Positions 1 to 64,000 of a DNA stretch of 64,000 nucleotides are shown in pieces. Position numbers and translations under genes: made by a program. The DNA comes from Stomatobaculum sp. F0698 (GTDB lineage: Bacteria > Bacillota > Clostridia > Lachnospirales > Lachnospiraceae). The DNA lies in NCBI RefSeq assembly GCF_030644385.1, contig NZ_CP130060.1, positions 1,240,001 through 1,304,000 on the forward strand, read 5' to 3'. The notes beneath the pieces were generated by a model. That model had not been told where the DNA came from. It saw only the letters and a program-made list of their open reading frames with translations, and ran no database searches. Position 1 is the first letter of the stretch. Every line of letters begins with the position of its first letter.

Positions 1-787
1 TGCCGTCATAGCCGTTTAAGGCAAAGTTGTGGTCGTAGCCGTGCCCGAAAATAAGCTGTTCTTCCGGCGCGTCAATGTCCCGCCCGATCGGCTTTTCTAT
101 CGTAAAATCGAAGGCCGTGCCCGCGACCGCCCGAACTTCTCCGGTCGGAATCGAGACCGCATCGGTCGGCGTGAAATAATCCGCGTCAATCCTCACTTCC
201 TGCGCGCTTACCTCCCCCGCGTCATGCCCCGCCAGGTTAAAGTAGGCGTGGTTCGTCGGATTAAAGACCGTGTGCTTTGCTCCGCTTAAGTTCGCCGCAT
301 AGTGAATTTCCACCGCGGAGTCCGCCGTGAGGCGATAGGTCACGGAAATGAAAAGCGTGCCCGGAAAGCCCTGGCTGCCGTCCGGCTCTTCCAGCGAGAA
401 GCGGACCGCATTCTCTTCCTCCAGTACCTCTGCGCGGAAGAGGCGTTTCCACCAGCCGTCCGGTCCCGAGTGGAGACTGTTTTCCCCCTGGTTTTTTGCG
501 AGCTGATAGTGCTTGCCGTCGAGCTCAAAGCAGGCACCGGCAATGCGATTTGCATGCCGCCCGACAATGCCGCCGAGACAGCCCGGATTTCTCTCGTAAA
601 TCGCGGGATCGTCGTAGCCCAGTATCACATCGACCGTTTTTCCGTCTCCTGCGGGCAGCTCCATGCCGACCCAAGCCGCGCCGAGATCCGTAAAGCGCGC
701 GCAAGCACCTGCTTGATTGCTGAGCTCATAGAGCTTTGCCTCCCTGCCCTCCGAGAAGGTACCGAAACTTCTCTGTTTCACTGCCAT
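1..787 (-). CDS. galM: Aldose 1-epimerase (galactose mutarotase), C-terminus cut by window edge
   Basis: About 262 codons are present; the 3' end lies outside the window. The family interconverts alpha and beta anomers of aldoses, feeding the Leloir pathway in the cytoplasm. Visible family motifs are LGAAWVGMELP near residue 40, GGIVGRHANRIAGA near 80, NSLHSGPDGW near 105 and the catalytic-region motif NPTNHAYFNLAG near 175, plus FGHGYDHNFALNG at the cut. The start ATG follows GGAGGTGAGAAA. It lies behind the membrane acyltransferase on the same strand with about 77 bases between; no other galactose gene is in view. Identity is firm, substrate preference is inferred. Confidence 0.93.
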   Translation of the reverse strand, partial: MAVKQRSFGTFSEGREAKLYELSNQAGACARFTDLGAAWVGMELPAGDGKTVDVILGYDDPAIYERNPGCLGGIVGRHANRIAGACFELDGKHYQLAKNQGENSLHSGPDGWWKRLFRAEVLEEENAVRFSLEEPDGSQGFPGTLFISVTYRLTADSAVEIHYAANLSGAKHTVFNPTNHAYFNLAGHDAGEVSAQEVRIDADYFTPTDAVSIPTGEVRAVAGTAFDFTIEKPIGRDIDAPEEQLIFGHGYDHNFALNGYDG

Positions 788-864
788 TTTCTCACCTCCG
801 CTGTCAGAATGCCCGGCCCGCGGGCACTGCGCTTTCAATTCTCAATCTTTTTATTTTAGCACAT

Positions 865-1965
865 TTATGATGCTTTTCTCCGTTTTTCCGATAGCCCGAA
901 AAGGGTGTCCAAGACTTTCCCCGGCAGCTTTTGCACCGCAAGAAAGAGCCGGTACACGGGCTCCGCGGCAAAAATCCTGACCAAAAGCAGGGAGAGCAAA
1001 AAAAGCAGCGGGAACGCAAGTCGCGGACACGTCACAAAATAAGCCGGGTAGCCGAGCAAAAGACCTATGTCCCGCACAGGGCGGTGCAACATATAAATCG
1101 GCAGGCTCCGTTCCCCGCGTTCGGTGAGCCCCGCACCGAAGTTCGGAACTCTGACGAGCAGCTTCCCGAACACAAAAAAGCCCGCACCGATCATTCCCGA
1201 AACCAAATACCAGAAGAGGCGCAAAAGCCAAGGCGCCGTCCGAAACAGTTCCGGCATCGCGGAAGTATCCAAGCGTGTGTACCAGACGCCGTAAATCAGA
1301 TTTTGATAGGGATGCAGCCATCCGCCGCTATGGAAGGCAAAATAAAGGGCAAGGCCCGCAGCGACAAATAGGAGCACCCACTGCGGGAATCCGCCCCTCT
1401 TTACCCATGCGGAGAAGCGTTTTTCCCCGAGAAAGGCGCCGCCGTAAAAGAAGGGCGCAAAGGCGATCACACGGTCCAGAGCGAGAAAGTCCATGAGCTG
1501 CAAACGAGCGTCCAGGTCACCGAGGCGCAGACTGAGCGCAAGGATTAAAAGCAGCACCGGCGCTGTAGGAAAGACGCGCCGTAACAGAGCAAAGAGCGGC
1601 AAGGCGAGCGTCCAGAGAAAGAGCGCGAGCACAAACCAAGGGGTGCCGCTCTCATGCCAAAAATCCGGCCAGGTTCCGCCCGTTTGATAGGCCGCCCGCT
1701 CCGGGTAGAAGACCAACCACTTAAAGCAGAGATAGAGCCAGAGTAAAGTGAGGCAGCGCTTACACCAGTGCCGCGGACTTCTGAGCGCATGGCCCGCAAA
1801 GAGCCCCGAGAGAAAGACAAAGGCAGGCATGTGAAAACTATAGATCAAATCAAAGGGCAGGTTGATGCTCCTTGCCCCGAACCCGAGCAGCGGCAAGAGA
1901 AAGTGCCCGAGCACCACCAAAAAAATCAGTGCCCCCTTCATTCCGTCGATTTCCTTTGCTCTCAC
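865..1965 (-). CDS. Membrane acyltransferase, fucose 4-O-acetylase-like (acyltransferase family 3)
   Basis: A 366-residue multi-pass membrane protein. The N-terminus has the family signature EIDGMKGALIFLVVLGH, with the His thought to act in acyl transfer, followed by FSHMP-like YSFHMPAFVFLSG. About ten hydrophobic segments follow, ending in a basic tail. Such proteins O-acylate cell-surface sugars or lipids; the acceptor cannot be deduced here. The start is GTG preceded by GAAGGGGG seven bases upstream; it is preferred to the internal ATG because homologues begin just before the IDxLKG motif. No polysaccharide cluster adjoins it, although two other acyltransferase-like membrane proteins lie at 15-17 kb. 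Confidence 0.8.
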   Translation of the reverse strand: MRAKEIDGMKGALIFLVVLGHFLLPLLGFGARSINLPFDLIYSFHMPAFVFLSGLFAGHALRSPRHWCKRCLTLLWLYLCFKWLVFYPERAAYQTGGTWPDFWHESGTPWFVLALFLWTLALPLFALLRRVFPTAPVLLLILALSLRLGDLDARLQLMDFLALDRVIAFAPFFYGGAFLGEKRFSAWVKRGGFPQWVLLFVAAGLALYFAFHSGGWLHPYQNLIYGVWYTRLDTSAMPELFRTAPWLLRLFWYLVSGMIGAGFFVFGKLLVRVPNFGAGLTERGERSLPIYMLHRPVRDIGLLLGYPAYFVTCPRLAFPLLFLLSLLLVRIFAAEPVYRLFLAVQKLPGKVLDTLFGLSEKRRKAS

Positions 1966-2212
1966 CGGCCTACCCCCTTCTCCTTTGCGCTACCTTCAAG
2001 TTCTGTCCCTTGTGATACCGTTTCCGCTCAGCGCTCTGTATCTTCCGCGATTCTATGGTATGCCTTTGCCGTCAGCTTGTCGCTTTTATTTTGTTGGCTT
2101 TCTCTTTTTCTTTGTTTCTCTTTGCGCTCTGCTATGCCGCGCTTTGCAGCTACCAAATTCCGCTTCCATACCGCTTCTATTCTACCGTAAGCACCCGGTT
2201 TCAGCCACAGCA
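1966..2212. other. Intergenic stretch, no gene recognised
   Basis: About 250 bases between the acyltransferase start and the asd terminator. It is pyrimidine-rich on the plus strand and has short frames only, all without a ribosome-binding site. It presumably holds the promoter of the leftward acyltransferase gene, but I see no convincing -35/-10 pair. Confidence 0.5.
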
Positions 2213-2248
2213 CAAAAAAGTCGCTCGCCTCAAAACGGGGGAGCGACT
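2213..2248 (-). terminator. Rho-independent terminator of asd
   Basis: Read on the minus strand: AGTCGCTC, a short loop, then GAGCGACT followed by a run of T. It lies about 60 bases past the asd stop. Confidence 0.85.
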
Positions 2249-2309
2249 CTTTCCTTTGTTCTAACAATTCGACATCTGCGGTTCTTACAATTCGGCGTCT
2301 GCCTTCTGC

Positions 2310-3416
2310 TTACCTCGCAGCGATATAGCCGAGTGCGGTCAGAGCCTCTGCGCACTCCACCGCGCCGCCCGCCGCGCCGCGGAGCGTATTGTGGGAGAGA
2401 CCCACGAACTTCCAGTCGTAAACCGTGTCCTCGCGGAGACGGCCGATCGAAATACCCATGCCGCCCTCGTAATTCACATCGAGCGTGACCTGCGGACGGT
2501 TGTCCTCTTCCATATAGCGAATGAACTGCTGCGGTGCGCTGGGCAGCTTGCACGCCTGCGGAAGACCGCGGAAGTTCGTGAGCTTCTCAATGAGCTGCTC
2601 CTTGCTCGGCTTCTTGCGGAACTTCACAAAGACAGCCGCCGTATGGCCGTTCAGCACCGGCACGCGGAGGCACTGGCTGCTGATCTTCGGCTCGCTTGCG
2701 GGGACAATCTCATCGCCCTCTACCTTGCCGTAGATGCGCAGCGGCTCCATTTCACTCTTCTCTTCCTCGCCGCCGATGTACGGGATAATGTTGCCGAGCA
2801 TCTCCGGCCAATCCGTAAAGTTCTTACCCGCGCCCGAGATTGCCTGATAGGTCGTGACAATCGCCTCGTAGGGCTCAAACTCCTTCCAGGCCGCGAACGC
2901 CGGGGCATAGCTCTGAATCGAGCAGTTCGGCTTTACCGCGACAAACCCTCTCTCGGTGCCGAGACGCTTCCTCTGCGCCTTGATAATCTCAAAGTGCTCC
3001 GGGTTCACCTCCGGGATGACCATGGGGACATCCTTGGTCCAGCGGTGCGCGGAATTGTTCGAGACGACCGGCGTCTCGTGCTTCGCGTAAGCATCCTCAA
3101 TTTCGCGAATCTCTTCCTTCGTCATATCGACCGCCGAGAACACAAAGTCCACTTCGCGGGACACTTCTTCGACCTCGTTCACATTGTGGAGAACCATCTT
3201 TTTATAGACTTCCGGCATCGGAATGTCCAACTTCCAACGGTCGCCGACCGCTTCTTCATAGGTCTTACCGGCGCTCCGCGGGCTCGCTGCGAGCGTGGTC
3301 ACCTCAAACCAGGGGTGGTTCTCCAGTATCGTCAGAAAGCGCTGGCCGACCATGCCCGTCGCGCCGAGTACGCCGACCTTCAGTTTCTTCTCCGGTGCGT
3401 GAAATTCCTTACTCAT
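2310..3416 (-). CDS. asd: Aspartate-semialdehyde dehydrogenase
   Basis: A 368-residue cytoplasmic enzyme reducing beta-aspartyl phosphate to aspartate semialdehyde with NADPH, the branch point to lysine/diaminopimelate, threonine and methionine. The N-terminus has the NADP-binding pattern [14 protein letters not shown]. The catalytic cysteine lies in KPNCSIQ near residue 165, and SGAGKNF and GHTAAVFV follow in the substrate domain. The sequence looks like the archaeal/fungal-type branch of the family, which is common in Clostridia, rather than the E. coli type. It is monocistronic: own promoter upstream, terminator downstream. Start ATG is preceded by GGAGGTTTAAAGA. Confidence 0.96.
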
Positions 3417-3470
3417 TCTTTAAACCTCCGTGCGCGCCCCGCGCGCCAAACCGTTTCCGTATGGCTCATA

Positions 3471-3499
3471 ACTATACTCCGTCTTTTCCGACTTGGCAA
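3471..3499 (-). promoter_or_regulatory. Sigma-A-type promoter of asd
   Basis: On the minus strand TTGCCA, a 17-base spacer, then TATAGT, about 55 bases before the asd start codon. Confidence 0.75.
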
Positions 3500-3571
3500 G
3501 TATGTTTTCGCGCAGTGCGTACATTTGTGTTTATTGCACGGACAGTTGCACCGTTCTGCCCCTCTCTCACG

Positions 3572-3603
3572 CAAAAACGCACAGTCACAAACGGACTGTG
3601 CGT
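3572..3603 (-). terminator. Terminator of the glutathione peroxidase-like gene
   Basis: On the minus strand ACGCACAGTC, loop CGTTTGT, GACTGTGCGT, then TTTTT; it starts about ten bases past the stop codon. Confidence 0.88.
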
Positions 3604-3613
3604 CTCATTCTTT

Positions 3614-4156
3614 TTACAGCAGGCTCTCCACAAAAGCGCGAACCTCTGCCATATCCGCGGTCGGCTCAAAGCGCTTTACCACGTTTCCGTCTCTGTCTAC
3701 GACAAACTTCGTAAAGTTCCACTTGATATCCGGCTTCTCGGCGTAGTTCCAATCCTGCTTCTTTAAAAGCGCCGCCATCATGAGCGCCTTGGGTCCTTTG
3801 CCGAAGCCCTCGAAGCCCTTCTGACTCTTCAGGAAGGTATAGAGCGGAAGCTCGTTCTCGCCGTTTACCTCCGACTTCTTCTGCTGCGGAAAGCTCGTGT
3901 GATAGTTGAGGGTGCAGAACTCGTGAATCTCCTCATCCGTCCCCGGGGTCTGACCCGCGAACTGGTTGCAGGGAATGTCGATGATCTCAAGTCCCTTCTC
4001 GTGATCCGCCTCATACATGGCCTGCAGGGGCTCATAGTGGGGCGTAAAGCCGCAGCCGGTTGCCGTGTTGACAATCAGCATAACCTTACCCTTGTAATCC
4101 GCCAAATTCAATTCTCCGCCGCCGACGGACGGCACGCTGTAATCGTAAATGCTCAT
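3614..4156 (-). CDS. Glutathione peroxidase-family thiol peroxidase
   Basis: A 180-residue thioredoxin-fold peroxidase. The peroxidatic cysteine is Cys35 in NTATGCGFT (Cys, not selenocysteine); the family motif PCNQFAGQTPGT gives Cys63, and WNFTKF near the C-terminus supplies the conserved Trp and Asn. Bacterial members normally use thioredoxin as reductant and detoxify peroxides in the cytosol. The ATG at 4156 follows AAAGGACAAGAT; an in-frame upstream extension has no ribosome site and is rejected. It lies just behind the hemerythrin pair but has its own promoter, so the oxygen-related context is suggestive rather than proof of co-regulation. Confidence 0.92.
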   Translation of the reverse strand: MSIYDYSVPSVGGGELNLADYKGKVMLIVNTATGCGFTPHYEPLQAMYEADHEKGLEIIDIPCNQFAGQTPGTDEEIHEFCTLNYHTSFPQQKKSEVNGENELPLYTFLKSQKGFEGFGKGPKALMMAALLKKQDWNYAEKPDIKWNFTKFVVDRDGNVVKRFEPTADMAEVRAFVESLL

Positions 4157-4190
4157 ATCTTGTCCTTTCCGAAACACTGTGAACGAATAA

Positions 4191-4219
4191 AGCCTAGCAC
4201 AGTTCCGGGATTTCGACAA
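4191..4219 (-). promoter_or_regulatory. Promoter of the thiol peroxidase gene
   Basis: On the minus strand TTGTCG, 17 bases, TAGGCT, in the short gap after the hemerythrin stop codon. Confidence 0.55.
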
Positions 4220-4222
4220 GTC

Positions 4223-4792
4223 TCAGGCCGCGGGTTGATACTTCGCCTCAAGGGTGTCCAGCAGTTTCTCATACTTTTCGCGCGCCGCGCGTTCCGCTTC
4301 CCCTGCCTCAAAGGCAGCGGAAGAAGCATTCACCTCGGCAAAGACCTCTACCGGCAGACTGCGCTCTGCAAACGGGTAGACCACCGTGTTTTCCTTCTCG
4401 ATGTGGCGGTCCAGGAGGGCCGCGTAGCCCATAGCCTCGGCAATGATGTCAAGCTTGTTGTCATCGCTCGGATTTTCCCGGTAGCGCTGTAACGCTTCGC
4501 TGAGCGCAAGCACATGGCCTCTGCCGAGGTCGTGCTCCACCAGCATGCCGTGGCTCACCAGATTCTCCGCAATGCGCCCCATGTTTGCGACCATCGCCTT
4601 AAAGAGATAGTCCTCCTCTTTCTTGTGGTGGTGATGATCCGCATAGTTCCGAATGAAATCGATTGCTGCGGAAAAATCCTCCTGATTCACTTCTTCGCCC
4701 CGCAGGAGACCGCGGCACATGCTGCGAACCACTTTGAGCATGCGTCTTATATTTTCGTGTTCCTCGACCATGAGGACGATGCTCTCGTTCAT
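4223..4792 (-). CDS. Hemerythrin HHE-domain protein
   Basis: A 189-residue helical protein. Candidate di-iron ligands are His12 (EEHENIRR), the cluster His53-56 with Glu60 (HHHHKKEED), His81, His87 (VEHDLG) and His130 with Glu134 (DRHIEKE), spaced as in hemerythrin-like four-helix bundles. Members bind oxygen or nitric oxide or repair iron-sulphur clusters in anaerobes. Its start overlaps the stop of the upstream gene by four bases (ATGA), so the two are translationally coupled. The C-terminal 40 residues are Ala/Glu-rich, probably a coil. Family call is firm, the physiological role is inference. Confidence 0.9.
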   Translation of the reverse strand: MNESIVLMVEEHENIRRMLKVVRSMCRGLLRGEEVNQEDFSAAIDFIRNYADHHHHKKEEDYLFKAMVANMGRIAENLVSHGMLVEHDLGRGHVLALSEALQRYRENPSDDNKLDIIAEAMGYAALLDRHIEKENTVVYPFAERSLPVEVFAEVNASSAAFEAGEAERAAREKYEKLLDTLEAKYQPAA

Positions 4793-5388
4793 GCCTTTGC
4801 CCTCAACTCGTAGCTCATTTCCGAAGGCATGGTAAGCGTGAGCGCCGTGCCGGACAACATACCGCGCATCTCCTCAAGGCGAAGCTCATAATAGAGCGCC
4901 GGACTCTGTCCCGCTTCAATCCAAAACTCGCCGTGCAAATCCTGATCGAGGGTCCAGGAAATATGATCCTCCGCCTGCTCGGTCACTCGGTCCACATGGT
5001 CGCAGGGCATGCCGTTAACCAGATTGTCCCCGTAGTAGCGATAAGCCTCGGCAGGGCTTGCATCCGCCTCGACCGCATTGCTCGCGCCGAAGGCGAATAC
5101 TTCCTCCTTGATGCGGGGCAGCGCTCCGCTGTCTTCCTTTAGAATCGCGGATACCAGGGCGGCATAGCGTCCCTCCGCATCGTGGATGCGCGCCTGGAGC
5201 CAGCCGTGAATGTTATCCGTATCAATGAGCTCCTCAAGCGGACGGAGCTCCCGGTTTACAAAGTTCTCGTACTTTCCGCTGTCTCCGCGCTTTGCGCCCT
5301 CCTGCTCCGCGAGCGTCATAATCAGCTCCTCCTGCAGGCGAATTTTCCGATAAAGCCAGTGGTGAATCGGTCCCAAAAATAAACTCAT
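4789..5388 (-). CDS. Unknown protein coupled to the hemerythrin gene
   Basis: I do not recognise this 199-residue protein. It is predicted all-helical, soluble and acidic, without a signal peptide. The N-terminus GPIHHWLYRKIRLQEELI and the later CDHVDRVTEQAEDHISW hold several His, Cys and Glu residues that could bind metal. The ATG at 5388 is preferred because GAGG lies six bases before it; an ATG four codons earlier has its purine tract too close. The ATGA overlap with the hemerythrin gene implies coordinated synthesis and perhaps a complex. A structured inverted repeat precedes it. It may be a divergent hemerythrin-like or O2/NO-stress partner. Confidence 0.75.
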   Translation of the reverse strand: MSLFLGPIHHWLYRKIRLQEELIMTLAEQEGAKRGDSGKYENFVNRELRPLEELIDTDNIHGWLQARIHDAEGRYAALVSAILKEDSGALPRIKEEVFAFGASNAVEADASPAEAYRYYGDNLVNGMPCDHVDRVTEQAEDHISWTLDQDLHGEFWIEAGQSPALYYELRLEEMRGMLSGTALTLTMPSEMSYELRAKA

Positions 5389-5427
5389 ATCAAACCTCAT
5401 TTCTCCGCAAATCTGCGGTTGTATTTA

Positions 5428-5484
5428 AGGAGACGCCCTTAGGCATCTGTTCGTTCTCGAGCAGTCTACCACAGGGCGTCTCCT
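5428..5484. repeat. Imperfect long hairpin between pyk and the hemerythrin operon
   Basis: Twelve-base perfect arms AGGAGACGCCCT (5428-5439) and AGGGCGTCTCCT (5473-5484) enclose 33 bases that can form an inner seven-pair stem with a TTCT loop. There is no strong T-run, so it is a poor terminator; it could be a weak terminator of pyk or a structured leader of the hemerythrin operon. Confidence 0.6.
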
Positions 5485-5491
5485 GATTTCC

Positions 5492-5505
5492 GTTGCAAGT
5501 GCAAC
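5492..5505. promoter_or_regulatory. Palindrome, candidate operator
   Basis: GTTGCA-AG-TGCAAC, perfect six-base arms, directly behind the pyk stop and upstream of the hemerythrin pair. A redox regulator site is only a guess. Confidence 0.35.
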
Positions 5506-5514
5506 AGTTTTCGA

Positions 5515-6930
5515 TTAAATCACTTCCATCACACGAATCATATTCGTGTTTCCGCTCACACCGAGCGGCAGGCCTGCGGTCAGAATAACCGTATCTCCCT
5601 CCGAAACCAACTCCCGCTTCTTCGCCTCATGCAGTGCCGCATCAAAGAGCATGTCGGCATTGTCCTCCTGCGGAATCAACACCGGAATCACACCGAAGAG
5701 CAGATTCATCTGGCAGGCAACGGTCTGGCTCACCGTGCAGGCAATGACCGTGCACTCCGGGCGATACTTTGCAAGCCGTCTCGCCGTGAAGCCGGAAATG
5801 GTGACCGTGATGATGGCTCTGGCACGCACATCCTCCGCAAGTGTGCAGGTCGCGTGGCTGATTGCGGTCGTCGCATCCTCCTGCTTCTCGCTCTCCAGTC
5901 TTCTTCTGCGCTCGCTGTAGTTGATCTCCTGCTCGGTCTTCTCGGCAATCTTACTCATCATCTCGACCGCCTCGACCGGATAGCTGCCGGCAGCGGTTTC
6001 ACCCGATAGCATGATGGCCGCCGTGCCGTCGTAAATCGCGTTTGCGACATCCGTGACCTCTGCGCGCGTGGGCCGCGGGTTGTGAATCATGGAGTCGAGC
6101 ATCTGGGTCGCGGTGATGACAATTTTGCCCATCTTTGCGCCGAGTTTGATGATGTCCTTCTGAATTGCCGGAACATCCTCCGCCGGAACCTCAACGCCGA
6201 GGTCACCGCGCGCCACCATGACGCCGTCCGCAGCCTTGAAAATCTCCTTGATGTTCTTCACACCCTGCACGGACTCAATCTTTGCGATGATTTTCATCTT
6301 GCTGCCCTGCGCATCCAGAATCTCGCGAATCGCGCGGATATCATCCGCTGTTCTCGTGAAGGAGGCAGCGATGTAGTCAAAACCGAGCTTGCAGCCGAAC
6401 TCGATATCGCTTCTGTCCTGCTCGGAGATAAAGGGCATGGAGAGATCCGCCCCCGGGATGTTGACACCCTTGTGGTTCGAGACCTTGCCGCCGTTCACAA
6501 CCGTGCAGTGAATCTCCGTGCCGTCGACTTCATCGACCCGAAGTTCAATCAGGCCGTCGTCAATCAGAATGCTGCCGCCCGCCTTGACATCCTTCGGGAG
6601 ATCCGCATATGTCACCGAGACAATCGTGTTGTCACCGAGCAACTCCCGCGTGGTCAAGGTGAACTTCGCATCTTTTACAAGTTCCTCGGAGCCGTTCTTA
6701 AAATCGCGGAGACGAATCTCCGGCCCCTTGGTGTCGAGCAGGGTCGCAATCGGAAGACCGAGTTCTCTGCGGAGTTTGACCACCCGCTTGAATTTTTCGG
6801 CATGTGCGTCGTGGGTATCATGCGAAAAGTTAAAACGTGTCACATTCATGCCCGCAAGCATGAGCTTTCTCAGCATTTCCTCACTGTCACTCGCCGGTCC
6901 GATGGTGCAAATAATCTTTGTCTTTCTCAA
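5515..6930 (-). CDS. pyk: Pyruvate kinase
   Basis: A 471-residue glycolytic enzyme converting phosphoenolpyruvate and ADP to pyruvate and ATP. Motifs in order: KIICTIGPASDSEEM at the start, the NFSHD loop, LLDTKGPEIR, the active-site IAKIESVQGVKN with the catalytic Lys, the MVARGDLGVE metal/substrate loop, ITATQML, and the C-terminal allosteric domain ending in NTNMIRVMEV. The best start is a TTG at 6930, six bases after an AAAGGAG site; a TTG 12 codons earlier has no ribosome site. The length equals that of enzymes lacking the extra C-terminal PEP-utiliser domain. Own promoter upstream. Confidence 0.96.
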   Translation of the reverse strand: MRKTKIICTIGPASDSEEMLRKLMLAGMNVTRFNFSHDTHDAHAEKFKRVVKLRRELGLPIATLLDTKGPEIRLRDFKNGSEELVKDAKFTLTTRELLGDNTIVSVTYADLPKDVKAGGSILIDDGLIELRVDEVDGTEIHCTVVNGGKVSNHKGVNIPGADLSMPFISEQDRSDIEFGCKLGFDYIAASFTRTADDIRAIREILDAQGSKMKIIAKIESVQGVKNIKEIFKAADGVMVARGDLGVEVPAEDVPAIQKDIIKLGAKMGKIVITATQMLDSMIHNPRPTRAEVTDVANAIYDGTAAIMLSGETAAGSYPVEAVEMMSKIAEKTEQEINYSERRRRLESEKQEDATTAISHATCTLAEDVRARAIITVTISGFTARRLAKYRPECTVIACTVSQTVACQMNLLFGVIPVLIPQEDNADMLFDAALHEAKKRELVSEGDTVILTAGLPLGVSGNTNMIRVMEVI

Positions 6931-6993
6931 AATGCTCTCCTTTGGCGTCTCTCGTGAGACCTTCAAACAAACACAAAACTCTTCAAGTGGCTG

Positions 6994-7022
6994 AATTTAG
7001 CACAAGTCGCGCAAAATAGCAA
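6994..7022 (-). promoter_or_regulatory. Promoter of pyk
   Basis: On the minus strand TTGCTA, 17 bases, TAAATT, about 65 bases before the TTG start. Confidence 0.6.
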
Positions 7023-7029
7023 GAGGGGG

Positions 7030-8127
7030 TCAGCGCTGCACGCGTGCTCCCTTGCCCGCCATCAGAGCCTCAACCTCACCGACGCTTGCCATCGAGGTGT
7101 CGCCGGGTGTGGTCATCGCGAGCGCACCGTGCGCCGCGCCGTACTCGACTGCGCGCTGCGGGTCACCGCTCGTCATGAGACCGTAGATGAGACCCGAGGC
7201 AAAGCTGTCGCCGCCGCCCACACGGTCCATAATCTCCAAGTTTTCATATTCTCTCGACATGACAAGCTCGCCGTCCGCAAAGCAGATGGCCTTCCAGTCG
7301 TTCACGCTCGCGGAATGCACCGTGCGGAGGGTCGTCGCAACTGCCTTCCAGTTCGGGAATTCCTGCGCCGCCGTGCGGAGCATGGCCCTGTAGCCTTCCA
7401 AGTTCAGCTTATCGAGGCTCTCGCTGTTGCCCGGCACCTCAAAGCCGAGGCAGGCGGTAAAGTCCTCTTCGTTTCCGATCATCACATCCACATAGCGCGC
7501 AAGCTCTCGGTTGACTTCCTGTGCCTTCGCCTTGCCCCCGATCGCACTCCACATCGAGGGACGGTAGTTCAGGTCATAGGAGACAATGGTGCCGTAGCGG
7601 TGCGCCGCCTTGCAGGCCGCAATCGCGGTCTCACCGGAGCGCTCCGAGAGTGCCGCATAGATGCCGCCGGTGTGCAGCCAGCGCACGCCGAGCTCGCCGA
7701 AGATGTAGTCAAAGTCAAAATCCTCCGGGCGCATCTGCGAAATTGCCGTATTCGCGCGGTCCGAGCAACCGATTGCGCCGCGTACGCCGAAGCCGCGCTC
7801 CGTAAAGTTGAGTCCGTTTCTGCAAGTTCTGCCGATGCCGTCCGTCTTCACCATGCGGATAAAATCCGTCGCGACACCGCCCTGCTCGATAAAATCAATC
7901 AGGAGTTTTCCCACCTCATTGTCCGCAAACGCCGTGATGACCGCCGTCTTTAAGCCGAAACACTTGTGCAGACCGCGCACCACATTGTACTCTCCGCCGC
8001 CCTCCCAGACGCGGAAATTGCGGGCGGTGCGAATTCTTCCCTCACCCGGATCGAAGCGAAGCATAATTTCGCCGAGGCTCACTGCATCAAAGCGACAGTT
8101 CTCACGCGGTTTGAGTTCCAGTTTCAT
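7030..8127 (-). CDS. kdgK: PfkB-family sugar kinase, probable 2-keto-3-deoxygluconate kinase
   Basis: A 365-residue ribokinase-fold enzyme. The N-terminal SLGEIMLRFDPGEGRIRTARNFRVWEGG-type start resembles KDG kinases; GGGEYNVVRGL matches the first PfkB signature, and RVGGGDSFASGLIYG near residue 300 is the second, with the catalytic Asp and the anion hole. The usual reaction is ATP-dependent phosphorylation of 2-keto-3-deoxygluconate in hexuronate catabolism. No aldolase or uronate genes are in view, so the substrate is inferred from sequence type. Start ATG is preceded by GAGGAGGAAAATCAA. It lies 28 bases behind the glycosyltransferase gene and may be co-transcribed with it. Confidence 0.8.
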   Translation of the reverse strand: MKLELKPRENCRFDAVSLGEIMLRFDPGEGRIRTARNFRVWEGGGEYNVVRGLHKCFGLKTAVITAFADNEVGKLLIDFIEQGGVATDFIRMVKTDGIGRTCRNGLNFTERGFGVRGAIGCSDRANTAISQMRPEDFDFDYIFGELGVRWLHTGGIYAALSERSGETAIAACKAAHRYGTIVSYDLNYRPSMWSAIGGKAKAQEVNRELARYVDVMIGNEEDFTACLGFEVPGNSESLDKLNLEGYRAMLRTAAQEFPNWKAVATTLRTVHSASVNDWKAICFADGELVMSREYENLEIMDRVGGGDSFASGLIYGLMTSGDPQRAVEYGAAHGALAMTTPGDTSMASVGEVEALMAGKGARVQR

Positions 8128-8155
8128 TTGATTTTCCTCCTCTGGTGTAGATCCC

Positions 8156-9451
8156 TCAGTGCTCCAATTGTGAGCGCAGATTTTCGATGATGCGCGCCCT
8201 GCCTGTGCGCAGCGTTTCGACTTCCGCCTCCGAAAAACCGCGGAACATGCTTCGTTCCAGTTCTTCCGAGGCCTGCAAGATGGCTTTCTTGAGTTCCGCC
8301 GCTTTTTCGGTCAGTTCCGCACTCTCCGGCTTTCCGAACTCCGTCTTCACATAGCCCTTGATTGCGAGGTACTCGATCAGGGCCGCCGCCGCAATCGGCA
8401 GGAGATTCAAATATTCCGCAAACTCCTGCATGCTCTCGATGTGCCGGAAATTGACCAGAAATTGTACAACCTCCACTTCCTTCCGCTCAAGGTCAAAGCG
8501 CGCCGCGATTGTCTCCGTATAGCGGCGAATGAGCCGCGCCATATAGTAGGCCTCCGCCCAACTGTCGTCCGCCGAGAGAGGCGCATGGCTCGTAAAGGCC
8601 TTCTCCTCGCCGAGCCGCTTGGATCCCGGCAGATAGGGAATCACCGCGTCGTCGTGGGAATAGTCGATTAAGAAGCCGTAAATCTCCGAGCGGTGCGCAA
8701 GGTATTCTTCCTCGGAAAATACCTTTTTATAGAAGGCCGTGTAATACTCGATGACATTCATCTTCATATTGACGATTTTTCCGATTTCAAGCCCCTGTTG
8801 TACCAAGGAACCTTCGGTCTTCACATAATAATAGGTCGGTGCGCGGAGCACAAAGATACGCTCCGTGTGCAGGATGTACTCCAGATTAAAGATGAAATCC
8901 TCGCACCAACGGAGCTTTTCATCCATGCGAAGCTTGTACTTCTCAACCAAATCCCGCCGGAAGAACTTGTTCCAGATGACACCGTAGTAGTAGTCCGCCG
9001 GGCTCTTTGCCATGCAGGCCGCAAATTCCTCGCGGCTCAGTACACCCTCTTCATCAATCGAACCCTTTCTCGCGGTCCAGCCGTCCACAACGCGGTAAAA
9101 ATCGGAAATCACAAGGTCCGCCCGGTTTTCCTCCGCAGCATGTACAAATAGCGCGGTTGCCTCCGGGGTAATCCAGTCGTCCGCATCCAGAAACTGGAGG
9201 TACTCTCCGGTCGCGAGATTAAGCGCTTGGTTTCTTGTGTCGGAGACCCCGCTGTTTTCCTTATGCACCACGCGAATGCGCGCATCTTTTGCGGCATAGG
9301 CATCGCAGAGCGCCGCCGTACCGTCCTTCGAGCCGTCATCCATCACCAACAGTTCAAAATCCGTGAAAGTCTGCGCGAGCACGCTGTCAATGCAACGCGC
9401 CAATACCTTCTCTGCGTTATACGCGGGAATAATAATAGAAACTTTGGGCAT
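8156..9451 (-). CDS. GT2 glycosyltransferase with C-terminal MarR-like winged-helix domain
   Basis: A 431-residue fusion in one frame. Residues 1-230 are a GT-A family 2 glycosyltransferase: VSIIIPAYNAEK, VMDDGSKDGT, NSGVSDTRN and the DXD motif FLDADDW at 88-93. After a linker (about 240-300), residues 300-431 read like a MarR-type domain: a helix AYYMARLIRRYTETIAARF, then LERKEVEVVQFL, a helix-turn-helix at about 345-366 (MQEFAEYLNLLPIAAAALIEYL), the wing KGYVKTEF, a LTEK-like SAELTEKAAEL and a long C-terminal helix. No signal peptide or membrane segment. No sugar cluster nearby; downstream gene is a sugar kinase. The GT call is firm, the MarR resemblance is by eye. Confidence 0.82.
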   Translation of the reverse strand: MPKVSIIIPAYNAEKVLARCIDSVLAQTFTDFELLVMDDGSKDGTAALCDAYAAKDARIRVVHKENSGVSDTRNQALNLATGEYLQFLDADDWITPEATALFVHAAEENRADLVISDFYRVVDGWTARKGSIDEEGVLSREEFAACMAKSPADYYYGVIWNKFFRRDLVEKYKLRMDEKLRWCEDFIFNLEYILHTERIFVLRAPTYYYVKTEGSLVQQGLEIGKIVNMKMNVIEYYTAFYKKVFSEEEYLAHRSEIYGFLIDYSHDDAVIPYLPGSKRLGEEKAFTSHAPLSADDSWAEAYYMARLIRRYTETIAARFDLERKEVEVVQFLVNFRHIESMQEFAEYLNLLPIAAAALIEYLAIKGYVKTEFGKPESAELTEKAAELKKAILQASEELERSMFRGFSEAEVETLRTGRARIIENLRSQLEH

Positions 9452-9591
9452 TGATACCTCCTTATACAGGCGACATCCTATCTTTCCTGTAACAGTATAC
9501 CTGTTTTTGTCCCACTTCGCTCTGTCTTTTCCGCAGTTTTATCCGAATTCCCGCGTTCATTCAAAAATCACAGTTTCCGCTTGCGGAAGAA

Positions 9592-9620
9592 TTGTCTTCG
9601 CTTTTTGTTTCCGCTATACT
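9592..9620 (+). promoter_or_regulatory. Promoter of the HD-domain/DUF1836 pair
   Basis: TTGTCT, 17 bases, TATACT. A palindrome TTCCGC-TT-GCGGAA sits just upstream at 9575-9588 and could be an operator. Confidence 0.6.
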
Positions 9621-9677
9621 AAAAGATACGGCATCGAAACAGAAACCTTCGACGTCGAAGAAAGTGAGTTGATTTCA

Positions 9678-10187
9678 ATGAATCAAAAATATTTCGATTA
9701 TTTGCGGGAAGAAGCACCGGAGGCCGCTGCCATCTTGCAGAGCAAAAGTTTCCGCTCTCTTCTGCACTATCCGCGTCACATCTATACCAACACCTACGAC
9801 CACAGCGTCCGCGTCGCGGTCTGCATGGCCTGGCTTGCAAGGCGAGGCGGTACGGATCCCGCCAGTGCGGTGAAGGTCGGTCTGCTTCACGACCTCTGCT
9901 TTGTGGACTACACGAGTAAGAACGATCATCCGGGACTTTATTGCTTTTATCACCCGGAAGAAGCCGCAGACAACGCAAATCGGGAGTTCGGCTTAAGCCG
10001 CCGCGAAGAAAAGGCGATACGCGCGCATATGTTTCCGCTGAGTGTGCATCTTCCGAGCTCCAAGCTCGCCCTTCATCTTCTGCTCGCGGACAAGGCAGTC
10101 GCGGTCTATGAACTGACACTCGGCGTGCGTTTCCTGAGAACCCGACTGTCTCGCTTCGCGTCGCGGCGCATCATTCATACGGTCTGA
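9678..10187 (+). CDS. HD-domain putative phosphohydrolase
   Basis: A 169-residue protein with metal-binding HD motifs: YTNTYDHSVRVAV (His), GLLHDLCFVD (His-Asp) and a downstream RAHMFPL and LADKAV that match the last ligands of the family. Members hydrolyse phosphate esters of nucleotides or similar small molecules; the substrate is unknown. The ATG at 9678 is chosen over a longer upstream frame because the frame upstream lies across the promoter and has no ribosome site. The C-terminus RFLRTRLSRFASRR is unusually basic. It is five bases before the DUF1836 gene and shares its promoter. Confidence 0.78.
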   Translation: MNQKYFDYLREEAPEAAAILQSKSFRSLLHYPRHIYTNTYDHSVRVAVCMAWLARRGGTDPASAVKVGLLHDLCFVDYTSKNDHPGLYCFYHPEEAADNANREFGLSRREEKAIRAHMFPLSVHLPSSKLALHLLLADKAVAVYELTLGVRFLRTRLSRFASRRIIHTV

Positions 10188-10192
10188 GCGCC

Positions 10193-10708
10193 ATGGAGAC
10201 CGAATTTCTTCTACCTCGCTTTCGCGAACTGCCGCAGCTCGGGCTTTACTCCGATCAGGTCGTAACACTCGTGAACGAAGTGCTGTCTCCCCTGCTGCCC
10301 GCAGAGGAAGGCGACAAGAAAAAAGACAGCCTGCCTTTCACGGCTTCCATGCTGAACAACTATGTGAAGCTCCGCATTCTAAGCGCCCCCATCAAGAAGC
10401 AATATACCCGGGAACAGGTCGCGACCGCGATTGTGCTCTGTGTCTTAAAGCAGGTATACAGTATCTCGGAGATTTCAGCGCTCATCTCCTTCGCCCTGGA
10501 CAGTGCGGAGCTCCCCAAGGCCTACGATCGTTTTTGCACCCTCTTTGAGCAGATACTGGTCTGCACCCGCGAGAAGAAGGACTATGCCACGGTGCTCGCC
10601 GCGGATGACACCCTCTATCTCCTGAAAAACGTGTTGATTTCCTGCTCCGCAAAGTTCTATGTGAAGGCACAGCTCAAAAGACAGCTCGGCGCTACAGCCA
10701 AGCCTTGA
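10193..10708 (+). CDS. DUF1836 protein, putative MerR-like regulator
   Basis: A 171-residue protein of the DUF1836 family, widespread in Firmicutes. Recognised by SMLNNYVKLRILSAPIKKQYTREQVATAIVLCVLKQVYSISEI-type sequence at 55-105, where the MerR-like helix-turn-helix is predicted. The function of the family is not established; DNA binding is inferred. The ATG has no clear Shine-Dalgarno sequence, so it is probably translated by coupling with the HD gene five bases upstream. A strong bidirectional terminator closes the unit. Confidence 0.72.
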   Translation: METEFLLPRFRELPQLGLYSDQVVTLVNEVLSPLLPAEEGDKKKDSLPFTASMLNNYVKLRILSAPIKKQYTREQVATAIVLCVLKQVYSISEISALISFALDSAELPKAYDRFCTLFEQILVCTREKKDYATVLAADDTLYLLKNVLISCSAKFYVKAQLKRQLGATAKP

Positions 10709-10766
10709 GCGCCTTCCGAATCGATCGACTTTCAGTGTCCCAAACGTATTTCAATCCGCAGCGCAC

Positions 10767-10800
10767 CAAAAAAAGAGGAGCCGACGCTCCTCTTTTTTGG
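10767..10800. terminator. Bidirectional terminator
   Basis: AAAAAAAGAGGAGC, loop CGAC, GCTCCTCTTTTTT; serves the rightward DUF1836 unit and the leftward ABC transporter operon. Confidence 0.9.
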
Positions 10801-10831
10801 TGTTTCTAAAGCTTGTGTTTCGCCGTCCGGA

Positions 10832-11632
10832 TTACTCCGAGAGCAGAATTCTGTCGTTGTTCAGCTCACTGCCCGCACCCTGTTTAAAGCGGTCGAGCAG
10901 ATCCTGCACCGTCATAGCGGCTCTCTCCTCGCCCGAGGCATCAAAGACAATGCGTCCGCTGTCCATCATGATTGTGCGGTTGCCGAGCTCCAGCGCCTGG
11001 TGCATATTATGCGTGACCATGAGGCAGCTGATGTTTCTCTCCCGTACAATGCGCGCGGTCAGTGCGAGCACCTTTGCCGCGGTCTGCGGATCCAGAGCCG
11101 CCGTGTGCTCATCGAGCAAAAGAAGCTTCGGTGTCACGACCGTGGCCATTAAAAGGGTAAGCGCCTGGCGCTGTCCGCCCGAGAGAAGGCCTACCGGCTG
11201 CTCCATGCGATCCTCAAGGCCCATATCGAGCTCACGGAGCTGCTCCCGAAAGAAGCGTCTCTCCTTCTCCGCACTGCGGCTAAAGGCACTTGTGTGACCC
11301 GAGGCACGCAGATACGCGATGGTCAGATTTTCCTCTATGGTCATGTGAGGTGCGGTCCCGAGCAGCGGGTCCTGAAACAGCCGCCCTATCATGCGACTGC
11401 GCTTGTGCTCCGGCATGAAGGTGATATCCAAGTCATCCAGGTAAAGCGAGCCTTCATCGACATAAAAGCTGCCCGCAATCGCGTTGAAAAAGGTGGACTT
11501 TCCCGCACCGTTGGAGCCGACAATGGCCGCGAAATCACCGTCCGGCAAGTTCAGCGAGAGCTCCTGCAGGGCAAGCTTCTCGTTGACCGTGCCCTCGTTG
11601 AATGTCTTTTTTAACTGTACCGCTCTCAGCAT
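10832..11632 (-). CDS. ABC transporter ATP-binding protein (TrpXYZ-like system)
   Basis: A 266-residue ATPase: Walker A GSNGAGKSTFF near residue 41, Q-loop FQDPLLGTAPHMTIEENL, signature LLSGGQRQALTL, Walker B LLLDEHTAALDP and the switch His in MVTHNMHQ. It powers the neighbouring permease and binding lipoprotein. The set matches the COG1101/COG4120/COG2984 group, for which tryptophan or other amino-acid import has been proposed in Gram-positives; the substrate here is not proven. Its ATG lies inside the permease 3' end (seven-base overlap), the last gene of the three-gene operon. Confidence 0.92.
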   Translation of the reverse strand: MLRAVQLKKTFNEGTVNEKLALQELSLNLPDGDFAAIVGSNGAGKSTFFNAIAGSFYVDEGSLYLDDLDITFMPEHKRSRMIGRLFQDPLLGTAPHMTIEENLTIAYLRASGHTSAFSRSAEKERRFFREQLRELDMGLEDRMEQPVGLLSGGQRQALTLLMATVVTPKLLLLDEHTAALDPQTAAKVLALTARIVRERNISCLMVTHNMHQALELGNRTIMMDSGRIVFDASGEERAAMTVQDLLDRFKQGAGSELNNDRILLSE

Positions 11633-12573
11633 GCGCTGCCTCCCTTCTCCTTGCGACGCCGCATGGCCGCCTTCTTTCTGCGGTGCAGGGCAAGGGCGCG
11701 CTTTGCCTCCGGTGCCGCAATCGCAATCGCGACAATGAGGGCCGAAACCAGCTTAAACGCCTCGGTCGGCGCATTCAGGCGAAGCGCAATCGAAATCATG
11801 AAGCGGTAGAGGCAGGAGCCGATCACCACACCCGCGATGCGGAAGGGCATGCGCCGCTTTCCGAAGAGGGTCTCGCCGATGATCAGCGCCGCAAGCGCAA
11901 TCGTGACCATACCGGTGCCGAGGTTGATATCCGCGGACTTATTGTAGTTCGCAAAGAGAGCACCCGCGAGTCCCGTCAACGCATTGGAGCAGCAGAGTCC
12001 CACGATAATCATAAACGAGGGATCGATCGAGGAAGCCCGCACCATGTCCATGCTGTCGCCGGTCGCCCGAATCGAGAGACCGATTCGGGTCTTTAAGAAC
12101 CAGTTGAGCAGAAGACAAATCAACACAATCAAAAGCAGCAAGAGTATACTTCTTGACCACTCGCTGAGCGGGGTGTTCTCAAAGAGTTTGCCCCAGAGAG
12201 AGAATATCGTGTCCGTTCCGAAGATGGATATGTTTGAGGAAAAGCCCATGACACCGAGATTCACGGTATAGAGGCCCGTGTTCACGATGATACCCGCGAG
12301 TATGCTCGGCACACCGAGTTTGGTCTGTAAGAGTGCCGTCACGGAACCCGAGAGCACGCCCGCCGCCATAGCAGCGGGAATCGCGAGCAGCGGGTGTCCC
12401 GCCATGGTCACAACCGCCGCGACGGCGCAGCCCAAGGTAAAGCAGCCGTCCGTCGAGAGATCGCAGATATTCAGGATGCTGAAACTGATAAAGAGAGACA
12501 GCGCGACAATCGCATAAATCAAACCGACATCCAGCGCTGTCCGCACCATGACCGGCGTCAAAAAACTACCCAC
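11626..12573 (-). CDS. ABC transporter permease (TrpXYZ-like system)
   Basis: A 315-residue integral membrane protein of the branched-chain amino-acid/ribose permease superfamily (COG4120 type), with about nine hydrophobic segments and the family stretch FSILNICDLSTDGCFTLGCAVAA near the N-terminus. The C-terminus is very basic (ALHRRKKAAMRRRKEKGG), fitting the positive-inside rule. GTG start after an AGGAGG site. It lies ten bases behind the binding-protein gene and overlaps the ATPase, so the three form one operon. Confidence 0.9.
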   Translation of the reverse strand: MGSFLTPVMVRTALDVGLIYAIVALSLFISFSILNICDLSTDGCFTLGCAVAAVVTMAGHPLLAIPAAMAAGVLSGSVTALLQTKLGVPSILAGIIVNTGLYTVNLGVMGFSSNISIFGTDTIFSLWGKLFENTPLSEWSRSILLLLLIVLICLLLNWFLKTRIGLSIRATGDSMDMVRASSIDPSFMIIVGLCCSNALTGLAGALFANYNKSADINLGTGMVTIALAALIIGETLFGKRRMPFRIAGVVIGSCLYRFMISIALRLNAPTEAFKLVSALIVAIAIAAPEAKRALALHRRKKAAMRRRKEKGGSAC

Positions 12574-12582
12574 AGCGCCTCC

Positions 12583-13635
12583 TTACTTCTTATCAAACTC
12601 TTTCTTGGTCGTAATCTCATTGACCGCCGTGCTGTGCGGCGCAAAATCCTTCTTCAGGGTCTCAAGATCGTAGCCGAGTGCCTTCGCGGTCTCGGTGTTG
12701 ACGGTCGCGATGCCGTTGTCAAAAGTCTTGACCGGGACGCTGCCCGCATTGCCAGCCTTCAACACCTCCGCCGTTAAGTCGGCGGTCTCTTTGCCAAGCT
12801 GCGCGTAGTCGACGCCGTAGCCCACAAACGCACCGTTTAACGCGAACGAATCCGCGCCGCCGAAGTGCGGAATCTTCGCCGTAATCAGCTTTTCATAGAA
12901 CGAGAGCTCCGCGTTCTGCACCGTGTTGTCGGTCGGGGTGAAAATCGCATCGACCTTCTCCGCAATCAGCGCATCGACCGCCGCATTGATCTCATCTGTC
13001 GTGGTACCCGTCTTCTCGATGTAGCGGATGCCGTGCTCGTCGAGATAAGCCTTGGCATCCTCAATCGGCTTCTCGGAGCTGTCCTGGCTCTTGGAATACA
13101 GAAGGCCCACATACTTGGTGTCCGGGTTGGTCGCAAGAATCAAATCCATGATTGCATTCGTGTTCAGGCTGTCCGAGGTGCCGGTGATGTTGCCGCCCGG
13201 TGCATTCAGATCCTGCACGAGCTTTGCGCCGACCGGGTCGGAAACCGCGGAAAAGACAACCGGTGTCTCGGAATGACCCTCGACCGTGGACTGCACAATC
13301 TGTGCCGCCGGCGTTGCGAGCGGAATGATCACATCGACCTTGTCGTCGAGGAGCTTCGCCGCCATCTGGTTCAGCGTCGCGGAGTCACCCTGGCCGTTCA
13401 GCGTGTAGGGCTTGTACTCATAGCGAACTTCGTCGTTTGAAAGCGCATCGAACTCCTTCTCGATGTTCTCCTCAATCTGATTTAAGGACGGATGATCCAT
13501 GAACTGAAGGATGCCCACTTTATACACCTTTGCATTGCTGTTCGCCTTCGTCTCCTCACCCTTCTTGCCGCAAGCTGCGAGAGCCAGAGCCATAAAACCA
13601 AGGAGCGCTGCCGCCGCCACGTTTCTCTTCTTCAT
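12583..13635 (-). CDS. ABC transporter substrate-binding lipoprotein (TrpX-like)
   Basis: A 350-residue lipoprotein of the COG2984 family. Signal peptide with lipobox LALAACGKKG, then KVYKVGILQFMDHPSLNQIEE, the characteristic start of the mature domain, and a two-lobe type-1 periplasmic fold (VDVIIPLATPAAQ, VFSAVSDPVGAKLV, VDAIFTPTDNTV). ATG at 13635 is preferred because it follows GGGGAGGATTTACA and directly begins the signal peptide; a longer in-frame start would lie across the terminator hairpin. It binds the ligand outside the membrane for the permease and ATPase encoded downstream. The ligand is not certain. Confidence 0.9.
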   Translation of the reverse strand: MKKRNVAAAALLGFMALALAACGKKGEETKANSNAKVYKVGILQFMDHPSLNQIEENIEKEFDALSNDEVRYEYKPYTLNGQGDSATLNQMAAKLLDDKVDVIIPLATPAAQIVQSTVEGHSETPVVFSAVSDPVGAKLVQDLNAPGGNITGTSDSLNTNAIMDLILATNPDTKYVGLLYSKSQDSSEKPIEDAKAYLDEHGIRYIEKTGTTTDEINAAVDALIAEKVDAIFTPTDNTVQNAELSFYEKLITAKIPHFGGADSFALNGAFVGYGVDYAQLGKETADLTAEVLKAGNAGSVPVKTFDNGIATVNTETAKALGYDLETLKKDFAPHSTAVNEITTKKEFDKK

Positions 13636-13678
13636 TGTAAATCCTCCCCTGTTGTGTTTCGTCTTGAGAAGCTTTGCC

Positions 13679-13712
13679 AAAAAACGCCCCGTGAGCATTC
13701 GCTCACGAGGCG
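13679..13712 (-). terminator. Terminator or attenuator between trmD and the ABC operon
   Basis: On the minus strand CGCCTCGTGAGC, loop GAAT, GCTCACGGGGCG, then TTTTTT. It lies downstream of a promoter in the end of trmD, and about 45 bases before the lipoprotein start, so it sits in that operon's leader. Confidence 0.85.
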
Positions 13713-13748
13713 AAGAAAAGCGAAGTTTCTCGATAGTCATATTCTTAA

Positions 13749-13777
13749 ATATTATCGCTTTTTTGCATCCGGGTCAA
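13749..13777 (-). promoter_or_regulatory. Promoter overlapping the trmD stop codon
   Basis: On the minus strand TTGACC, 17 bases, TATTAT-like TAATAT whose last bases overlap the trmD stop. It would drive the TrpXYZ-like operon through the leader hairpin. Confidence 0.7.
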
Positions 13778-14477
13778 TCTTTTCCAGTAAGTCCGGTCGG
13801 AAACGAAGCGTCGTTAAATATGCCTCTTCCCTGCGCCACGCTTCCACTTTCTCGTGATCTCCGCTCCGTAAGACCTCCGGTACACTCTGTCCGAACAGCT
13901 CTGCTGGCTGCGTGTACTGCGGATATTCAAGGAACCCGGTCTCAAAAGACTCTTCTTCCGCGCTCCCCTCTTTTAAGACGCCCGGCAAAAGACGAAGGGT
14001 CGCATCCGCGACCGCCATCGCCGGAATCTCGCCGCCGGTCAGGATAAAATCTCCGACGGAAATGCGCTCATCCACCGCACGGAGCGCCCTCTCATCAATG
14101 CCCTCGAAGCGTCCGCAGAGCAACACCAGAGTATCGAGTGCCGCATAGCGGTGGGCATCCCGCTGAACGAAGGGTTTGCCTGCCGGCGCAAGCGCGGCAA
14201 CCAGCACGCCGCACTCGCCACCCGCCTGCCCCGGATTATCCTGTAAGCGCCGCCCGGTCAAGGCCTCGACCGCGCGAAAAATCGGGAGTGCCCGTAGAAC
14301 CAGCCCTCTGCCTCCCCCAAAGGGGGAATCACTGACCTGTCTGAAACTTCCGTCCGCATAGTCCCGGAGATCCGCAACCTCCACGCTGTGTCCCTGCTTC
14401 CTTGCAAGCTGCACCGCGTGAGAAGCCAGATAACTTTCAAAAAGTTCCGGCGCCATGCCGAGCAATACGATTCTCAA
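13752..14477 (-). CDS. trmD: tRNA (guanine-N1-)-methyltransferase TrmD
   Basis: A 241-residue SPOUT-fold enzyme that methylates G37 of tRNAs with S-adenosylmethionine. Family motifs: SPFGGGRGLVL (canonical PYGGGxGM), LLCGRFEGIDERAL, ERISVGDFILTGGEIPAM with the catalytic Asp, LLPGVLKEGSAEEESF, EYPQYTQP and VPEVLRSGDHEKVEAWR. The N-terminus VLLGMAPELFESYLAS departs from the usual LTLFPExF. It is not in the usual rpsP-rimM-trmD-rplS operon but overlaps a flavodoxin gene by four bases (ATGA). It may be a relocated or a second, divergent TrmD. Confidence 0.88.
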   Translation of the reverse strand: MRIVLLGMAPELFESYLASHAVQLARKQGHSVEVADLRDYADGSFRQVSDSPFGGGRGLVLRALPIFRAVEALTGRRLQDNPGQAGGECGVLVAALAPAGKPFVQRDAHRYAALDTLVLLCGRFEGIDERALRAVDERISVGDFILTGGEIPAMAVADATLRLLPGVLKEGSAEEESFETGFLEYPQYTQPAELFGQSVPEVLRSGDHEKVEAWRREEAYLTTLRFRPDLLEKIDPDAKKR

Positions 14478-14959
14478 TGGAGCGCATTCTCCATTGCCGC
14501 ATCCTCATCGACCTCATCCTTCCAAACCAGGTAGTTGTCCCGCTGGAAAACACCGTAGTGGAAGGGATTACAAATATTCGCATTCGGGAAGAGTTCCCGC
14601 AAGGTTTCAATCGCACGGCTCATATCGGAACGACCGGAAGTTGCAAACGGAACCAGGCGCTTGCCGTCCGCATCCAATCTGCCGAGAAACTCCCGGAAGT
14701 AGTCCGGCATATCGTCCCACCAAATCGGGAAGCCGAGAAACAGGATATCGCAGTCCGAAACCTCGGGTGTTTCCGTCACTGCCTTCGGAAGCGTCTTCTG
14801 AAGACGATCCGAGACCACGCGCGCGCAGGCGGAGAAAAATCCGCCGTAGACCACATCTGCCTCGACTTTAAGCTGCGGGCAGTTAAAGTCCTTGGCAATG
14901 CGCTTTGCAATCTTCTCGGTGCTGCCGGTTTTGGTACAGTAGATGACCATTGCTTTCAT
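14474..14959 (-). CDS. Flavodoxin-family protein
   Basis: A 161-residue flavodoxin-like protein. MKAMVIYCTKTGSTEKIAKRIA is the FMN phosphate-binding loop; LGFPIWWDDMP and VPFATSGRSDMSRAIETL are the other loops around the flavin. Such single-domain proteins are electron carriers or small NAD(P)H-dependent flavin reductases. ATG at 14959 follows AAGGAAAAAAGC; a longer upstream frame runs through the promoter. It is the first gene of a two-gene unit with trmD. The physiological partner is unknown. Confidence 0.85.
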   Translation of the reverse strand: MKAMVIYCTKTGSTEKIAKRIAKDFNCPQLKVEADVVYGGFFSACARVVSDRLQKTLPKAVTETPEVSDCDILFLGFPIWWDDMPDYFREFLGRLDADGKRLVPFATSGRSDMSRAIETLRELFPNANICNPFHYGVFQRDNYLVWKDEVDEDAAMENALH

Positions 14960-15018
14960 GCTTTTTTCCTTCTCTTCTCTGCGCCCAAGGCGCGAATTCA
15001 AGCCTTCTTTCCTTTGAA

Positions 15019-15048
15019 AGTATAGCATGGCGAAGCGGACTGAGACAA
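15019..15048 (-). promoter_or_regulatory. Promoter of the flavodoxin-trmD unit
   Basis: On the minus strand TTGTCT, 18 bases ending in ATGC, then TATACT (extended -10 TGCTATACT). Confidence 0.7.
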
Positions 15049-15074
15049 GCAAGTGCGGGGGGCGTGCTACGGAT

Positions 15075-15103
15075 TTGCCATCTCCGTATCCCCGTATTAT
15101 AAT
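15075..15103 (+). promoter_or_regulatory. Promoter of the TraX-family gene
   Basis: TTGCCA, 17 bases, TATAAT, about 60 bases before the start codon and divergent from the flavodoxin promoter. Confidence 0.75.
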
Positions 15104-15164
15104 AAAATCCATAATGTCGATAATTACACTTCAAAATCTTTGACTCCGCAGATAGGGGGCTCCC

Positions 15165-15938
15165 ATGTCTTCGAAACGACGTGCTTTCACAAAGTTACTC
15201 GCAATCTTACTGATGACCGGCAACCACTTTGCGCACATTTTTTTGCCGGGCAGCAGCCCGCTCGCCATGTTACTGACAGGCCTCGGCTACTTTACCGCGC
15301 CCGTCATGTGCATGTACCTTGTGGACGGCTACTTCTACACCCACTCGCGGCGCGGCTACCTAAAGCGCCTCCTTATCACGGCGCTCCTCTCGCAGCTCCC
15401 GTTTTGGCTCGCGTTTCGCATTCCGTTTCAGCTGAACATGCTCTTTTCGCTCACCTTTTGTCTTCTGCTTCTGACAGTCGCCGAGGAAATGAAGGGAAAC
15501 CCGTACCGGAAGCCGCTCCTCGCTCTCCTCTTTTTTGTCTGTACCCTTTTCTCGGACTGGTCCGCATTTGCGCCCGCCATGGTGCTCCTCTTTCTCGCCG
15601 CGCGCGGTGTCCGCGAAAAGAAGCTCTACGGCTTTCTCTTTGCGATGCTCGGTCTCTCGATTGACGCTGTCATGACCGGATTCACCTTACACGAGCCGCT
15701 CCCGTTATTCTGTTTCCGCCTGTTCTCCGTGAACGCCGGGCCGCTTCTCGCGCTCCTCATCGCCTACCCGGCGGAACCCGCTTTCACGCGCCCGGACCCG
15801 CGCGCCGAAGCACCGCAGCAAAAAACGCCCGCGGGCGCTTCTTCGCGCGCCGCAGGCGTCTCGCAGTGGTTTTTTTATCTCTACTACCCGCTGCACCTCA
15901 CGGTTCTCGTCCTGCTAAAGCACTTTGTGTTCGTCTGA
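15165..15938 (+). CDS. TraX-family membrane protein
   Basis: A 257-residue membrane protein with about eight hydrophobic segments. LLAILLMTGNHFAHIFLP near the N-terminus and the C-terminal QWFFYLYYPLHLTVL match TraX, a family named after the F-plasmid pilin N-acetyltransferase but common as a chromosomal protein in Firmicutes with unknown target. No conjugation gene is nearby, so it is unlikely to modify pilin. Residues 210-230 are a Pro/Ala-rich loop. Start ATG follows ATAGGGGGCTCCC. It converges with a second acyltransferase-like gene 14 bases downstream. Confidence 0.82.
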   Translation: MSSKRRAFTKLLAILLMTGNHFAHIFLPGSSPLAMLLTGLGYFTAPVMCMYLVDGYFYTHSRRGYLKRLLITALLSQLPFWLAFRIPFQLNMLFSLTFCLLLLTVAEEMKGNPYRKPLLALLFFVCTLFSDWSAFAPAMVLLFLAARGVREKKLYGFLFAMLGLSIDAVMTGFTLHEPLPLFCFRLFSVNAGPLLALLIAYPAEPAFTRPDPRAEAPQQKTPAGASSRAAGVSQWFFYLYYPLHLTVLVLLKHFVFV

Positions 15939-15952
15939 GCAAAGCGGCGCAT

Positions 15953-16870
15953 TCAGCGCCGCAGGCGGATTGCGATTTCAAAGATTGCCATCCAGATCGG
16001 CTGATGCAGGAGGTAAATCGGCAGCGCGTGTCTGCCGACCCAGGCGAGCAACCGCCCTCTCCGGCGAAAGAGCGCCTGCCCGAAAAGCCGCCGAAGCAGA
16101 ACCTCCCCGAGTGTGCCGCCCTCTTCCGCGGGCGCAATGCCCCCGAAATCGCCGTTCATGCCGCGCACTGTATAGGATTTTGCCGCAGCCGCCGCATCGC
16201 GCCGCTGTTCCGCCCGGTACTGTGAGAGAAAGTAGCCCGCGAGAAACAAAAAGCCCCAGGGCAGCAGTGAAAAATAGTCGAGCGAAGAAAAATCAGCCGG
16301 GGGAAAGCCGAGGCAGGCTGTCAAACGACTGCGGTACAGGGCTTCCGGCAGCGTGATAAGCTTAAGGCTCTCAAAGCCGAGGTTTCCCTGATTCACATTG
16401 CGGCACAGGAAAAACAGGCCGAGACAAAGCGCAGCGCCGAGGGGACCGATCCGGCACCAGGAGCGGAGACGCATCTCGCGCGAAAGCCAATCCTCCGGCA
16501 GGGTGAGCAACAACTGCCAGAGCCCAAGAAAACTCAGAATTCCGTAGTGGATTTCCTGCCCGAAGGCGCCCGCGACCGCCTCGACGAGCGCGCCCGCAAA
16601 CAATATCGTCGCGCCCCGCCGGAACTTGTTCTTCCCGAGCGCATAGCTATAGCCCGACAGAAAAATAAAGCTCCAGCAGATGCTCTGTTGCCAGACATAG
16701 CCGGGCAGAGCGCTGTACCAGTCAAAGCCCGGAATCTCAAAATAATATACCAAGTCCCAGAGACCGTGGTAGAGACACATATTGAGGACCGCAAAGCCGC
16801 GCCAGCAGTCCAGCCAGAGCAGGCGCTGTTTTTTGTTTTCCTGCTTTCTCTCCGTCCGATTCGTTTCCAT
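15953..16870 (-). CDS. DUF1624 / heparan-alpha-glucosaminide N-acetyltransferase-like membrane protein
   Basis: A 305-residue multi-pass protein. LLWLDCWRGFAVLNMCLYHGLWDLVYYF is the DUF1624 signature, with the conserved RG and the His proposed as acyl carrier in the lysosomal relative; the C-terminal GRHALPIYLLHQPIWMA is shared with other membrane acyltransferases. It probably moves acyl groups across or onto the cell surface; the acceptor is unknown. Residues 225-265 (Gly/Ala-rich loop) look non-conserved. It converges with the TraX gene; the two may be functionally linked but are on opposite strands. Confidence 0.8.
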   Translation of the reverse strand: METNRTERKQENKKQRLLWLDCWRGFAVLNMCLYHGLWDLVYYFEIPGFDWYSALPGYVWQQSICWSFIFLSGYSYALGKNKFRRGATILFAGALVEAVAGAFGQEIHYGILSFLGLWQLLLTLPEDWLSREMRLRSWCRIGPLGAALCLGLFFLCRNVNQGNLGFESLKLITLPEALYRSRLTACLGFPPADFSSLDYFSLLPWGFLFLAGYFLSQYRAEQRRDAAAAAKSYTVRGMNGDFGGIAPAEEGGTLGEVLLRRLFGQALFRRRGRLLAWVGRHALPIYLLHQPIWMAIFEIAIRLRR

Positions 16871-17033
16871 GCTTATCTTCCTACTCTGTTCATACTGCGT
16901 CTACACGCTTTCTGTCTTGTTATCGGGCTTTTGCAATCTCGCTGTAGCGCTCCTGCCCTTACGCCGTACATTCACTTCTTCGCACAATCCATCCGTCTGT
17001 TTTGCTTTCATTTTAGCAAAAATCCGCTCTGTT

Positions 17034-17063
17034 TTCACATGTTCAGAGCGCCTCTCTTATGAT
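17034..17063 (+). promoter_or_regulatory. Promoter of the fumarate-reductase-like gene
   Basis: TTCACA, 18 bases, TATGAT, about 35 bases before the start codon. Confidence 0.5.
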
Positions 17064-17098
17064 ATGATAAAAAAATAACAGTAGGGGGAGGATACCAC

Positions 17099-19039
17099 AT
17101 GAAACATAGACGAAGCTTTTTGCCGTATCTCCTGATTTTGATCGGCATTATACTTCCGATTTTCCTGATGCAGCACCTCATGCAGACCACCGCGCATAAG
17201 GGCGGCGTCGCAAAGAAGGACATCCCGAGCAATGCAGTCACCTCAACCGCATCCGCGCAGGGTATGAACGGTCCTGTGGAAGTCGAAGTCATCGCGACAC
17301 CGGAAAAAATCTACTCCGTCAAGGTCTTAAGCCACACGGAGACCGAGGGCATAGGAAGCGTCGCGGTTGCGAAGCTCCCGGAGAAGATCTTTAAGAACCA
17401 GAGCTACGAGATTGACGCCGTCTCCGGCGCAACGCTCACCAGCAATGCCATTCACGATGCGGTGAAGGCGGCGCTCGAGAACGGCGGCATTGATTCTGCC
17501 CCCTTCTCGGTTGCGGTGCATGAGGTCAAGGAGAAGCGTCCGGATGAGACCATCGACACCGACATTGTTATTGTCGGCGGCGGCGGTGCCGGAATGACCG
17601 CTGCAATCGAAGCGGCTAATGCGGGCAAAAAGATTGTGATTCTCGAGAGCCAGGGCATGGCGGGCGGCAACTCGATTCGCTCGACCGGCGGTATGAACGC
17701 GGGCAAGACCCCGGAGCAGGATAAAAACAACTTCGACGAGGCTGCAGGTGTTGAAAAGACCCTGAAGACCGCGGAAGAAAAGTACGCTGACAATGCGACC
17801 ATCACCGCACTCGCGGCTACCGTGCGCGAACAGTGGGCAGCCTATCAGGCTGCACCGAGCGGCTACTTTGACTCGGTGGAACTCTTTGAGCTCGACACGA
17901 TGATAGGCGGCAAGGGCATCAATAATCCGGAGCTTGTACACGCACTTGCTTCCAATTCGGCGGATGCGATTCAGTGGCTTGAGAGCATCGGGGCTCCGCT
18001 GCCCTCTGTCTCGAGCTTCGGCGGCGCTTCCGTAAAGCGCATTCACCGCCCGGTGAACGCAGAGGGTAAGACCGTCTCGGTCGGTACCTTTATGCTCCCG
18101 ATTCTCGAGGAGAACGCAAAGAAACTCGGCGCGGATCTTCGCCTCGAGACCAGAGCGAAAAAGCTCCTGGTCGATGAGAGCGGCAAGATTGTCGGTGTCG
18201 AGGCCGAGGGTCCGACCGGCGAAAAAGTCACCGTGAACGCAAAGGCTGTTATTCTTGCGAGCGGCGGCTTCGGCGCAAACCTTGAGATGGTCACCAAGTA
18301 CCGTCCGGAGCTCGAAGGCTTCATGACCACCAATGCCAAGGGCGCGCTCGGCGACGGTATTCTCATGGGCGAAGAGGTCGGTGCGGCTACGGTCGATCTC
18401 GAGCAGATCCAGATTCACCCGACCGTCGAGATGAACACGGCGGCACTGATTACTGAGGGTCTCCGCGGCGACGGTGCCATCCTCGTGAACAGCAACGGTC
18501 AGCGCTTCACCGACGAGGTCGGAACGCGCGATGCGGTCTCCGCAGCCGAGATTAAACAGCCCGGCAGCTTTGCTTACCTCATTGTGGATCAGGCCATGGT
18601 CGATGCGTCCAATGTCATTCAGGGTTATATCAAGAAGGGCTATACGACGCAGGGCGAGAGCTATGCTGCCCTTGCGGAGGCACTGCAGATCGATCCGACT
18701 GCTTTCGAGACCACGATGAACGAGTGGAACGCAGCGGTCGAGGCAAAGACAGACAGTCAGTTCGGACGCACGAGCTTTGCGTCTCCGCTGAACACCGCGC
18801 CTTACTATGCGATCAAGGTCACGCCCGGCGTGCACCACACCATGGGCGGTCTCAAGATTAATTCGGAGGCAGAAGTCCTGACCGCAGACGGCAACAAGAT
18901 TCCGGGCCTCTTCGCAGCCGGCGAAGTAACCGGCGGTGTGCACGGTGCAAACCGCCTCGGCGGAAACGCAGTCGCGGACTTTGTGGTCTTTGGCCGCATT
19001 GCCGGCAAGCAGGCTGCAAGCTACCTCGATCAGAACTAA
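17099..19039 (+). CDS. Exported FMN-binding/FAD fumarate reductase-like flavoprotein
   Basis: A 646-residue protein. An N-terminal signal anchor (residues 8-24) is followed by an FMN-binding domain (about 55-130) with the flavinylation motif DAVSGAT ending at Thr112, where ApbE would attach FMN covalently. The FAD domain begins at 153 (DIVIVGGGGAGMTAAIEAANAG) and contains the fumarate-reductase motifs IHPTVE, TEGLRGDGAILVNSNG, HHTMGGLKI and GANRLGGNAV. Homologues reduce fumarate, urocanate or other enoates outside the membrane, as terminal electron acceptors. The heme domain of the Shewanella type is absent. ATG follows GGGGGAGGATACCAC. Own promoter and terminator: single-gene unit. The substrate is unknown. 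Confidence 0.93.
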   Translation: MKHRRSFLPYLLILIGIILPIFLMQHLMQTTAHKGGVAKKDIPSNAVTSTASAQGMNGPVEVEVIATPEKIYSVKVLSHTETEGIGSVAVAKLPEKIFKNQSYEIDAVSGATLTSNAIHDAVKAALENGGIDSAPFSVAVHEVKEKRPDETIDTDIVIVGGGGAGMTAAIEAANAGKKIVILESQGMAGGNSIRSTGGMNAGKTPEQDKNNFDEAAGVEKTLKTAEEKYADNATITALAATVREQWAAYQAAPSGYFDSVELFELDTMIGGKGINNPELVHALASNSADAIQWLESIGAPLPSVSSFGGASVKRIHRPVNAEGKTVSVGTFMLPILEENAKKLGADLRLETRAKKLLVDESGKIVGVEAEGPTGEKVTVNAKAVILASGGFGANLEMVTKYRPELEGFMTTNAKGALGDGILMGEEVGAATVDLEQIQIHPTVEMNTAALITEGLRGDGAILVNSNGQRFTDEVGTRDAVSAAEIKQPGSFAYLIVDQAMVDASNVIQGYIKKGYTTQGESYAALAEALQIDPTAFETTMNEWNAAVEAKTDSQFGRTSFASPLNTAPYYAIKVTPGVHHTMGGLKINSEAEVLTADGNKIPGLFAAGEVTGGVHGANRLGGNAVADFVVFGRIAGKQAASYLDQN

Positions 19040-19058
19040 AAATTGCTTAGAAACAAAG

Positions 19059-19095
19059 AAGCTTGTCGCAAGAATTTGCGACAAGCTTTTTTTGT
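19059..19095 (+). terminator. Terminator of the fumarate-reductase-like gene
   Basis: Thirteen-base perfect arms AAGCTTGTCGCAA / TTGCGACAAGCTT followed by TTTTT, 20 bases past the stop. Confidence 0.92.
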
Positions 19096-19184
19096 TTTGG
19101 CGGACGGCCGATCCGTCGTTCGTTTTCGCACATATAAAAGCACCGGCCTGAGCTTAAGACGGGTGCTTTCTCGTATTCGCATGC

Positions 19185-19468
19185 TCTTTCCCTTATAACT
19201 TCCTTCACTTTAGGGGAAAATCATCCCTTTTAAGAGAACCCTATTTTGTTCTATAGTAGCGGGTGCTTTTGCCGTTGCCTTCGTGCTTCAGTAACCGGAT
19301 GCAACGAGCCGGCGCAAAGCGCCCGAATGTCCTGTTTGGTAAAGCGCCCGACTTTTATCTCTGATTAAGGAATCGTTGAACTCTCTCATTCTTTTACCTC
19401 TTCATCTTTTCCCTTAAAAGGTATCGCAAATTAAGGGAAAGGATACTCCCTCCCCTTTTAAGGGAACA
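19185..19468. repeat. Dispersed AAGGGAAA / CTTTTAAGGG motif cluster
   Basis: At least five related motifs lie at about 19185-19197, 19210-19219, 19224-19237, 19407-19421, 19431-19442 and 19452-19468 in both orientations, around the relic gene. The clearest are TTTTCCCTTAAAAGG and CCCCTTTTAAGGGAA. Meaning unknown. Confidence 0.5.
19241..19395 (-). pseudogene. Relic of a winged-helix protein C-terminus
   Basis: On the minus strand three successive frames spell pieces of one domain: IKVGRFTKQDIRALC (about 19357-19316), then ALRRLVASGY, then LLKHEGNGKSTRYYRTK and a stop at 19241. Together they resemble the C-terminal winged helix found at the end of many AlbA_2/AAA_4-type ATP-binding proteins and of some antitoxin-like regulators (FTKxDI...SSVxRALxxLV...GxGxxTxYxR). 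Two frameshifts and a missing N-terminal part make it a decayed gene. Identification is by eye. Confidence 0.5.
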
Positions 19469-19487
19469 TAGTTTGGATGAACTCCAT

Positions 19488-19535
19488 AAAACAAAAGCCC
19501 TGCATTGCCGACTCTTCCCGGCAATACAGGACTTT
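19488..19535. terminator. Terminator of lon, usable both ways
   Basis: CCTGCATTGCC (19499-19509) pairs with GGCAATACAGG (19520-19530), with T-rich flanks on both strands, about 50 bases past the lon stop. Confidence 0.85.
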
Positions 19536-19583
19536 TTCTTTTCATTATTTCGCCTTCGCTTTTCGCGTCAAATGTATTTCGTC

Positions 19584-21866
19584 TCAGGCTTTCTCGAGCA
19601 AGCCGAGTCTTGTGAGTACTTCGCTCACCTCGCGCACCGGAATGACTTCCAATTTCTCGAGCACCTCGGGCGCGACATCCGCTAAATCCTGCTCATTGTC
19701 CGCCGGAATAAAGACGGTTTTAACACCTGCGCGCTCCGCCGCCATGAGTTTTTCCGGGAGGCCGCCGATCGGCTTCACTTCGCTCTGTAAGCTGACCTCC
19801 CCCGTCATACCGACCGTTGCGGGCACAGGCTTGCCCGTCACAAGGGAAGCGAGCGCCGTTGTCAGGGTGATACCCGCACTCGGCCCGTCCTTCGGGGTTG
19901 CGCCGTCCGGCACGTGGATGTGAAGGTCGTTTTCCGAAAAGCGCTGTGCTTCTTCCGGAAAGAGTGCCTTTACCTTGCTGACCGCGAGTTCCGCCGACTC
20001 CTTCATGACGGAGCCGAGCTGACCGGTCACGTGAATCTTGCCGCTCCCCTTGGTGAACATGGTCTCGATGTAGAGAATCTCACCGCCGACCGCGGTCCAG
20101 GCAAGACCGGTCACAACGCCGGGCGTACTGTGCGCGCGCACCGCGCGGTGCGGCAGCGGGTGGCTGTCCATGAGTTCTCTCAGGTTCTCCTTTGTGACCG
20201 TGAGCGTCTGCTTATCGCGCACAAAGCGCACCGCAGCGCCGCGGCAGAGCTTATCGAGGCAGCGTTTTAAGCCGCGCACACCGGACTCCCGCGTGTAATC
20301 CGAAATCAGGGTCTCCAGGATATCATCGCCGATCTCAAGCTGTTCCGCCGTTAATCCGACCGCTTCGAGTGCCTTCGGAAGCAGATGGCGCTTTGCAATT
20401 TCCTTCTTCTCAAGCGGCGAATATCCCTGAAACGGTATCACCTCCATGCGGTTTAAGAGCGGTCCCGGGATGGTCTCCGCGCTGTTCGCCGTGCACACAA
20501 AGAGCACATCGGAGAGATCGTAGGGCACGTTGAGATAATGGTCCGTGAAGCTGTGGTTCTGCTCCGGATCCAGCACTTCGAGCAGGGCGCTTGCGGGATC
20601 GCCGTGGAAACTCGTCGAGAGCTTATCGACCTCGTCGAGTACCATCACGGGATTCGATACCCCGCTCTTCTTGATGCCGTCTATGATACGTCCCGCCATC
20701 GCGCCGATGTAGGTCCTCCGGTGACCGCGGATATCCGCCTCGTCGCGCACGCCGCCGAGACTCACGCGAACATACTTGCGCCCGAGGGCCCGCGCAATCG
20801 AAGCGCCGATGCTCGTCTTGCCGGTACCGGGTGCACCGACAAAGAGCAGTATCGAACCGGATTGCTGCCCCTTCAGCGACATGACCGCAATCTGCTGCAG
20901 AATACGATTTTTCACCTTTTTGAGGCCGTAGTGGTCCTCCTCGAGCACCTGCTCCGCCGCCGCGAGGTCGATCTCCTGCGCGCTCTCTTTCTTCCAGGGC
21001 AGATTGGTCACATAGTCCAGATAGTCGTAGAGCATACCGCTCTCGGCCGTCTGCTGCCCCTCCTGCTGTAAGCGCTTTAAGACCTTCTCGGCCTCGGCCT
21101 TCGCGCTCTCGTTCATGCCGAGATCCTGAATCTTTAACTCAAAGCGGCGGAGGTCCGAGACCTTCTCGGGGTGCAGGCTGTCCAGCTGCTTTTGCAGGTA
21201 TTCAATCTGCTTTTTCAGCGCATTTTCGCGGTACATCTTTTGATACTCTTCTTCCTGCGCGCTGTTTGCCTCGGTATTTACCTTGTGAAACTCCAGATTT
21301 TCGCGGAGCAACTCTTCGAGCTTCTGTTCTCGCAGATTGCGGCTGTCCTCCGAGAGCACGGCCATCTTTTCTTCCGGAGAATTGATGAGCCAGCGGTTCA
21401 CGATGCCCGCGATGTCGCCGAGCGAGGCCCAGCGGGATATCATCCCGCGGAGCATGGGGCCGAACTGCGGATTCTCCCCGTAGGCCTCCAGCATCAACTG
21501 CTTCATGTGCTTTAAGCGCTTCGCCGAGACCGCATCGTCCAGATCCTCAATGTCCTGACGGCGCTCCACATCGAGATCGATGCTGTGATCGGGGTAGATG
21601 TTGATTGACTTTAAATCGACACGCGTATTGCAGCGGAACACCAGCACACCCTGGTCACCGACTTCCGTCACGGTACCGCTCACGCCGATAGTATAAAAAT
21701 CCTCTGCGTTGAGCTCCTCCCTGTTCTTATCTTCTTTCATAAAAATCAGGGTGACACGCTCGCCCGAAACCGGGACTCTTCCTATCATTTTTTCAAAACG
21801 CTCCAGGGAGAGCGGAATATTTGCGCCGGGCACTGCCAGTATGTTGTAAACCGGAACAACAGCCAT
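19584..21866 (-). CDS. lon: ATP-dependent protease Lon
   Basis: A 760-residue LonA protease of normal length: N-terminal substrate-binding domain (1-190), central coiled coil, AAA+ module with Walker A GAPGTGKTS near 345 and Walker B MVLDEVDKL near 410, and the peptidase with the Ser-Lys dyad Ser663 (KDGPSAG) and Lys706 (GGLPEKLMAAERAG), 43 residues apart as in E. coli. It degrades damaged and regulatory proteins in the cytoplasm. ATG follows GAGGAGGTTTTTGA. A single-gene unit with its own promoter; no CtsR or HrcA/CIRCE site seen. Confidence 0.96.
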   Translation of the reverse strand: MAVVPVYNILAVPGANIPLSLERFEKMIGRVPVSGERVTLIFMKEDKNREELNAEDFYTIGVSGTVTEVGDQGVLVFRCNTRVDLKSINIYPDHSIDLDVERRQDIEDLDDAVSAKRLKHMKQLMLEAYGENPQFGPMLRGMISRWASLGDIAGIVNRWLINSPEEKMAVLSEDSRNLREQKLEELLRENLEFHKVNTEANSAQEEEYQKMYRENALKKQIEYLQKQLDSLHPEKVSDLRRFELKIQDLGMNESAKAEAEKVLKRLQQEGQQTAESGMLYDYLDYVTNLPWKKESAQEIDLAAAEQVLEEDHYGLKKVKNRILQQIAVMSLKGQQSGSILLFVGAPGTGKTSIGASIARALGRKYVRVSLGGVRDEADIRGHRRTYIGAMAGRIIDGIKKSGVSNPVMVLDEVDKLSTSFHGDPASALLEVLDPEQNHSFTDHYLNVPYDLSDVLFVCTANSAETIPGPLLNRMEVIPFQGYSPLEKKEIAKRHLLPKALEAVGLTAEQLEIGDDILETLISDYTRESGVRGLKRCLDKLCRGAAVRFVRDKQTLTVTKENLRELMDSHPLPHRAVRAHSTPGVVTGLAWTAVGGEILYIETMFTKGSGKIHVTGQLGSVMKESAELAVSKVKALFPEEAQRFSENDLHIHVPDGATPKDGPSAGITLTTALASLVTGKPVPATVGMTGEVSLQSEVKPIGGLPEKLMAAERAGVKTVFIPADNEQDLADVAPEVLEKLEVIPVREVSEVLTRLGLLEKA

Positions 21867-21912
21867 TCAAAAACCTCCTCTGCGCTTAGTGTTATATTTG
21901 TTATGTAACAGT

Positions 21913-21941
21913 ATAATACCAGGGCACAGTTCTCAGGTCAA
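21913..21941 (-). promoter_or_regulatory. Promoter of lon
   Basis: On the minus strand TTGACC, 17 bases, TATTAT. Just downstream lies the near-palindrome TGTTACATAACA. Confidence 0.65.
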
Positions 21942-21985
21942 GCGCTTATTCCCATGGCTCCGCTCCCCGCATAGCAGCTGTGCAC

Positions 21986-23242
21986 TCAGACCTGATAATC
22001 GCTGTAGTTTTTCTGATTCATCACAAGGTGGCGCGGCAGACCCGCGACCATCATCGGGTTATAGTGTCCCTGAATCAGCGGCTTCACATAGCTCACAAAG
22101 TCATCGGTCACATAGTCACCGGCGCCGTTGATCCATGTGCGCGGCACCAGCTTCTCGCCGTTTGCGATGCGGTGCACATCGTAGACGCCGATGGCCGACT
22201 GATAGGGATCGACCGAGACGCGGTCTATGACGACCATCACGCCGCTGGAGCCCTCATCCGCGGCCTTAACCGTTGCGCCGCCGACCGCAAAGGCCTCGTC
22301 CACGTCCACACGACTTGCAAGATGTGCCGCCGCGCGCTGTAAGGTCGAGAGCTCAACCGAGCGGGTCTTGACTCCGAGGCGCTCGTGAATCAGCGCCGAT
22401 AAATAAGCCGCCGTACCCGCCATCTGGATATGACCGAACGCATCCTTGCTGCGCGCACCGTCCGCGAGCTCGCAGACGTACTCTCCCGCCGCCGTCTTAA
22501 TGCCCTCGGAAACCGCGGCGACCACGACATCCTTTTCCTCGAGGAGACCGGAGACGCGATCCACAAAGCCCTCAATGTCAAAGGGGAGTTCCGGCAGGTA
22601 GATGAGGTCCGGTCCGTCGCAGTCCTCCTGACGCGCCAGTGCCGTTGCGCCGACCAGCCAGCCCGCATTGCGCCCCATAATCTCGAGTATGATTACATTT
22701 TTCTTCTTGTAGGAGAAGCCGAGGGCGTCGCGTATCACTTCCTTGGTCGAGGCTGCGATGTACTTTGCCGCGGAGCCGAAGCCCGGCGTGTGGTCGGTAA
22801 TCGCAAGATCGTTGTCTATGGTCTTCGGGCAGCCCACAAAGCGTTGCTTTGCACCGGTGAGGAGTGCGTAGTCCGAAAGTTTCCGTATGGTATCCATCGA
22901 ATCGTTTCCGCCGATGTAAATGAATACCTCAATGTCAAGTTTGTCCAGCAGTTCAAAGACGCGCTCGTAGACCTTCTTGTCCTCGTGAATCTCGGGAAGT
23001 TTATAGCGGCAGGTCCCGAGAAAGGCCGAGGGGGTGCGCTTCAGGAGTTCCAGCTCCAGCTCGTTTCGAATATAATCCGAGAGATCCACATACTGCTCAT
23101 CCAAAAAGCCCTGTATGCCGAAGCGCATGCCGTACACCTTCCCGTAGCCGCGCTCCTTTGCTGTCTTAAACACACCCGCCAAGCTCGAATTAATGACAGC
23201 CGTGGGACCTCCCGACTGACCGACCAACACATTCCCCTTCAT
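21986..23242 (-). CDS. 6-phosphofructokinase, predicted pyrophosphate-dependent
   Basis: A 418-residue PFK. VLVGQSGGPTAVINSSLAG is the N-terminal phosphate loop, GGNDSMDT at 111-118 replaces the GGDGS of ATP enzymes, and GCPKTIDNDL places a Lys at 140 before the catalytic TIDND. An Asp in the GGxD motif plus this Lys is the established signature of PPi-dependent PFKs. FGSAAKYIA and EIMGRNAGWL follow. It makes fructose 1,6-bisphosphate, reversibly if PPi-dependent. ATG at 23242 with AGGAGGAAAAATTT before it. The ATP/PPi assignment is from the motif only. Confidence 0.88.
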   Translation of the reverse strand: MKGNVLVGQSGGPTAVINSSLAGVFKTAKERGYGKVYGMRFGIQGFLDEQYVDLSDYIRNELELELLKRTPSAFLGTCRYKLPEIHEDKKVYERVFELLDKLDIEVFIYIGGNDSMDTIRKLSDYALLTGAKQRFVGCPKTIDNDLAITDHTPGFGSAAKYIAASTKEVIRDALGFSYKKKNVIILEIMGRNAGWLVGATALARQEDCDGPDLIYLPELPFDIEGFVDRVSGLLEEKDVVVAAVSEGIKTAAGEYVCELADGARSKDAFGHIQMAGTAAYLSALIHERLGVKTRSVELSTLQRAAAHLASRVDVDEAFAVGGATVKAADEGSSGVMVVIDRVSVDPYQSAIGVYDVHRIANGEKLVPRTWINGAGDYVTDDFVSYVKPLIQGHYNPMMVAGLPRHLVMNQKNYSDYQV

Positions 23243-23327
23243 AAATTTTTCCTCCTCATTTCCTTGTTGCCCAAAATAATTCAGCTGTTTTTAGTATAAC
23301 GAAAGTGGCAAAAAGAATCCAGCGCAT

Positions 23328-23365
23328 AAAAAAAGCGAAGGGAGACTTTCCCCTCGCTTTTCTTT
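23328..23365. terminator. Terminator of bioY
   Basis: AAAAAAAGCGAAGGGA, short loop, TTCCCCTCGCTTTTCTTTT; T-rich on both strands, just past the bioY stop. Confidence 0.85.
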
Positions 23366-23374
23366 TGTGCTGTT

Positions 23375-23935
23375 TTACGCAAGACTGCCGCTTCTTCTGT
23401 CCTGCAAGAACACATGCAGCCGCTCCCTCACCGGACGACCGACAAGGATGGCCAAAACAAGTTTCACACAGTCCAGCGGAATGAACGGGAACACACAGAC
23501 GGTAAGCGCTTTGCCCCAGGCCATCTTGGTCTGTCCGACAAACCAAGCGGTTCCGGCCGCATAGCAGAGCACCAGCGCGATCAGCATGACAACCGCCTGC
23601 AACGGCACGTTCTTATAAAAGTGATCCACGGCAAAGCCCGTCATCAGCGCCATCAGAATGAACGCGATGAGGTAGCCTCCGGTGGGCCCCAGAATCTTAG
23701 CCGGGCCGCCGCTGTAACCGGACATAACCGGAACACCGACAAAGCCGATCAGAAGATACACGAAGTAGGCAACGGTTCCGCTCTTCATACCGAGCACATA
23801 GGCCGAGAGGTAAACCAGGAGCGGTGTCAATGAAATCGGCACGGCGCCGATCGGAATCGACATGGGCCCAAAGATACACATCAGAGCTGTCATCACTGCA
23901 ATTAAAGCCATGTTGCGAATATCCAACTGTTTCAT
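23375..23935 (-). CDS. bioY: Biotin transporter substrate-binding (S) component BioY
   Basis: A 186-residue membrane protein with six hydrophobic segments. MALIAVMTALMCIFGPMSIPIGAVPISL at the N-terminus and GYSGGPAKILGPTGGYLIAF are typical BioY sequences. It captures biotin and works alone or with an ECF energy module (not in this window). It is divergent from bioB with a BirA-type operator over both promoters, so uptake and synthesis are predicted to be repressed together by biotinyl-AMP-BirA. Confidence 0.95.
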   Translation of the reverse strand: MKQLDIRNMALIAVMTALMCIFGPMSIPIGAVPISLTPLLVYLSAYVLGMKSGTVAYFVYLLIGFVGVPVMSGYSGGPAKILGPTGGYLIAFILMALMTGFAVDHFYKNVPLQAVVMLIALVLCYAAGTAWFVGQTKMAWGKALTVCVFPFIPLDCVKLVLAILVGRPVRERLHVFLQDRRSGSLA

Positions 23936-23976
23936 CTTCTACTCTCCTCTTCTCTGTGCCTTTTGCACTGTCGCCT

Positions 23977-24005
23977 AGCATACTCGCCTCAGCGGCAATT
24001 GTCAA
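23977..24005 (-). promoter_or_regulatory. Promoter of bioY
   Basis: On the minus strand TTGACA, 17 bases, TATGCT; its -35 lies inside the left half of the BirA operator. Confidence 0.85.
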
Positions 24006-24030
24006 CCTGTTACAGAGTTTTGGTTGACAA
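23999..24030. promoter_or_regulatory. BirA-type biotin operator
   Basis: Perfect inverted repeat TTGTCAACC-N14-GGTTGACAA (arms 23999-24007 and 24022-24030), matching the known BirA operator layout. It covers the -35 boxes of both divergent promoters. Confidence 0.92.
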
Positions 24031-24053
24031 ATTTCTTCTGTCTTGGCTATACT
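24024..24053 (+). promoter_or_regulatory. Promoter of bioB
   Basis: TTGACA, 18 bases, TATACT; the -35 lies in the right half of the operator. The leader contains the small hairpin TTCGATGA-A-TCATCGAA at 24062-24078. Confidence 0.85.
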
Positions 24054-24116
24054 AGGCAAAGATTCGATGAATCATCGAAGAAAGCAGGGATGAATTGATT
24101 GAGGGAGGCATGCGAT

Positions 24117-25142
24117 ATGAACGCATTGGCACTTGCTGAGGAGATTATTGCCGGACGCCGCTTACAGCGGGGAGATGAAGAGTTAACGGAGCTTTTGAGC
24201 ACGGATCTCGAAGAGCTCTGTCAAGCTGCGGATAAGCTCCGCGAAACCTATTGTGAAAACAAGGTGGATCTCTGCACCATTATCAACGGCAGAAGCGGCC
24301 GCTGCAGCGAGGACTGCAAGTACTGCGCGCAGTCCGCACACTCGAAGACCGGCTGTGAAGAGTATGCCTTTCTCCCGGAAGATGTGATTGTCGCAGCCGC
24401 AAAGGCAAACGAGCGCGAGGGCGTAGATCGCTTTTCGATTGTCACCTCCGGCCGCTCTCTCAGCGGCGAAGAATTCGAGCAGGCACTCGCTGCCTACCGC
24501 CGCATGGCCGATGAGTGTCGAATCGATCTCTGTGCTTCCCACGGTTTCCTGACGCGCGAGCAGTTCCACCGTCTGCACCTTGCGGGCGTCACGAGCTATC
24601 ACGACAACATCGAGACCTCGCGCCGCTTCTTCCCGGAAATCTGCACGACCCACACCTTTGACCAGAAGCTTGCGACCATACGCGCAGCCCAGGAAGAGGG
24701 ACTCTGCGTCTGTTCCGGCGGCATTATCGGCATGGGCGAAACCTGGGAAGACCGCTTGGATATGGCGCTGACGCTTGCGGAACTCGGCATTCAGTCCATC
24801 CCGATCAATGTGCTGATGCCGGTCAAAGGCACCCCGCTCGGCGAGCGGGAAGTGCTGAAGGACGATGAAATCCTCCGCACGCTTGCCATCTTCCGCATGA
24901 TCAATCCGGAGGCAAATATACGCCTCGCGGGCGGACGCTCCGCGCTCTCCGACAACGGTGCGCACAGCTTCTCCTGCGGCGTCAGCGCGACCATTACCGG
25001 AAACATGCTGACCACGAGCGGTTCTACGATTCAAGAGGACAGGGCCATGCTGAGCGCCATGGGAAGAGATGTGCAACCCGAGTGGCAGAAGCACTCCGTG
25101 CGCCCGAGCTGCTATGAGGCAGTGAAGAACATCGCCCAGTAA
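24117..25142 (+). CDS. bioB: Biotin synthase
   Basis: A 341-residue radical SAM enzyme inserting sulphur into dethiobiotin. The 4Fe-4S ligands are Cys63, Cys67 and Cys70 (GRCSEDCKYCAQS); the second-cluster ligands fall in the DLCASHGF and VTSYHDNIETS regions and the Arg/Asn of MINPEANIRLAGGRS are present. ATG at 24117 is chosen because GGGAGG lies eight bases before it; a TTG six codons earlier has no site. bioA, bioD and bioF are not in the window, so dethiobiotin may be scavenged or made elsewhere. Confidence 0.96.
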   Translation: MNALALAEEIIAGRRLQRGDEELTELLSTDLEELCQAADKLRETYCENKVDLCTIINGRSGRCSEDCKYCAQSAHSKTGCEEYAFLPEDVIVAAAKANEREGVDRFSIVTSGRSLSGEEFEQALAAYRRMADECRIDLCASHGFLTREQFHRLHLAGVTSYHDNIETSRRFFPEICTTHTFDQKLATIRAAQEEGLCVCSGGIIGMGETWEDRLDMALTLAELGIQSIPINVLMPVKGTPLGEREVLKDDEILRTLAIFRMINPEANIRLAGGRSALSDNGAHSFSCGVSATITGNMLTTSGSTIQEDRAMLSAMGRDVQPEWQKHSVRPSCYEAVKNIAQ

Positions 25143-25157
25143 GTGAAACGACAACAA

Positions 25158-25190
25158 AAGCCCCGCGGCAAATGCCGCGGGGCTTCTTAT
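25158..25190 (+). terminator. Terminator of bioB
   Basis: AAGCCCCGCGGCA, loop AA, TGCCGCGGGGCTT, then CTTAT; 15 bases past the stop. Confidence 0.88.
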
Positions 25191-25226
25191 ATTCCGAACA
25201 CGATTTGCCGCAAGAAATACCGATCG

Positions 25227-25275
25227 CTGCTTACATCTTCCTCCAAACATACTGTTTCAAGGAAGATGTAAGCAG
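25227..25275. repeat. Perfect 16-bp inverted repeat
   Basis: CTGCTTACATCTTCCT (25227-25242) and its exact reverse complement (25260-25275) flank a 17-base centre. There is no T-run on either strand. It lies between bioB and a leftward lipoprotein gene; function unknown. Confidence 0.75.
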
Positions 25276-25314
25276 AGAAAAGCCTTGTAACTATATCCCC
25301 TGACTCCTGTTCCG

Positions 25315-26028
25315 TCAGTTCTTTGCCTCAGTCGGTGCATAGGTGCGGAAAATCTGCTTCACTTCGCCGTCCTTTAAAACGATCGAAATGACCTGCGGAC
25401 CCCAGTCCTTGTCCTTATCTTTCGAAAACGCTTCCTTAATCTGATCCGTCGTATAGGTCACGCCGTTCTGCTGATTCAGGTCGGAGTAATCCATGTAGGT
25501 AACATCGCTCGCCAGCTTCAGCTCCTCGGTTCCGGTCGAATAGTAAAGCGGCGTTCCGTCCGCGCTCTGGGTGCGGAAGTAGTCGCCGTCCTGAATCAGG
25601 CTCACACCGCCGTTCTCCACGCCGCCGTTAATGATAACCTGCGGGAAGTTTCCGGTCTCGGCGTTCTTCTTCTCAATGGTCTTGATGCCGACATCCTTCT
25701 GCGCGACCCGGATAACATCGCCCTCCTTCAGCGCATTGATCTTTGCAACATCGTAGCGGTCAAAGTTAAAGAACTCAGCCTTCACGGTCTTGCCGTCAAA
25801 GCTCGTTGCATCGAGGCGCACCGGGAAGCCGCCGTTTGTGTGATCTGCCTTTGCCGCCTCCGGCGCAATGACACTGCCGCCCGCTGCCGTGGTCGCATCC
25901 GCCGCAACTGCCTCAGCGCTCGTCTCGACCGCGCTGCTCGCAGCCGTAGTCTCCTTCTTACCGCCGCCGCATGCCGTAATACTAAGTGCGGCAATCGCCG
26001 CGACACAGAACAATCCTGCTTTTCTCAT
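25315..26028 (-). CDS. Lipoprotein of unknown function
   Basis: A 237-residue predicted lipoprotein: signal peptide and lipobox SITACGGGKK, then a low-complexity Ala/Thr/Ser linker to about residue 60, then a beta-rich domain (GGFPVRLDATSFDGKTVKAEFFNFDRYD; GDVIRVAQKDVGIKTIEKK; QVISIVLKDGEVKQIFRTYAP). I do not recognise the domain. It is anchored outside the membrane. Single gene with its own promoter. The linker composition is like that of the other lipoproteins in this window. Confidence 0.8.
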   Translation of the reverse strand: MRKAGLFCVAAIAALSITACGGGKKETTAASSAVETSAEAVAADATTAAGGSVIAPEAAKADHTNGGFPVRLDATSFDGKTVKAEFFNFDRYDVAKINALKEGDVIRVAQKDVGIKTIEKKNAETGNFPQVIINGGVENGGVSLIQDGDYFRTQSADGTPLYYSTGTEELKLASDVTYMDYSDLNQQNGVTYTTDQIKEAFSKDKDKDWGPQVISIVLKDGEVKQIFRTYAPTEAKN

Positions 26029-26091
26029 ATAGTACCTCCCTCAGTCTTTTCCTAACACAAAACTCAGTCGAAAACAAAACAATTATATTTT

Positions 26092-26120
26092 ATTATACCC
26101 ATTCAAGCAGGCGAATTCAA
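26092..26120 (-). promoter_or_regulatory. Promoter of the lipoprotein gene
   Basis: On the minus strand TTGAAT, 17 bases, TATAAT. CTGCTTGAAT is repeated, once at the -35 and once in the spacer. Confidence 0.7.
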
Positions 26121-26241
26121 GCAGGAGCGGAGTTGCACGCACCGATTCTTCGGAACGCCCTCCATGCCCCGTCGCCGGACGGGCGCAGCTTCGGCAGCCA
26201 CCGTAGACTCGGGCTTTCCCGCACGGCAGCTAAGTTTACAC

Positions 26242-26275
26242 AAAAAGAGAAGGAGGTGATGATCACCCCCTTCTC
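26242..26275 (-). terminator. Terminator of tRNA-Leu
   Basis: On the minus strand GAGAAGG, an inner GGTGATCATCACC palindrome, CCTTCTC, then TTTTTG, directly past the tRNA. Confidence 0.85.
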
Positions 26276-26281
26276 ATACGC

Positions 26282-26364
26282 TGCGGGAAATGGGACTTGA
26301 ACCCACACGGCTTGTGGCCACTAGATCCTTAGTCTAGCCTGTCTGCCAATTCCAGCATCCCCGC
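26282..26364 (-). tRNA. tRNA-Leu (anticodon AAG)
   Basis: An 83-nt class II tRNA on the minus strand: acceptor GCGGGGA pairs with TTCCCGC, anticodon stem CTAGA/TCTAG encloses CTAAGGA, giving anticodon AAG for CUU. The variable arm TGGCCACAAGCCG is long as in tRNA-Leu, and the T arm GTGGGTTCAAGTCCCAT is normal. CCA is not encoded; the discriminator is A. Own promoter and terminator. Confidence 0.93.
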
Positions 26365-26377
26365 TCGGTACTCGGTT

Positions 26378-26406
26378 ATTCTACTATAGGCCCCCGGGGA
26401 TTGCAA
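26378..26406 (-). promoter_or_regulatory. Promoter of tRNA-Leu
   Basis: On the minus strand TTGCAA, 17 bases, TAGAAT, ending about 14 bases before the tRNA. Confidence 0.7.
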
Positions 26407-26533
26407 GCACTTTTTTCAACTTTTTTTGATTGTCTGAAATAATTCCTCCGGCGAACTGTAATGAAACGATTCCCGTAACGTCATCAAAAGAACGCCCCTT
26501 GGCAAGAACCGAAGATTCGAGCTATCGATTCAA

Positions 26534-26542
26534 TGCTATAAT
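26534..26542 (+). promoter_or_regulatory. Extended -10 promoter of the HicB-like gene
   Basis: TGCTATAAT about 40 bases before the start codon; no good -35. Confidence 0.55.
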
Positions 26543-26581
26543 AGAAAAAATATCGTCTCAATCCACAGGAAAGGATCTTTT

Positions 26582-26860
26582 ATGGCTTTTGATTATCCCG
26601 TCATTCTAAGGAAACAGGGCGAGCGTTTTCTCGCCACTTTTCCGGACTTTCCCGGCTGCTACGGTGAGGGTTCCGACCGCCTTGATGCAATGGAGGATGC
26701 ACGCACGGAAGGCGTAAATTGCATACTCCAAGAACTCGAAGAGGGAAACCCGCTTCCGCCCCGCACCCTGCTCGACGAACTCTGTCTCGACGAGGGGGAA
26801 GAGGCCGTCATGCTGACCCTAACCCTGCCCCGCGAAGAAAACTGGAGCTGGCTCGGTTAA
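26582..26860 (+). CDS. HicB-family antitoxin-like protein, no HicA partner
   Basis: A 92-residue protein with the degenerate RNase H-like HicB fold: MAFDYPVILRKQGERFLATFPDFPGCYGEGSD, then a helix AMEDARTEGVNCILQELEEGN-type segment. The normal HicB order beta-beta-beta-alpha is seen but the C-terminal DNA-binding helix-turn-helix or ribbon-helix-helix is absent; the protein ends in EENWSWLG. No small basic HicA toxin lies within 200 bases either side. It may be a solitary HicB-like regulator or the survivor of a lost toxin-antitoxin pair. Start ATG follows AAAGGATCTTTT. Confidence 0.8.
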   Translation: MAFDYPVILRKQGERFLATFPDFPGCYGEGSDRLDAMEDARTEGVNCILQELEEGNPLPPRTLLDELCLDEGEEAVMLTLTLPREENWSWLG

Positions 26861-26866
26861 ATTTCC

Positions 26867-27208
26867 TTACTCCCAGGTTTTCCATACTTCCGGCCGGAAT
26901 CCTACGGTCGCGGCGGCACCGTTACGCACGATGGGCTGCCGCATAATCTCGGGATGCTCGAGCAGGAATTGCTCCCTGTCCTCTTCCGGCGTGTGCTGAA
27001 ACCAAATAACGGTCTCCTTTGCCTTCGCGCCGGGGTCGACCAAAGCTTCCGCACTGCCGAGTGCCCGACACACGGCGCGGAGTTCCCCCTTGCTGAGCCC
27101 CTTCTCAAATAAATCCACGCGCTGCACCGGGATGCGGCGCTCCTTGAAGTAGCGCTCGGCCTTTTTCACGTCAAAATTCTTCCCACCGCCGAAAATCTGA
27201 ATGTTCAT
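26867..27208 (-). CDS. ArsC/Spx-family protein lacking the catalytic cysteine
   Basis: A 113-residue thioredoxin-fold protein: MNIQIFGGGKNFDVKKAERYFKERRIP aligns with the ArsC/Spx start, but the usual CxxC or Cys after KN is replaced by FDVKKA. The C-terminal half has the family PEIMRQPIVRNGAAATVGFRPEVW. Without the N-terminal cysteine it cannot be a classical arsenate reductase, and it has no ars neighbours. Homologues with this sequence are common in Clostridia with no known role. It converges with the HicB-like gene, six bases away. Confidence 0.82.
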   Translation of the reverse strand: MNIQIFGGGKNFDVKKAERYFKERRIPVQRVDLFEKGLSKGELRAVCRALGSAEALVDPGAKAKETVIWFQHTPEEDREQFLLEHPEIMRQPIVRNGAAATVGFRPEVWKTWE

Positions 27209-27429
27209 CTTCCTCTTCCTTCCGAATTCTCTGTAAGACTTATCGAAATTTTCGCTGTCTTATCCGAAGCGCGACTCTTTTCGGCCCTTCCGTTCTTCCT
27301 GTCACCGCGCATTCGTATCGCTTTAAACTGCAATTCTCTTCTGCCCATGCCGACACAATGCAGGCAGGCAGCCCGTGTGAACACTTCCGAGCCTCTCCGT
27401 ATCGGCTGACAAGCTGTGCCGAAATCGTT

Positions 27430-28542
27430 TTATGACCGCTCCAATATTCCCTTCTCTTCCGCCCGTTCCCGCAGTTCAAGAAGAGCCGCATTTCCGCTCC
27501 CAAGCGGCGGCTCGGTCCAAATGACACAGTTTGCCGCTTCCAGGAAGGCTCTCGCCTCGCGGAGATTCTCCGCCGTGAGCGCTTCGTAAGGTGCCGTCTC
27601 AAACACCTTTGCAGCGAGACGAGACGCAACCGGGTAATCCGAATCGGCGGGGCTGAATACGCCTGCCGCAAAGGCTACCCCCTCACGCCGAAGCCGCCGG
27701 TAAACCGGTATGCCGCTACCGCCGCCGCCGAGCACGAGGGTGCTCGGCGAAGTGTTTTCCACGGCCTGTGGCAATTCCGCGCTGCCGGAGAGCGCATCGT
27801 AAGCGGAACCGAGCCCATAGATACGACGCATGTTCTCCTCGGAGAGTGCCTCCTCCGGTACGGCGGGCGGCAGCACCTTGCCGTCCGCCACCAGTAAGAC
27901 ACGGTCTGCACATTTCAACGCCAAATCCGGTTCATGCAGCGATAAGAAAACCGCGAGCCCTTCGCGGGTTGCAAGATCTCGCAACAGACTCAGAAGTTCT
28001 ACCTTATGGCGCAGGTCCAGAAAGGCCGTCGGTTCATCGAGCAGAATGAGCCGCGGTTCCTGCGCGAGTGCCCTTGCAAGCAGCACGCGCTGGCGCTGCC
28101 CGTCGCTGAGCTCCGCAAAAGGACGCGCCGCGAGCTCTTCGGTTCGCACATAGGCCATGGCACGCGCCACCGCCGTATGATCCGATTCCCGCAAGGTTCC
28201 GAAACGCCCCGTGTAGGGATAGCGACCCGCCTCCACCACTTCTCTCGCGGTGGCAAACTCCGGCTCTCTCCGCTCGGTAAAGAGGAGGGCCATATATGCC
28301 GCCCGTTCCCGACCGGTAAAGGACTGTAGATTTCTTCCGTCGAGGTAGATGCAGCCGCCCTGCAGGGCAAGCTGCCCCGCCGCGCTCTTTAAGAGGGTCG
28401 ACTTTCCGGCCCCGTTCGGACCGAGCAAGGCCATGACCTCGCCAGGGCGAAGCTCAAACGAGACCTCCGAGAGCACCACGCGCGCGCCGTAGCCCGTTTT
28501 GACCCCTTCTGCCGCGAGTTTTGCCCGCTGCGTATTCCGCAT
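27430..28542 (-). CDS. Iron/corrinoid ABC transporter ATPase with C-terminal extension
   Basis: A 370-residue protein. Residues 1-245 are a FecE/BtuD-type ATPase: Walker A LLGPNGAGKSTLLK, signature LSDGQRQRVLLARAL, Walker B RLILLDEPTAFLD, switch His in LSLHEPDLAL. Residues 265-370 form an extra Rossmann-like domain (STLVLGGGGSGIPVYRRL, VASRLAAKVFETAPYEAL, CVIWTEPPLGSGN). From memory, similar extensions occur on predicted cobalamin-transport ATPases. ATG at 28542 follows GAGGAG; the longer frame lacks a site. It completes the uptake system with the FecCD permease upstream. Confidence 0.88.
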   Translation of the reverse strand: MRNTQRAKLAAEGVKTGYGARVVLSEVSFELRPGEVMALLGPNGAGKSTLLKSAAGQLALQGGCIYLDGRNLQSFTGRERAAYMALLFTERREPEFATAREVVEAGRYPYTGRFGTLRESDHTAVARAMAYVRTEELAARPFAELSDGQRQRVLLARALAQEPRLILLDEPTAFLDLRHKVELLSLLRDLATREGLAVFLSLHEPDLALKCADRVLLVADGKVLPPAVPEEALSEENMRRIYGLGSAYDALSGSAELPQAVENTSPSTLVLGGGGSGIPVYRRLRREGVAFAAGVFSPADSDYPVASRLAAKVFETAPYEALTAENLREARAFLEAANCVIWTEPPLGSGNAALLELRERAEEKGILERS

Positions 28543-28599
28543 AGCTCCTCCTCTCGATACGCCCTCTGCTTGACAAGGCGTCACGGCGCTATCACGTCC

Positions 28600-28613
28600 G
28601 TTTGTATACAAAC
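28600..28613. promoter_or_regulatory. Perfect 14-bp palindrome before the ATPase gene
   Basis: GTTTGTATACAAAC in the 100-base gap between the small unknown gene and the ATPase gene. Candidate operator or internal regulatory site; regulator unknown. Confidence 0.4.
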
Positions 28614-28642
28614 TATATTGACGGTTTCCGATTTGATAACGA

Positions 28643-29035
28643 TTAGATACCGACTCTCAAGATCCATGCTTCGATATCCTCTATCGCCGTCTCCGTGGAA
28701 AGCGGAATTTGCGCCTCATTGTTTTCATCCACCAAGACCACTTCTTTTTCCTTCGGAAAGTACTGTCTGATCCATAAAATCAGGTTTGCGTAGTCTCGAA
28801 TTCTATCCGCAGAATTAAAATACTCCACCGCAAGCGTGCGGCGTGTTCGATCGAGCCTTAATTCAAACTGTGGGCAATCCGCATATCGGCTCCAAGTAAC
28901 ATCGTAGGCCAAAGACCTGCTTTGCCTCTGTTCCGTATCCGTTCCCGGATATTTTTTCTGAATCTCCTCACAGAACGTTTTGAGGTCAAATTCGCCGACT
29001 GTTTCGCTCAAATGTAAAAAGCTTGTGACCGACAT
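28643..29035 (-). CDS. Small hypothetical protein inside the transporter operon
   Basis: I do not recognise this 130-residue soluble protein. It has no signal peptide, a charged N-terminal helix (FDLKTFCEEIQKKYPGTD) and a mixed C-terminal part (ELRLDRTRRTLAVEYFNSADRIRDYANLILWIRQYFPKEKEVVLVDEN-type). ATG follows GGAGGGAAT. It lies between the permease and ATPase genes of one transporter in the same direction, 45 bases behind the permease; whether it works with the transporter is unknown. Confidence 0.65.
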   Translation of the reverse strand: MSVTSFLHLSETVGEFDLKTFCEEIQKKYPGTDTEQRQSRSLAYDVTWSRYADCPQFELRLDRTRRTLAVEYFNSADRIRDYANLILWIRQYFPKEKEVVLVDENNEAQIPLSTETAIEDIEAWILRVGI

Positions 29036-29080
29036 ATTCCCTCCGTGTATGATCCGAATCTCTGATTGGATGACTCTGTC

Positions 29081-30091
29081 TCATTTTCCCCGACGCTTCA
29101 CCAAGAGCCAAAGCACGATCGGCGCGCCGAAAAAGGAGGTCACCGTGCTGAGCGCAAGCTCGGTCGGCTGAAAGGCCGTCCTTGCGATTAAATCCGAGGC
29201 CAAACAAAATACCGCTCCCCCGAGGAAGGAAGCCGGCAGCACCAGCAACGGCTTGTTGCTCTTCAGTAGGCTCTGAATCAAAAACGGCGAAGCCACCCCC
29301 ACAAAGGAAACCGGCCCCGCAAAAGCGGTCACGGTCGCCGCAAGCAAACTCGCAAGGATAATGAGGGCGCTGCGCATGCGCCGCACATTCACCCCGAGGC
29401 TCTCCGCATAGCTCTCGCCGAGCTGCACCGCAGCGAGTGGCTTTGCGAGAAAAAGAAGCGCGAAGGCCGAGATCCCGATTAAGACGGCCGCTGTCCTGAC
29501 CTGTGCCAGGCTCATGCCGGAAAAACTGCCCTGTGACCAGCTGTGCAGGGACACAATCTCCGAATCCGCGGCAAAACTCAAGAGAAAATCGGTCGCGGCC
29601 GAGCAGATATAACCTATCATGATACCGGCCACCAGAAGTCCGGCCATCTGCCGCACACGCTGCGATACCGCGAGCAAAATGCCGAGAGATACCAGCGAGC
29701 CCAGAAAGGCAGCGAACACCAGCGCAAAGGAACTGAGTGCCCGGTTCTGTGCCATGAACAGCATCATGCAGAGCGCCACCGCAAGACGCGCGCCCGAGGA
29801 GACACCGAGCACAAAGGGACCGGCAATGGGGTTCGCAAAATAGGTCTGCAAGAGAAAGCCCGAGACCGCAAGCGCTCCGCCGAGGAGCAGTGCCATCAGG
29901 GCACGCGGCAGCCGTATCTTGAATAAGATGCTCACCGCGGGATCCGTGCCCTTCCCCTGTGACAACAGGGAAAACAGCTTTGCCGGAGAGAAAAACCTGG
30001 TACCCAGCGCCAGATTACAGTAAAAAAGTAGCAGGAGCAAGATGCCGAGCAGGATGAACACCGATGTCGTACGCCTTCTCCCCGTCCTCAT
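29081..30091 (-). CDS. FecCD-family ABC permease
   Basis: A 336-residue membrane protein with about ten hydrophobic segments. IRLPRALMALLLGGALAVSGFLLQTYFANPIAGPFVLGVSSGARLA is the conserved FecCD region; GFAGPVSFVG-like AFAGPVSFVGVASPF precedes the C-terminal helices. It forms the channel for iron-siderophore, heme or cobalamin. Start overlaps the binding-protein stop (ATGA), with TGAGGAGGATAGA as ribosome site. Partners: binding lipoprotein upstream and ATPase downstream. Confidence 0.92.
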   Translation of the reverse strand: MRTGRRRTTSVFILLGILLLLLFYCNLALGTRFFSPAKLFSLLSQGKGTDPAVSILFKIRLPRALMALLLGGALAVSGFLLQTYFANPIAGPFVLGVSSGARLAVALCMMLFMAQNRALSSFALVFAAFLGSLVSLGILLAVSQRVRQMAGLLVAGIMIGYICSAATDFLLSFAADSEIVSLHSWSQGSFSGMSLAQVRTAAVLIGISAFALLFLAKPLAAVQLGESYAESLGVNVRRMRSALIILASLLAATVTAFAGPVSFVGVASPFLIQSLLKSNKPLLVLPASFLGGAVFCLASDLIARTAFQPTELALSTVTSFFGAPIVLWLLVKRRGK

Positions 30092-31683
30092 TCTATCCTC
30101 CTCAGGTAGGAGAGCCCGCGTTCCTCTTCCCCGTGCAAGACACGCGAAAAATCACGTGTCAGTCCCGCGACCGCATCGGCTGACTGGTACATGTCACTTC
30201 CGAGTTGATAGACCTGTTTCTCCCGCACCGCCTTAAAGTCCGAGAAGAGCTCATCCTTCTCGAGCAGCTCCGAAAGGCCGGCAAGCGGCGCTTCCACCGT
30301 GGCATTGTATACAAGCACATCCGCATCTCTCGCCGCCTCAAAAAAAGCCTCGCGCGAGACGCGCTGCACGGAACTGCGCCCGGGTTCATCCGGTCCGACA
30401 CCAAGATACGTTCCGCCTGCCAGAGCTATCATCTTCGGCACATAGTCCGTGCGGCGACGCACCACAAAGCTCCCGTCCCGATTCATGGCGAAAAAGGCCA
30501 CCTTCTTGCCGCTATCCGCTACGTTTTTGAGCCCGTCCAGTTCATCGCACTGGGCCTTGAAAAAGGCATCCGCCGCCTCGCTCCTGTCGTTCAAAACGCC
30601 GTAAAGCCGCACCCACTCGGTGCGCCCGAGCGGATGTCCTTCGTTACTCGAGTAATCCACAAAGACGGGAATCCCGAGTCGCTCAAACATCTCCTTCACT
30701 TCCGGCGCGTGCAATATCATCAGAGATTCGATCGCCAGATCACAGCCCTCCGAAGTGAGGAGTTCGTAATCCGGCGCGCTGTATTTTCCGGCAAAGCGCA
30801 TCGCCCCGCTTTCAAGCGCACGCTTCGGCGCGTCGATATGCCATCCCTCCGCTCTCGTACCGGTAAAGCGCACGCGGTCCAGCGCACCGTTTGCTTCAAA
30901 GAGACTCATCGCTGCGGTGGCAGCAAGGTAAATATTGTCGAGCGGCTTTTTCAGAATCACATAGTCTGCGGGCAGCTCCGCTGGGACTTGTTCCCCTTCC
31001 GGAACCAACAGATAGCGTGCCGCGCCGTGCACATCGATGACGGCGAAGTCCCGCTCATAAAAATAGATGTCAAAGGTCTCCGCATAGCGCAGTTCCATTC
31101 GCTTAACAAAGCGCAGCCCCGGAATCTCCGGAGCTGCCGCCTGACTTGCCTCTTCAGCTTTTACATCTGTCACCTTGACCATATGGTCATACCAGGCCCC
31201 CTTGGTGCCGACGAGGGCAAGCGGAAACTCTGTGTCGAGCGCCGGGACCGGAATATCGAAGCCGTAGACCTCAGCGCTTGTACCGTCCTCATACTTGACG
31301 GTATCGGTTGTCGGCTGCAACAGCGCCGCTCCTTCTTTCCGCGCATCTTCCGCGGTCCCGGGGAAGAGATTGAGGATGCGCTTTGACTGCAGGGAGACAT
31401 GAAGGGTCATCTTCCCGTCTTTTACGGTCAGAGTTCCCCTGTCGTTCAGCGCCTCGTTCACATGGAACATGGAGCTGTCGGTCTCAAAGCGCGCCGTGTA
31501 TATACCGTCCGGCAGTGCTGCCTGTGCCTTGCCGCTCTCCGAAGCGCCGCTCTCTGCTGCGCTCGTCGTCTCCTGAGCTCCGCTTTGCTCTGCCTTTCCG
31601 CTCCGCGCGGCACAGCCCGTTGTCAGTAAAACCGCCGTCAGTAGGAGCGCAAGTTGCGAAATCCATCTGCCTCGTCTCTTCAT
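30088..31683 (-). CDS. Substrate-binding lipoprotein with N-terminal NEAT-like domain
   Basis: A 531-residue lipoprotein (lipobox LLTTGCAAR). After a Ser/Ala/Glu linker, residues 57-180 resemble a NEAT domain (LPDGIYTARFETDSSMF, GTLTVKDGKMTLHVSL, DIPVPALDTEFPLALVG). The C-terminal 300 residues are a class III periplasmic binding fold of the BtuF/FepB type (LLTSEGCDLAIESL, GIPVFVDYSSNEGHPLGRTEWVRLYG, ALAGGTYLG). ATG at 31683 gives the proper signal peptide; a TTG at 31710 overlapping the previous stop is an alternative. Such fusion of a NEAT-like and a binding domain suggests capture of heme, corrinoid or another tetrapyrrole for the FecCD permease. Confidence 0.85.
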   Translation of the reverse strand: MKRRGRWISQLALLLTAVLLTTGCAARSGKAEQSGAQETTSAAESGASESGKAQAALPDGIYTARFETDSSMFHVNEALNDRGTLTVKDGKMTLHVSLQSKRILNLFPGTAEDARKEGAALLQPTTDTVKYEDGTSAEVYGFDIPVPALDTEFPLALVGTKGAWYDHMVKVTDVKAEEASQAAAPEIPGLRFVKRMELRYAETFDIYFYERDFAVIDVHGAARYLLVPEGEQVPAELPADYVILKKPLDNIYLAATAAMSLFEANGALDRVRFTGTRAEGWHIDAPKRALESGAMRFAGKYSAPDYELLTSEGCDLAIESLMILHAPEVKEMFERLGIPVFVDYSSNEGHPLGRTEWVRLYGVLNDRSEAADAFFKAQCDELDGLKNVADSGKKVAFFAMNRDGSFVVRRRTDYVPKMIALAGGTYLGVGPDEPGRSSVQRVSREAFFEAARDADVLVYNATVEAPLAGLSELLEKDELFSDFKAVREKQVYQLGSDMYQSADAVAGLTRDFSRVLHGEEERGLSYLRRIE

Positions 31684-31706
31684 CTTCCCTCTCCGGGCAC
31701 AGACAC

Positions 31707-32990
31707 TCAATTTGCCTTGGTCTCTGCCGCCGTTGTCTCTTCTGCCGCCGTGTTTGCCGCGTTAATGGCCGCCTGTGTATGCTCCGCATAGAGCTTCTGG
31801 ATGTCGTAAACACCGCCCAAGCCCTCAATCTGCGTCTCGATGCGATCAAAACTCTTCGAGTTCATGAACTTCTGAACCCAGGAATCCTCCTCCGCACCCG
31901 CCATATCGTTGTGTGCGTGATCGCCGGCAACGACCATCATCGGACGAATCGTGACCTTCTTATAGCCGCCCTTCTTCACCGCATCGATGACTGCTCCGAC
32001 AGCGGTCTCTTCCGGCTCGCCCTCTACGGTGCCGATAAACACGTTTGCATAGCCGAGCTTCTTCATTGCGGTCTGCATCTCGGAATAGCTGACAGCTGCG
32101 GTGTGCGAAGTGCCGTGGCCAAGGAATACAAAGGCCACACCGTCCTGCGCTGCCTTCTGCACACTGTCAAAGCCGCCGCCCGTGACAGTTGCCTGCACAA
32201 TGAGATTTGCGACTCTCTCCTTGTCCGCATTCACATCCTCGGCATCCTTGCCGACCTCGCCGAGCAGCGGCTCCGCGAGTTCCAGCTTCTCAAAAGAAGC
32301 CTTGTGCTTGTCGAGCGTCTCCTTCAGCTCATCGTACTCCTTGCCCTTCATGAGATGCGTAGGCTGCACAATGAGTTCCTTCACACCGTTCTTCTTGGCG
32401 CGCTCCAGCGCCTGCTCCACATTGTCGATCTTCTCACCGTCACGCGCGAGAATGTGATTCAAAATAATCTGCGAGGTAAACGCGCGGCGCACACTGTAAT
32501 CCGGGAATGCCTTTGCAAGGTAACCCTCAATGCCGCCGATATCCTTTGCGCGGCTGTCGTTATAGGAGGTGCCGAAGCTCACAACCAGGATTTCCTTCTC
32601 ACCGATTTCGTCCTGATTGCGCGGGTCATCCTTGCTCACATCTCCGGTGTCCAGACCGAAATATTCCGGTGAAGCGTGCTCGCCGCTCACCTCTGCCTTT
32701 GCACTGTCGCTCAATGCGTCCCAAGCCTCCTTTGCCTCTTTGCAGAGCCGCTCCGTGTCCTCAGACCACTGCTGCACGTAAATCGCATCAATCTTCTTGC
32801 CGACTTCCGCTGCCTGCGCCTTCTCCTCGTCCGTCGCAGGCGCCAGGGTGGTGGGCTCGGTCGCCTCGGTCGCAGCCGTCTCCTGCGTCGCTTCCGTTGC
32901 GATGGTCTCCTTACCCTTGTCCTTGCCGCCGCAAGCACTCACGGCCAGCGCAGCACCCAGAATCAAAACCGCCAACTTTGCCTTTCTCAT
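31707..32990 (-). CDS. CbiK-type sirohydrochlorin cobaltochelatase, predicted lipoprotein
   Basis: A 427-residue protein of the anaerobic cobaltochelatase family but with a lipoprotein signal (AVSACGGKDK) and a Thr/Glu linker. The chelatase domain starts at about 130: EILVVSFGTSYNDSRAKDIGGIE, TSQIILNHIL, VQPTHLMKGKEYDEL, the metal-site motif FLGHGTSHTAAVSY, GTVEGEPE and VVAGDHAHNDMAG, including the His residues and Glu that bind cobalt in CbiK. CbiK normally inserts cobalt into sirohydrochlorin in the cytoplasm; here it is outside the membrane, as in the periplasmic CbiK of Desulfovibrio. ATG follows GGAGGGCGTT. It sits between two NEAT-like proteins in a riboswitch-linked locus. Confidence 0.88.
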   Translation of the reverse strand: MRKAKLAVLILGAALAVSACGGKDKGKETIATEATQETAATEATEPTTLAPATDEEKAQAAEVGKKIDAIYVQQWSEDTERLCKEAKEAWDALSDSAKAEVSGEHASPEYFGLDTGDVSKDDPRNQDEIGEKEILVVSFGTSYNDSRAKDIGGIEGYLAKAFPDYSVRRAFTSQIILNHILARDGEKIDNVEQALERAKKNGVKELIVQPTHLMKGKEYDELKETLDKHKASFEKLELAEPLLGEVGKDAEDVNADKERVANLIVQATVTGGGFDSVQKAAQDGVAFVFLGHGTSHTAAVSYSEMQTAMKKLGYANVFIGTVEGEPEETAVGAVIDAVKKGGYKKVTIRPMMVVAGDHAHNDMAGAEEDSWVQKFMNSKSFDRIETQIEGLGGVYDIQKLYAEHTQAAINAANTAAEETTAAETKAN

Positions 32991-33032
32991 AACGCCCTCC
33001 TGCTTTTCTCTTGTTCCGACTGATTTTGTGGC

Positions 33033-33647
33033 TTATTCGGCCACTTCAAACGTGAGCTGATAGTCGATTGCATGCGGCTTACTCATCGCGGTCGTATCTC
33101 CGACAACGTTTTGCGGCGCACCGAGCTCGGTGACAGGAATCACAAAGACCGAATGACCGTTTTCGATATTCGGCGTAAAACGGATTCCATCCACTTCCAT
33201 GTAGTCGTACTTGTCACTGCTCCAGACAATCTTTGCCGTTGCTCTGCCGTCCTTCACCGTGAGCTCGGTCGGACTTGCAATCTTTGCTCTGCCGCTGCCG
33301 CCCGCAAGCGTTACATTGACCTCGTAGACACCGTCCGCAAGACTCAGCTTCTCGTGCTTGTCCGCAAGCATCTGTGCCGCTGCATCCGCCTGTGCCTGAA
33401 GCTCGTCCGTCGCCTTAAAATCGGCCGCCTTAAAGTCCGCAATCGCCTTGGCCCCTTCGGAAGCTGCGCTCTCTGCCGCGCTCTCGCCCGCGGAAGATGC
33501 CGCGGATGCTGCGCTCTCAACAGCCGAACTTGCGGTCTCAACGGCCGAAGCCGCCTGACTCTCCGCCTTCTTGCCGCCGCAAGCCGTCATCGAAATCGCG
33601 GCCAAAAGGCCCATTCCCAATGCAAACGAATAGACTCTCTTCTTCAT
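33033..33647 (-). CDS. NEAT-like domain lipoprotein
   Basis: A 204-residue lipoprotein (lipobox SMTACGGKK), a long Ala/Ser/Glu linker (about 30-100) and one domain (about 101-204) with the NEAT-like pattern LADGVYEVNVTLAGGSG, LTVKDGRATAKIVWSSDKYDYMEVDG, VFVIPVTELGAP, and PHAIDYQLTFEV. It resembles the N-terminal domain of the binding protein at 30.1-31.7 kb, suggesting a relay that hands ligand to the transporter. YDYMEVDG carries Tyr/Met as possible ligand contacts. Ligand (heme or corrinoid) unproven. Confidence 0.78.
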   Translation of the reverse strand: MKKRVYSFALGMGLLAAISMTACGGKKAESQAASAVETASSAVESAASAASSAGESAAESAASEGAKAIADFKAADFKATDELQAQADAAAQMLADKHEKLSLADGVYEVNVTLAGGSGRAKIASPTELTVKDGRATAKIVWSSDKYDYMEVDGIRFTPNIENGHSVFVIPVTELGAPQNVVGDTTAMSKPHAIDYQLTFEVAE

Positions 33648-33691
33648 ACAATACCCTCTTCCTCTGTTTGATTCAATCCTCTTCTACCAAT

Positions 33692-33728
33692 AAAAAGAGG
33701 CCCGTCCTTTCGGAGAGCCTCTGGCTTT
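33692..33728 (-). terminator. Terminator behind the Ala-rich lipoprotein gene
   Basis: On the minus strand AGAGGC, loop, GCCTCT, then TTTTTA. Its sequence resembles the hairpin at 34241-34276 on the other side of the same gene. Confidence 0.75.
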
Positions 33729-33743
33729 TCAGCAAATCCTTAC

Positions 33744-34169
33744 TTATCTGGACTCAGCAGTCTCGCCAGCCTTCTCAGCTGCCGCACCTGCGCTCTCAGC
33801 CGCTGCGCCTGCCTTCTCAGCCGCCTCTGCGCCTGCCTTCGCTGCATCCTCGCCCATCTTAGCCGCATCGGAAGCTGCCTTGTTTGCGCCTTCCACTGCT
33901 GCGGAAGCTGCATCCTGGCCCGCCTTCGCTGCGTCGGAAGCTGCCTTGTTTGCCTCTTCCATCGCGCCGGAAGCTGCCTTGTTTGCCTCTTCCATACCGC
34001 TGGAAGCCGCTGCGTTTGCACTCTCCACCATGCTGGAAGCTGCGTCAACCGCCTCGGAAGCAACGTCGGAAGCTGCCTTGGTCTCTTCCTTCTTGCTGCC
34101 GCAACCGGTTGCAAGAACCGCTGCAAGTGCCGCTGCCGCCAAAATTGCTCCAAACTGTCTCTTCTTCAT
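33744..34169 (-). CDS. Ala-rich helical-repeat lipoprotein
   Basis: A 141-residue lipoprotein (lipobox VLATGCGSKK). The mature part is almost wholly Ala, Glu, Lys, Ser and Gly in repeats like EEANKAAS and AAEKAGAAAESAG, predicted as a long amphipathic helix or coiled stalk. No enzyme motif. It is the first gene behind the cobalamin riboswitch, and a terminator follows, so it may be the main product of that transcript. ATG at 34169 follows GGGAGGATACTATT; the longer frame is rejected. Function unknown; perhaps a surface spacer or scaffold. Confidence 0.75.
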   Translation of the reverse strand: MKKRQFGAILAAAALAAVLATGCGSKKEETKAASDVASEAVDAASSMVESANAAASSGMEEANKAASGAMEEANKAASDAAKAGQDAASAAVEGANKAASDAAKMGEDAAKAGAEAAEKAGAAAESAGAAAEKAGETAESR

Positions 34170-34240
34170 AATAGTATCCTCCCTGTGTGACAATATTGTC
34201 GCCTTATTGTAGCACAATACCGATAAAAAGCCAAATAAAA

Positions 34241-34276
34241 CAAAGAAAAGAGGCTCGTCTTCGCAGAGAGCCTCTT
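34241..34276 (-). terminator. Riboswitch-linked terminator
   Basis: On the minus strand AGAGGCTC, 11-base loop, GAGCCTCT, then TTTCTTTG. A palindrome GAGGCTTAAGCCTC at 34292-34305 between it and the aptamer could act as an alternative pairing partner. Confidence 0.8.
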
Positions 34277-34354
34277 GCTATCACGCAAAGAAGAGGCTTA
34301 AGCCTCCTCCTCGCGTTCCCGCACAGGCACTCGTGCACAGGAAGGTACTTAAAA

Positions 34355-34505
34355 GGCAAGGCCGGTCTCCCGGCTCGCGGATCTATGTCCCCTGTCTGCC
34401 TTCCCGCTTTCGCAGTGACAGACGGACTCCCCGCATACGGTGACGAGTTCGCGCAGTTTTACTTGCTTCCCGATTATCCCGGCATCACACCGGGCACCTT
34501 GCCCT
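34355..34505 (-). ncRNA. Cobalamin riboswitch aptamer
   Basis: On the minus strand the stem GGGCAAGG closes with CCTTGCC. Inside are GGTGCC, the ATCGGGAAG element, the ACTCGTCACCGTATGCGGGGAGTCC core, GTCACTG, GGGAAGGC and the B12-box region GAGCCGGGAGACCGGCC, in the order of known cobalamin riboswitches. It lies directly behind the eno stop and before the Ala-rich lipoprotein. With the terminator downstream it fits transcriptional repression by a cobalamin. Confidence 0.88.
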
Positions 34506-34529
34506 TGTTTTTCAATGTTCCGAATCGAA

Positions 34530-35873
<1,344 letters not shown>

Positions 35874-35875
35874 CT

Positions 35876-35884
35876 AGTATAGCA
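35876..35884 (-). promoter_or_regulatory. Extended -10 promoter of eno
   Basis: On the minus strand TGCTATACT, about 50 bases before the eno start; no clear -35. Confidence 0.55.
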
Positions 35885-35905
35885 TGGAAAAAGCCTTGCC
35901 GCCTC

Positions 35906-36865
35906 TTATTTTTCGTAACGGTAGAAGCCCTCTCCCGCGTTAATGCCGGTCTTGCCCGCATCGATCTTTGCCTTGAGTCCCGCCGCTATCTTGCCGGGCG
36001 TGCTCTCCGGGTTCTTGGACTCCGGATTCATTGAGACAATGTTGTAAGCAGTCTGAAGCCCCACAATGTCGAGAATCTGGAAGGGGCCGAGCGGGGAGCC
36101 CGTGCCGAGTTTCCAAGTCTTATCTATGGTCTCCGGATCTGCGACCTCGTTTGCCCAGAGCATTTCCGCGGAGCTTAAGAAGGGAACCAGCATCGAGTTC
36201 AGAATGTAACCCGGCTGCTCCTTGTGAAGTTCGAGCGGAATCATGCCGATTTCCGCCGCAAACGCGAGCACCGCGGCAAAAGCCTCTTTCGAAGTACCGC
36301 TGTGTCCCATGACCTCTGCGGTATTGCTGCGCCATATATTGTTGGCAAAGTGCAGCGCGAGATAGTTTTCCGGATGCGGCAAAAGATCCGAGAACATGCT
36401 CGGGATCATGGTCGAAGAATTGGTTGCGACTATGGTCTTGTCATCCAGATAGGGCGCAAGCTTTGCGTAGAACTCGCGCTTTGCGTCTCTGTCCTCCGCC
36501 ATGCTCTCGATGATAAAATCCGCCTCTTCTGCGCATTGCTCCAAATCGAGAGAAAGCTCTAAGTTCTTCTTTGCGCGCTCAACCGCCTCGTAGAGTCGCT
36601 GAATATCCGCTTCGCTCTTCACGCTGTCTGCTGCGCCGAAACCGCGGGGCAGTTCAAGCGGCTCACCGGCCCGAAGCGCTGCCTCGACGCGCGCAATCTC
36701 CGCGCGGTAAACATTGTAAAGCCGCTCGAGCTTCGGTTCGGTTCTGCCGATCGAGCCCTCGCTTCTGAGCCAAATAGTCACATCAAAACCCTTGAACGCA
36801 GTCTGAAAGGCGATTTGTGCGCCGAGAACGCCGCCGCCCGCGACTACGATATGCCGAAATGCCAT
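35906..36865 (-). CDS. 3-hydroxyacyl-CoA dehydrogenase family protein
   Basis: A 319-residue NAD-dependent dehydrogenase: Rossmann start HIVVAGGGVLGAQIAFQTAFKGFDV, ADFIIESMAEDRDAKREFYAKLAPYLDDKTIVATNSST, LHFANNIWRSNTAEVMGH with the catalytic His-Asn region, and a C-terminal helical domain with LGTGSPLGPFQILDIVGL. It oxidises 3-hydroxybutyryl-CoA or a relative; butyrate or fatty-acid genes are not adjacent. ATG at 36865 follows CAGGAGGTATTCT, rejecting 13 extra codons. Substrate chain length is not known. Confidence 0.88.
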   Translation of the reverse strand: MAFRHIVVAGGGVLGAQIAFQTAFKGFDVTIWLRSEGSIGRTEPKLERLYNVYRAEIARVEAALRAGEPLELPRGFGAADSVKSEADIQRLYEAVERAKKNLELSLDLEQCAEEADFIIESMAEDRDAKREFYAKLAPYLDDKTIVATNSSTMIPSMFSDLLPHPENYLALHFANNIWRSNTAEVMGHSGTSKEAFAAVLAFAAEIGMIPLELHKEQPGYILNSMLVPFLSSAEMLWANEVADPETIDKTWKLGTGSPLGPFQILDIVGLQTAYNIVSMNPESKNPESTPGKIAAGLKAKIDAGKTGINAGEGFYRYEK

Positions 36866-36943
36866 AGAATACCTCCTGTATTTAAAACAATGTACAAAAA
36901 TCAATACAAGGAGAGCATAACACGCATGGCGTCCGACGGCAAG

Positions 36944-37744
36944 TCAGCTGTCGAAAAGTTCCGCGAAGTCGCGCTTGTTTTCCAACTCTTCTTCCGAAAC
37001 CTCGAGGAAGATATCCTGCGCGGGGCTCTCCTGCACGGCAAGCAAGATGCCCGCCTTCATGAGCTCGAGCACCGCAAGAAAGGTGACCACCAGGAGCAGC
37101 TTGTTTTTCCGTCTCTCCAACAATTCGCGAAAAGAAAAGGCCTTGTGATTCCGCGCGTAAGAAAGCACCGCCTCAATCTGCATTTTTAAGCTGACCGGCT
37201 CCCGTTTGATGGTCCCGAAGCGACTGCGCTCCGGATCGATGCGGTCTTCCCGCTGCCGCATGACATCCCGGAATACCGCTTGCAGACGCTGCAGGTCCAC
37301 CCCCTGAAACAGCTCATCCAAATCAACGGGCTGAGTCCATTCCGCCACCTCTTTCGGGAGCGAGGGCTCCCGGTAAAAAACCCGGTAGGCATCGAACTCG
37401 CGGTCCGCAAGTTCTTCCGCCATGAGCTTATATTTCTTATGTTCCAGGAGGCGGGCCACCAGTTCCGCTCTCGGGTCTACTTCCTCTCCCGTCTCCTCAT
37501 CCAACTCGCGCGGCAGCAGCATACGCGCCTTAATATCGAGCAAAGTTGCCGCCATCAGGAGAAACTCGGAGAGTAAATCCAAGTCCTCTCGCTCCAGTTC
37601 CGATAGATAAGCCATATACTGTTCCGTTATCTCGGCGATCGGAATGTCATAGATATTTACCTTGTTCTTCTCAATCAGCTTTAGGAGCAGATCCAGAGGC
37701 CCCTCATACTTCTCAAGTCGAAGAGAAAGCGCTTCATCCGCCAT
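36944..37744 (-). CDS. scpA: Segregation and condensation protein A
   Basis: A 266-residue kleisin: KYEGPLDLLLKLIEKNKVNIYDIPIAEITEQYMAYL is the N-terminal SMC-binding helix pair, DLLSEFLLMAATLLDIKARMLLP follows, and the C-terminal winged helix contains VVTFLAVLELMKAG. With SMC and ScpB it condenses and separates the chromosome. ScpB is not in the window (often it is next to scpA). ATG follows AAGGAGTTTAAA, which overlaps the stop of the phosphoesterase gene, so the two are coupled. Confidence 0.95.
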   Translation of the reverse strand: MADEALSLRLEKYEGPLDLLLKLIEKNKVNIYDIPIAEITEQYMAYLSELEREDLDLLSEFLLMAATLLDIKARMLLPRELDEETGEEVDPRAELVARLLEHKKYKLMAEELADREFDAYRVFYREPSLPKEVAEWTQPVDLDELFQGVDLQRLQAVFRDVMRQREDRIDPERSRFGTIKREPVSLKMQIEAVLSYARNHKAFSFRELLERRKNKLLLVVTFLAVLELMKAGILLAVQESPAQDIFLEVSEEELENKRDFAELFDS

Positions 37745-37745
37745 T

Positions 37746-38615
37746 TTAAACTCCTTCTTTTAAATCCAGTACCATGAGTTCCGGCAGATTCAAAAAGCGC
37801 AGGTTAATGCTGTGCGTTCCGATGCCGGGACTTAGGAGCATCGCATGCCGACCGCGGGAAAAGAGACCGCTTGCCGGCCGCCGGAAGAATTCTATCTGCG
37901 GCGTCATGAGGCCTATGTTGCCCGGGAGACGTACGGTTCCGCCGTGCCAGTGTCCCGATAAACTAAGGTCCGCCCCCCAGCGCGCATAGGCCTCGAAAAA
38001 GGCCGGGCTGTGCGCAAACAGGAGCTGAAAGCGCTCCGTATTTGCTTCGCCCAGATGCGCGCGGAGATAGTCCGCTTGCATCTCGTCGTGCGGCGCTCTG
38101 CGGTAAAAATTTTCGGTGATGTGCAGTCCGGAGAGCGCAAGATCCTCACCGAGCAGTACCGTCTCATCGCTCAGATAGCGCACTCCCTGCGATACCAGTC
38201 CCTCCTGCAGTTCGTCGAAAAGATTACCGTAGCGACCGCGGTCGCGGTCCAGCCTCGCCTCGTGATTGCCCTCCCCGTAGAAGACAGGCGCCAGCTTTAC
38301 CAGGCGCTCGGTGAGCGCTAAAGTCGCTTCGATCGAAGCTCCGTGCTTTGCGGTCACCATATCTCCGCCGAGGAAAATGTAGTCGGGGTTCAGGCGCTTT
38401 GTCTCGGCCGTGAGTCTCTCTTCAATCTCTCCGAGCCGACGCTCGTGAAAGTCCGAGAGATATACGATGCGCCTTGCCCGCTTGATTTTCGCACTTCGGA
38501 GCGCATAGTGTCGCACAATCAAACTGCGCCGTTCCCGCTCCGATTCAAAAAGGGCGGCAGCCGCAATGCCGACCGCCGCCAGGCTGAACGAGAAGAGAAG
38601 TTTCTTCTTATCCAA
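37746..38615 (-). CDS. Membrane-anchored metallophosphoesterase
   Basis: A 289-residue calcineurin-like phosphoesterase with an N-terminal signal anchor. Metal motifs: YLSDFHERR, LGGDMV, GEGNHEARLD, AHSPAFF and SGHWHGG. This group (YkuE/YaeI-like) acts on lipid or other phosphate esters at the outer face of the membrane. Start is TTG with GGAGG nine bases upstream and lies inside the end of dacA (eight-base overlap). Operon order: AlaX, dacA, this gene, scpA. Confidence 0.88.
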   Translation of the reverse strand: MDKKKLLFSFSLAAVGIAAAALFESERERRSLIVRHYALRSAKIKRARRIVYLSDFHERRLGEIEERLTAETKRLNPDYIFLGGDMVTAKHGASIEATLALTERLVKLAPVFYGEGNHEARLDRDRGRYGNLFDELQEGLVSQGVRYLSDETVLLGEDLALSGLHITENFYRRAPHDEMQADYLRAHLGEANTERFQLLFAHSPAFFEAYARWGADLSLSGHWHGGTVRLPGNIGLMTPQIEFFRRPASGLFSRGRHAMLLSPGIGTHSINLRFLNLPELMVLDLKEGV

Positions 38616-40152
38616 TCCAGATGCCCTCCTTATTGACCAGATAACCGTCCGGCGTTCTGCTGTCTGTTAGCATTTTGCCGTCGCTACCCAGATAATACCA
38701 CTGATTCTTGTAGAGCAGCCAACTGTTCGTCTGAAGCGAGCCTTGTCCCGGCGTTAAATAGTACCAGGCACCGGCGCTGTCCTGCCGCCAGCCCTCGAGC
38801 ATATTGCCGTTTTCATCGAACCAGTACTGCTTGCCGTTAATCTCGCGGCGCGCGTTGCGGACAAGCGCACCGTTTGCCTCGCGGTAGGCCCAGACGCCGT
38901 TTCTCTGAATCCAGCTACTTCCGCTTGCCGCCGGATTTACCGCTTGACTTTGTTGACTTACCGCTTGATTTTGTTGACTTGCTGCTTGACTTGCCGCTTG
39001 ATTTTGATGATTTACCGCTCGATTTCGTTGACTTACGATTCGACTTTGACTGCCCGCCGGTTTTAGCGCTTGTCGACTTTCCGCCTGACTTTGCTGACTT
39101 CCCGCTTGATTTACCGCTTGCGGATTTTCCGCTTGATTTTGTTGATTTGCCGCTTGCGGATTTTCCGCCGGACTTACTTGATTTGCTGCTTGCCGGTTTT
39201 GTGTCGGACTGTTTGCCGTGAGCGCCTGAACTCTGCCGCTTGCCTGTGGTGTCTCCGTTTCCCCGCCCACGGCTTCCGGTTTTTTTCCGCCGTTTTCCTC
39301 CGCGAGCTGAAAACCGTAGTCAAGGAGGGCCCGGGTATCCATGTACTGGGTCTTTCGACTCTTCATAATCACGACAATGAGGCGCACGCCGTTTCGCTCC
39401 GCACAGGTCACGAGTGTATTGCCGGCCGCGCTCGTATAACCGGTCTTCCCGCCCAGAATGCCCGGGTAGTAGTCCGCATTCCCACTCGAAATCATGCGAT
39501 GTCCCATGACGATATCCGTGCCGTTCGGGCGTTTCTGCGTCGCCGGGAAATGGTAGTTCACCGTTTTGTCGATGGCGCGAAAATCCGCGCGGTCAAAGCA
39601 GGCCTTCGCAATCAGCGCCATGTCATGCGGCGTCGAAACATGGTTCGCGTTGTTCAGTCCGCTCGGATTCACGAAATTCGTGTTGGTGCAGCCCAGCTCC
39701 TGTGCGCGTCGATTCATTTTCTTCGCAAACGAAGGAACGGAACCGGAGACATGCTCGGCGAGCCCGTTTGCGACTTCGTTCGCGGATTTCAACATGAGCC
39801 CGTAGAGACAGTCGCGCACTTTAACGCGGTCTCCCTTCATGAGTTCCAGGTTGACGGCGCCCGACTCCAGATTCTCCGTCGCCGCACTCGAGAACACCAC
39901 AGTGTCATCCTGTGACGCATTCTCCAATACCAGAAGTGCCGTCATGAACTTGGTGATGGAAGCGGGATAGTACTGGTGGTTTGCATTCTTCTCATACAAG
40001 AACTTCCCGCTGGTCGCGTTGTAGAGCACAGCGCCCTCAGAAGCAATTTCCGGTGCATTCGCCGCCTCTGCGCTTCCCGACGCCGCGGTGCTGAACAACA
40101 GCACGACCAGAGCCAGCAGACCGGCCCGCAAGCGTTTGATTCCCTCCGGCAT
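38608..40152 (-). CDS. dacA: D-alanyl-D-alanine carboxypeptidase with cell-wall-binding repeats
   Basis: A 514-residue S11 serine peptidase. After the signal peptide (about 1-31), the catalytic Ser and Lys are in PASITKFM, the SxN motif is SANEVAN, and KTG is in LGGKTGYTSAAG. It trims the D-Ala of peptidoglycan pentapeptide. Residues about 290-410 are an unusual Gln/Asn/Ala/Ser linker of short repeats (QNQA, NPQAAN, QQSQAVN). The C-terminus has cell-wall-binding repeats (WAYREANG, YWFDENGNMLEGW, WYYLGSDGKML) and ends in TPDGYLVNKEGIWIG, like the giant surface proteins. ATG at 40152 follows GGGAGGAATTCGTCC. Confidence 0.93.
   Translation of the reverse strand: MPEGIKRLRAGLLALVVLLFSTAASGSAEAANAPEIASEGAVLYNATSGKFLYEKNANHQYYPASITKFMTALLVLENASQDDTVVFSSAATENLESGAVNLELMKGDRVKVRDCLYGLMLKSANEVANGLAEHVSGSVPSFAKKMNRRAQELGCTNTNFVNPSGLNNANHVSTPHDMALIAKACFDRADFRAIDKTVNYHFPATQKRPNGTDIVMGHRMISSGNADYYPGILGGKTGYTSAAGNTLVTCAERNGVRLIVVIMKSRKTQYMDTRALLDYGFQLAEENGGKKPEAVGGETETPQASGRVQALTANSPTQNRQAANQVSPAENPQAANQQNQAENPQAVNQAGSQQSQAESRQALKPAGSQSRIVSQRNRAVNHQNQAASQAASQQNQAVSQQSQAVNPAASGSSWIQRNGVWAYREANGALVRNARREINGKQYWFDENGNMLEGWRQDSAGAWYYLTPGQGSLQTNSWLLYKNQWYYLGSDGKMLTDSRTPDGYLVNKEGIWIG
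38930..39200 (-). repeat. Degenerate in-frame repeats in the dacA linker
   Basis: Tandem variants of CAAAATCAAGCGGTAAGT-like units encode Gln/Asn-rich repeats; imperfect copies of about 15-30 bases. Likely to vary in number between strains. Confidence 0.7.
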
Positions 40153-40225
40153 GGACGAATTCCTCCCTTCCGTGTTTCCTTTTTGAACGTAATTCTGTCT
40201 TTTTTCTTTTAATTCTATCACAAGA

Positions 40226-41437
40226 TCAATTCTGTTTTATTACAAAATCATGAAATATTGTATGTAATTCTTTTGCGCGACAAAGCAGTCTGCCTTGCAC
40301 GCGGTCCTTTCCGCCGCCGCCCTTGCCGCCGCGCGTTCGGAGTTCCGCGAGAAAGGGCTTCCAATCCACGCCGTCTCCGAACATGAGAAAGGCATAGCCG
40401 CTCTCTTCATCGCCCGAGAAAAGCGCAACCACACCGGAGAACAGCTCCTTCAGCGGCTTCACCGCACGCTGGAGGGCGCTCTCCGGGAGCGGCGGTAAGA
40501 TGAGGCAGATTCCATCCGCTTCCGCTTGCTCCCGGCCCTGTGTTTGTTCCTTCTCACGGATTTCCGCTTCCGCTCGCAGAAGAATCAGGGCAAGCGCCGT
40601 CTCTGCCGCGCGCTGTTCCGCAGCCATTGCCTTTTCTTGCAGACGTACTACCGCAGCGCTCAGTTCACCCTGCGGCGCGGAGAGCAGTTTCGACAGCTGT
40701 TGCGCCTCCCGTATCCGCGCCGCGTAATCTTGCACCGCGCGCATTCCGCAGGCAATGTAGAGCCGCGTGCCGCCCTTATAGTTCATGGTGCTCAGAATCT
40801 TGAGAATCCCCACCTCCGAACTCCGCGCGACATGCGGTGCACAGCAGGCACAGCAATCCACGCCCTCAAGCTCGACAATGCGTATAGCTCCCGTGAGTTC
40901 TTTTTTCTGCCGGTAGTTCAGCGCCGCCAGTTCCTCGGCGTTCGGGTAATAAGCCTTCACCGGAATATCGCGGAAGATGGCTTGGTTCGCTGCGTGTTCC
41001 AGTGCCTCAAGTTCCGCTTCCGAGAGCTGCACGCTGAAATCCAACTGCACTTCCCGTTCACTGAGATGAAAGCCCACGTTCTCCGCGCCGTAGAGGCGAT
41101 TGGCAAGTCCGGACAGAATGTGCTCTCCCGTGTGCTGCTGCATAAAGTCAAAGCGGCGCGGCCAATCCACTTCTCCCTCGACCTCGCTTCCCGCTTCCAA
41201 GGGGGCATCCAAAATATGGGTAATCACGCCCTCGTGTATTTCCGCGTCGAGAAGACTTGCACCGCCGAGTGTGCCGCGATCTGCCTTCTGACCGCCCTGC
41301 TCCGGAAAAAAAGCCGTGCGGTCCAAGACTACAGCGAAGCGGCTTTCTCCCGCCGCCGTTCTCCTCTCCTCGCAGGAAAGAACGCGCGCCTTGAAACTAA
41401 GTTCCCGCGAATCGCGGTCAAAAATTGCCTCCGTCAT
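40226..41437 (-). CDS. AlaX-like alanyl-tRNA editing protein with DHHA1 domain
   Basis: A 403-residue protein: an N-terminal AlaRS-like beta barrel with TAFFPEQGGQKADRGTLGG, editing-site motifs HTGEH (QQHTGEHILSG) and CCAPH (CACCAPHVARS), then a long coiled coil and a C-terminal DHHA1 domain (ending RGGKGGGGKDRVQGR). It hydrolyses Ser- or Gly-tRNA(Ala) in trans. It is an AlaX-L type. ATG at 41437 follows AGAGGAAAG; a GTG seven codons earlier is possible. First gene of the operon with dacA, a phosphoesterase and scpA. Confidence 0.9.
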   Translation of the reverse strand: MTEAIFDRDSRELSFKARVLSCEERRTAAGESRFAVVLDRTAFFPEQGGQKADRGTLGGASLLDAEIHEGVITHILDAPLEAGSEVEGEVDWPRRFDFMQQHTGEHILSGLANRLYGAENVGFHLSEREVQLDFSVQLSEAELEALEHAANQAIFRDIPVKAYYPNAEELAALNYRQKKELTGAIRIVELEGVDCCACCAPHVARSSEVGILKILSTMNYKGGTRLYIACGMRAVQDYAARIREAQQLSKLLSAPQGELSAAVVRLQEKAMAAEQRAAETALALILLRAEAEIREKEQTQGREQAEADGICLILPPLPESALQRAVKPLKELFSGVVALFSGDEESGYAFLMFGDGVDWKPFLAELRTRGGKGGGGKDRVQGRLLCRAKELHTIFHDFVIKQN

Positions 41438-41458
41438 CTTTCCTCTCCCTTCGCGCAC

Positions 41459-41817
41459 GAGTTTTCATCATTTGTGCTTTGATTTCGCAATCGATTTCTC
41501 TTTTTCAGACTTGTGTTACGTCCTTTTCCTGACTATACATCTCTTCACATGTACTTCTTCGATTGATTCACTTCGCATTTGTCGCTTCGTTTTTCGCACT
41601 TCTCGCTTACTTCTGCGTTTTTCGCTTTGCGTTCGCTTCCGCGTTTTATCACTTCGCGTTTGCCGCATCGTTTTTTACGCTCCGCATTCACTTCCGCGTT
41701 TCTTCACTTCGCATTTACTGCCGGCTTCTCGCTCTTCGCGTTATGCTTGTTCGCGCTTCGTTTTGCGTTTTTACGCTATATCATCTTGTCTCAGGCGTTT
41801 TGTGTTTCTTACCGTAC
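41459..41817. repeat. Gene-free pyrimidine-rich tract with degenerate repeats
   Basis: Over 41560-41790 the plus strand carries many loose copies of CTTCGCGTTT and CTTCGCATTT (purine-rich AAACGCGAAG on the minus strand). Several plus frames are open only because of this periodicity; none has a ribosome site or a plausible protein. No promoter seen. Perhaps decayed repeats. Confidence 0.55.
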
Positions 41818-41820
41818 CGA

Positions 41821-41857
41821 AAAGACAGCCTCCCGGCGGGAAGCTGTCTCTTTTCTC
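41821..41857. terminator. Terminator of the thrH-like gene
   Basis: GACAGC, a GC-rich loop TCCCGGCGGGA, GCTGTC; T-rich on both sides. Next to the stop codon. Confidence 0.8.
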
Positions 41858-42457
41858 TTATTGTGCCGCCTTAATTGCCGCAAGGAGTTCCTCATAGCTC
41901 TCAAAAGCCGGGAACTGCGGATATGCCTTCTTGATTTCCTCGGTGCTGCGGAACAGAAAGCCCGCCTTACTCGCCTCGATCATGCCGAGATCGTTGTAGC
42001 TGTCACCGCTCGCAATGGTCTCGTAGCCGATCGACTGGAACGCGCGCACGGTCGTTAACTTGGAGTGCTCAATTCGCATGCGGAAGCCCGTAATCTCTCC
42101 GTTCTCCGCGACCTCGAGCGAATTGCAGAAAATGGTCGGATAGCCGAGCTTCTTCATGAGGGGCGCCGCAAACTGCGTAAAGGTATCACTCAAAATGATA
42201 ACCTGGGTAAAACTCCGGAGCTCATCGAGGAACTCTTTTGCACCCGGCATCGGGTCGATGGTAGCAATGGTGTCCTGAATCTCCTTAAGTCCCAGGCCGT
42301 GCTCCTTCAAAATATCGATGCGGTAGCGCATCAGCTTATCGTAATCCGGCTCATCTCTGGTGGTACGCTTGAGCTCCGGAATGCCCGTCGCCTCCGCAAA
42401 CGCAATCCAGATTTCCGGAACCAATACACCTTCAAGATCCAAGCAAACAATATTCAT
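41858..42457 (-). CDS. thrH: Phosphoserine phosphatase / homoserine phosphotransferase (ThrH type)
   Basis: A 199-residue HAD enzyme. Motif I CLDLEGVLVPEIW (DLEG, as in ThrH rather than DxDxT), motif II ILSDTFTQF, motif III Lys in HSKLTTVRAFQ and motif IV ASGDSYNDLGMIE. ThrH dephosphorylates phosphoserine and can pass phosphate to homoserine, linking serine and threonine synthesis. ATG follows AGGAGGCGGCAC. Own extended -10 promoter and terminator; a single gene. Confidence 0.88.
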   Translation of the reverse strand: MNIVCLDLEGVLVPEIWIAFAEATGIPELKRTTRDEPDYDKLMRYRIDILKEHGLGLKEIQDTIATIDPMPGAKEFLDELRSFTQVIILSDTFTQFAAPLMKKLGYPTIFCNSLEVAENGEITGFRMRIEHSKLTTVRAFQSIGYETIASGDSYNDLGMIEASKAGFLFRSTEEIKKAYPQFPAFESYEELLAAIKAAQ

Positions 42458-42490
42458 GTGCCGCCTCCTAAAAAAACAGTCAATGCCGCT

Positions 42491-42499
42491 ATTATAGCA
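42491..42499 (-). promoter_or_regulatory. Extended -10 promoter of thrH
   Basis: On the minus strand TGCTATAAT, about 35 bases before the start codon. Confidence 0.6.
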
Positions 42500-42519
42500 A
42501 ACAGAGCCTCACTTTTCCA

Positions 42520-44286
42520 CTAAATCGCCTTTCCGAGGAACTGGCTCTCGTAGAGCGTATAATAAAAGCCCTGCTTTGCCATGAGTTCCTCGTGGTTTCC
42601 CTCTTCGATGATGTGTCCCGCCTTCATGACAAGGATTACATCCGCATTGCGTATGGTCGAAAGTCGATGCGCCACGATAAAGCTCGTGCGTCCTTCCATC
42701 AGGCGGTTAAAGGCCTCCTGAATTTTGAGTTCCGTTCGTGTGTCAATGGAAGAAGTCGCCTCGTCCAAGATGAGCATGGATGGGTTACTCATCATAACGC
42801 GGGCGATGCAGAGTAACTGCTTTTGTCCCTGCGAGAAGCCCTCTCCGTTCTCGGCAATGACCGTATCATAGCCGTCCGGAAGCCGCTCGATAAAGCCTGC
42901 AATGTGGCAGGCGCGCGCCACTTCACGCATCTTTTCTTCCGAAATGCCGGGATTTCCCATGGTGATGTTTTCGCGTATGGTTCCGCTCTTTAACCAGGTC
43001 TCCTGGAGCACCATGCCGAAACCGCCGCGCAGCGACGCACGCGTTAAATCGCGAAGATCCGTCCCGTCGAGACTTATGGCCCCGCCCGTCACATCGTAAA
43101 AACGCATCAAGAGATTGATGAGCGTTGTTTTGCCGCAACCGGTCGGACCGACAATCGCGATTTTCTGTCCCGGCTTTACCGCAAAGTTAAAATCTTCAAT
43201 CAAATGCTGTTCCGGCACATAGGAAAAATCCACCTGATTAAAACGAACCGCACCGCGAAACCCTTCGGGTGCAAGCGCCGTTGCCCGGTCCGGAACCTCT
43301 TCCGTTTCTTCAATGAGCTCAAAAAGCCGCGCCGCGCAGGCAATGGCGTTCTGGAGTTCCGTTAAGACGCCCGAAATCTCGTTAAAAGGCTTTGCGTACT
43401 GGCTCGCATAACTCAAAAAAGCCGTGAGTTCACCGACACTTAAACTTCCGCCGATCACCGAGAGCGCCCCGACCGCGCCGACTATCATATAGACCAAGGC
43501 ATTGACAAACCGCGTCGTCGGATTGGTCAGCGACGAGTAAAAGGTCGCCTTTAAGGAAGTTTCCGTCAATTTCTCGTTCAGTTCGTCAAAGTTTCGAATG
43601 ACCGCTTCTTCGCGGTGAAAGGCCTTGACCACGCGCTGCCCCTCAACCATCTCGTTGATCATGCCGGTCTGCTCTCCGCGCAGTTTCGACTGCGCGCGGA
43701 ACAAGAGGTAGCTGTGCTTACTAATATAACCCGCCACAAAGAAGCTGAGCGGCGTAATCAAGACCACGGCGAGGGTTATACTTAAGCTCACGGAGAGCAT
43801 AAAGAGTAAAGTCCCGACTATGGTCAAAACGCCCGTAAAAAGCTGGGTAAAACCCATCAATAGGCCGTCCGAAAACTGATCCGCATCCGCAATCACGCGG
43901 CTCTCGATTTCTCCCGCCGGGTGGGCATCCAAATAGCTGAGCGGCAGGCGCTCAATCTTTCGAAACGCCTCGTTTCTGAGGTCCCTCACCACGGAGTAGG
44001 CCAGACGGTTGTTGCAGAGATTCATGAGCCATTGGAACAACGCTACTCCGGCGGCAGCCAGTGCTATTTTCAGTATGACTCGATGTACCCCCGGGAAATC
44101 CACGCGCCCCGCCCCTATCATGTGGTCCACCGCCTCACCCGTGAGACGCGGCGCGAGCAGGGTCAGCACCACCGTAAGAAACGCAAACAGCAGGGAGGCC
44201 GCCAGCCAAAGCCGGAAGCGCCCGATGTAGCGCAACACCTTTTTTACCGTGCGCCACTGCAAATCATTCCTTTTCTTTGCTTCCAT
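42520..44286 (-). CDS. ABC exporter half-transporter, second subunit
   Basis: A 588-residue fusion of a six-helix exporter membrane domain and an ATPase: Walker A GPTGCGKTTLIN near 380, signature FSQGQKQLL (degenerate LSGGQ), and Walker B MLILDEATSSIDT with the catalytic Glu. Paired with the gene upstream it forms a heterodimeric exporter of the TM287/288 or BmrCD type; substrates may be drugs, peptides or lipids. ATG follows AGGAGGCCTGA with the previous stop adjacent. Its catalytic Glu complements the degenerate partner. Confidence 0.93.
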   Translation of the reverse strand: MEAKKRNDLQWRTVKKVLRYIGRFRLWLAASLLFAFLTVVLTLLAPRLTGEAVDHMIGAGRVDFPGVHRVILKIALAAAGVALFQWLMNLCNNRLAYSVVRDLRNEAFRKIERLPLSYLDAHPAGEIESRVIADADQFSDGLLMGFTQLFTGVLTIVGTLLFMLSVSLSITLAVVLITPLSFFVAGYISKHSYLLFRAQSKLRGEQTGMINEMVEGQRVVKAFHREEAVIRNFDELNEKLTETSLKATFYSSLTNPTTRFVNALVYMIVGAVGALSVIGGSLSVGELTAFLSYASQYAKPFNEISGVLTELQNAIACAARLFELIEETEEVPDRATALAPEGFRGAVRFNQVDFSYVPEQHLIEDFNFAVKPGQKIAIVGPTGCGKTTLINLLMRFYDVTGGAISLDGTDLRDLTRASLRGGFGMVLQETWLKSGTIRENITMGNPGISEEKMREVARACHIAGFIERLPDGYDTVIAENGEGFSQGQKQLLCIARVMMSNPSMLILDEATSSIDTRTELKIQEAFNRLMEGRTSFIVAHRLSTIRNADVILVMKAGHIIEEGNHEELMAKQGFYYTLYESQFLGKAI

Positions 44287-46038
44287 TCAGGCCTCCTTCG
44301 GAAACTGGGAGTAGTAGATCTCCTGATACACTTCATTGTCCCGTAACAATTCCTCATGTGTGCCGCTGCCAACGAGCGTACCGTTATCCAGTACCAGTAT
44401 CCGGTCCGCATACTGCACCGAAGCCGCGCGCTGCGACACAATGAAGCAGGTAATATCCCAGGCGCTTTCGCGTATGGCGGTCCGAAGCGCCGCATCCGTT
44501 GCGAAATCGAGCGCCGAGGCACTGTCGTCCAAAATCAGAATCTGCGGTTTTTTCATGAGCGCACGTGCAATCGTGAGACGCTGCTTCTGCCCGCCGGAGA
44601 GATTTCTCGCATTTTGCTCCAAGTAAAAGTCGAGCTTCCCGGGCTTGGTCTCCACATACTCTTTCGCCTGCGCAATTGTGAGGGCATCCCAAAACGCCGC
44701 GTTGTCGGCATCCTCCTTGCCCCATCGGAGATTGTCCGCAATGCTGCCCCGGAAAAGCTCTGCCTTCTGCAACACCATGCCGATGTTTGCACGGAGACTC
44801 TCCAGCGTTAAGCGGCGCACATCTTCACCGAAAACGCGAACCTCCCCGGCACTCGCGTCATAAAAGCGGGGAATCAGGTTCACCAGGGAGGATTTACCGC
44901 TGCCCGTGCCGCCGATAATGCCTATGGTATCGCCCGCATAGGCAGTAAAGCTGATGTCATGCAGGGCCTCTCCGCTCTCCTTGTCATAGCGAAGAGAGAC
45001 ATCCCGAAACTCGACCGCCTTTTTGCGCCCGTTCTCTTTGCTCTCGGCCTCTCCTAAAAAGACCTCGCTTGCATTTTCGCTGCCGTCCTGCATATCGCTA
45101 TGCACCTCCAGTACGGCCGCGACACGCTCGCTGCAGGCAGCCGCACGCGTCACCTGAATGATGAGGTTTGCAAGCTTGATGAGCTCCACCAGAATTTGCG
45201 ACATATAGTTTAAAAGCGCAACCGCCTGTCCGGTCTCCAAAATACCCGTATTCACCCGCACGGCATCCGTTTGAATCAACGCGACAACGGCAAGGTTAAT
45301 CAGCACATAGGTCAGCGGATTCATGAGACCCGAAATGCGCCCCACCTTGAGCTGCTCTGCCAAAAGTGCCGCATTTCGCGCGGCATAGCGCTTCCGCTCT
45401 GTCTCCTCCTGCCGAAAGGCGCGTATCACACGGACACCGGTCAGGTTTTCGCGCGTGCTCGTCATAATCTCATCCAGTTTTCCCTGCACCCGCTTGTAGA
45501 GCGGCAAGGTGGTCAAGAGAATCCAAAAGACCACCGCTCCGATTACCGGAATTGCGACCGCAAAGATGAGCGCCGAAGGACCGTCGATGGTAAACGCCAT
45601 GACCATGGCGCCAAACACGATAAAGGGAGAACGCAAAAACAGACGGAGTACCATGTTGACTCCGGACTGCACCTGGTTCACATCGCTCGTCATGCGGGTA
45701 ATCAGCGTGTCCGCACCGAACAGATCCAGCTGGGAAAAACTTAACTCCTGCACCTTCGAGAAGAGCCTATGCCTTAACTCGCCGCCGAGCCGCATTGAGG
45801 CCTTGGCCGCAAAGTACTGCGCTACAATCGAAAAACCAAGCCCCGCAGCGCCGAGCAGTAAGAGCAGCCCGGACTGTTGCAACACATAGAGCCGATCTCC
45901 GCTCGCAATGCCGCGGTCTATGATCCGCGCCATAATGAGCGGGACAAGCAGTTCAAGCAACGCTTCCACCAGCTTAAAGAACGGCGCGAGTACCGCCTCT
46001 CTCCTATACTTCTTTAATATCGGTATCAAAACCTTCAT
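44287..46038 (-). CDS. ABC exporter half-transporter, first subunit (degenerate site)
   Basis: A 583-residue exporter subunit: six membrane helices, Walker A GGTGSGKSSLVN, signature LSGGQKQRLTI, and Walker B QILILDDSASALD, where the catalytic Glu is Asp. This matches the degenerate-site subunit of heterodimeric exporters, in which only one site hydrolyses ATP. ATG follows AAAGGGAGGGGCGT. First gene of a two-gene operon with a good promoter that has a palindrome in its spacer. Confidence 0.93.
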   Translation of the reverse strand: MKVLIPILKKYRREAVLAPFFKLVEALLELLVPLIMARIIDRGIASGDRLYVLQQSGLLLLLGAAGLGFSIVAQYFAAKASMRLGGELRHRLFSKVQELSFSQLDLFGADTLITRMTSDVNQVQSGVNMVLRLFLRSPFIVFGAMVMAFTIDGPSALIFAVAIPVIGAVVFWILLTTLPLYKRVQGKLDEIMTSTRENLTGVRVIRAFRQEETERKRYAARNAALLAEQLKVGRISGLMNPLTYVLINLAVVALIQTDAVRVNTGILETGQAVALLNYMSQILVELIKLANLIIQVTRAAACSERVAAVLEVHSDMQDGSENASEVFLGEAESKENGRKKAVEFRDVSLRYDKESGEALHDISFTAYAGDTIGIIGGTGSGKSSLVNLIPRFYDASAGEVRVFGEDVRRLTLESLRANIGMVLQKAELFRGSIADNLRWGKEDADNAAFWDALTIAQAKEYVETKPGKLDFYLEQNARNLSGGQKQRLTIARALMKKPQILILDDSASALDFATDAALRTAIRESAWDITCFIVSQRAASVQYADRILVLDNGTLVGSGTHEELLRDNEVYQEIYYSQFPKEA

Positions 46039-46060
46039 ACGCCCCTCCCTTTCTCACAAT

Positions 46061-46089
46061 ATCCTAGCGAGCCGTACCACGGCTGTCAA
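46061..46089 (-). promoter_or_regulatory. Promoter of the ABC exporter with palindromic spacer
   Basis: On the minus strand TTGACA, 17 bases, TAGGAT. The spacer and -35 edge form AGCCGT-GGT-ACGGCT (46070-46084), a perfect palindrome that looks like an operator. Confidence 0.75.
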
Positions 46090-46340
46090 GAAATGCTCCG
46101 ACCCATGGATTCCCGGGCGCAAGCAAAGGGAACTACCAACCTGTATCCGCTCGGGTACACCGGCTTGAAGAAACCCACTCTAAGCCTTTCCATTTTTCAT
46201 GTTGTGCAGAGATCGCAACAGCGTTGCCACCTTTCCTTCCGTGCAGACTTTGTCTTGTGTTCAACCCGGGATTTCTTCGCACATTGCTTGAACCGACGGC
46301 ATGCAAAGATAATGCGACAATGCTGTGCATACTTTTACCG
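46090..46340. other. Intergenic stretch, no gene recognised
   Basis: About 250 bases between the exporter promoter and the terminator of the surface-protein operon. Only short frames without ribosome sites; no RNA fold recognised. Confidence 0.5.
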
Positions 46341-46387
46341 AACAGAAAGGCGGGGCGGTGAAGACTTAGAGTCTTCACCGCCCCGCC
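46341..46387 (-). terminator. Strong terminator of the surface-protein cluster
   Basis: Eighteen-base perfect arms GGCGGGGCGGTGAAGACT (46349-46366) and their complement (46370-46387), loop of three, then TTTCTGTT on the minus strand. Confidence 0.9.
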
Positions 46388-46433
46388 CGCATATACGAGA
46401 ATTAGGGGAGTCTCGTTTTTGCTTTACCTTGCC

Positions 46434-49400
46434 TTACGGCGTCTCGCGAATCCAAGCACCGGAAGCATCCACATGGTAGCCGTCCGGCGTTACTTCGTTC
46501 GCGTACATGGAACCGTACGGTCTGCCGCCGCGGTTTCCGTACACCCAACGGTTCTGAGTTGCATCCCAGTCCCAAGTCGGTGCCGGCGTTACCGGGTTCA
46601 GGTAGTACCAAACGCCGTCAATCTCCTGCCAGCCGGTCAGCATGGAACCTGTCATGATGTTCAGGTAATACCACTTGCCGTCCGCGCTGTCGTGATACCA
46701 GCCCTTATCCATCGAACCGAACCAGCCATCGTGGTTCGTGGAGAGGTGATACCAAACGCCCTGGTCGTTCTTCCACCAGCCGCTGTCCATGACACCGTTC
46801 TCATCGAAGTGGTAGCTGTAAATCTTGGTCTGGCCGTCAAAGGTGTAAGCGACATCCGCCCAGGTGTTCGTGAGCTTACGGCTGTTGCCGAGCTCGAAGT
46901 ACCAGCCGTGGCCTGCCGGGTCAAAGTTCACCCAGTTGCCCTCTGCGCCGTTCTGGTAGACACGGTTGCCCGTGCCGGACGGCGTCGTACTGCCCGTTAC
47001 ACCTCTGCTGCTGCCGCCGCGGCCTCTGCCGCCGCCACCGCCGCCGCCGCCGTGGCTGCCGCCGCCGCCGGAGCCGGAGCCGGAGCCGCCGCTACCGCCC
47101 GGAGTCGGTGCCGGAACGATGCCTGCGATTCTCGCAAGGATGCCGTCAATCAGCGCCTTGAGGTTCGCGTGCTCCGTAACAAGCTCCGCCGTGGTGGGTC
47201 TCGGGAGACGGTTTGCAAGCGCATTTGCCTGCGTCACCGCGTTGTTGAGATCTGCGAGCTCGGTCGGCGTGAGGTGCGGAATGATGCGCGGATCCGTCAT
47301 CACTGCGTTGCCTCTGTTGATCTCGCCGATCAGGTTGTTTCTCGCATTCTGCCAAGCGGTGTCATCCGCCGGAATGTACATTGCATAGAGCGTCATATCG
47401 CGGGTCACAGCATCGGAGTCCGCAAAGGTCGGTGCCGTCTGGCTGTTCGCCTTACGGAACTGATCGAACTCATACTCGATGCCGGTTGCCGGATCCGTGT
47501 AGTTCATCGCCAGCGCGCCGCGCATGGTCGTGTAGTCCGGATGGCTTGCGAGGTCGCTGCCGTGTGCGATACGGAAGGTGTAAGGCGTACCGCGCATTGC
47601 GTCAATCACAGTGACCGTGTGTGCCTTCTTATAGCTCAGCACGAGGTAATCACCGTTCTTCGCCTCGAAGCTGAAGTTGCCGTCAAAGCCCGCTGCGCTG
47701 AGGTCAGCCGGATTCATCGGAACCGGAACGTAGTTCACGTTTCCGCTCAAATCGATGGTGCGCTTCCAGAGCTCATAATCGGTGTTGTTCTTAATGCTGT
47801 CATCGAGACGCGCAAGCACGCGCATGGTCGCGTTGCTGTTGGTCGCCGGAACCATCTTGTTGACGCCGTCCACGTCTCTTGCGAGGCCGACCTGCAGGCT
47901 CCACGGGAGCTTCATCTCGTTGTCGCCCGTCTGGGTCTTCAGCTCATTTGCATAGTTGCTTGCCACCGTACCGCGGTTGAACTTCGCGATGTAGGTGATG
48001 GTGTCAACGCTCGGGTTTGCAAGCGCTGCCGTATCATCCGGGTTGTCAATGAGCTCGGTGAGGAGTCTTACATTGTCTGCCGGATCCAGTGCAAAGCGGC
48101 CGTCCTTCGGCGTATAGTCAAGGTCTGCCTTCGGCTGAGCCGGAAGGATGGACTGACCGTTGTAGCTTGCGGATACGGTTACGGAGCCGGCCGGCATCAC
48201 AATACGCTGACCCGTTGTCGTAAGTCCGCTCAGATTGCCGAGGAGTACGTTCCAACGCTTAAACGTTGTTCCTGCCGGCACATCCGCGTCAAACTTAATC
48301 TTGTCGCCTTCCCGGAAGGTAACGTTCGTATCGTCGGCGCCGATCGGAATAATCTGTTCCGTACCGTTAACCATTCTCTTGATCTCGACAACCTTACCGC
48401 CGTTTTCAAGCTTCAGCGTGTATTCCTGCGTCGCTGCGGACGGGGTGCCGGTCACCGGAATCACGGTGCCCTGCGGCAGCTGATCCTGCGGCGTCTGGCT
48501 GCCGCCCACCGGTCTTGCGACCACGGTGTAAGTCGTGTTCGGGTCGAGGTTGTCAAAGACAATCGCTGCGCCCGGCGTGCTCGGGGTAACCCAGCCGGAA
48601 GCCGGAACCACATTGCCGCTCGCATCAATCAGGGAGTACTCCGTGTTCGGTGCGGTCGGGCTGACCGTAATGGTCTTCTGGCCTGCGTTTGCGGCATCGG
48701 TACCGACCGTTGCGTTCGATCCCGCTGCCGGCACATTTACCACGGTCGGCTGGCTGCGATCTGCTGCGACTACGCTCGTAATCGGGGTGCCCGCTGCCGG
48801 GTTCTGTGCGGTTGTGAGTTCGTATACCTGGTACTGTGCGTTGACCGGAAGTCCCGTAAATGCACCGCTCTGAAGCGCCGTACCCGGAAGGGTTGCAATC
48901 ACGTTTCCGTTCATATCGGTGATTGCGTAGTTTCTGAGGCTGTTTGCGCCGTTTACCTTAACCGTACCGGTGCCGTTGTTTGCAACTTCGCCGTTTGCGT
49001 TCGGCATTGCAAGCACGCCGTCATCCGTCATACCGATGCGGGTAAAGACCGTCGTATAGGTCTCGCTGCCGTTGATGACCGTCGAGTTCATCGGCTGAGA
49101 ACCGGAGCTGCTGGTCCACGGCTGTGCCATGTAGTTCGAGTTTACCGGAACCGGTGTCGGCTTCGGAACATCCGCCCAAGTGGTTGCACGCCACATACCG
49201 GAAGCAGTATCCCTGGTCTGCTCACCGACACGCACCGTCGTGTTGCCGGTCAGGCTGCCGTTTGCGCTGTGCGCAAAGTTAATCGTATACCACTTGTTCG
49301 GATCCTCGACGAACTTCGGGTAGACACTGACCGCCGTCGGGGTGGTCGTGCCGGCCGGAATCGCGAGTTTCTGATCTGCGGTCGTAATCGTGGAACTGTC

Positions 49401-51053
49401 GGTGTCTCCGTCGTAAATCTTCTGCTCCGCGCCACCGTTGATCTTCACATACCAACCCTCGAGCTTGTAGTTCGGGACCGGATCCGCGCTGATTGCAAGA
49501 TTGCCGAGCGAGTCAAGACCCACCAGCTCCTTCCAGGTGTAGGAACCGACGCGAATGGAACGCGGCGCCGTGTTTCCGTTGATATCACCGTTTGCCGTAG
49601 AAGTGTAGCTGACACGCGCCCAGGTGCTCGCATCGTTCAAGTTCTCGACATAGGTAATCGTGATGATGGCACCCTGGCCGTCGGAACCTGCCTGCAGGTT
49701 AAAGTGCAGGTTTTCATCCGTACCCTGAACCATACCGGACGGGTTGCTTGCACCGCCGTTGGTGCCCGGGTTCATATTCGGCTGGTAGTTATAGCCCGGA
49801 AGGAAGGGAACCGCAACCGTCTGTGCGCCGGTCGCACCGACAGCTCTCGGCTCATCGATGTCCGGAAGATTCGGTCTGCCCTCCTGACCGTCCAACTTGT
49901 TGCCGTGGTTATCGAAGAACTTCACCTGTACGCGAATCTGATAAGCCGGATCGCGTCTGTAGGTGTACTTAATCTTGACATTCTGGTTCGGCATCTTGCC
50001 GGTCAGCACGCCGTTCGAATTAAACTGGAACTCGCCGTTTGCAGCAAGCTTGTTTGTGCCGTATACACAAGCGTTCTGGTTATCCGCATCACCGCTCACA
50101 ACCTGCACGCTGTCGTAGACAAAGCCCGCAATGGTCGGCGGCGTCATGCCGACCGACTCCTCTGCATTCTTGTTCTCAGAGGTTGACGCTTTAATCGTGG
50201 TACCGGTCTGATCCACATACTCCGTGCGGAGGGTGAAAAACTTGCTCGTATCCACAACATAGAGATAACGAATGGTCAGGTTATCGTTCGGCATCACGCC
50301 GCTCACGACATTGCCGGCGATTACATTGACCTGTGCAGCGCCGGTGCCGGCACCGGAATTCTCACCGAATTTGCGCTTTTTCTCGTTCTTTACAATGACA
50401 GAACCGACCTTATAGCCCGGGACCGCCGTCGGGGAGAGCGGAACTGCCGTGACCGTATCGCCCATAGCCTTCTGCGTTGCGGAAACCCAGGGAGCCCCGT
50501 TCGGGTTAAAGGCAATGTGATTGCCGGAATAGAAGCTGCCGCTATCGGTCGCCGGAAGCTCGGTAGTGCTACCGTCCAGCATACGGTAGTGCATCACCGT
50601 GTAGTCAAAGTTCTGCGCCACACCGCTCGGAACCCATTTCGGTGCGTACGTTTTGCTAGCACCCGGCATGGCAATCGGCAGCGCCGGCTCAACATACTTC
50701 AAAGGATCGGAAGCATCGTACCAGCCGCCAAAGGTGTAGCCCGGATAGGATACGCCTCCGAAATTCGGGAACGCCGGTCTCGCATCGGAATCGCCTGCGC
50801 TAGCGGGAGTGCCGTCCGAGTGAGTCAGCGGAATGCCCGCAAAGCCCGGAACGTCTCTCAAAAGAGTACCGGTCTCGCCCGAAACAGAGTTGCTCGTATA
50901 GCCGCCGTACGTAACCCCCGGACCGTCACCGGTATCAAAGGTAATCGTTGACGTTGCCGCATAAACCGGCAGCGCCGGGGCTGCCACGGAAAATACCATG
51001 ACAGCCGCCATCGCCGCGGCGATCCGAGACTTGAAATTATGTCTCAATCTCAT
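46434..51053 (-). CDS. Giant exported cell-wall-binding repeat protein, 1539 aa
   Basis: Signal peptide (about 1-33, PALPVYA), then a series of beta-rich repeats with ITYTYxR- and TVTYxY-like endings (VKIKYTYRRD, ITITYVEN) resembling MucBP/InlB-type adhesin repeats, a TTYTVVARPVGG fibronectin-like module near 900, and a helical domain near 1240-1320. A Gly/Ser/Arg tract (about 1330-1365) leads to five or so cell-wall-binding repeats (YHFDENGVMDSGWW, WYYLNIMTGSMLTGW) and the end VTPDGYHVDASGAWI. It is bound to wall choline or teichoic acid and likely acts in adhesion. ATG follows GGAGGAATGAG; 12 bases behind the 2181-aa gene. No enzyme motif seen. Confidence 0.85.
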   Translation of the reverse strand: MRLRHNFKSRIAAAMAAVMVFSVAAPALPVYAATSTITFDTGDGPGVTYGGYTSNSVSGETGTLLRDVPGFAGIPLTHSDGTPASAGDSDARPAFPNFGGVSYPGYTFGGWYDASDPLKYVEPALPIAMPGASKTYAPKWVPSGVAQNFDYTVMHYRMLDGSTTELPATDSGSFYSGNHIAFNPNGAPWVSATQKAMGDTVTAVPLSPTAVPGYKVGSVIVKNEKKRKFGENSGAGTGAAQVNVIAGNVVSGVMPNDNLTIRYLYVVDTSKFFTLRTEYVDQTGTTIKASTSENKNAEESVGMTPPTIAGFVYDSVQVVSGDADNQNACVYGTNKLAANGEFQFNSNGVLTGKMPNQNVKIKYTYRRDPAYQIRVQVKFFDNHGNKLDGQEGRPNLPDIDEPRAVGATGAQTVAVPFLPGYNYQPNMNPGTNGGASNPSGMVQGTDENLHFNLQAGSDGQGAIITITYVENLNDASTWARVSYTSTANGDINGNTAPRSIRVGSYTWKELVGLDSLGNLAISADPVPNYKLEGWYVKINGGAEQKIYDGDTDSSTITTADQKLAIPAGTTTPTAVSVYPKFVEDPNKWYTINFAHSANGSLTGNTTVRVGEQTRDTASGMWRATTWADVPKPTPVPVNSNYMAQPWTSSSGSQPMNSTVINGSETYTTVFTRIGMTDDGVLAMPNANGEVANNGTGTVKVNGANSLRNYAITDMNGNVIATLPGTALQSGAFTGLPVNAQYQVYELTTAQNPAAGTPITSVVAADRSQPTVVNVPAAGSNATVGTDAANAGQKTITVSPTAPNTEYSLIDASGNVVPASGWVTPSTPGAAIVFDNLDPNTTYTVVARPVGGSQTPQDQLPQGTVIPVTGTPSAATQEYTLKLENGGKVVEIKRMVNGTEQIIPIGADDTNVTFREGDKIKFDADVPAGTTFKRWNVLLGNLSGLTTTGQRIVMPAGSVTVSASYNGQSILPAQPKADLDYTPKDGRFALDPADNVRLLTELIDNPDDTAALANPSVDTITYIAKFNRGTVASNYANELKTQTGDNEMKLPWSLQVGLARDVDGVNKMVPATNSNATMRVLARLDDSIKNNTDYELWKRTIDLSGNVNYVPVPMNPADLSAAGFDGNFSFEAKNGDYLVLSYKKAHTVTVIDAMRGTPYTFRIAHGSDLASHPDYTTMRGALAMNYTDPATGIEYEFDQFRKANSQTAPTFADSDAVTRDMTLYAMYIPADDTAWQNARNNLIGEINRGNAVMTDPRIIPHLTPTELADLNNAVTQANALANRLPRPTTAELVTEHANLKALIDGILARIAGIVPAPTPGGSGGSGSGSGGGGSHGGGGGGGGRGRGGSSRGVTGSTTPSGTGNRVYQNGAEGNWVNFDPAGHGWYFELGNSRKLTNTWADVAYTFDGQTKIYSYHFDENGVMDSGWWKNDQGVWYHLSTNHDGWFGSMDKGWYHDSADGKWYYLNIMTGSMLTGWQEIDGVWYYLNPVTPAPTWDWDATQNRWVYGNRGGRPYGSMYANEVTPDGYHVDASGAWIRETP
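47000..47100 (-). repeat. GC-rich Gly/Arg/Ser codon tract
   Basis: Runs of GGC/GGT, CGC and AGC codons encode the Gly/Ser/Arg linker of the 1539-aa protein. A second similar tract is in the 2181-aa gene at about 51640-51810. Prone to slippage. Confidence 0.7.
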
Positions 51054-51064
51054 CTCATTCCTCC

Positions 51065-54000
51065 TCAGTGAATCCACGCGCCGTTCGCGTCAACGCGGTA
51101 ACCGTCCGGCGTTGTCTCATTCTGGTACATGGAACCCATGGGTCTCACAACGGAGTTGGACTTGTAGAACCATCTCTCATTCACCGAGTCATACTCATAG
51201 GTGTTTGCAGAAGTGGTCGGTGCAAAGTAGTACCATTTTCCGTTAATCTGCTGCCAACCGGTCTGCATGATGCCGGTAGCCGGATCCAGGTAGTACCAGT
51301 GCTTATCCGCCTCGTCGTAGTGCCAGCCCATCTGCATCTTTCCGAGCCAGCCGTCGTGCTCTGTATTGCAGTAGTACCAATCCAGCTTCTCATCGCGGAA
51401 CCAACCGAAGTCCATGATGCCGTGCGAGTTGAAGTGATACCAACCGTTCTTGTTGACATCGCCGTTTGCGTAGTCAAGCTTAGCCCAGCGGCTCACCAAG
51501 CGGATACCGCCGTTCAGCGTGAAGATCCACTCGCTGTGCTCGGGGTTAATGAGCTCCCAGTTGCCGTTCGTACCGACCGTGTAGCTCGGCTCGTAATCGG
51601 CAATGAAGGCCTCGTTTCCGATCAGGTTCGGCTTACCGAAGGTGCTGCCGACACCTGCGCTGATGCTGCCGCTGCCGCCGCTGCGACCACGGCTGCTGCC
51701 GCCGCGACCACCGCCGCCGCCGCTACCGCCGCTGCTGCGACCGCTTCCGCCGCCGCTGCTGCCGCCGTTACCGCGACCGCCGCCGCCGATTCCGCCGCCC
51801 GAAAGGGCATCGTTCGAAATTCTGCCGTAGTGGTCATAACGCGGGTTCAGCGTGTTTTCATAGCGCTGAATTGCATCGAGCAAATCGTCGAGTGCCTGCT
51901 GAAGCTCAGCCGCCGTTGCTCTCGGATTGGTGCGCTCAAAGACTGCGATTGCATCGTTGATGCCGGTGTGTACGCCCGGAACACCGTTGATCAGAGCAGC
52001 GGTCTCCTTGCGCTTTAAGAAGAAATCATCCGCAAGCTTAATTGCCTTCTTGATTGCATCATCGAGGCCGTTTCTCGCGTTATCAACCTCTTCCTTGTTG
52101 TCCTTCCAGTAGCCGTAGACAATGGTGCGCTTCTTGATCGGCGCGGTATCGTCAAACGCTCTGTACTTATCCGCCTTGCGGCTCCAACCCTGCCAGTCGT
52201 ACTCAACGCCGGTTGCCGGATCGACAAAGTGTGTTGCACTGCCGGTCGGCGTGTTGTTGAGAACCGTGCTGTATTGCGTCGAATAGTCTGCATCGCTCGG
52301 GGACTCACCCTTTCTCACCGGGAAGCTGTACTGCGGCCACGGTGCGACGGTGTCCTTATCGTTGATGAAGGTCACCTTGTAAGCCTTCGAGTAAACCAGG
52401 TAGTACTTAACACCTTCCTGCGCAGTGAACTGGAAGAGGCCGCCGCTCGCGTAGATATCCGCAGGCGTCAGGGTCTCCGGAACGTATGTCGACGTAGCCG
52501 TATCGTAACGAAGCAGCTGGTAGTCGAGGTTATTCACATCTTCCTTGTCAAGCTGTACATAGGTGCGGAAGATTGCATTGGAAGCGGTTGCACGCGGCAC
52601 AAGTCTGCCGTTTACATAGCGCTCAATGTTGGTCTGGACCTCCCAAGCCGCCGTAAATGCAGTCGGGTGGTTTGCCGCATCGACCGTTGCCGGATCGCTC
52701 TTCAGCGCCGAAGCAACCGCCGCCGGGACGTTCTTCTTCTGGTAGACCACCTTGTAGGAAACATCCGCATGGTTCACGTTCATGATGACACGGTCATCCG
52801 GAGTGGTCAGGTCATTCTCAAGACCCGGAATCTCGTTCGGATCCAGCGCCATCTCGCCCGGGTTACCGCCGCGAACCTCATCCGTGACCGGCGAATTGCC
52901 GTTTAAGTTACGGTTATAGTAAGCGGTCAGGACCACGTTCGTATCCGGCATCGTGAAGGTCAGCGTCGCGTTGCCGAGCTGGCTCGTGATGCCCGGAATG
53001 ATACCGGTCGTAACTCTCCACTCCTTGAAGGTCTCGCCCGCGCTGTTCGTTGCCGGTGCGGTCAGGACAACCGTCTCGTCCTTGTGTGCCTCGTCGAAGT
53101 AGTTCGTGTTGATTGCGTTGCCGTTAACAGTCGTGATTTCACTCTCGCCGTCCGTAGTCGTGATGCTGAACTTCGGAATCTCAAGCTCGCCGCCCGGATC
53201 CATGGTAACCGGGGTTCCGTCCGGAAGCTTGCTGAGCGCGGTGATATCGTTTCTGCCGTGCGGTCTTGCGACCACGGTATAGGTCTTGTTGGCATCGAGA
53301 CCGGAGAAGGTAATTCTTCCCGGCGTTCCCGCCTGCCAGCCGTCCGCCTGGGTCTCCGGCGTCGTCACGACGTTTCCGTTCTCATCGATGAGTGCGTAGT
53401 CCGCATCTCTGTCGGAGGGATCGATCGTTAAGTCAACCTTCGTCTCATCGTCCGGGTTGTAAGTCATCTGCTTGTTCGTATCAACCGCCGGAACATGTGC
53501 ATCGCTCGGGCTGCTGATCGGTGCCGGCACGTTCGAGATGTCATCGCCGACCTGTGCCGTGTTATCGCCCTCTGCCTCGTAGACCTGATAGGTCGTTCCG
53601 GGCGTGAGGTTGTTGAAGTAGGTTCTGCCGGTCACGCTGCCGTCGCCGACACCCACAACCTTGCCGTAGGGATCCACGACAATGTACTTGTAGCCGGGCT
53701 TCGTGTCGTAAGCCGTCACAACGCCCTTACCCTGGGTATCAAGGCTACCGCCCGCATCCACTGGGTGCACGTTGGTGCCGAAGACCGCCGGATCCGGATA
53801 GAACTTGACGAGGTAGGTCTCGCCGTCTGCGATTGCATCGCCTGCGTTCATCATTGCGCCGTTGTGGAACCAACCCTTGTAGAGGTAGTTGACCTCACCG
53901 GTGTAGCTCGTCGCTGCCGGCTCAACCTGACCCCAGGTCTTGTCCTTCCAAGTGTGAAGCGTGGTCGGAACAGCCGGATTCCAGGTGACATGGTTGTCAA

Positions 54001-57000
54001 ACGGTGCAAAGTTAATGTCAATCCACCAAGCCGGATCTTCCTTGAATGCAGCAACGAGATTCTCGCCGCCCTGGAAGCGATCAGTATCCTGAAGGAGGTG
54101 CTCACTGCCGTCCATGACGCGGTTGTTGTTCGTATCCACGAACCAGCCGTCGAGCATGTAGTGGTAGTCGTTTGCGGTGACAATCGGAAGAAGGCGCTTT
54201 GCCTTAAGATCCGCATAGGTGTAGCCGAGACCTGCGCCGTTGTCCTTCAGCACGCTCACCTTGAAGGAGTTCGTGCCGTTTGCAAGCACATCCGGGGAGA
54301 CAAGCTTGGTCGGATCGTCTGCCGGTGCCATGTTATCGGAGCTCAGGGTACCGAGTTCCGTGCCGCCCACCGTGTCCTTACCGCTGTAGAACTGGATGTT
54401 GCTCCAAGCGCTTGCATCTCTGTTATAACGATAGCTGAGCTTAAAGTCGCCGGTCGGCATCTTCGCTCTGTAGTGGTTGTTTGCGGTATTGAAGGTCGTT
54501 GCATCGCCCGCAATCGGCACACCCACCGGATTGTCATTGTAGCTGTTGTAGATATAGCCGTAGAGCTCCGGCATATTGAGCGGATCGCCCTCAACCGTAT
54601 CATCCGTTGCCTTCGGCGTCACCACCGGAGCAACAATGTTTCTCAAGAGGCTGTCGTTCGTGCCGAGGTCCTCGTGCGCCAGGGTGAATTCCTGGCCGGT
54701 GCCTGCACCGGTGTAGACGTAGTTAATCTCGACATTCTGGTTCGGCATCACGCCGGTGAAGTTACCTGCCGCATCCGCGCTGCCGCTGAGCGCAAACACA
54801 AGCGGGTTCGGATCTGTGTCGTTTGCCGTGTTACCCGTAACCACATCGTAGTGGTCATAGGTGTAACCGAAGGTGCTCACCGGGCTGATGCTGATCGGAT
54901 CCTCCGGCTTCACCATCGTGGTGGTGGAGGGCGCAACAACCGTGCCCGCCGGGGAAACATGGTTCACCTTGAGCTGGAAGCCCGCGTGAGACGGGTCCAC
55001 GCGATAGCGCCAGGTGATTGCCGCATCCTGACCCGGGAAGCGACCCGTGAACTTACCGTAGTTCGCGCTGCCTGCGACCGTATCAAAGGTACCGAAGGGT
55101 GCCGGAGCGGTCTGATCGCTGAACTGATAGGTGCTCGGGTTCGTGAAGGAATCCACCGGAGCCCAGACATAACCCGGAACAACCTTGAGGTTACCGCTCA
55201 GCGGATCCTCAACCGAGAAGCCGCTTGCTGCCGGTGTGGTTCTCGTCTGGAACACGATGCTTCCGTTCTGGTTCTCATAGGAAGTCGTGTAAGCAAACTT
55301 GATGTTATGGTTGACGCTGTAAATTGCATCATAGATTTCCGGGGTTGCCGGGAAGGTCGACGGAATCGGAACCGGGGTCACCGTAGCCGAACCTCTCTTG
55401 TTCCAACCGTGGAAATCGTAGCCGTACTTCGTGACCGTCGGTGCAAGTGCGTTGGTCGGATCGCCCGCAAGGCCGCTGAGCGGTGCCGGGGTCGGAGTAC
55501 CGCCCTTTGCATCGAAGGTGATGGTGCTGTTATCTCTTACATAATGATAGGTAATGACCGTATCCTGCTTCGGCATGACACCGGTGACCTTACCGAAGTT
55601 CGGGCTGGTCGCCGTGCTGTCCGGCGTGAGCTTGAGCGCTGCGCCGCCGACAGAGGTCTCATCCGTGTCAATGCTGGAAAGACGATAAGACGGAGGCGTT
55701 ACGGTCGGTGCCGGCTCGTCAACCGGTTCTCCTGCCGCGATGCTCTTTGCCGCGCGGTTTTCCGCGCCCGTGACCGGATCACCGTGTGCATCCACATACT
55801 GGAAGCTCAGGGAGTAGCCCGCTCTTCGGAGCGCCGCATTGTCTGCCGCCGTTGCGGAGTCAGCAACCGAGAGGCCGTACTTATCCGCCTGGTCTGCGGT
55901 GAAGAAGGTGCTGAACGGCGCCACGCTGCTTGCCACAACGCCGGTGCCCGGTTCCGCAAAGTTCTTCTCCTGTGCAGCCGTCGGCGTACCCACACCGGAG
56001 AAGGCATCCGGAAGATCCTTGTTCGGGTTCACACCCTTCTTCGAAACACCGATGCTAGAACCCGCAATGCTCTGCATTACAGAAATCTTCTTATTTATTG
56101 CGATAAAGACATTGCTCGGCTTGCCCTCACCGTCCGTGTTGCCGTTGACATTGATCACGGAAGCGCCGGAGGGCTTGCTACCAGCAAGTTTCAGTTCGCC
56201 GGTCTCAAAGTTGATTGCGCCGCGGCCGTTGGTCTTGGAAACGTTGCCGCTCACATTGGAGCCGTGCTCCAGCTGAAGCGTTCCGCCCTTAATGTCAATT
56301 GCCGCGCCGGCCGTTTCAACATCGATTTTCGAATTCTGTACCGATGCCTGATCACCGAGGCGCAGGGTACCGGAGTTAACTGAAATGAGTGAAGCCTGAC
56401 GGTCTGCGGCGCCGCCCTTCAAAATCAGCTTCTCAATCGTGTACTTACCGGTGCCGGTCTGCGTGAACAGCGGCGTGCCGGGCGTGTTCGAAGTCACCTC
56501 AACGGTCGGCCCGGTATACGGAGTCGCACCCTGACCAAACTCATAGTCTGTGGTAGCAATAACAACATCCGTGTTCGTGCCGTTACCCGAAAGGTTAACC
56601 GGAGCTCCATCGTAGTCGATAATGTAGATAAAGCCCTTTTTACCGGAGAGCAGGTCAACCGCCTTCTGCACCGTCGCGTAAGGCTTCTGGTAGGTACCTT
56701 CACCCGTCGTATCATTACCGTGTGCGCTGGAAACGTAGTAGGAAGTCGCCTTAATCAGGAAGGCAGTTCTGCGGTGAACCGTCTCATACGGGTGCAGGTC
56801 AATCTGCCACGAGTATGCGACACCGGAGTCCTCTCCGTGAGTTTCCGTCGCAGTATTGCCTACGAATAAGTACTTCCAATACGGAGAATAATGTCCGACA
56901 TAACGCGCATCCGGCGTAGTGAGACCAAGGGAGCTATCAGTCGTGATCAGGTCGAAGGTCTCCTTCGTGGTGCGGTTAACCATGTGGAAGCCAACCGGGG

Positions 57001-57610
57001 TCTTGTAACAAATTGCCTGGTCGTCTCCGTTGATCATGCTGTCCGCGCCGGTACCCATCCAAAAACGTCCGGTCGTGTTGGTTGTGTTGTGGAGGTAGTA
57101 GTCGACGATGATGCTTCTGCCGTCCGGACCCGGAGAGACCAGCATGCGGTACTCGATTCCGAGATTCGTATCTGTAACAACATCACCGTTGTTGGCCGGC
57201 GAAGGCTTTAAAGCCTGATAGCCCGACAAGCCGAAATAACTGGTTTCCGACGGCGCCGAAGCCGTGGGGCTATCCGCTTTGACAATCCAGGTTGCGTATC
57301 CTCTGTGCGCCCATGTAGTTTGAATGCTGCCGGCCGTATAGGTGTGCTGACCAGTATTCAAACCGTGGATGTCAAAACGCTTTGTTGATCTGCTATCACC
57401 CTCCGAGGATGCACCTATCGTAGGTCCGATCCACTCGAAAGCGGTAGCTTCTGTCGCACCACTGTTACTTCCACCCGGTTGCAACTCCGTCGCATATGCA
57501 TTCTTCACGCTCAGGCTGCTCATTGCAAGGCCAAAGACCATGAGAAATGCGAGGAGCTGAGCGAGTGCTCTCCGAAGAATACCGCGGAGAGAATTCTTGC
57601 TGTTGCTCAT
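51065..57610 (-). CDS. Giant exported cell-wall-binding adhesin-like protein, 2181 aa
   Basis: Signal peptide ends near residue 40 (KNAYA). Residues about 50-290 form a beta domain without a clear match. About 290-560 starts with YYVSSAHGNDTTGEGTYQKPYATVQKAVDLL, typical of right-handed beta-helix domains. About 640-1100 has repeats ending ITYHYVRD, ITWRYRVD, INYVYTG and an InlB-type repeat (ITFDAKGGTPTP ... YGYDFHGW). A TYTVVARPHG module follows, then a helical FIVAR-like segment (about 1840-1920), a Gly/Arg/Ser tract and C-terminal cell-wall-binding repeats ending TTPDGYRVDANGAWIH. Modules match those of the 1539-aa neighbour, so duplication is likely. Function: adhesion or polysaccharide binding, inferred. 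Confidence 0.85.
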   Translation of the reverse strand: MSNSKNSLRGILRRALAQLLAFLMVFGLAMSSLSVKNAYATELQPGGSNSGATEATAFEWIGPTIGASSEGDSRSTKRFDIHGLNTGQHTYTAGSIQTTWAHRGYATWIVKADSPTASAPSETSYFGLSGYQALKPSPANNGDVVTDTNLGIEYRMLVSPGPDGRSIIVDYYLHNTTNTTGRFWMGTGADSMINGDDQAICYKTPVGFHMVNRTTKETFDLITTDSSLGLTTPDARYVGHYSPYWKYLFVGNTATETHGEDSGVAYSWQIDLHPYETVHRRTAFLIKATSYYVSSAHGNDTTGEGTYQKPYATVQKAVDLLSGKKGFIYIIDYDGAPVNLSGNGTNTDVVIATTDYEFGQGATPYTGPTVEVTSNTPGTPLFTQTGTGKYTIEKLILKGGAADRQASLISVNSGTLRLGDQASVQNSKIDVETAGAAIDIKGGTLQLEHGSNVSGNVSKTNGRGAINFETGELKLAGSKPSGASVINVNGNTDGEGKPSNVFIAINKKISVMQSIAGSSIGVSKKGVNPNKDLPDAFSGVGTPTAAQEKNFAEPGTGVVASSVAPFSTFFTADQADKYGLSVADSATAADNAALRRAGYSLSFQYVDAHGDPVTGAENRAAKSIAAGEPVDEPAPTVTPPSYRLSSIDTDETSVGGAALKLTPDSTATSPNFGKVTGVMPKQDTVITYHYVRDNSTITFDAKGGTPTPAPLSGLAGDPTNALAPTVTKYGYDFHGWNKRGSATVTPVPIPSTFPATPEIYDAIYSVNHNIKFAYTTSYENQNGSIVFQTRTTPAASGFSVEDPLSGNLKVVPGYVWAPVDSFTNPSTYQFSDQTAPAPFGTFDTVAGSANYGKFTGRFPGQDAAITWRYRVDPSHAGFQLKVNHVSPAGTVVAPSTTTMVKPEDPISISPVSTFGYTYDHYDVVTGNTANDTDPNPLVFALSGSADAAGNFTGVMPNQNVEINYVYTGAGTGQEFTLAHEDLGTNDSLLRNIVAPVVTPKATDDTVEGDPLNMPELYGYIYNSYNDNPVGVPIAGDATTFNTANNHYRAKMPTGDFKLSYRYNRDASAWSNIQFYSGKDTVGGTELGTLSSDNMAPADDPTKLVSPDVLANGTNSFKVSVLKDNGAGLGYTYADLKAKRLLPIVTANDYHYMLDGWFVDTNNNRVMDGSEHLLQDTDRFQGGENLVAAFKEDPAWWIDINFAPFDNHVTWNPAVPTTLHTWKDKTWGQVEPAATSYTGEVNYLYKGWFHNGAMMNAGDAIADGETYLVKFYPDPAVFGTNVHPVDAGGSLDTQGKGVVTAYDTKPGYKYIVVDPYGKVVGVGDGSVTGRTYFNNLTPGTTYQVYEAEGDNTAQVGDDISNVPAPISSPSDAHVPAVDTNKQMTYNPDDETKVDLTIDPSDRDADYALIDENGNVVTTPETQADGWQAGTPGRITFSGLDANKTYTVVARPHGRNDITALSKLPDGTPVTMDPGGELEIPKFSITTTDGESEITTVNGNAINTNYFDEAHKDETVVLTAPATNSAGETFKEWRVTTGIIPGITSQLGNATLTFTMPDTNVVLTAYYNRNLNGNSPVTDEVRGGNPGEMALDPNEIPGLENDLTTPDDRVIMNVNHADVSYKVVYQKKNVPAAVASALKSDPATVDAANHPTAFTAAWEVQTNIERYVNGRLVPRATASNAIFRTYVQLDKEDVNNLDYQLLRYDTATSTYVPETLTPADIYASGGLFQFTAQEGVKYYLVYSKAYKVTFINDKDTVAPWPQYSFPVRKGESPSDADYSTQYSTVLNNTPTGSATHFVDPATGVEYDWQGWSRKADKYRAFDDTAPIKKRTIVYGYWKDNKEEVDNARNGLDDAIKKAIKLADDFFLKRKETAALINGVPGVHTGINDAIAVFERTNPRATAAELQQALDDLLDAIQRYENTLNPRYDHYGRISNDALSGGGIGGGGRGNGGSSGGGSGRSSGGSGGGGGRGGSSRGRSGGSGSISAGVGSTFGKPNLIGNEAFIADYEPSYTVGTNGNWELINPEHSEWIFTLNGGIRLVSRWAKLDYANGDVNKNGWYHFNSHGIMDFGWFRDEKLDWYYCNTEHDGWLGKMQMGWHYDEADKHWYYLDPATGIMQTGWQQINGKWYYFAPTTSANTYEYDSVNERWFYKSNSVVRPMGSMYQNETTPDGYRVDANGAWIH

Positions 57611-57632
57611 TTAATATGTCACGCTCCCTTCT

Positions 57633-59294
57633 TTAGTTGGGGTCTGCCACAAAGACAGCCAAATCTTCCGGAACGTCGTTCTTCGTGACGGTCGTGGAAG
57701 GTCCTGCGATCAGACCGCGCACAAAGTGGTTCCGCTCGGTTCTGTCATAGTGATAGAAGCCCGGTCCCGCGCTGCCGTTGTTTCTCCAACGCGGCGCTTC
57801 CTCATCTCCGGTGAAGCCGAGGAACTGACCGTTGTAAACAAGGATGTAACCCTCGCCCGTGTTCAGCACGCGTCTGCCGTTCACGATTCTGCCGCTTCTG
57901 TCGACCACGTAGAAACGGTACTGCGGCGCGCCGAGCGTTCCGACGTTCTGCACGACAATGCCGTAGCCTGCCTCTTCCGGTGCATCCAGGCGAAGGCCGT
58001 TGATGTAGAACTTGTTGTCTCTCTTCTGAAGGATGTTGCGGTTGCCGTAAGCCTTGCCGCTCGGCGCGAACGCGAAGGTTCTCGGGCCGTCCGCCAGCTC
58101 AACCGTAATCTCCTTGCCGCTCTGCATGGAACCGTCGTTGATCTCATCCGGGGAGAAGAGGTAGAGGTCTGCCTTCTCAATGCCGTAGAGGTCGCCGTTG
58201 ATGAAGTCCGCAGCGGTCCAAGCATCGACATCGTACTGTGCGACAAACTCGCTCTTGCCCTTGAAGAGGACAAAACCGGTCTTCATTCTGCCGATACCGT
58301 CGAACGCGTACTCCTTCTGGCCCACACGCAGAATCTTGTTGCGGTATGCTCTGCCCTTCGAGTCGCTTCTCCACCAAGAGGCCTCGAGGTCAATGTTCTG
58401 ATCCTCGTCCAGGTTTGCGGACGGGTACATCCAGAACCACTTGTTCTTCATGAGAACGCCGCCGTCGTAGCCGCTGTAGTAGCGGACACGCTCGTCGCTG
58501 GTCGGGTTGGAACGCACCGCATTCGAGATGCTTGCGACCTTGTCCCACCACTCGATCATGACACCCTTCTCATCGAAGCCGTAGGTTGCGCCGTTGATGT
58601 CGCGCTGGAAGGGCTGCTCGCCCGCGCGGCTTCTGTACTTCTTGGAGTCGGCGCCGAAGTAGAACCACATCTTCTCGTAGTCCCCATAGTCTCTGCCGGT
58701 GACTTCGCTCGTCAGGTGAGAGCCCCAGTCATAGTAGAGCCAACGGTTCGTGTAGAGCGCGCCGTCCTCGTCCGCATAGTAGCGAGCGTTCACGAAGGGA
58801 TCTTCGTCCTCGATGACATTGCCCTCTTCGTCAATCCAGCCGGTCAGCATGACACCGTTCTCATCGAACGCATAGGTCTTGCCGTCGACCTGCTTGCGGA
58901 AGCCCTTGCCCTTCGCGCGGAGACCCTTGCCGTCCTCGCCGAAGTAGTGCCAGCCGCCCTCGCCGTAAGCGCCGTCCGGATCGCTCTCGCTGTCAATGAA
59001 GACCCAGGCATTCTTCACCATACGGCCATCCTGGTCGACGTAATAATCGTCGCCGCCGAAGTTGAAGATGCGGTTCTTCAGGATGAACCCGGAATCGCCG
59101 AGGTAGAACCAATCTTCCTTCGATTTCTTGAAGGCATTGACTACCGGCTGATCCTCCCGGTTCAGATACTGCCACTCGTCTCCGACTTTGGTCCAGCCTT
59201 CGATGGCGTAGGCTGTGACGGTCGGAAAGAGGCAAGCAGCAGCTGCCGCCAGCAGAAACGCTCTGGCTGCTTTGACATGCTTTGTGTGTTTCAT
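57633..59294 (-). CDS. Exported protein built of cell-wall-binding repeats, 553 aa
   Basis: Signal peptide (about 1-29, PTVTAYA), then a chain of aromatic/Gly repeats over nearly the whole protein: GWTKVGDEWQYLNRE, KEDWFYLGDSGFILKN, GKTYAFDENGVMLTGW, GATYGFDEKGVM, QKEYAFDGIGRMKTG. Unlike its neighbours it has no separate large N-terminal domain and no TPDGY end. It probably binds choline-like wall polymers. ATG follows GGGGAGGGAC. First gene of a likely three-gene operon with the two giants (22 and 11 bases between genes). Confidence 0.85.
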   Translation of the reverse strand: MKHTKHVKAARAFLLAAAAACLFPTVTAYAIEGWTKVGDEWQYLNREDQPVVNAFKKSKEDWFYLGDSGFILKNRIFNFGGDDYYVDQDGRMVKNAWVFIDSESDPDGAYGEGGWHYFGEDGKGLRAKGKGFRKQVDGKTYAFDENGVMLTGWIDEEGNVIEDEDPFVNARYYADEDGALYTNRWLYYDWGSHLTSEVTGRDYGDYEKMWFYFGADSKKYRSRAGEQPFQRDINGATYGFDEKGVMIEWWDKVASISNAVRSNPTSDERVRYYSGYDGGVLMKNKWFWMYPSANLDEDQNIDLEASWWRSDSKGRAYRNKILRVGQKEYAFDGIGRMKTGFVLFKGKSEFVAQYDVDAWTAADFINGDLYGIEKADLYLFSPDEINDGSMQSGKEITVELADGPRTFAFAPSGKAYGNRNILQKRDNKFYINGLRLDAPEEAGYGIVVQNVGTLGAPQYRFYVVDRSGRIVNGRRVLNTGEGYILVYNGQFLGFTGDEEAPRWRNNGSAGPGFYHYDRTERNHFVRGLIAGPSTTVTKNDVPEDLAVFVADPN

Positions 59295-59936
59295 GTCCCT
59301 CCCCTTTCTCTCTGCAGTGCAAGGTAAGTCTCTCGACTTTCCCGCAAAAGGGCGCTATACCCCTTCTGCATATTAATATTTTCTTAACCAATCTATCACT
59401 TCTATGCAGCTTTGTCTATAGCTGTTCCGACGCACAGTATAAAATTTCTTATTTTCGTGATTTTTTCCAAAGCAATACACACTATTTTCAGTTCTTTATG
59501 TATATATCCTCTGCTTTTATTGTTTATCAGGACGTTTTTCCCGCACAAGCTTCACATGAACCGACACTTGACTGAAAAACTTGTCAAAAAAACGTCGAGT
59601 GTTGCTTTTCGCACAATTTCCGGTCTCTGTTTCAAGGTTCTCGCTTCTCGTTTTTTCGAAGCTCACAAAAATTAAGAAAAATCCTCAGAAACGGCGCCGC
59701 TCCCTACCTTCTTCGCGAAGCGCAGTTTTTTCCTATTAAAATCGTTAAATATTAAACAAGCTGAAAGCGACGAGGCCGAGCCCCTTCCCCTTCACCTTGC
59801 AGTTCTTTGCATCTCAGGACGCCCTGCAACGTTCGTATTTGACCGTATCAGACAAGGCATTTCCTCTCTTTTCGGCTTTTCTTTTTGAGACGCATGGCTT
59901 AGAATGAAAAGAAATGCTGAGAAAGGAGTTTTGGGA
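59295..59936. other. Long intergenic region, AT-rich, no gene recognised
   Basis: About 640 bases between two divergent genes. It is notably AT-rich for this window around 59380-59660. It must contain promoters of the surface-protein operon (a weak TAGACA-17-TAGATT is possible on the minus strand at 59392-59420) and of the rightward small protein. No RNA or repeat recognised. Confidence 0.5.
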
Positions 59937-60443
59937 ATGGCTAAATTATTTGGCAAGCTTGCGCGCCTCGCGCTGGTCGCAGGCGCAGCGGCGGCGGCAG
60001 TCTCCTACTACCGTCAGTACACCGAGTTCCACCGCGACCTGGATGAGGAGTTTCACGACTATGAGGAGGGCGAGGAAGGTGCGCACACAGCGCATACCGA
60101 GACCCCGAACCGGAACTACGTGTCCTTAAACGCAAACCGCGGCGAATTTACGGCGGCGGCACAGAATACGTTCGAGGCGGCCAAGGGGATGGTAACGAGC
60201 GCTGCCGGAATGTTAAAGGATGTCGGCAACATTCTTGCGGACAATCTCCAGGCGGCAAGCGCCGAGAAGAACGCGCACGAGTCCGGCTGCGCTTGCCACT
60301 GCGCTGCCGAAGAGGCAGTGGAAAGCGCGGCGGAAAAGGCGGAAGAGCTCGCGGAGGATGCCTCCGAGAATCTTCTCGCAAAGAGCTATGCGGCGGCCGG
60401 CAGCGAGGCAAAGCCCGCAACCGAGATCACCGAAGAGCTGTAA
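59937..60443 (+). CDS. Small membrane-anchored helical protein
   Basis: A 168-residue protein with one N-terminal hydrophobic segment (LARLALVAGAAAAAVSYY), an acidic stretch (DLDEEFHDYEEGEEG) and a long Ala/Glu-rich helix with a CACHC cluster (ESGCACHCAAEEAVESAAEKAEEL). It resembles YtxH-type general membrane proteins in layout only. The Cys/His cluster might bind metal. ATG at 59937 has AAAGGAG eight bases before it; an ATG 11 codons earlier has no site. Function unknown. Confidence 0.7.
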   Translation: MAKLFGKLARLALVAGAAAAAVSYYRQYTEFHRDLDEEFHDYEEGEEGAHTAHTETPNRNYVSLNANRGEFTAAAQNTFEAAKGMVTSAAGMLKDVGNILADNLQAASAEKNAHESGCACHCAAEEAVESAAEKAEELAEDASENLLAKSYAAAGSEAKPATEITEEL

Positions 60444-60463
60444 TTCGATCGGTCGTACAAATG

Positions 60464-60505
60464 AAAGAGCAGAGGGAGAAGAACTTACTTCTCCCTCTGC
60501 TCTTT
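60464..60505. terminator. Bidirectional terminator
   Basis: Eighteen-base perfect arms AAAGAGCAGAGGGAGAAG / CTTCTCCCTCTGCTCTTT with a six-base loop and T-rich flanks; ends the small protein gene and the leftward radical SAM gene. Confidence 0.93.
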
Positions 60506-60542
60506 TTGATTGCGCCTTCTCACGTATTTCGCACTTTCCGCT

Positions 60543-61430
60543 TTATACTCCTTCCAGATTAAAGTCCGGGAGGAAGCGGCTGCCACGGCTATCCGCCTCT
60601 TGAATATACCCGTTTTGAAAGCCGAGGCGAAGGAAGTAATCCTCCGCTCTTGCCCGCTCTCTCGCGGTCAACGAGCGATTCAGTTCCGCGTAGCGCGTCT
60701 CTCGGAACGGGGTGTATTGGAACATGAGGCTCACATACTGCTCTGTTCCGTACTCCTCTGCGATTTCTTCCAGCACCGCAAAGCTGTTCTTTAGGTGCAG
60801 GGGCAGGACAAGATGGCGTATCATCACGCCGCTAACTGCCTTTCCCGCCGCGTTCAGCTTCAAATTCCCGCTCTGCCGGTACATTTCTCGTATGGCCGCC
60901 CTTGCGACTTCCGGATAATCCGGCGCGCCCGAGAAGCGCGCCGCAATCTCCCCGTCCGCATACTTGTAGTCCGGCAGCCAGACATCGACCAGACCTTCGA
61001 GCGCGCGCAGAACTTCGACCCGCTCATAGCCGGAGGTATTGTAAAGGACAGGTATCTGCGGGCGGTACAGCTCCAGGGCCTTTATAATCTCCGTGACCCA
61101 AGGGGTCGGCGTCACAAGGTTAATGTTATTTGCCCCCTTTGCCTCGAGTTCCCGGAAAATCTCCGCAAGCCGCGCTGCCGTTAACTCCCTTCCGTAGCGC
61201 TCCCGACTTATTTTATGGTTCTGACAAAAGACACAGTGCAGGTTGCAGCCCGCAAAAAAGACCGTCCCCGAGCCCTCCGCGCCGCTGATACAGGGTTCTT
61301 CCCCGAAGTGGAGCGCCGCCCTTGCGGCAAGAAGCCGGGCGCTGCATCCGCAGGCACCCGGCTTCTCTTCCCGATTGACGCGACAGAGTCTCGGACAGAG
61401 CTCACAGGAGCGCAAGTCCAAATCTATCAT
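60543..61430 (-). CDS. Radical SAM protein, PflX/YhcC-like (pyruvate formate-lyase activase-like)
   Basis: A 295-residue radical SAM protein. The cluster motif is GCNLHCVFCQN (CxxxCxxC). An N-terminal CELCPRLCRVNREEKPGACG supplies further cysteines. The type is the COG1313 uncharacterised Fe-S group, related to activating enzymes. Substrate unknown. It is 27 bases behind glnS. The start has no strong ribosome site immediately upstream; GAAGGAAAG lies about 14 bases before ATG, so coupling is possible. Confidence 0.85.
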   Translation of the reverse strand: MIDLDLRSCELCPRLCRVNREEKPGACGCSARLLAARAALHFGEEPCISGAEGSGTVFFAGCNLHCVFCQNHKISRERYGRELTAARLAEIFRELEAKGANNINLVTPTPWVTEIIKALELYRPQIPVLYNTSGYERVEVLRALEGLVDVWLPDYKYADGEIAARFSGAPDYPEVARAAIREMYRQSGNLKLNAAGKAVSGVMIRHLVLPLHLKNSFAVLEEIAEEYGTEQYVSLMFQYTPFRETRYAELNRSLTARERARAEDYFLRLGFQNGYIQEADSRGSRFLPDFNLEGV

Positions 61431-61457
61431 AAACTACACTTCTTTCCTTCTTCCCTC

Positions 61458-63164
61458 TCAGAGCTTAAAGCTGCTCTTCAGCGAGACAATGCGGTTAAAG
61501 ACCAAGTTCTCCGGCGTGGAATCCTTGGAATCCACACAGAAGAAGCCGTTCCGCACAAACTGGTAGCTGTCATAGGCCTTCGCGCCCTCAAAGTTCGGCT
61601 CCAGTTTACAATCCTTTAAGATAATGCGGGAGTTCGGGTTTAAGTTCAGGTTGCCGTTCTCATCGAGCTTGCCCTTCTCCTCATCGACCAGATTCTCATA
61701 GAGCCGGCACTCGGCATTGACCGCGGTAGAGGCATTGACCCAGTGGATGGTGCCCTTTACCTTTCTGCCCTCAAAGCCCGAGCCGCTCTTGGTCTCCGGA
61801 TCGTAGGTGCAGTGCACGGCAATCACCTTGCCGTTCTCGTCCTTATCGACACCCACGCACTTCACGAAGTAAGCGCCCATGAGACGCACCTCGTTGCCCG
61901 GGAACAGGCGGAAGTACTTCTTCGGCGGCTCCTCGCGGAAGTCATCCTCCTCAATCCAGAGCTCTCTGCCGAACGGAATCACGCGGCTGCCGAGTTCCGG
62001 ATTCTCGAGGTTATTCGGCATCTCAAGCTCCTCGATCTGTCCTTCCGGATAGTTGTCGATGATCAGCTTGAGCGGCTTTAAGACCGCCATCATACGAGCG
62101 CGGGACAGCTTCAAATCCTCGCGGATGCAGTACTCGAGCATCGCGGAGTCAACCGAAGAATTTGCCTTCGAAACACCGACCAACTCGACAAAGCGCTTGA
62201 TGGATTCCGGCGTATAGCCTCTCCGGCGGAGCGCCGCAATCGAGACCAGACGCGGATCGTCCCAGCCGTCCACAATGCCGTCTTCGACCAGCTTTTTGAT
62301 GTAGCGCTTGCCGGTCACGACATTCGTGAGATAGAGCTTTGCAAACTCAATCTGGCGCGGCGGCTCCTCGAACTCGCACTCGTTCACGACCCAGTCGTAG
62401 AGCGGGCGGTGGTCCTCAAACTCGAGGGTGCAAATCGAGTGGGTAATCTTCTCGACCGCGTCCTCAATGGGATGCGCGAAGTCGTACATCGGGTAGATGC
62501 ACCACTTGTCGCCGGTATTCTGGTGGGAGAGGTGCGCAATGCGGTAGATGACCGGATCCCGCATGTTGATGTTCGGGGAAGCCATGTCAATCTTTGCGCG
62601 AAGTACCTTCTCGCCGTCCGCATACTTGCCCTCTCGCATCTCCTCGAAGAGCTTTAAATTCTCCTCGACCGAGCGATTGCGGTAGGGACTCTCCTTGCCG
62701 GGCGTATTGAAGTCGCCGCGGTACTCGCGAATCTGCTCCGCCGTCAAGTCGCAGACAAAGGCCTTGCCCTTCTTAATCAGCTTGACCGCACACTCGTACA
62801 TGGTCTCAAAGTAGTTCGAGGCAAAGAAAACACGGTTATCGAACTTTGCGCCGAGCCACTCCACATCCGCGCGTATGGACTCGACAAACTCCCACTTTTC
62901 CTTGGTCGGGTTCGTGTCGTCGTAGCGGAGGTTAAAGAGACCGCCGTACTCTTCCGCGAGGCCGTAGTTCAAAAGAATGGACTTTGCGTGACCGATGTGC
63001 AGGTAGCCGTTCGGCTCCGGTGGGAAACGCGTCTGGACATGCGAATATCTTCCCGAGGCCAAATCCTTATCAATCTCATTTTCGATGAAATTCTTTTCGC
63101 GGCGCTCCGTTCCCGCGTTTTCCCGAACTTCCGCGGCCTCCGCCGCTCTCTTCTCCTCACTCAT
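61458..63164 (-). CDS. glnS: Glutaminyl-tRNA synthetase
   Basis: A 568-residue class I synthetase charging tRNA(Gln). [18 protein letters not shown] contains the HIGH motif, [10 protein letters not shown] is typical of GlnRS/GluRS, and [10 protein letters not shown] stands for KMSKS (here VSKAN, as in GlnRS). The C-terminal anticodon-binding beta barrels ([18 protein letters not shown]) are present. Most Firmicutes instead use GatCAB, so this suggests a clade that acquired GlnRS. ATG with GGAG ten bases upstream. Confidence 0.96.
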
Positions 63165-63181
63165 GGGGCGTATCTCCTCTC

Positions 63182-63904
63182 TTATTTTGTGACGTTAATC
63201 GCGCTGAGCCGATAGCCCGCGTCCGTCTTGGTGAAAATCAAATTGGGCTTTCCGCCGTCCACAGAGACGACCAGATTGCCGCCCGCCTCCCGTAAGTTCA
63301 GGAGATCGCAGTGCAGGACGGAGTTCGTGAATTCTTCGGTAAAAATCTGCTCCGCCGTGTACTTCCGCATCAATTCGTCTTTGCTGTCAATTTCGTTGCC
63401 GGACTCGATGCCAAGATACAGCGGGTACTGCGCAAGCTCCGCAAGCGCCTGCACATTCTTATCCCGCACGGCAAAGAGTGCCTGCCCAACGGTATACAGA
63501 GCATCCCTGTCACCGAGCGCCGTCGCCTGATCCGCGGCAGCGCTTAAGCTAAAGTTCTGCCCGTCCATCTTGCCGAGGAGCTTTACCCCCTCGCCCGCGG
63601 TGAAACCGTTCGCGAGCTTCGAGAGGTCCGGCTTCTCTGCCGCATCCTCGCCGGTCTCGACATAAACAAGGCCCAGATCCTTATTCTGCAGGGTAAAGCC
63701 GTTCATCGATGCATCGAGCACCACACCTTCCAGTGTGTCCTTAGCCGCCTCCGCTTGCTTGCTTGTCTCGGCAAGCGTCGTGCCGCTCTCGACACTGCTC
63801 GGCGTCGCACTGTCCTTAGCCCCGGCGCTCTCCTTCTTTCCGCAGCCCACACTGAGCAGGGAGATAGAAAGCAGAGCGAGCGCCATGATTCTCTTGCTTC
63901 TCAT
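63182..63904 (-). CDS. Lipoprotein of unknown function
   Basis: A 240-residue lipoprotein (lipobox [10 protein letters not shown]) with a Ser/Thr/Ala linker, then a domain with [29 protein letters not shown] (a small beta fold) and a C-terminal [58 protein letters not shown] region reminiscent of secreted transport-factor folds. Not recognised. ATG at 63904 follows GAGG; a GTG two codons earlier is possible. It lies 17 bases before glnS on the same strand. Confidence 0.75.
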
Positions 63905-63914
63905 ATTCACCTCG

Positions 63915-64000
63915 TTAGAATTTCCGGAAGCGCTCGTAGCGCTGGTTAGCGAGTTCGTCGCGGCTCATTGCGCTGTACTTGCCGATAAACTCGAGGAGTT
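63915..64000 (-). CDS. C-terminal 27 residues of a carboxyltransferase-like gene, cut by window edge
   Basis: The window edge shows LLEFIGKYSAMSRDELANQRYERFRKF and a stop. The ending ELxxxRYExFRK is like the C-terminus of acetyl-CoA carboxylase carboxyltransferase subunits in Clostridia, for example AccA, but 27 residues are too few to be sure. It is on the minus strand and just upstream of the lipoprotein gene, ten bases away. Confidence 0.4.
   Translation of the reverse strand, partial: LLEFIGKYSAMSRDELANQRYERFRKF

Follow-up and report, generated by a model that had tools for sequence, protein, structure and literature searches.

A cobalamin-riboswitch locus with an exported CbiK-family chelatase, probably used by Clostridia to scavenge a B12 ring precursor

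From where does a bacterium that keeps its corrin genes obtain the tetrapyrrole ring on which they act, when genes for making this precursor are not found in its genome? Species that have a corrin pathway without precursor synthesis are counted as a class in the portion of a previous study available here (PMC6461909); the same portion reports tests of three ALA salvagers and names no uptake system, and the open-licence literature examined names none for the ring. The question is raised here by a locus of Stomatobaculum sp. F0698, found in a stretch of 64,000 nucleotides (the window; contig NZ_CP130060.1, positions 1,240,001 to 1,304,000). Many Clostridia of gut and rumen appear to carry such a B12-controlled set, in which a cobalt-inserting surface enzyme and ring-binding proteins stand beside an importer, and its purpose is probably the scavenging of a B12 ring precursor.

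A conserved locus behind a cobalamin riboswitch

A preliminary description, made from the letters of this DNA, had proposed a cobalamin-type aptamer followed by lipoproteins, an exported CbiK, a binding protein, a FecCD permease and an ATPase. Both the aptamer and the gene order are borne out, and the features are as follows.

34343..34516, minus strand: cobalamin riboswitch aptamer RF00174, 85.5 bits, with B12 box AGCCGGGAGACCGGCC
34248..34276, minus strand: terminator-like hairpin, then a U-rich run (fold prediction, z -3.7 for an 81-nt piece)
33744..34169, minus strand: Ala-rich lipoprotein, ATG at 34169 with GGAGG ahead of it
33696..33722, minus strand: second terminator-like hairpin, a near-copy of the first (z -1.0 for a 91-nt piece, not exceptional)
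33033..33647, minus strand: lipoprotein "lipoN", a NEAT-fold domain with an invariant HxxxY in its last strand
31707..32990, minus strand: exported CbiK lipoprotein, lipobox Cys20, chelatase domain at residues 132-409 with H292, E323 and H358
30088..31710, minus strand: "NEATn" plus periplasmic-binding lipoprotein, NEATn at about residues 64-185, PF01497 at 264-506
29081..30091, minus strand: FecCD-type permease, PF01032
28643..29035, minus strand: 130-aa protein with no family match, counterpart found in the sister genome G005 only
27430..28611, minus strand: ABC ATPase with C-terminal extension, aligning to the corrinoid ATPase model PRK09536 over 36-373

The aptamer score compares with a gathering score of 31.5, and the B12 box, at 34375, has no mismatch. 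The aptamer and the first terminator-like hairpin are separated by a further strong hairpin (about 34287-34312); the second terminator-like hairpin, located downstream of the Ala-rich gene and ahead of the core operon, is present too in G005 (locus L059). A simple terminator scan of the window lists neither of the two, and both rest on fold predictions. That a terminator-like hairpin stands between the riboswitch and the core genes counts against the reading preferred below. The Ala-rich lipoprotein is lineage-specific and outside the conserved core; its ORF as called by the program begins at TTG 34217, and the likely start of the binding lipoprotein, judged by eye, is ATG 31683. One promoter-like site was found ahead of the Ala-rich gene, with 0.3 expected.

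The preliminary description had made its case depend on a riboswitch match and a conserved neighbourhood, and had asked that gene order and riboswitch be checked in related genomes. Both are present: among the 80 best CbiK matches of 595 hits, a B12 box lies at most 1.5 kb upstream in 74 (with 4 other hits in 1.307 Mb), and lipoN, NEATn, binding protein, permease and ATPase all occur in 55 of the 65 of those loci having at least 6.5 kb downstream. RF00174 is found in 14 of 17 exported-CbiK loci scanned; it is found also in 4 of 5 scanned loci with a non-exported CbiK (L033, L035, L036 and L037, not L034), and so is not confined to loci of the exported kind.

The locus is moreover tied to corrin genes. 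B12-synthesis genes continue downstream in 37 of the 65 loci, where the late-step genes CbiP-CobT-CobS often follow directly, and in 14 of the 80 the ATPase forms a fusion with a corrin enzyme (CbiP in 11, CbiD in 2, CbiE-T in 1; one example per type checked by Pfam). An illustration is genome G010, with the run CbiK-NEATn-lipoN-PBP-FecCD-ATPase::CbiD-CbiFG-CbiH-CbiJ-CbiE/T-CbiA-CbiC, CbiA and CbiC being assigned by eye. In 4 of 18 near relatives (G001, G002, G016 and G017), the examined stretch with the exported CbiK has neither the binding protein nor the permease.

Chelatase, NEAT-fold domains and importer

The window CbiK matches PF06180 with 243 bits against a cut-off of 26.2, and reaches 185 of the 400 bits of the NCBIfam equivalog SiroCoChCbiK. 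Its metal-site residues H292, E323 and H358 are intact and are kept in 80 of 80 homologues; they align to H154/E184/H216 of D. vulgaris CbiKP and H145/E175/H207 of Salmonella CbiK, positions which we take to be the metal ligands in the known structures. The location is not that of a cytoplasmic enzyme, since the window protein carries a lipobox, as do 72 of the 80 homologues, with a signal-like N-terminus in 7 others and one sequence cut at a contig start. The exported CbiK is a putative cobalt-inserting chelatase. The host genome has no other CbiK above the PF06180 cut-off; the sole other hit, with 18.4 bits, lies in a 493-aa ORF which by eye seems not to be a chelatase.

Regarding the two NEAT-like lipoproteins of the preliminary description, the computed fold of both lipoN and NEATn is that of NEAT, but family score and motif do not follow: NEATn reaches 18.5 of the 32.8 bits of PF05031, lipoN gives no match, and YxxxY, the heme-ligand motif of NEAT domains, is not seen in either. 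In the last strand, HxxxY is invariant in lipoN and WYxH in NEATn, with an approximate structural register. When the profiles of the two alignments were compared, the linker alone was aligned.

The NEAT fold, together with the fact that the best PDB match of the window CbiK is FetB, named heme-binding, could suggest heme or iron acquisition, in which NEAT proteins bind heme, CbiK strips its iron, and the importer takes up heme or iron. This alternative has little support and is very unlikely: the usual ligand motif is replaced, a cobalamin riboswitch stands upstream, the operon runs into and fuses with corrin genes, and the exported CbiK co-occurs with CbiD (see below), the last three being the grounds on which we rank it below the preferred reading. 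A neighbouring idea is that the exported CbiK takes the iron (or zinc or nickel) out of siroheme-like complexes before inserting cobalt, so that the resource would be metallated isobacteriochlorin of lysed cells. NEAT domains usually bind metallated porphyrins, which agrees with it; to our knowledge, demetallation by CbiK has not been demonstrated. The available part of PMC10913741 discusses IhtB as a reverse chelatase; all in all we consider such a metal exchange quite unlikely.

In the importer genes, PF01497, PF01032 and PF00005 are all over their cut-offs, and scores against the B12 equivalogs stay below theirs (BtuC 201.5 of 334, PRK09536 225.4 of 537 and BtuD 107.9 of 281 bits); by ORF picking, the ATPase and its extension form a single ORF in 20 of the 80 loci. 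B12 is transported by FecCD/PBP/ATPase importers of this type. This fact, the alignment of the ATPase extension to a corrinoid ATPase model and the late-step genes directly downstream would also suit an importer of complete or late corrinoids under B12 control, for which CbiL is not required and in which the exported CbiK has turned into a corrinoid-binding or handling protein. The invariance of the metal-site residues speaks against such a change, and the distribution of the genes bears on it further.

Host pathway and distribution of HemB, CbiD and a second CbiK

What the preliminary description did not contain is that the host keeps corrin genes without matches for genes making their tetrapyrrole precursor. 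In its genome, a single contig, HemB, HemC and HemD have no match. The tetrapyrrole methylases found there are four, CbiF, CbiH, CbiE and RsmI, with neither CobA nor CbiL among them; no fifth was found. The corrin genes CbiF, H, G, D, J, E, T, C, A and P are there, and the ring pathway is incomplete for the missing CbiL.

Many of the host Clostridia seem unable to make the ring precursor themselves. HemB is absent from 45 of 67 exported-CbiK genomes and present in 22. Among near relatives it is absent in 11 of 18 with an exported CbiK against 2 of 14 CbiD-positive genomes without one (p 0.012), a difference not significant at genus level (5 of 12 against 2 of 14, p 0.19). It is also absent in 34 of the 50 genomes behind the best loci, for which completeness values are lacking, and some HemB-negative genomes are incomplete (G002 82%, G029 60%).

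CbiD is found in 18 of 18 exported-CbiK genomes against 14 of 43 others (p 4e-7), and the 29 relatives lacking CbiD gave no sign of an exported CbiK. Of the 18 nearest genomes with an exported CbiK, 5 of the 7 that are HemB-positive also encode a second, non-exported one, against 0 of the 11 that are HemB-negative (p 0.0025; p 0.011 without the G016 copy, a fragment placed by similarity). Both patterns stand against the import of complete or late corrinoids, since the CbiD-less relatives would be those most needing B12 uptake, and a pure binding role does not predict that the second CbiK tracks HemB; we regard that explanation as unlikely.

As B12 riboswitches also control cobalt transporters, and as ABC-ATPase-CbiK fusions resembling CbiO-CbiK occur in relatives (L033, L035 and L036), one may ask whether cobalt import is the main role and the tetrapyrrole a mere carrier. 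It would leave the link with missing HemB and the NEAT domains unexplained, and seems highly improbable.

Of the hosts, 21 of 45 HemB-negative and 5 of 22 HemB-positive ones lack CbiL, the enzyme expected to act on cobalt-sirohydrochlorin. The simple entry point of the imported ring hence fails in those hosts, that of the window included, and our best explanation does not account for the loss, which counts against it.

Precursor salvage and comparison with known systems

The best explanation, to which we give a probability of about one half (0.52), is a B12-repressed precursor salvage, with cobalt inserted outside into a scavenged sirohydrochlorin-type ring that is then imported and completed to B12. 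The surface NEAT-fold lipoproteins would catch a free tetrapyrrole resembling sirohydrochlorin (an isobacteriochlorin), into which the membrane-anchored CbiK would put cobalt outside the cytoplasm; from the binding protein, the product would go to the FecCD/ATPase importer, and cytoplasmic corrin enzymes would complete B12. Salvage would be the sole ring source in HemB-less hosts, that of the window among them, and in HemB-positive hosts a supplement to a de novo route usually served by the second, non-exported CbiK. The outside route under B12 control put forward in the preliminary description is partly supported: riboswitch, export signals, invariant metal-site residues and corrin-gene runs and fusions fit it well, whereas the ligand, the insertion of cobalt, its precedence over import and the transport of the product are what we infer. 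In G014 a homologous importer lies beside a non-exported CbiK::CbiL, so insertion outside is not obligatory for this transporter.

More tentatively, and with somewhat less than even odds, metal insertion for B12 may be an extracytoplasmic step in a large group of Clostridia from gut and rumen, possibly numbering hundreds of species. A dedicated surface machine would turn a ring leaked by neighbours into a cobalt-isobacteriochlorin and import it, the entry point being cobalt-factor II where CbiL is kept and C20-methylated factor III where it is lost; the same logic, separately evolved, might account for B12 in P. gingivalis without precorrin-2. The locus is a concrete and widespread candidate for the missing ring uptake, and G014, with its chelatase inside, offers a natural contrast. 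If the salvage reading is true, early B12 intermediates are traded among gut communities, biosynthetic metal insertion can move outside the cell, and NEAT domains serve beyond heme. The locus also cautions that corrin genes by themselves may be a misleading guide to whether a species produces B12.

Among known systems, the corrin pathway of the host, with no match for the early genes HemB, HemC, HemD and CobA, resembles that of the tetrapyrrole precursor salvagers in the available part of PMC6461909. The closest layout is Iht (IhtA-E) of P. gingivalis, in which a surface lipoprotein resembling CbiK goes with a periplasmic-binding protein, a permease and an ATPase, a combination also present in the window; in contrast to the clostridial locus with its NEAT-fold proteins, Iht has a TonB receptor, is proposed for iron removal from heme, and has no NEAT domain mentioned in the accessible portion of the source (PMC10913741). 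P. gingivalis likewise has corrin genes without precorrin-2 synthesis, according to the part of PMC4410737 at hand. Given Iht, the earlier statement that no described system has exactly this make-up needs qualification, although no description of this operon was found in the open-licence literature searched.

In the chelatase tree, one origin of the clostridial exported clade with P. gingivalis FetB (PDB 9b86), which we take to be IhtB, was rejected (AU p 0.002, FetB and CbiKP being subject to a long-branch warning); FetB lying outside the clade, export seems to have arisen separately. D. vulgaris CbiKP (2xvx), presumably periplasmic, has the same three residues as the window CbiK and groups with FetB, under the same long-branch warning.

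The Isd/Hbp systems of NEAT heme uptake share NEAT-fold surface proteins and, for Isd, a FecCD-type importer, and differ from the window locus in its riboswitch in front, its operon chelatase and its altered ligand motif. BtuFCD belongs to the same importer class and is under B12 riboswitch control; to this the present system adds an exported chelatase and NEAT domains, in near-relative hosts that all keep CbiD.

The locus and its exported chelatase

The host genome, a single contig of 2.15 Mb, holds only one match to the cobalamin riboswitch family (RF00174) and only one match above cut-off to the CbiK family (PF06180), which is the window CbiK. The riboswitch leads the locus:

34343-34516, - strand: cobalamin riboswitch (85.5 bits against a gathering score of 31.5)

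Next on the - strand come a terminator-like hairpin and the gene for an Ala-rich lipoprotein, then another hairpin nearly identical to the first, and then the core genes, which encode in order a small NEAT-fold lipoprotein (lipoN), the CbiK lipoprotein, a lipoprotein joining another NEAT-fold domain (NEATn) to a periplasmic-binding protein (PBP), a FecCD permease, a 130-aa protein and an ABC ATPase carrying a C-terminal extension. The Ala-rich gene and second hairpin are shared with the sister genome, G005, and lie outside the conserved core elsewhere. The 130-aa protein (28643-29035) is without a family match and is matched elsewhere only in that sister genome. Outside the locus lie a tRNA-Leu (aag; 26282-26364) and an ORF that by eye is biotin synthase-like (24099-25142).

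The closest solved structures to the window CbiK are FetB (9b86), Salmonella CbiK (1qgo) and D. vulgaris CbiKP (2xvx). By residue counting along the chains, H292, E323 and H358 align to H154/E184/H216 of CbiKP and H145/E175/H207 of Salmonella CbiK, which we take to be metal ligands; these three residues, together with H212 and E218, are invariant in 80/80 homologues (the best 80 of at least 595). A lipobox is found in 72 of the 80, seven others have a signal-like N-terminus with no lipobox, and the remaining one is truncated where its contig begins. The exported clostridial CbiKs form one clade (100/99; trees of 49 and 33 rows), which includes two non-exported members (loci L037 and L044). An AU test rejects a single group of these and FetB (p 0.002), although the long branches call for caution.

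The N-terminal region of the protein (31707-32990, residues ~60-125) looks helical by eye, and in nine other A1 rows it has 55-84% identity to the window protein. The Cys in its motif TxxxCxxAK is kept in all 10 A1 rows having the region; such a free extracellular Cys could be a candidate cobalt or ring ligand.

Conservation among relatives

In the near-relative set of 61 genomes (the host and 60 relatives), CbiK is present in 33 and its exported form in 18. Around these 18 exported CbiKs a NEAT domain adjoins in 17, a PBP (PF01497) in 14 and FecCD lies downstream in 13; for G001, G002, G016 and G017, PBP and permease were not found in the stretch fetched around the gene. One locus (L061, genome G004) differs from the usual order, with a FecCD-type permease upstream of CbiK and CbiF after the PBP.

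A GTDB genome scan gave at least 595 relatives, of which the best 80 were retained for locus counts; their titles name Lachnospiraceae, Ruminococcaceae/Oscillospiraceae, other Clostridia, or just "Firmicutes" or "Bacterium". Downstream genes were counted in the 65 of these loci with at least 6.5 kb downstream: NEATn occurs in 64, lipoN in 61, and PBP, FecCD and ATPase in 57 each. The gene neighbourhood read in the preliminary description is conserved in relatives, with all five core genes in 55/65 loci. B12-synthesis genes lie downstream in 37/65. ORF picking in the best 80 loci shows CbiK-NEATn fusions in 27 and fusions of the ATPase with CbiP, CbiD or CbiE-T in 14; Pfam bore out one example of each kind of ATPase fusion. 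Genome G006 reads riboswitch-lipoN-cbiJET-cbiA-CbiK-NEATn/PBP-FecCD-ATPase-CobT-CbiP-CobD-CbiC.

The cobalamin-type aptamer noticed earlier is likewise conserved: in 74 of the best 80 loci the 1.5 kb upstream of CbiK contains a B12 box, against a background of four other hits across 1.307 Mb. Of 17 exported-CbiK loci scanned with Infernal, 14 gave an RF00174 match, the exceptions being L063 (whose contig begins at CbiK), L133 and L164. As a control against over-reading, RF00174 also stands at 4/5 non-exported CbiK loci. The window locus is a conserved system.

Two unusual ORFs were seen among the relatives. A single 889-aa ORF (L166:9001-11670) has a NEAT domain between two CbiK domains, and a 1595-aa ORF downstream of an exported CbiK (L119:13260-18047) has a PBP match and several segments that resemble NEAT; a Pfam search of it at 0.001 gave no match.

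No description of CbiK, NEAT and riboswitch combined was found in the open-licence papers searched. Iht of P. gingivalis resembles the window locus in pairing a CbiK-like lipoprotein with a binding protein, a permease and an ATPase, and is proposed to extract iron from heme (PMC10913741). Three further papers report that P. gingivalis has corrin genes and misses precorrin-2 synthesis (PMC4410737), define the class of precursor salvagers (PMC6461909), and tentatively blame missing precorrin-2 genes for inconsistent B12 phenotypes in six strains (PMC6593275).

Ring precursors and the proposed role

Our host gene survey found CbiF, CbiH, CobT, CobD, CbiP, CbiC, BtuR, CbiD, a CbiJ-E-T fusion, CbiA, a CobS-like protein and a fusion of CbiG with a CobU-like domain at its C-terminus (L198:7651-9057; G000:C1:1357650-1359056). 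The ring-precursor genes HemB, HemC and HemD have no match in this genome. It has four tetrapyrrole methylases, namely CbiF, CbiH, CbiE and RsmI, so that CobA and CbiL are absent as well, and CbiL was also missing by a separate search.

CbiD occurs in 32/61 genomes, and every one of the 18 exported-CbiK genomes has it (Fisher p 4e-7). Of those 18, 11 lack HemB (two of the 11, G002 at 82% and G029 at 60%, being incomplete), versus 2/14 CbiD-carrying genomes that have no exported CbiK (p 0.012). Taken by itself the test is weak, because the per-genus counts, 5/12 versus 2/14, give p 0.19. Among 50 genomes drawn from the best 80 loci, whose completeness is not given, HemB is absent in 34 (12/21 isolate-like by title and 22/29 metagenome-type records). 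One of them, G076, duplicates G033, which leaves a joint set of 67 genomes, with HemB absent in 45 and present in 22.

The sharpest result concerns a second, non-exported CbiK, carried by 5/7 HemB-positive (G016, G017, G019, G031 and G033) versus 0/11 HemB-negative genomes among the 18 (p 0.0025; p 0.011 on omitting G016, whose copy is a fragment assigned by similarity). The copy in G031 is a non-exported member of the exported-CbiK clade, and G008 and G035 are HemB-positive with exported CbiK alone. This distribution therefore indicates that ring-making cells mostly keep an inside chelatase and the others only an outside one.

Our computations cover the identity of the riboswitch, the export signal, the residues, the folds, the gene order, the fusions and the distribution; the ligand, the catalysis and the transport we infer. 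Most likely, the system captures a ring at the surface, inserts cobalt outside, imports the product and completes B12. At low B12 the riboswitch would permit reading of the operon, the surface NEAT proteins would gather free isobacteriochlorin, exported CbiK would put cobalt into it, and the complex would be imported and then converted to B12.

The absence of CbiL does not fit this role. Counting near-full-length matches of at least 131 bits as present (a rule that admits G015, G017, G062 and G096, whose matches score under the curated cut-off of 163.25), CbiL is missing in 21/45 HemB-negative versus 5/22 HemB-positive hosts (p 0.07). There are four options for hosts without CbiL: the imported ring is already C20-methylated, CbiL is replaced by CbiH or another enzyme, the pathway is in decay, or, in draft genomes, the gene lies outside the assembly.

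Two genomes have later genes with no HemB match found: G001 (contig C36) has HemC, HemD and CbiL matches, and G006 (C14, locus L106) has HemC, a CobA-HemD fusion, a SirC-like protein and CbiL. They are possibly porphobilinogen salvagers, or HemB was missed or replaced.

In G014, HemB and HemD are without match and the HemC match is weak (28 bits). There a non-exported CbiK::CbiL fusion adjoins a riboswitch-led PBP-FecCD-ATPase-cbiC/D/F/G/H run (L060:3921-9690), whose importer is homologous to that of the exported-CbiK loci; given this arrangement, the importer may also work where the chelatase is not exported.
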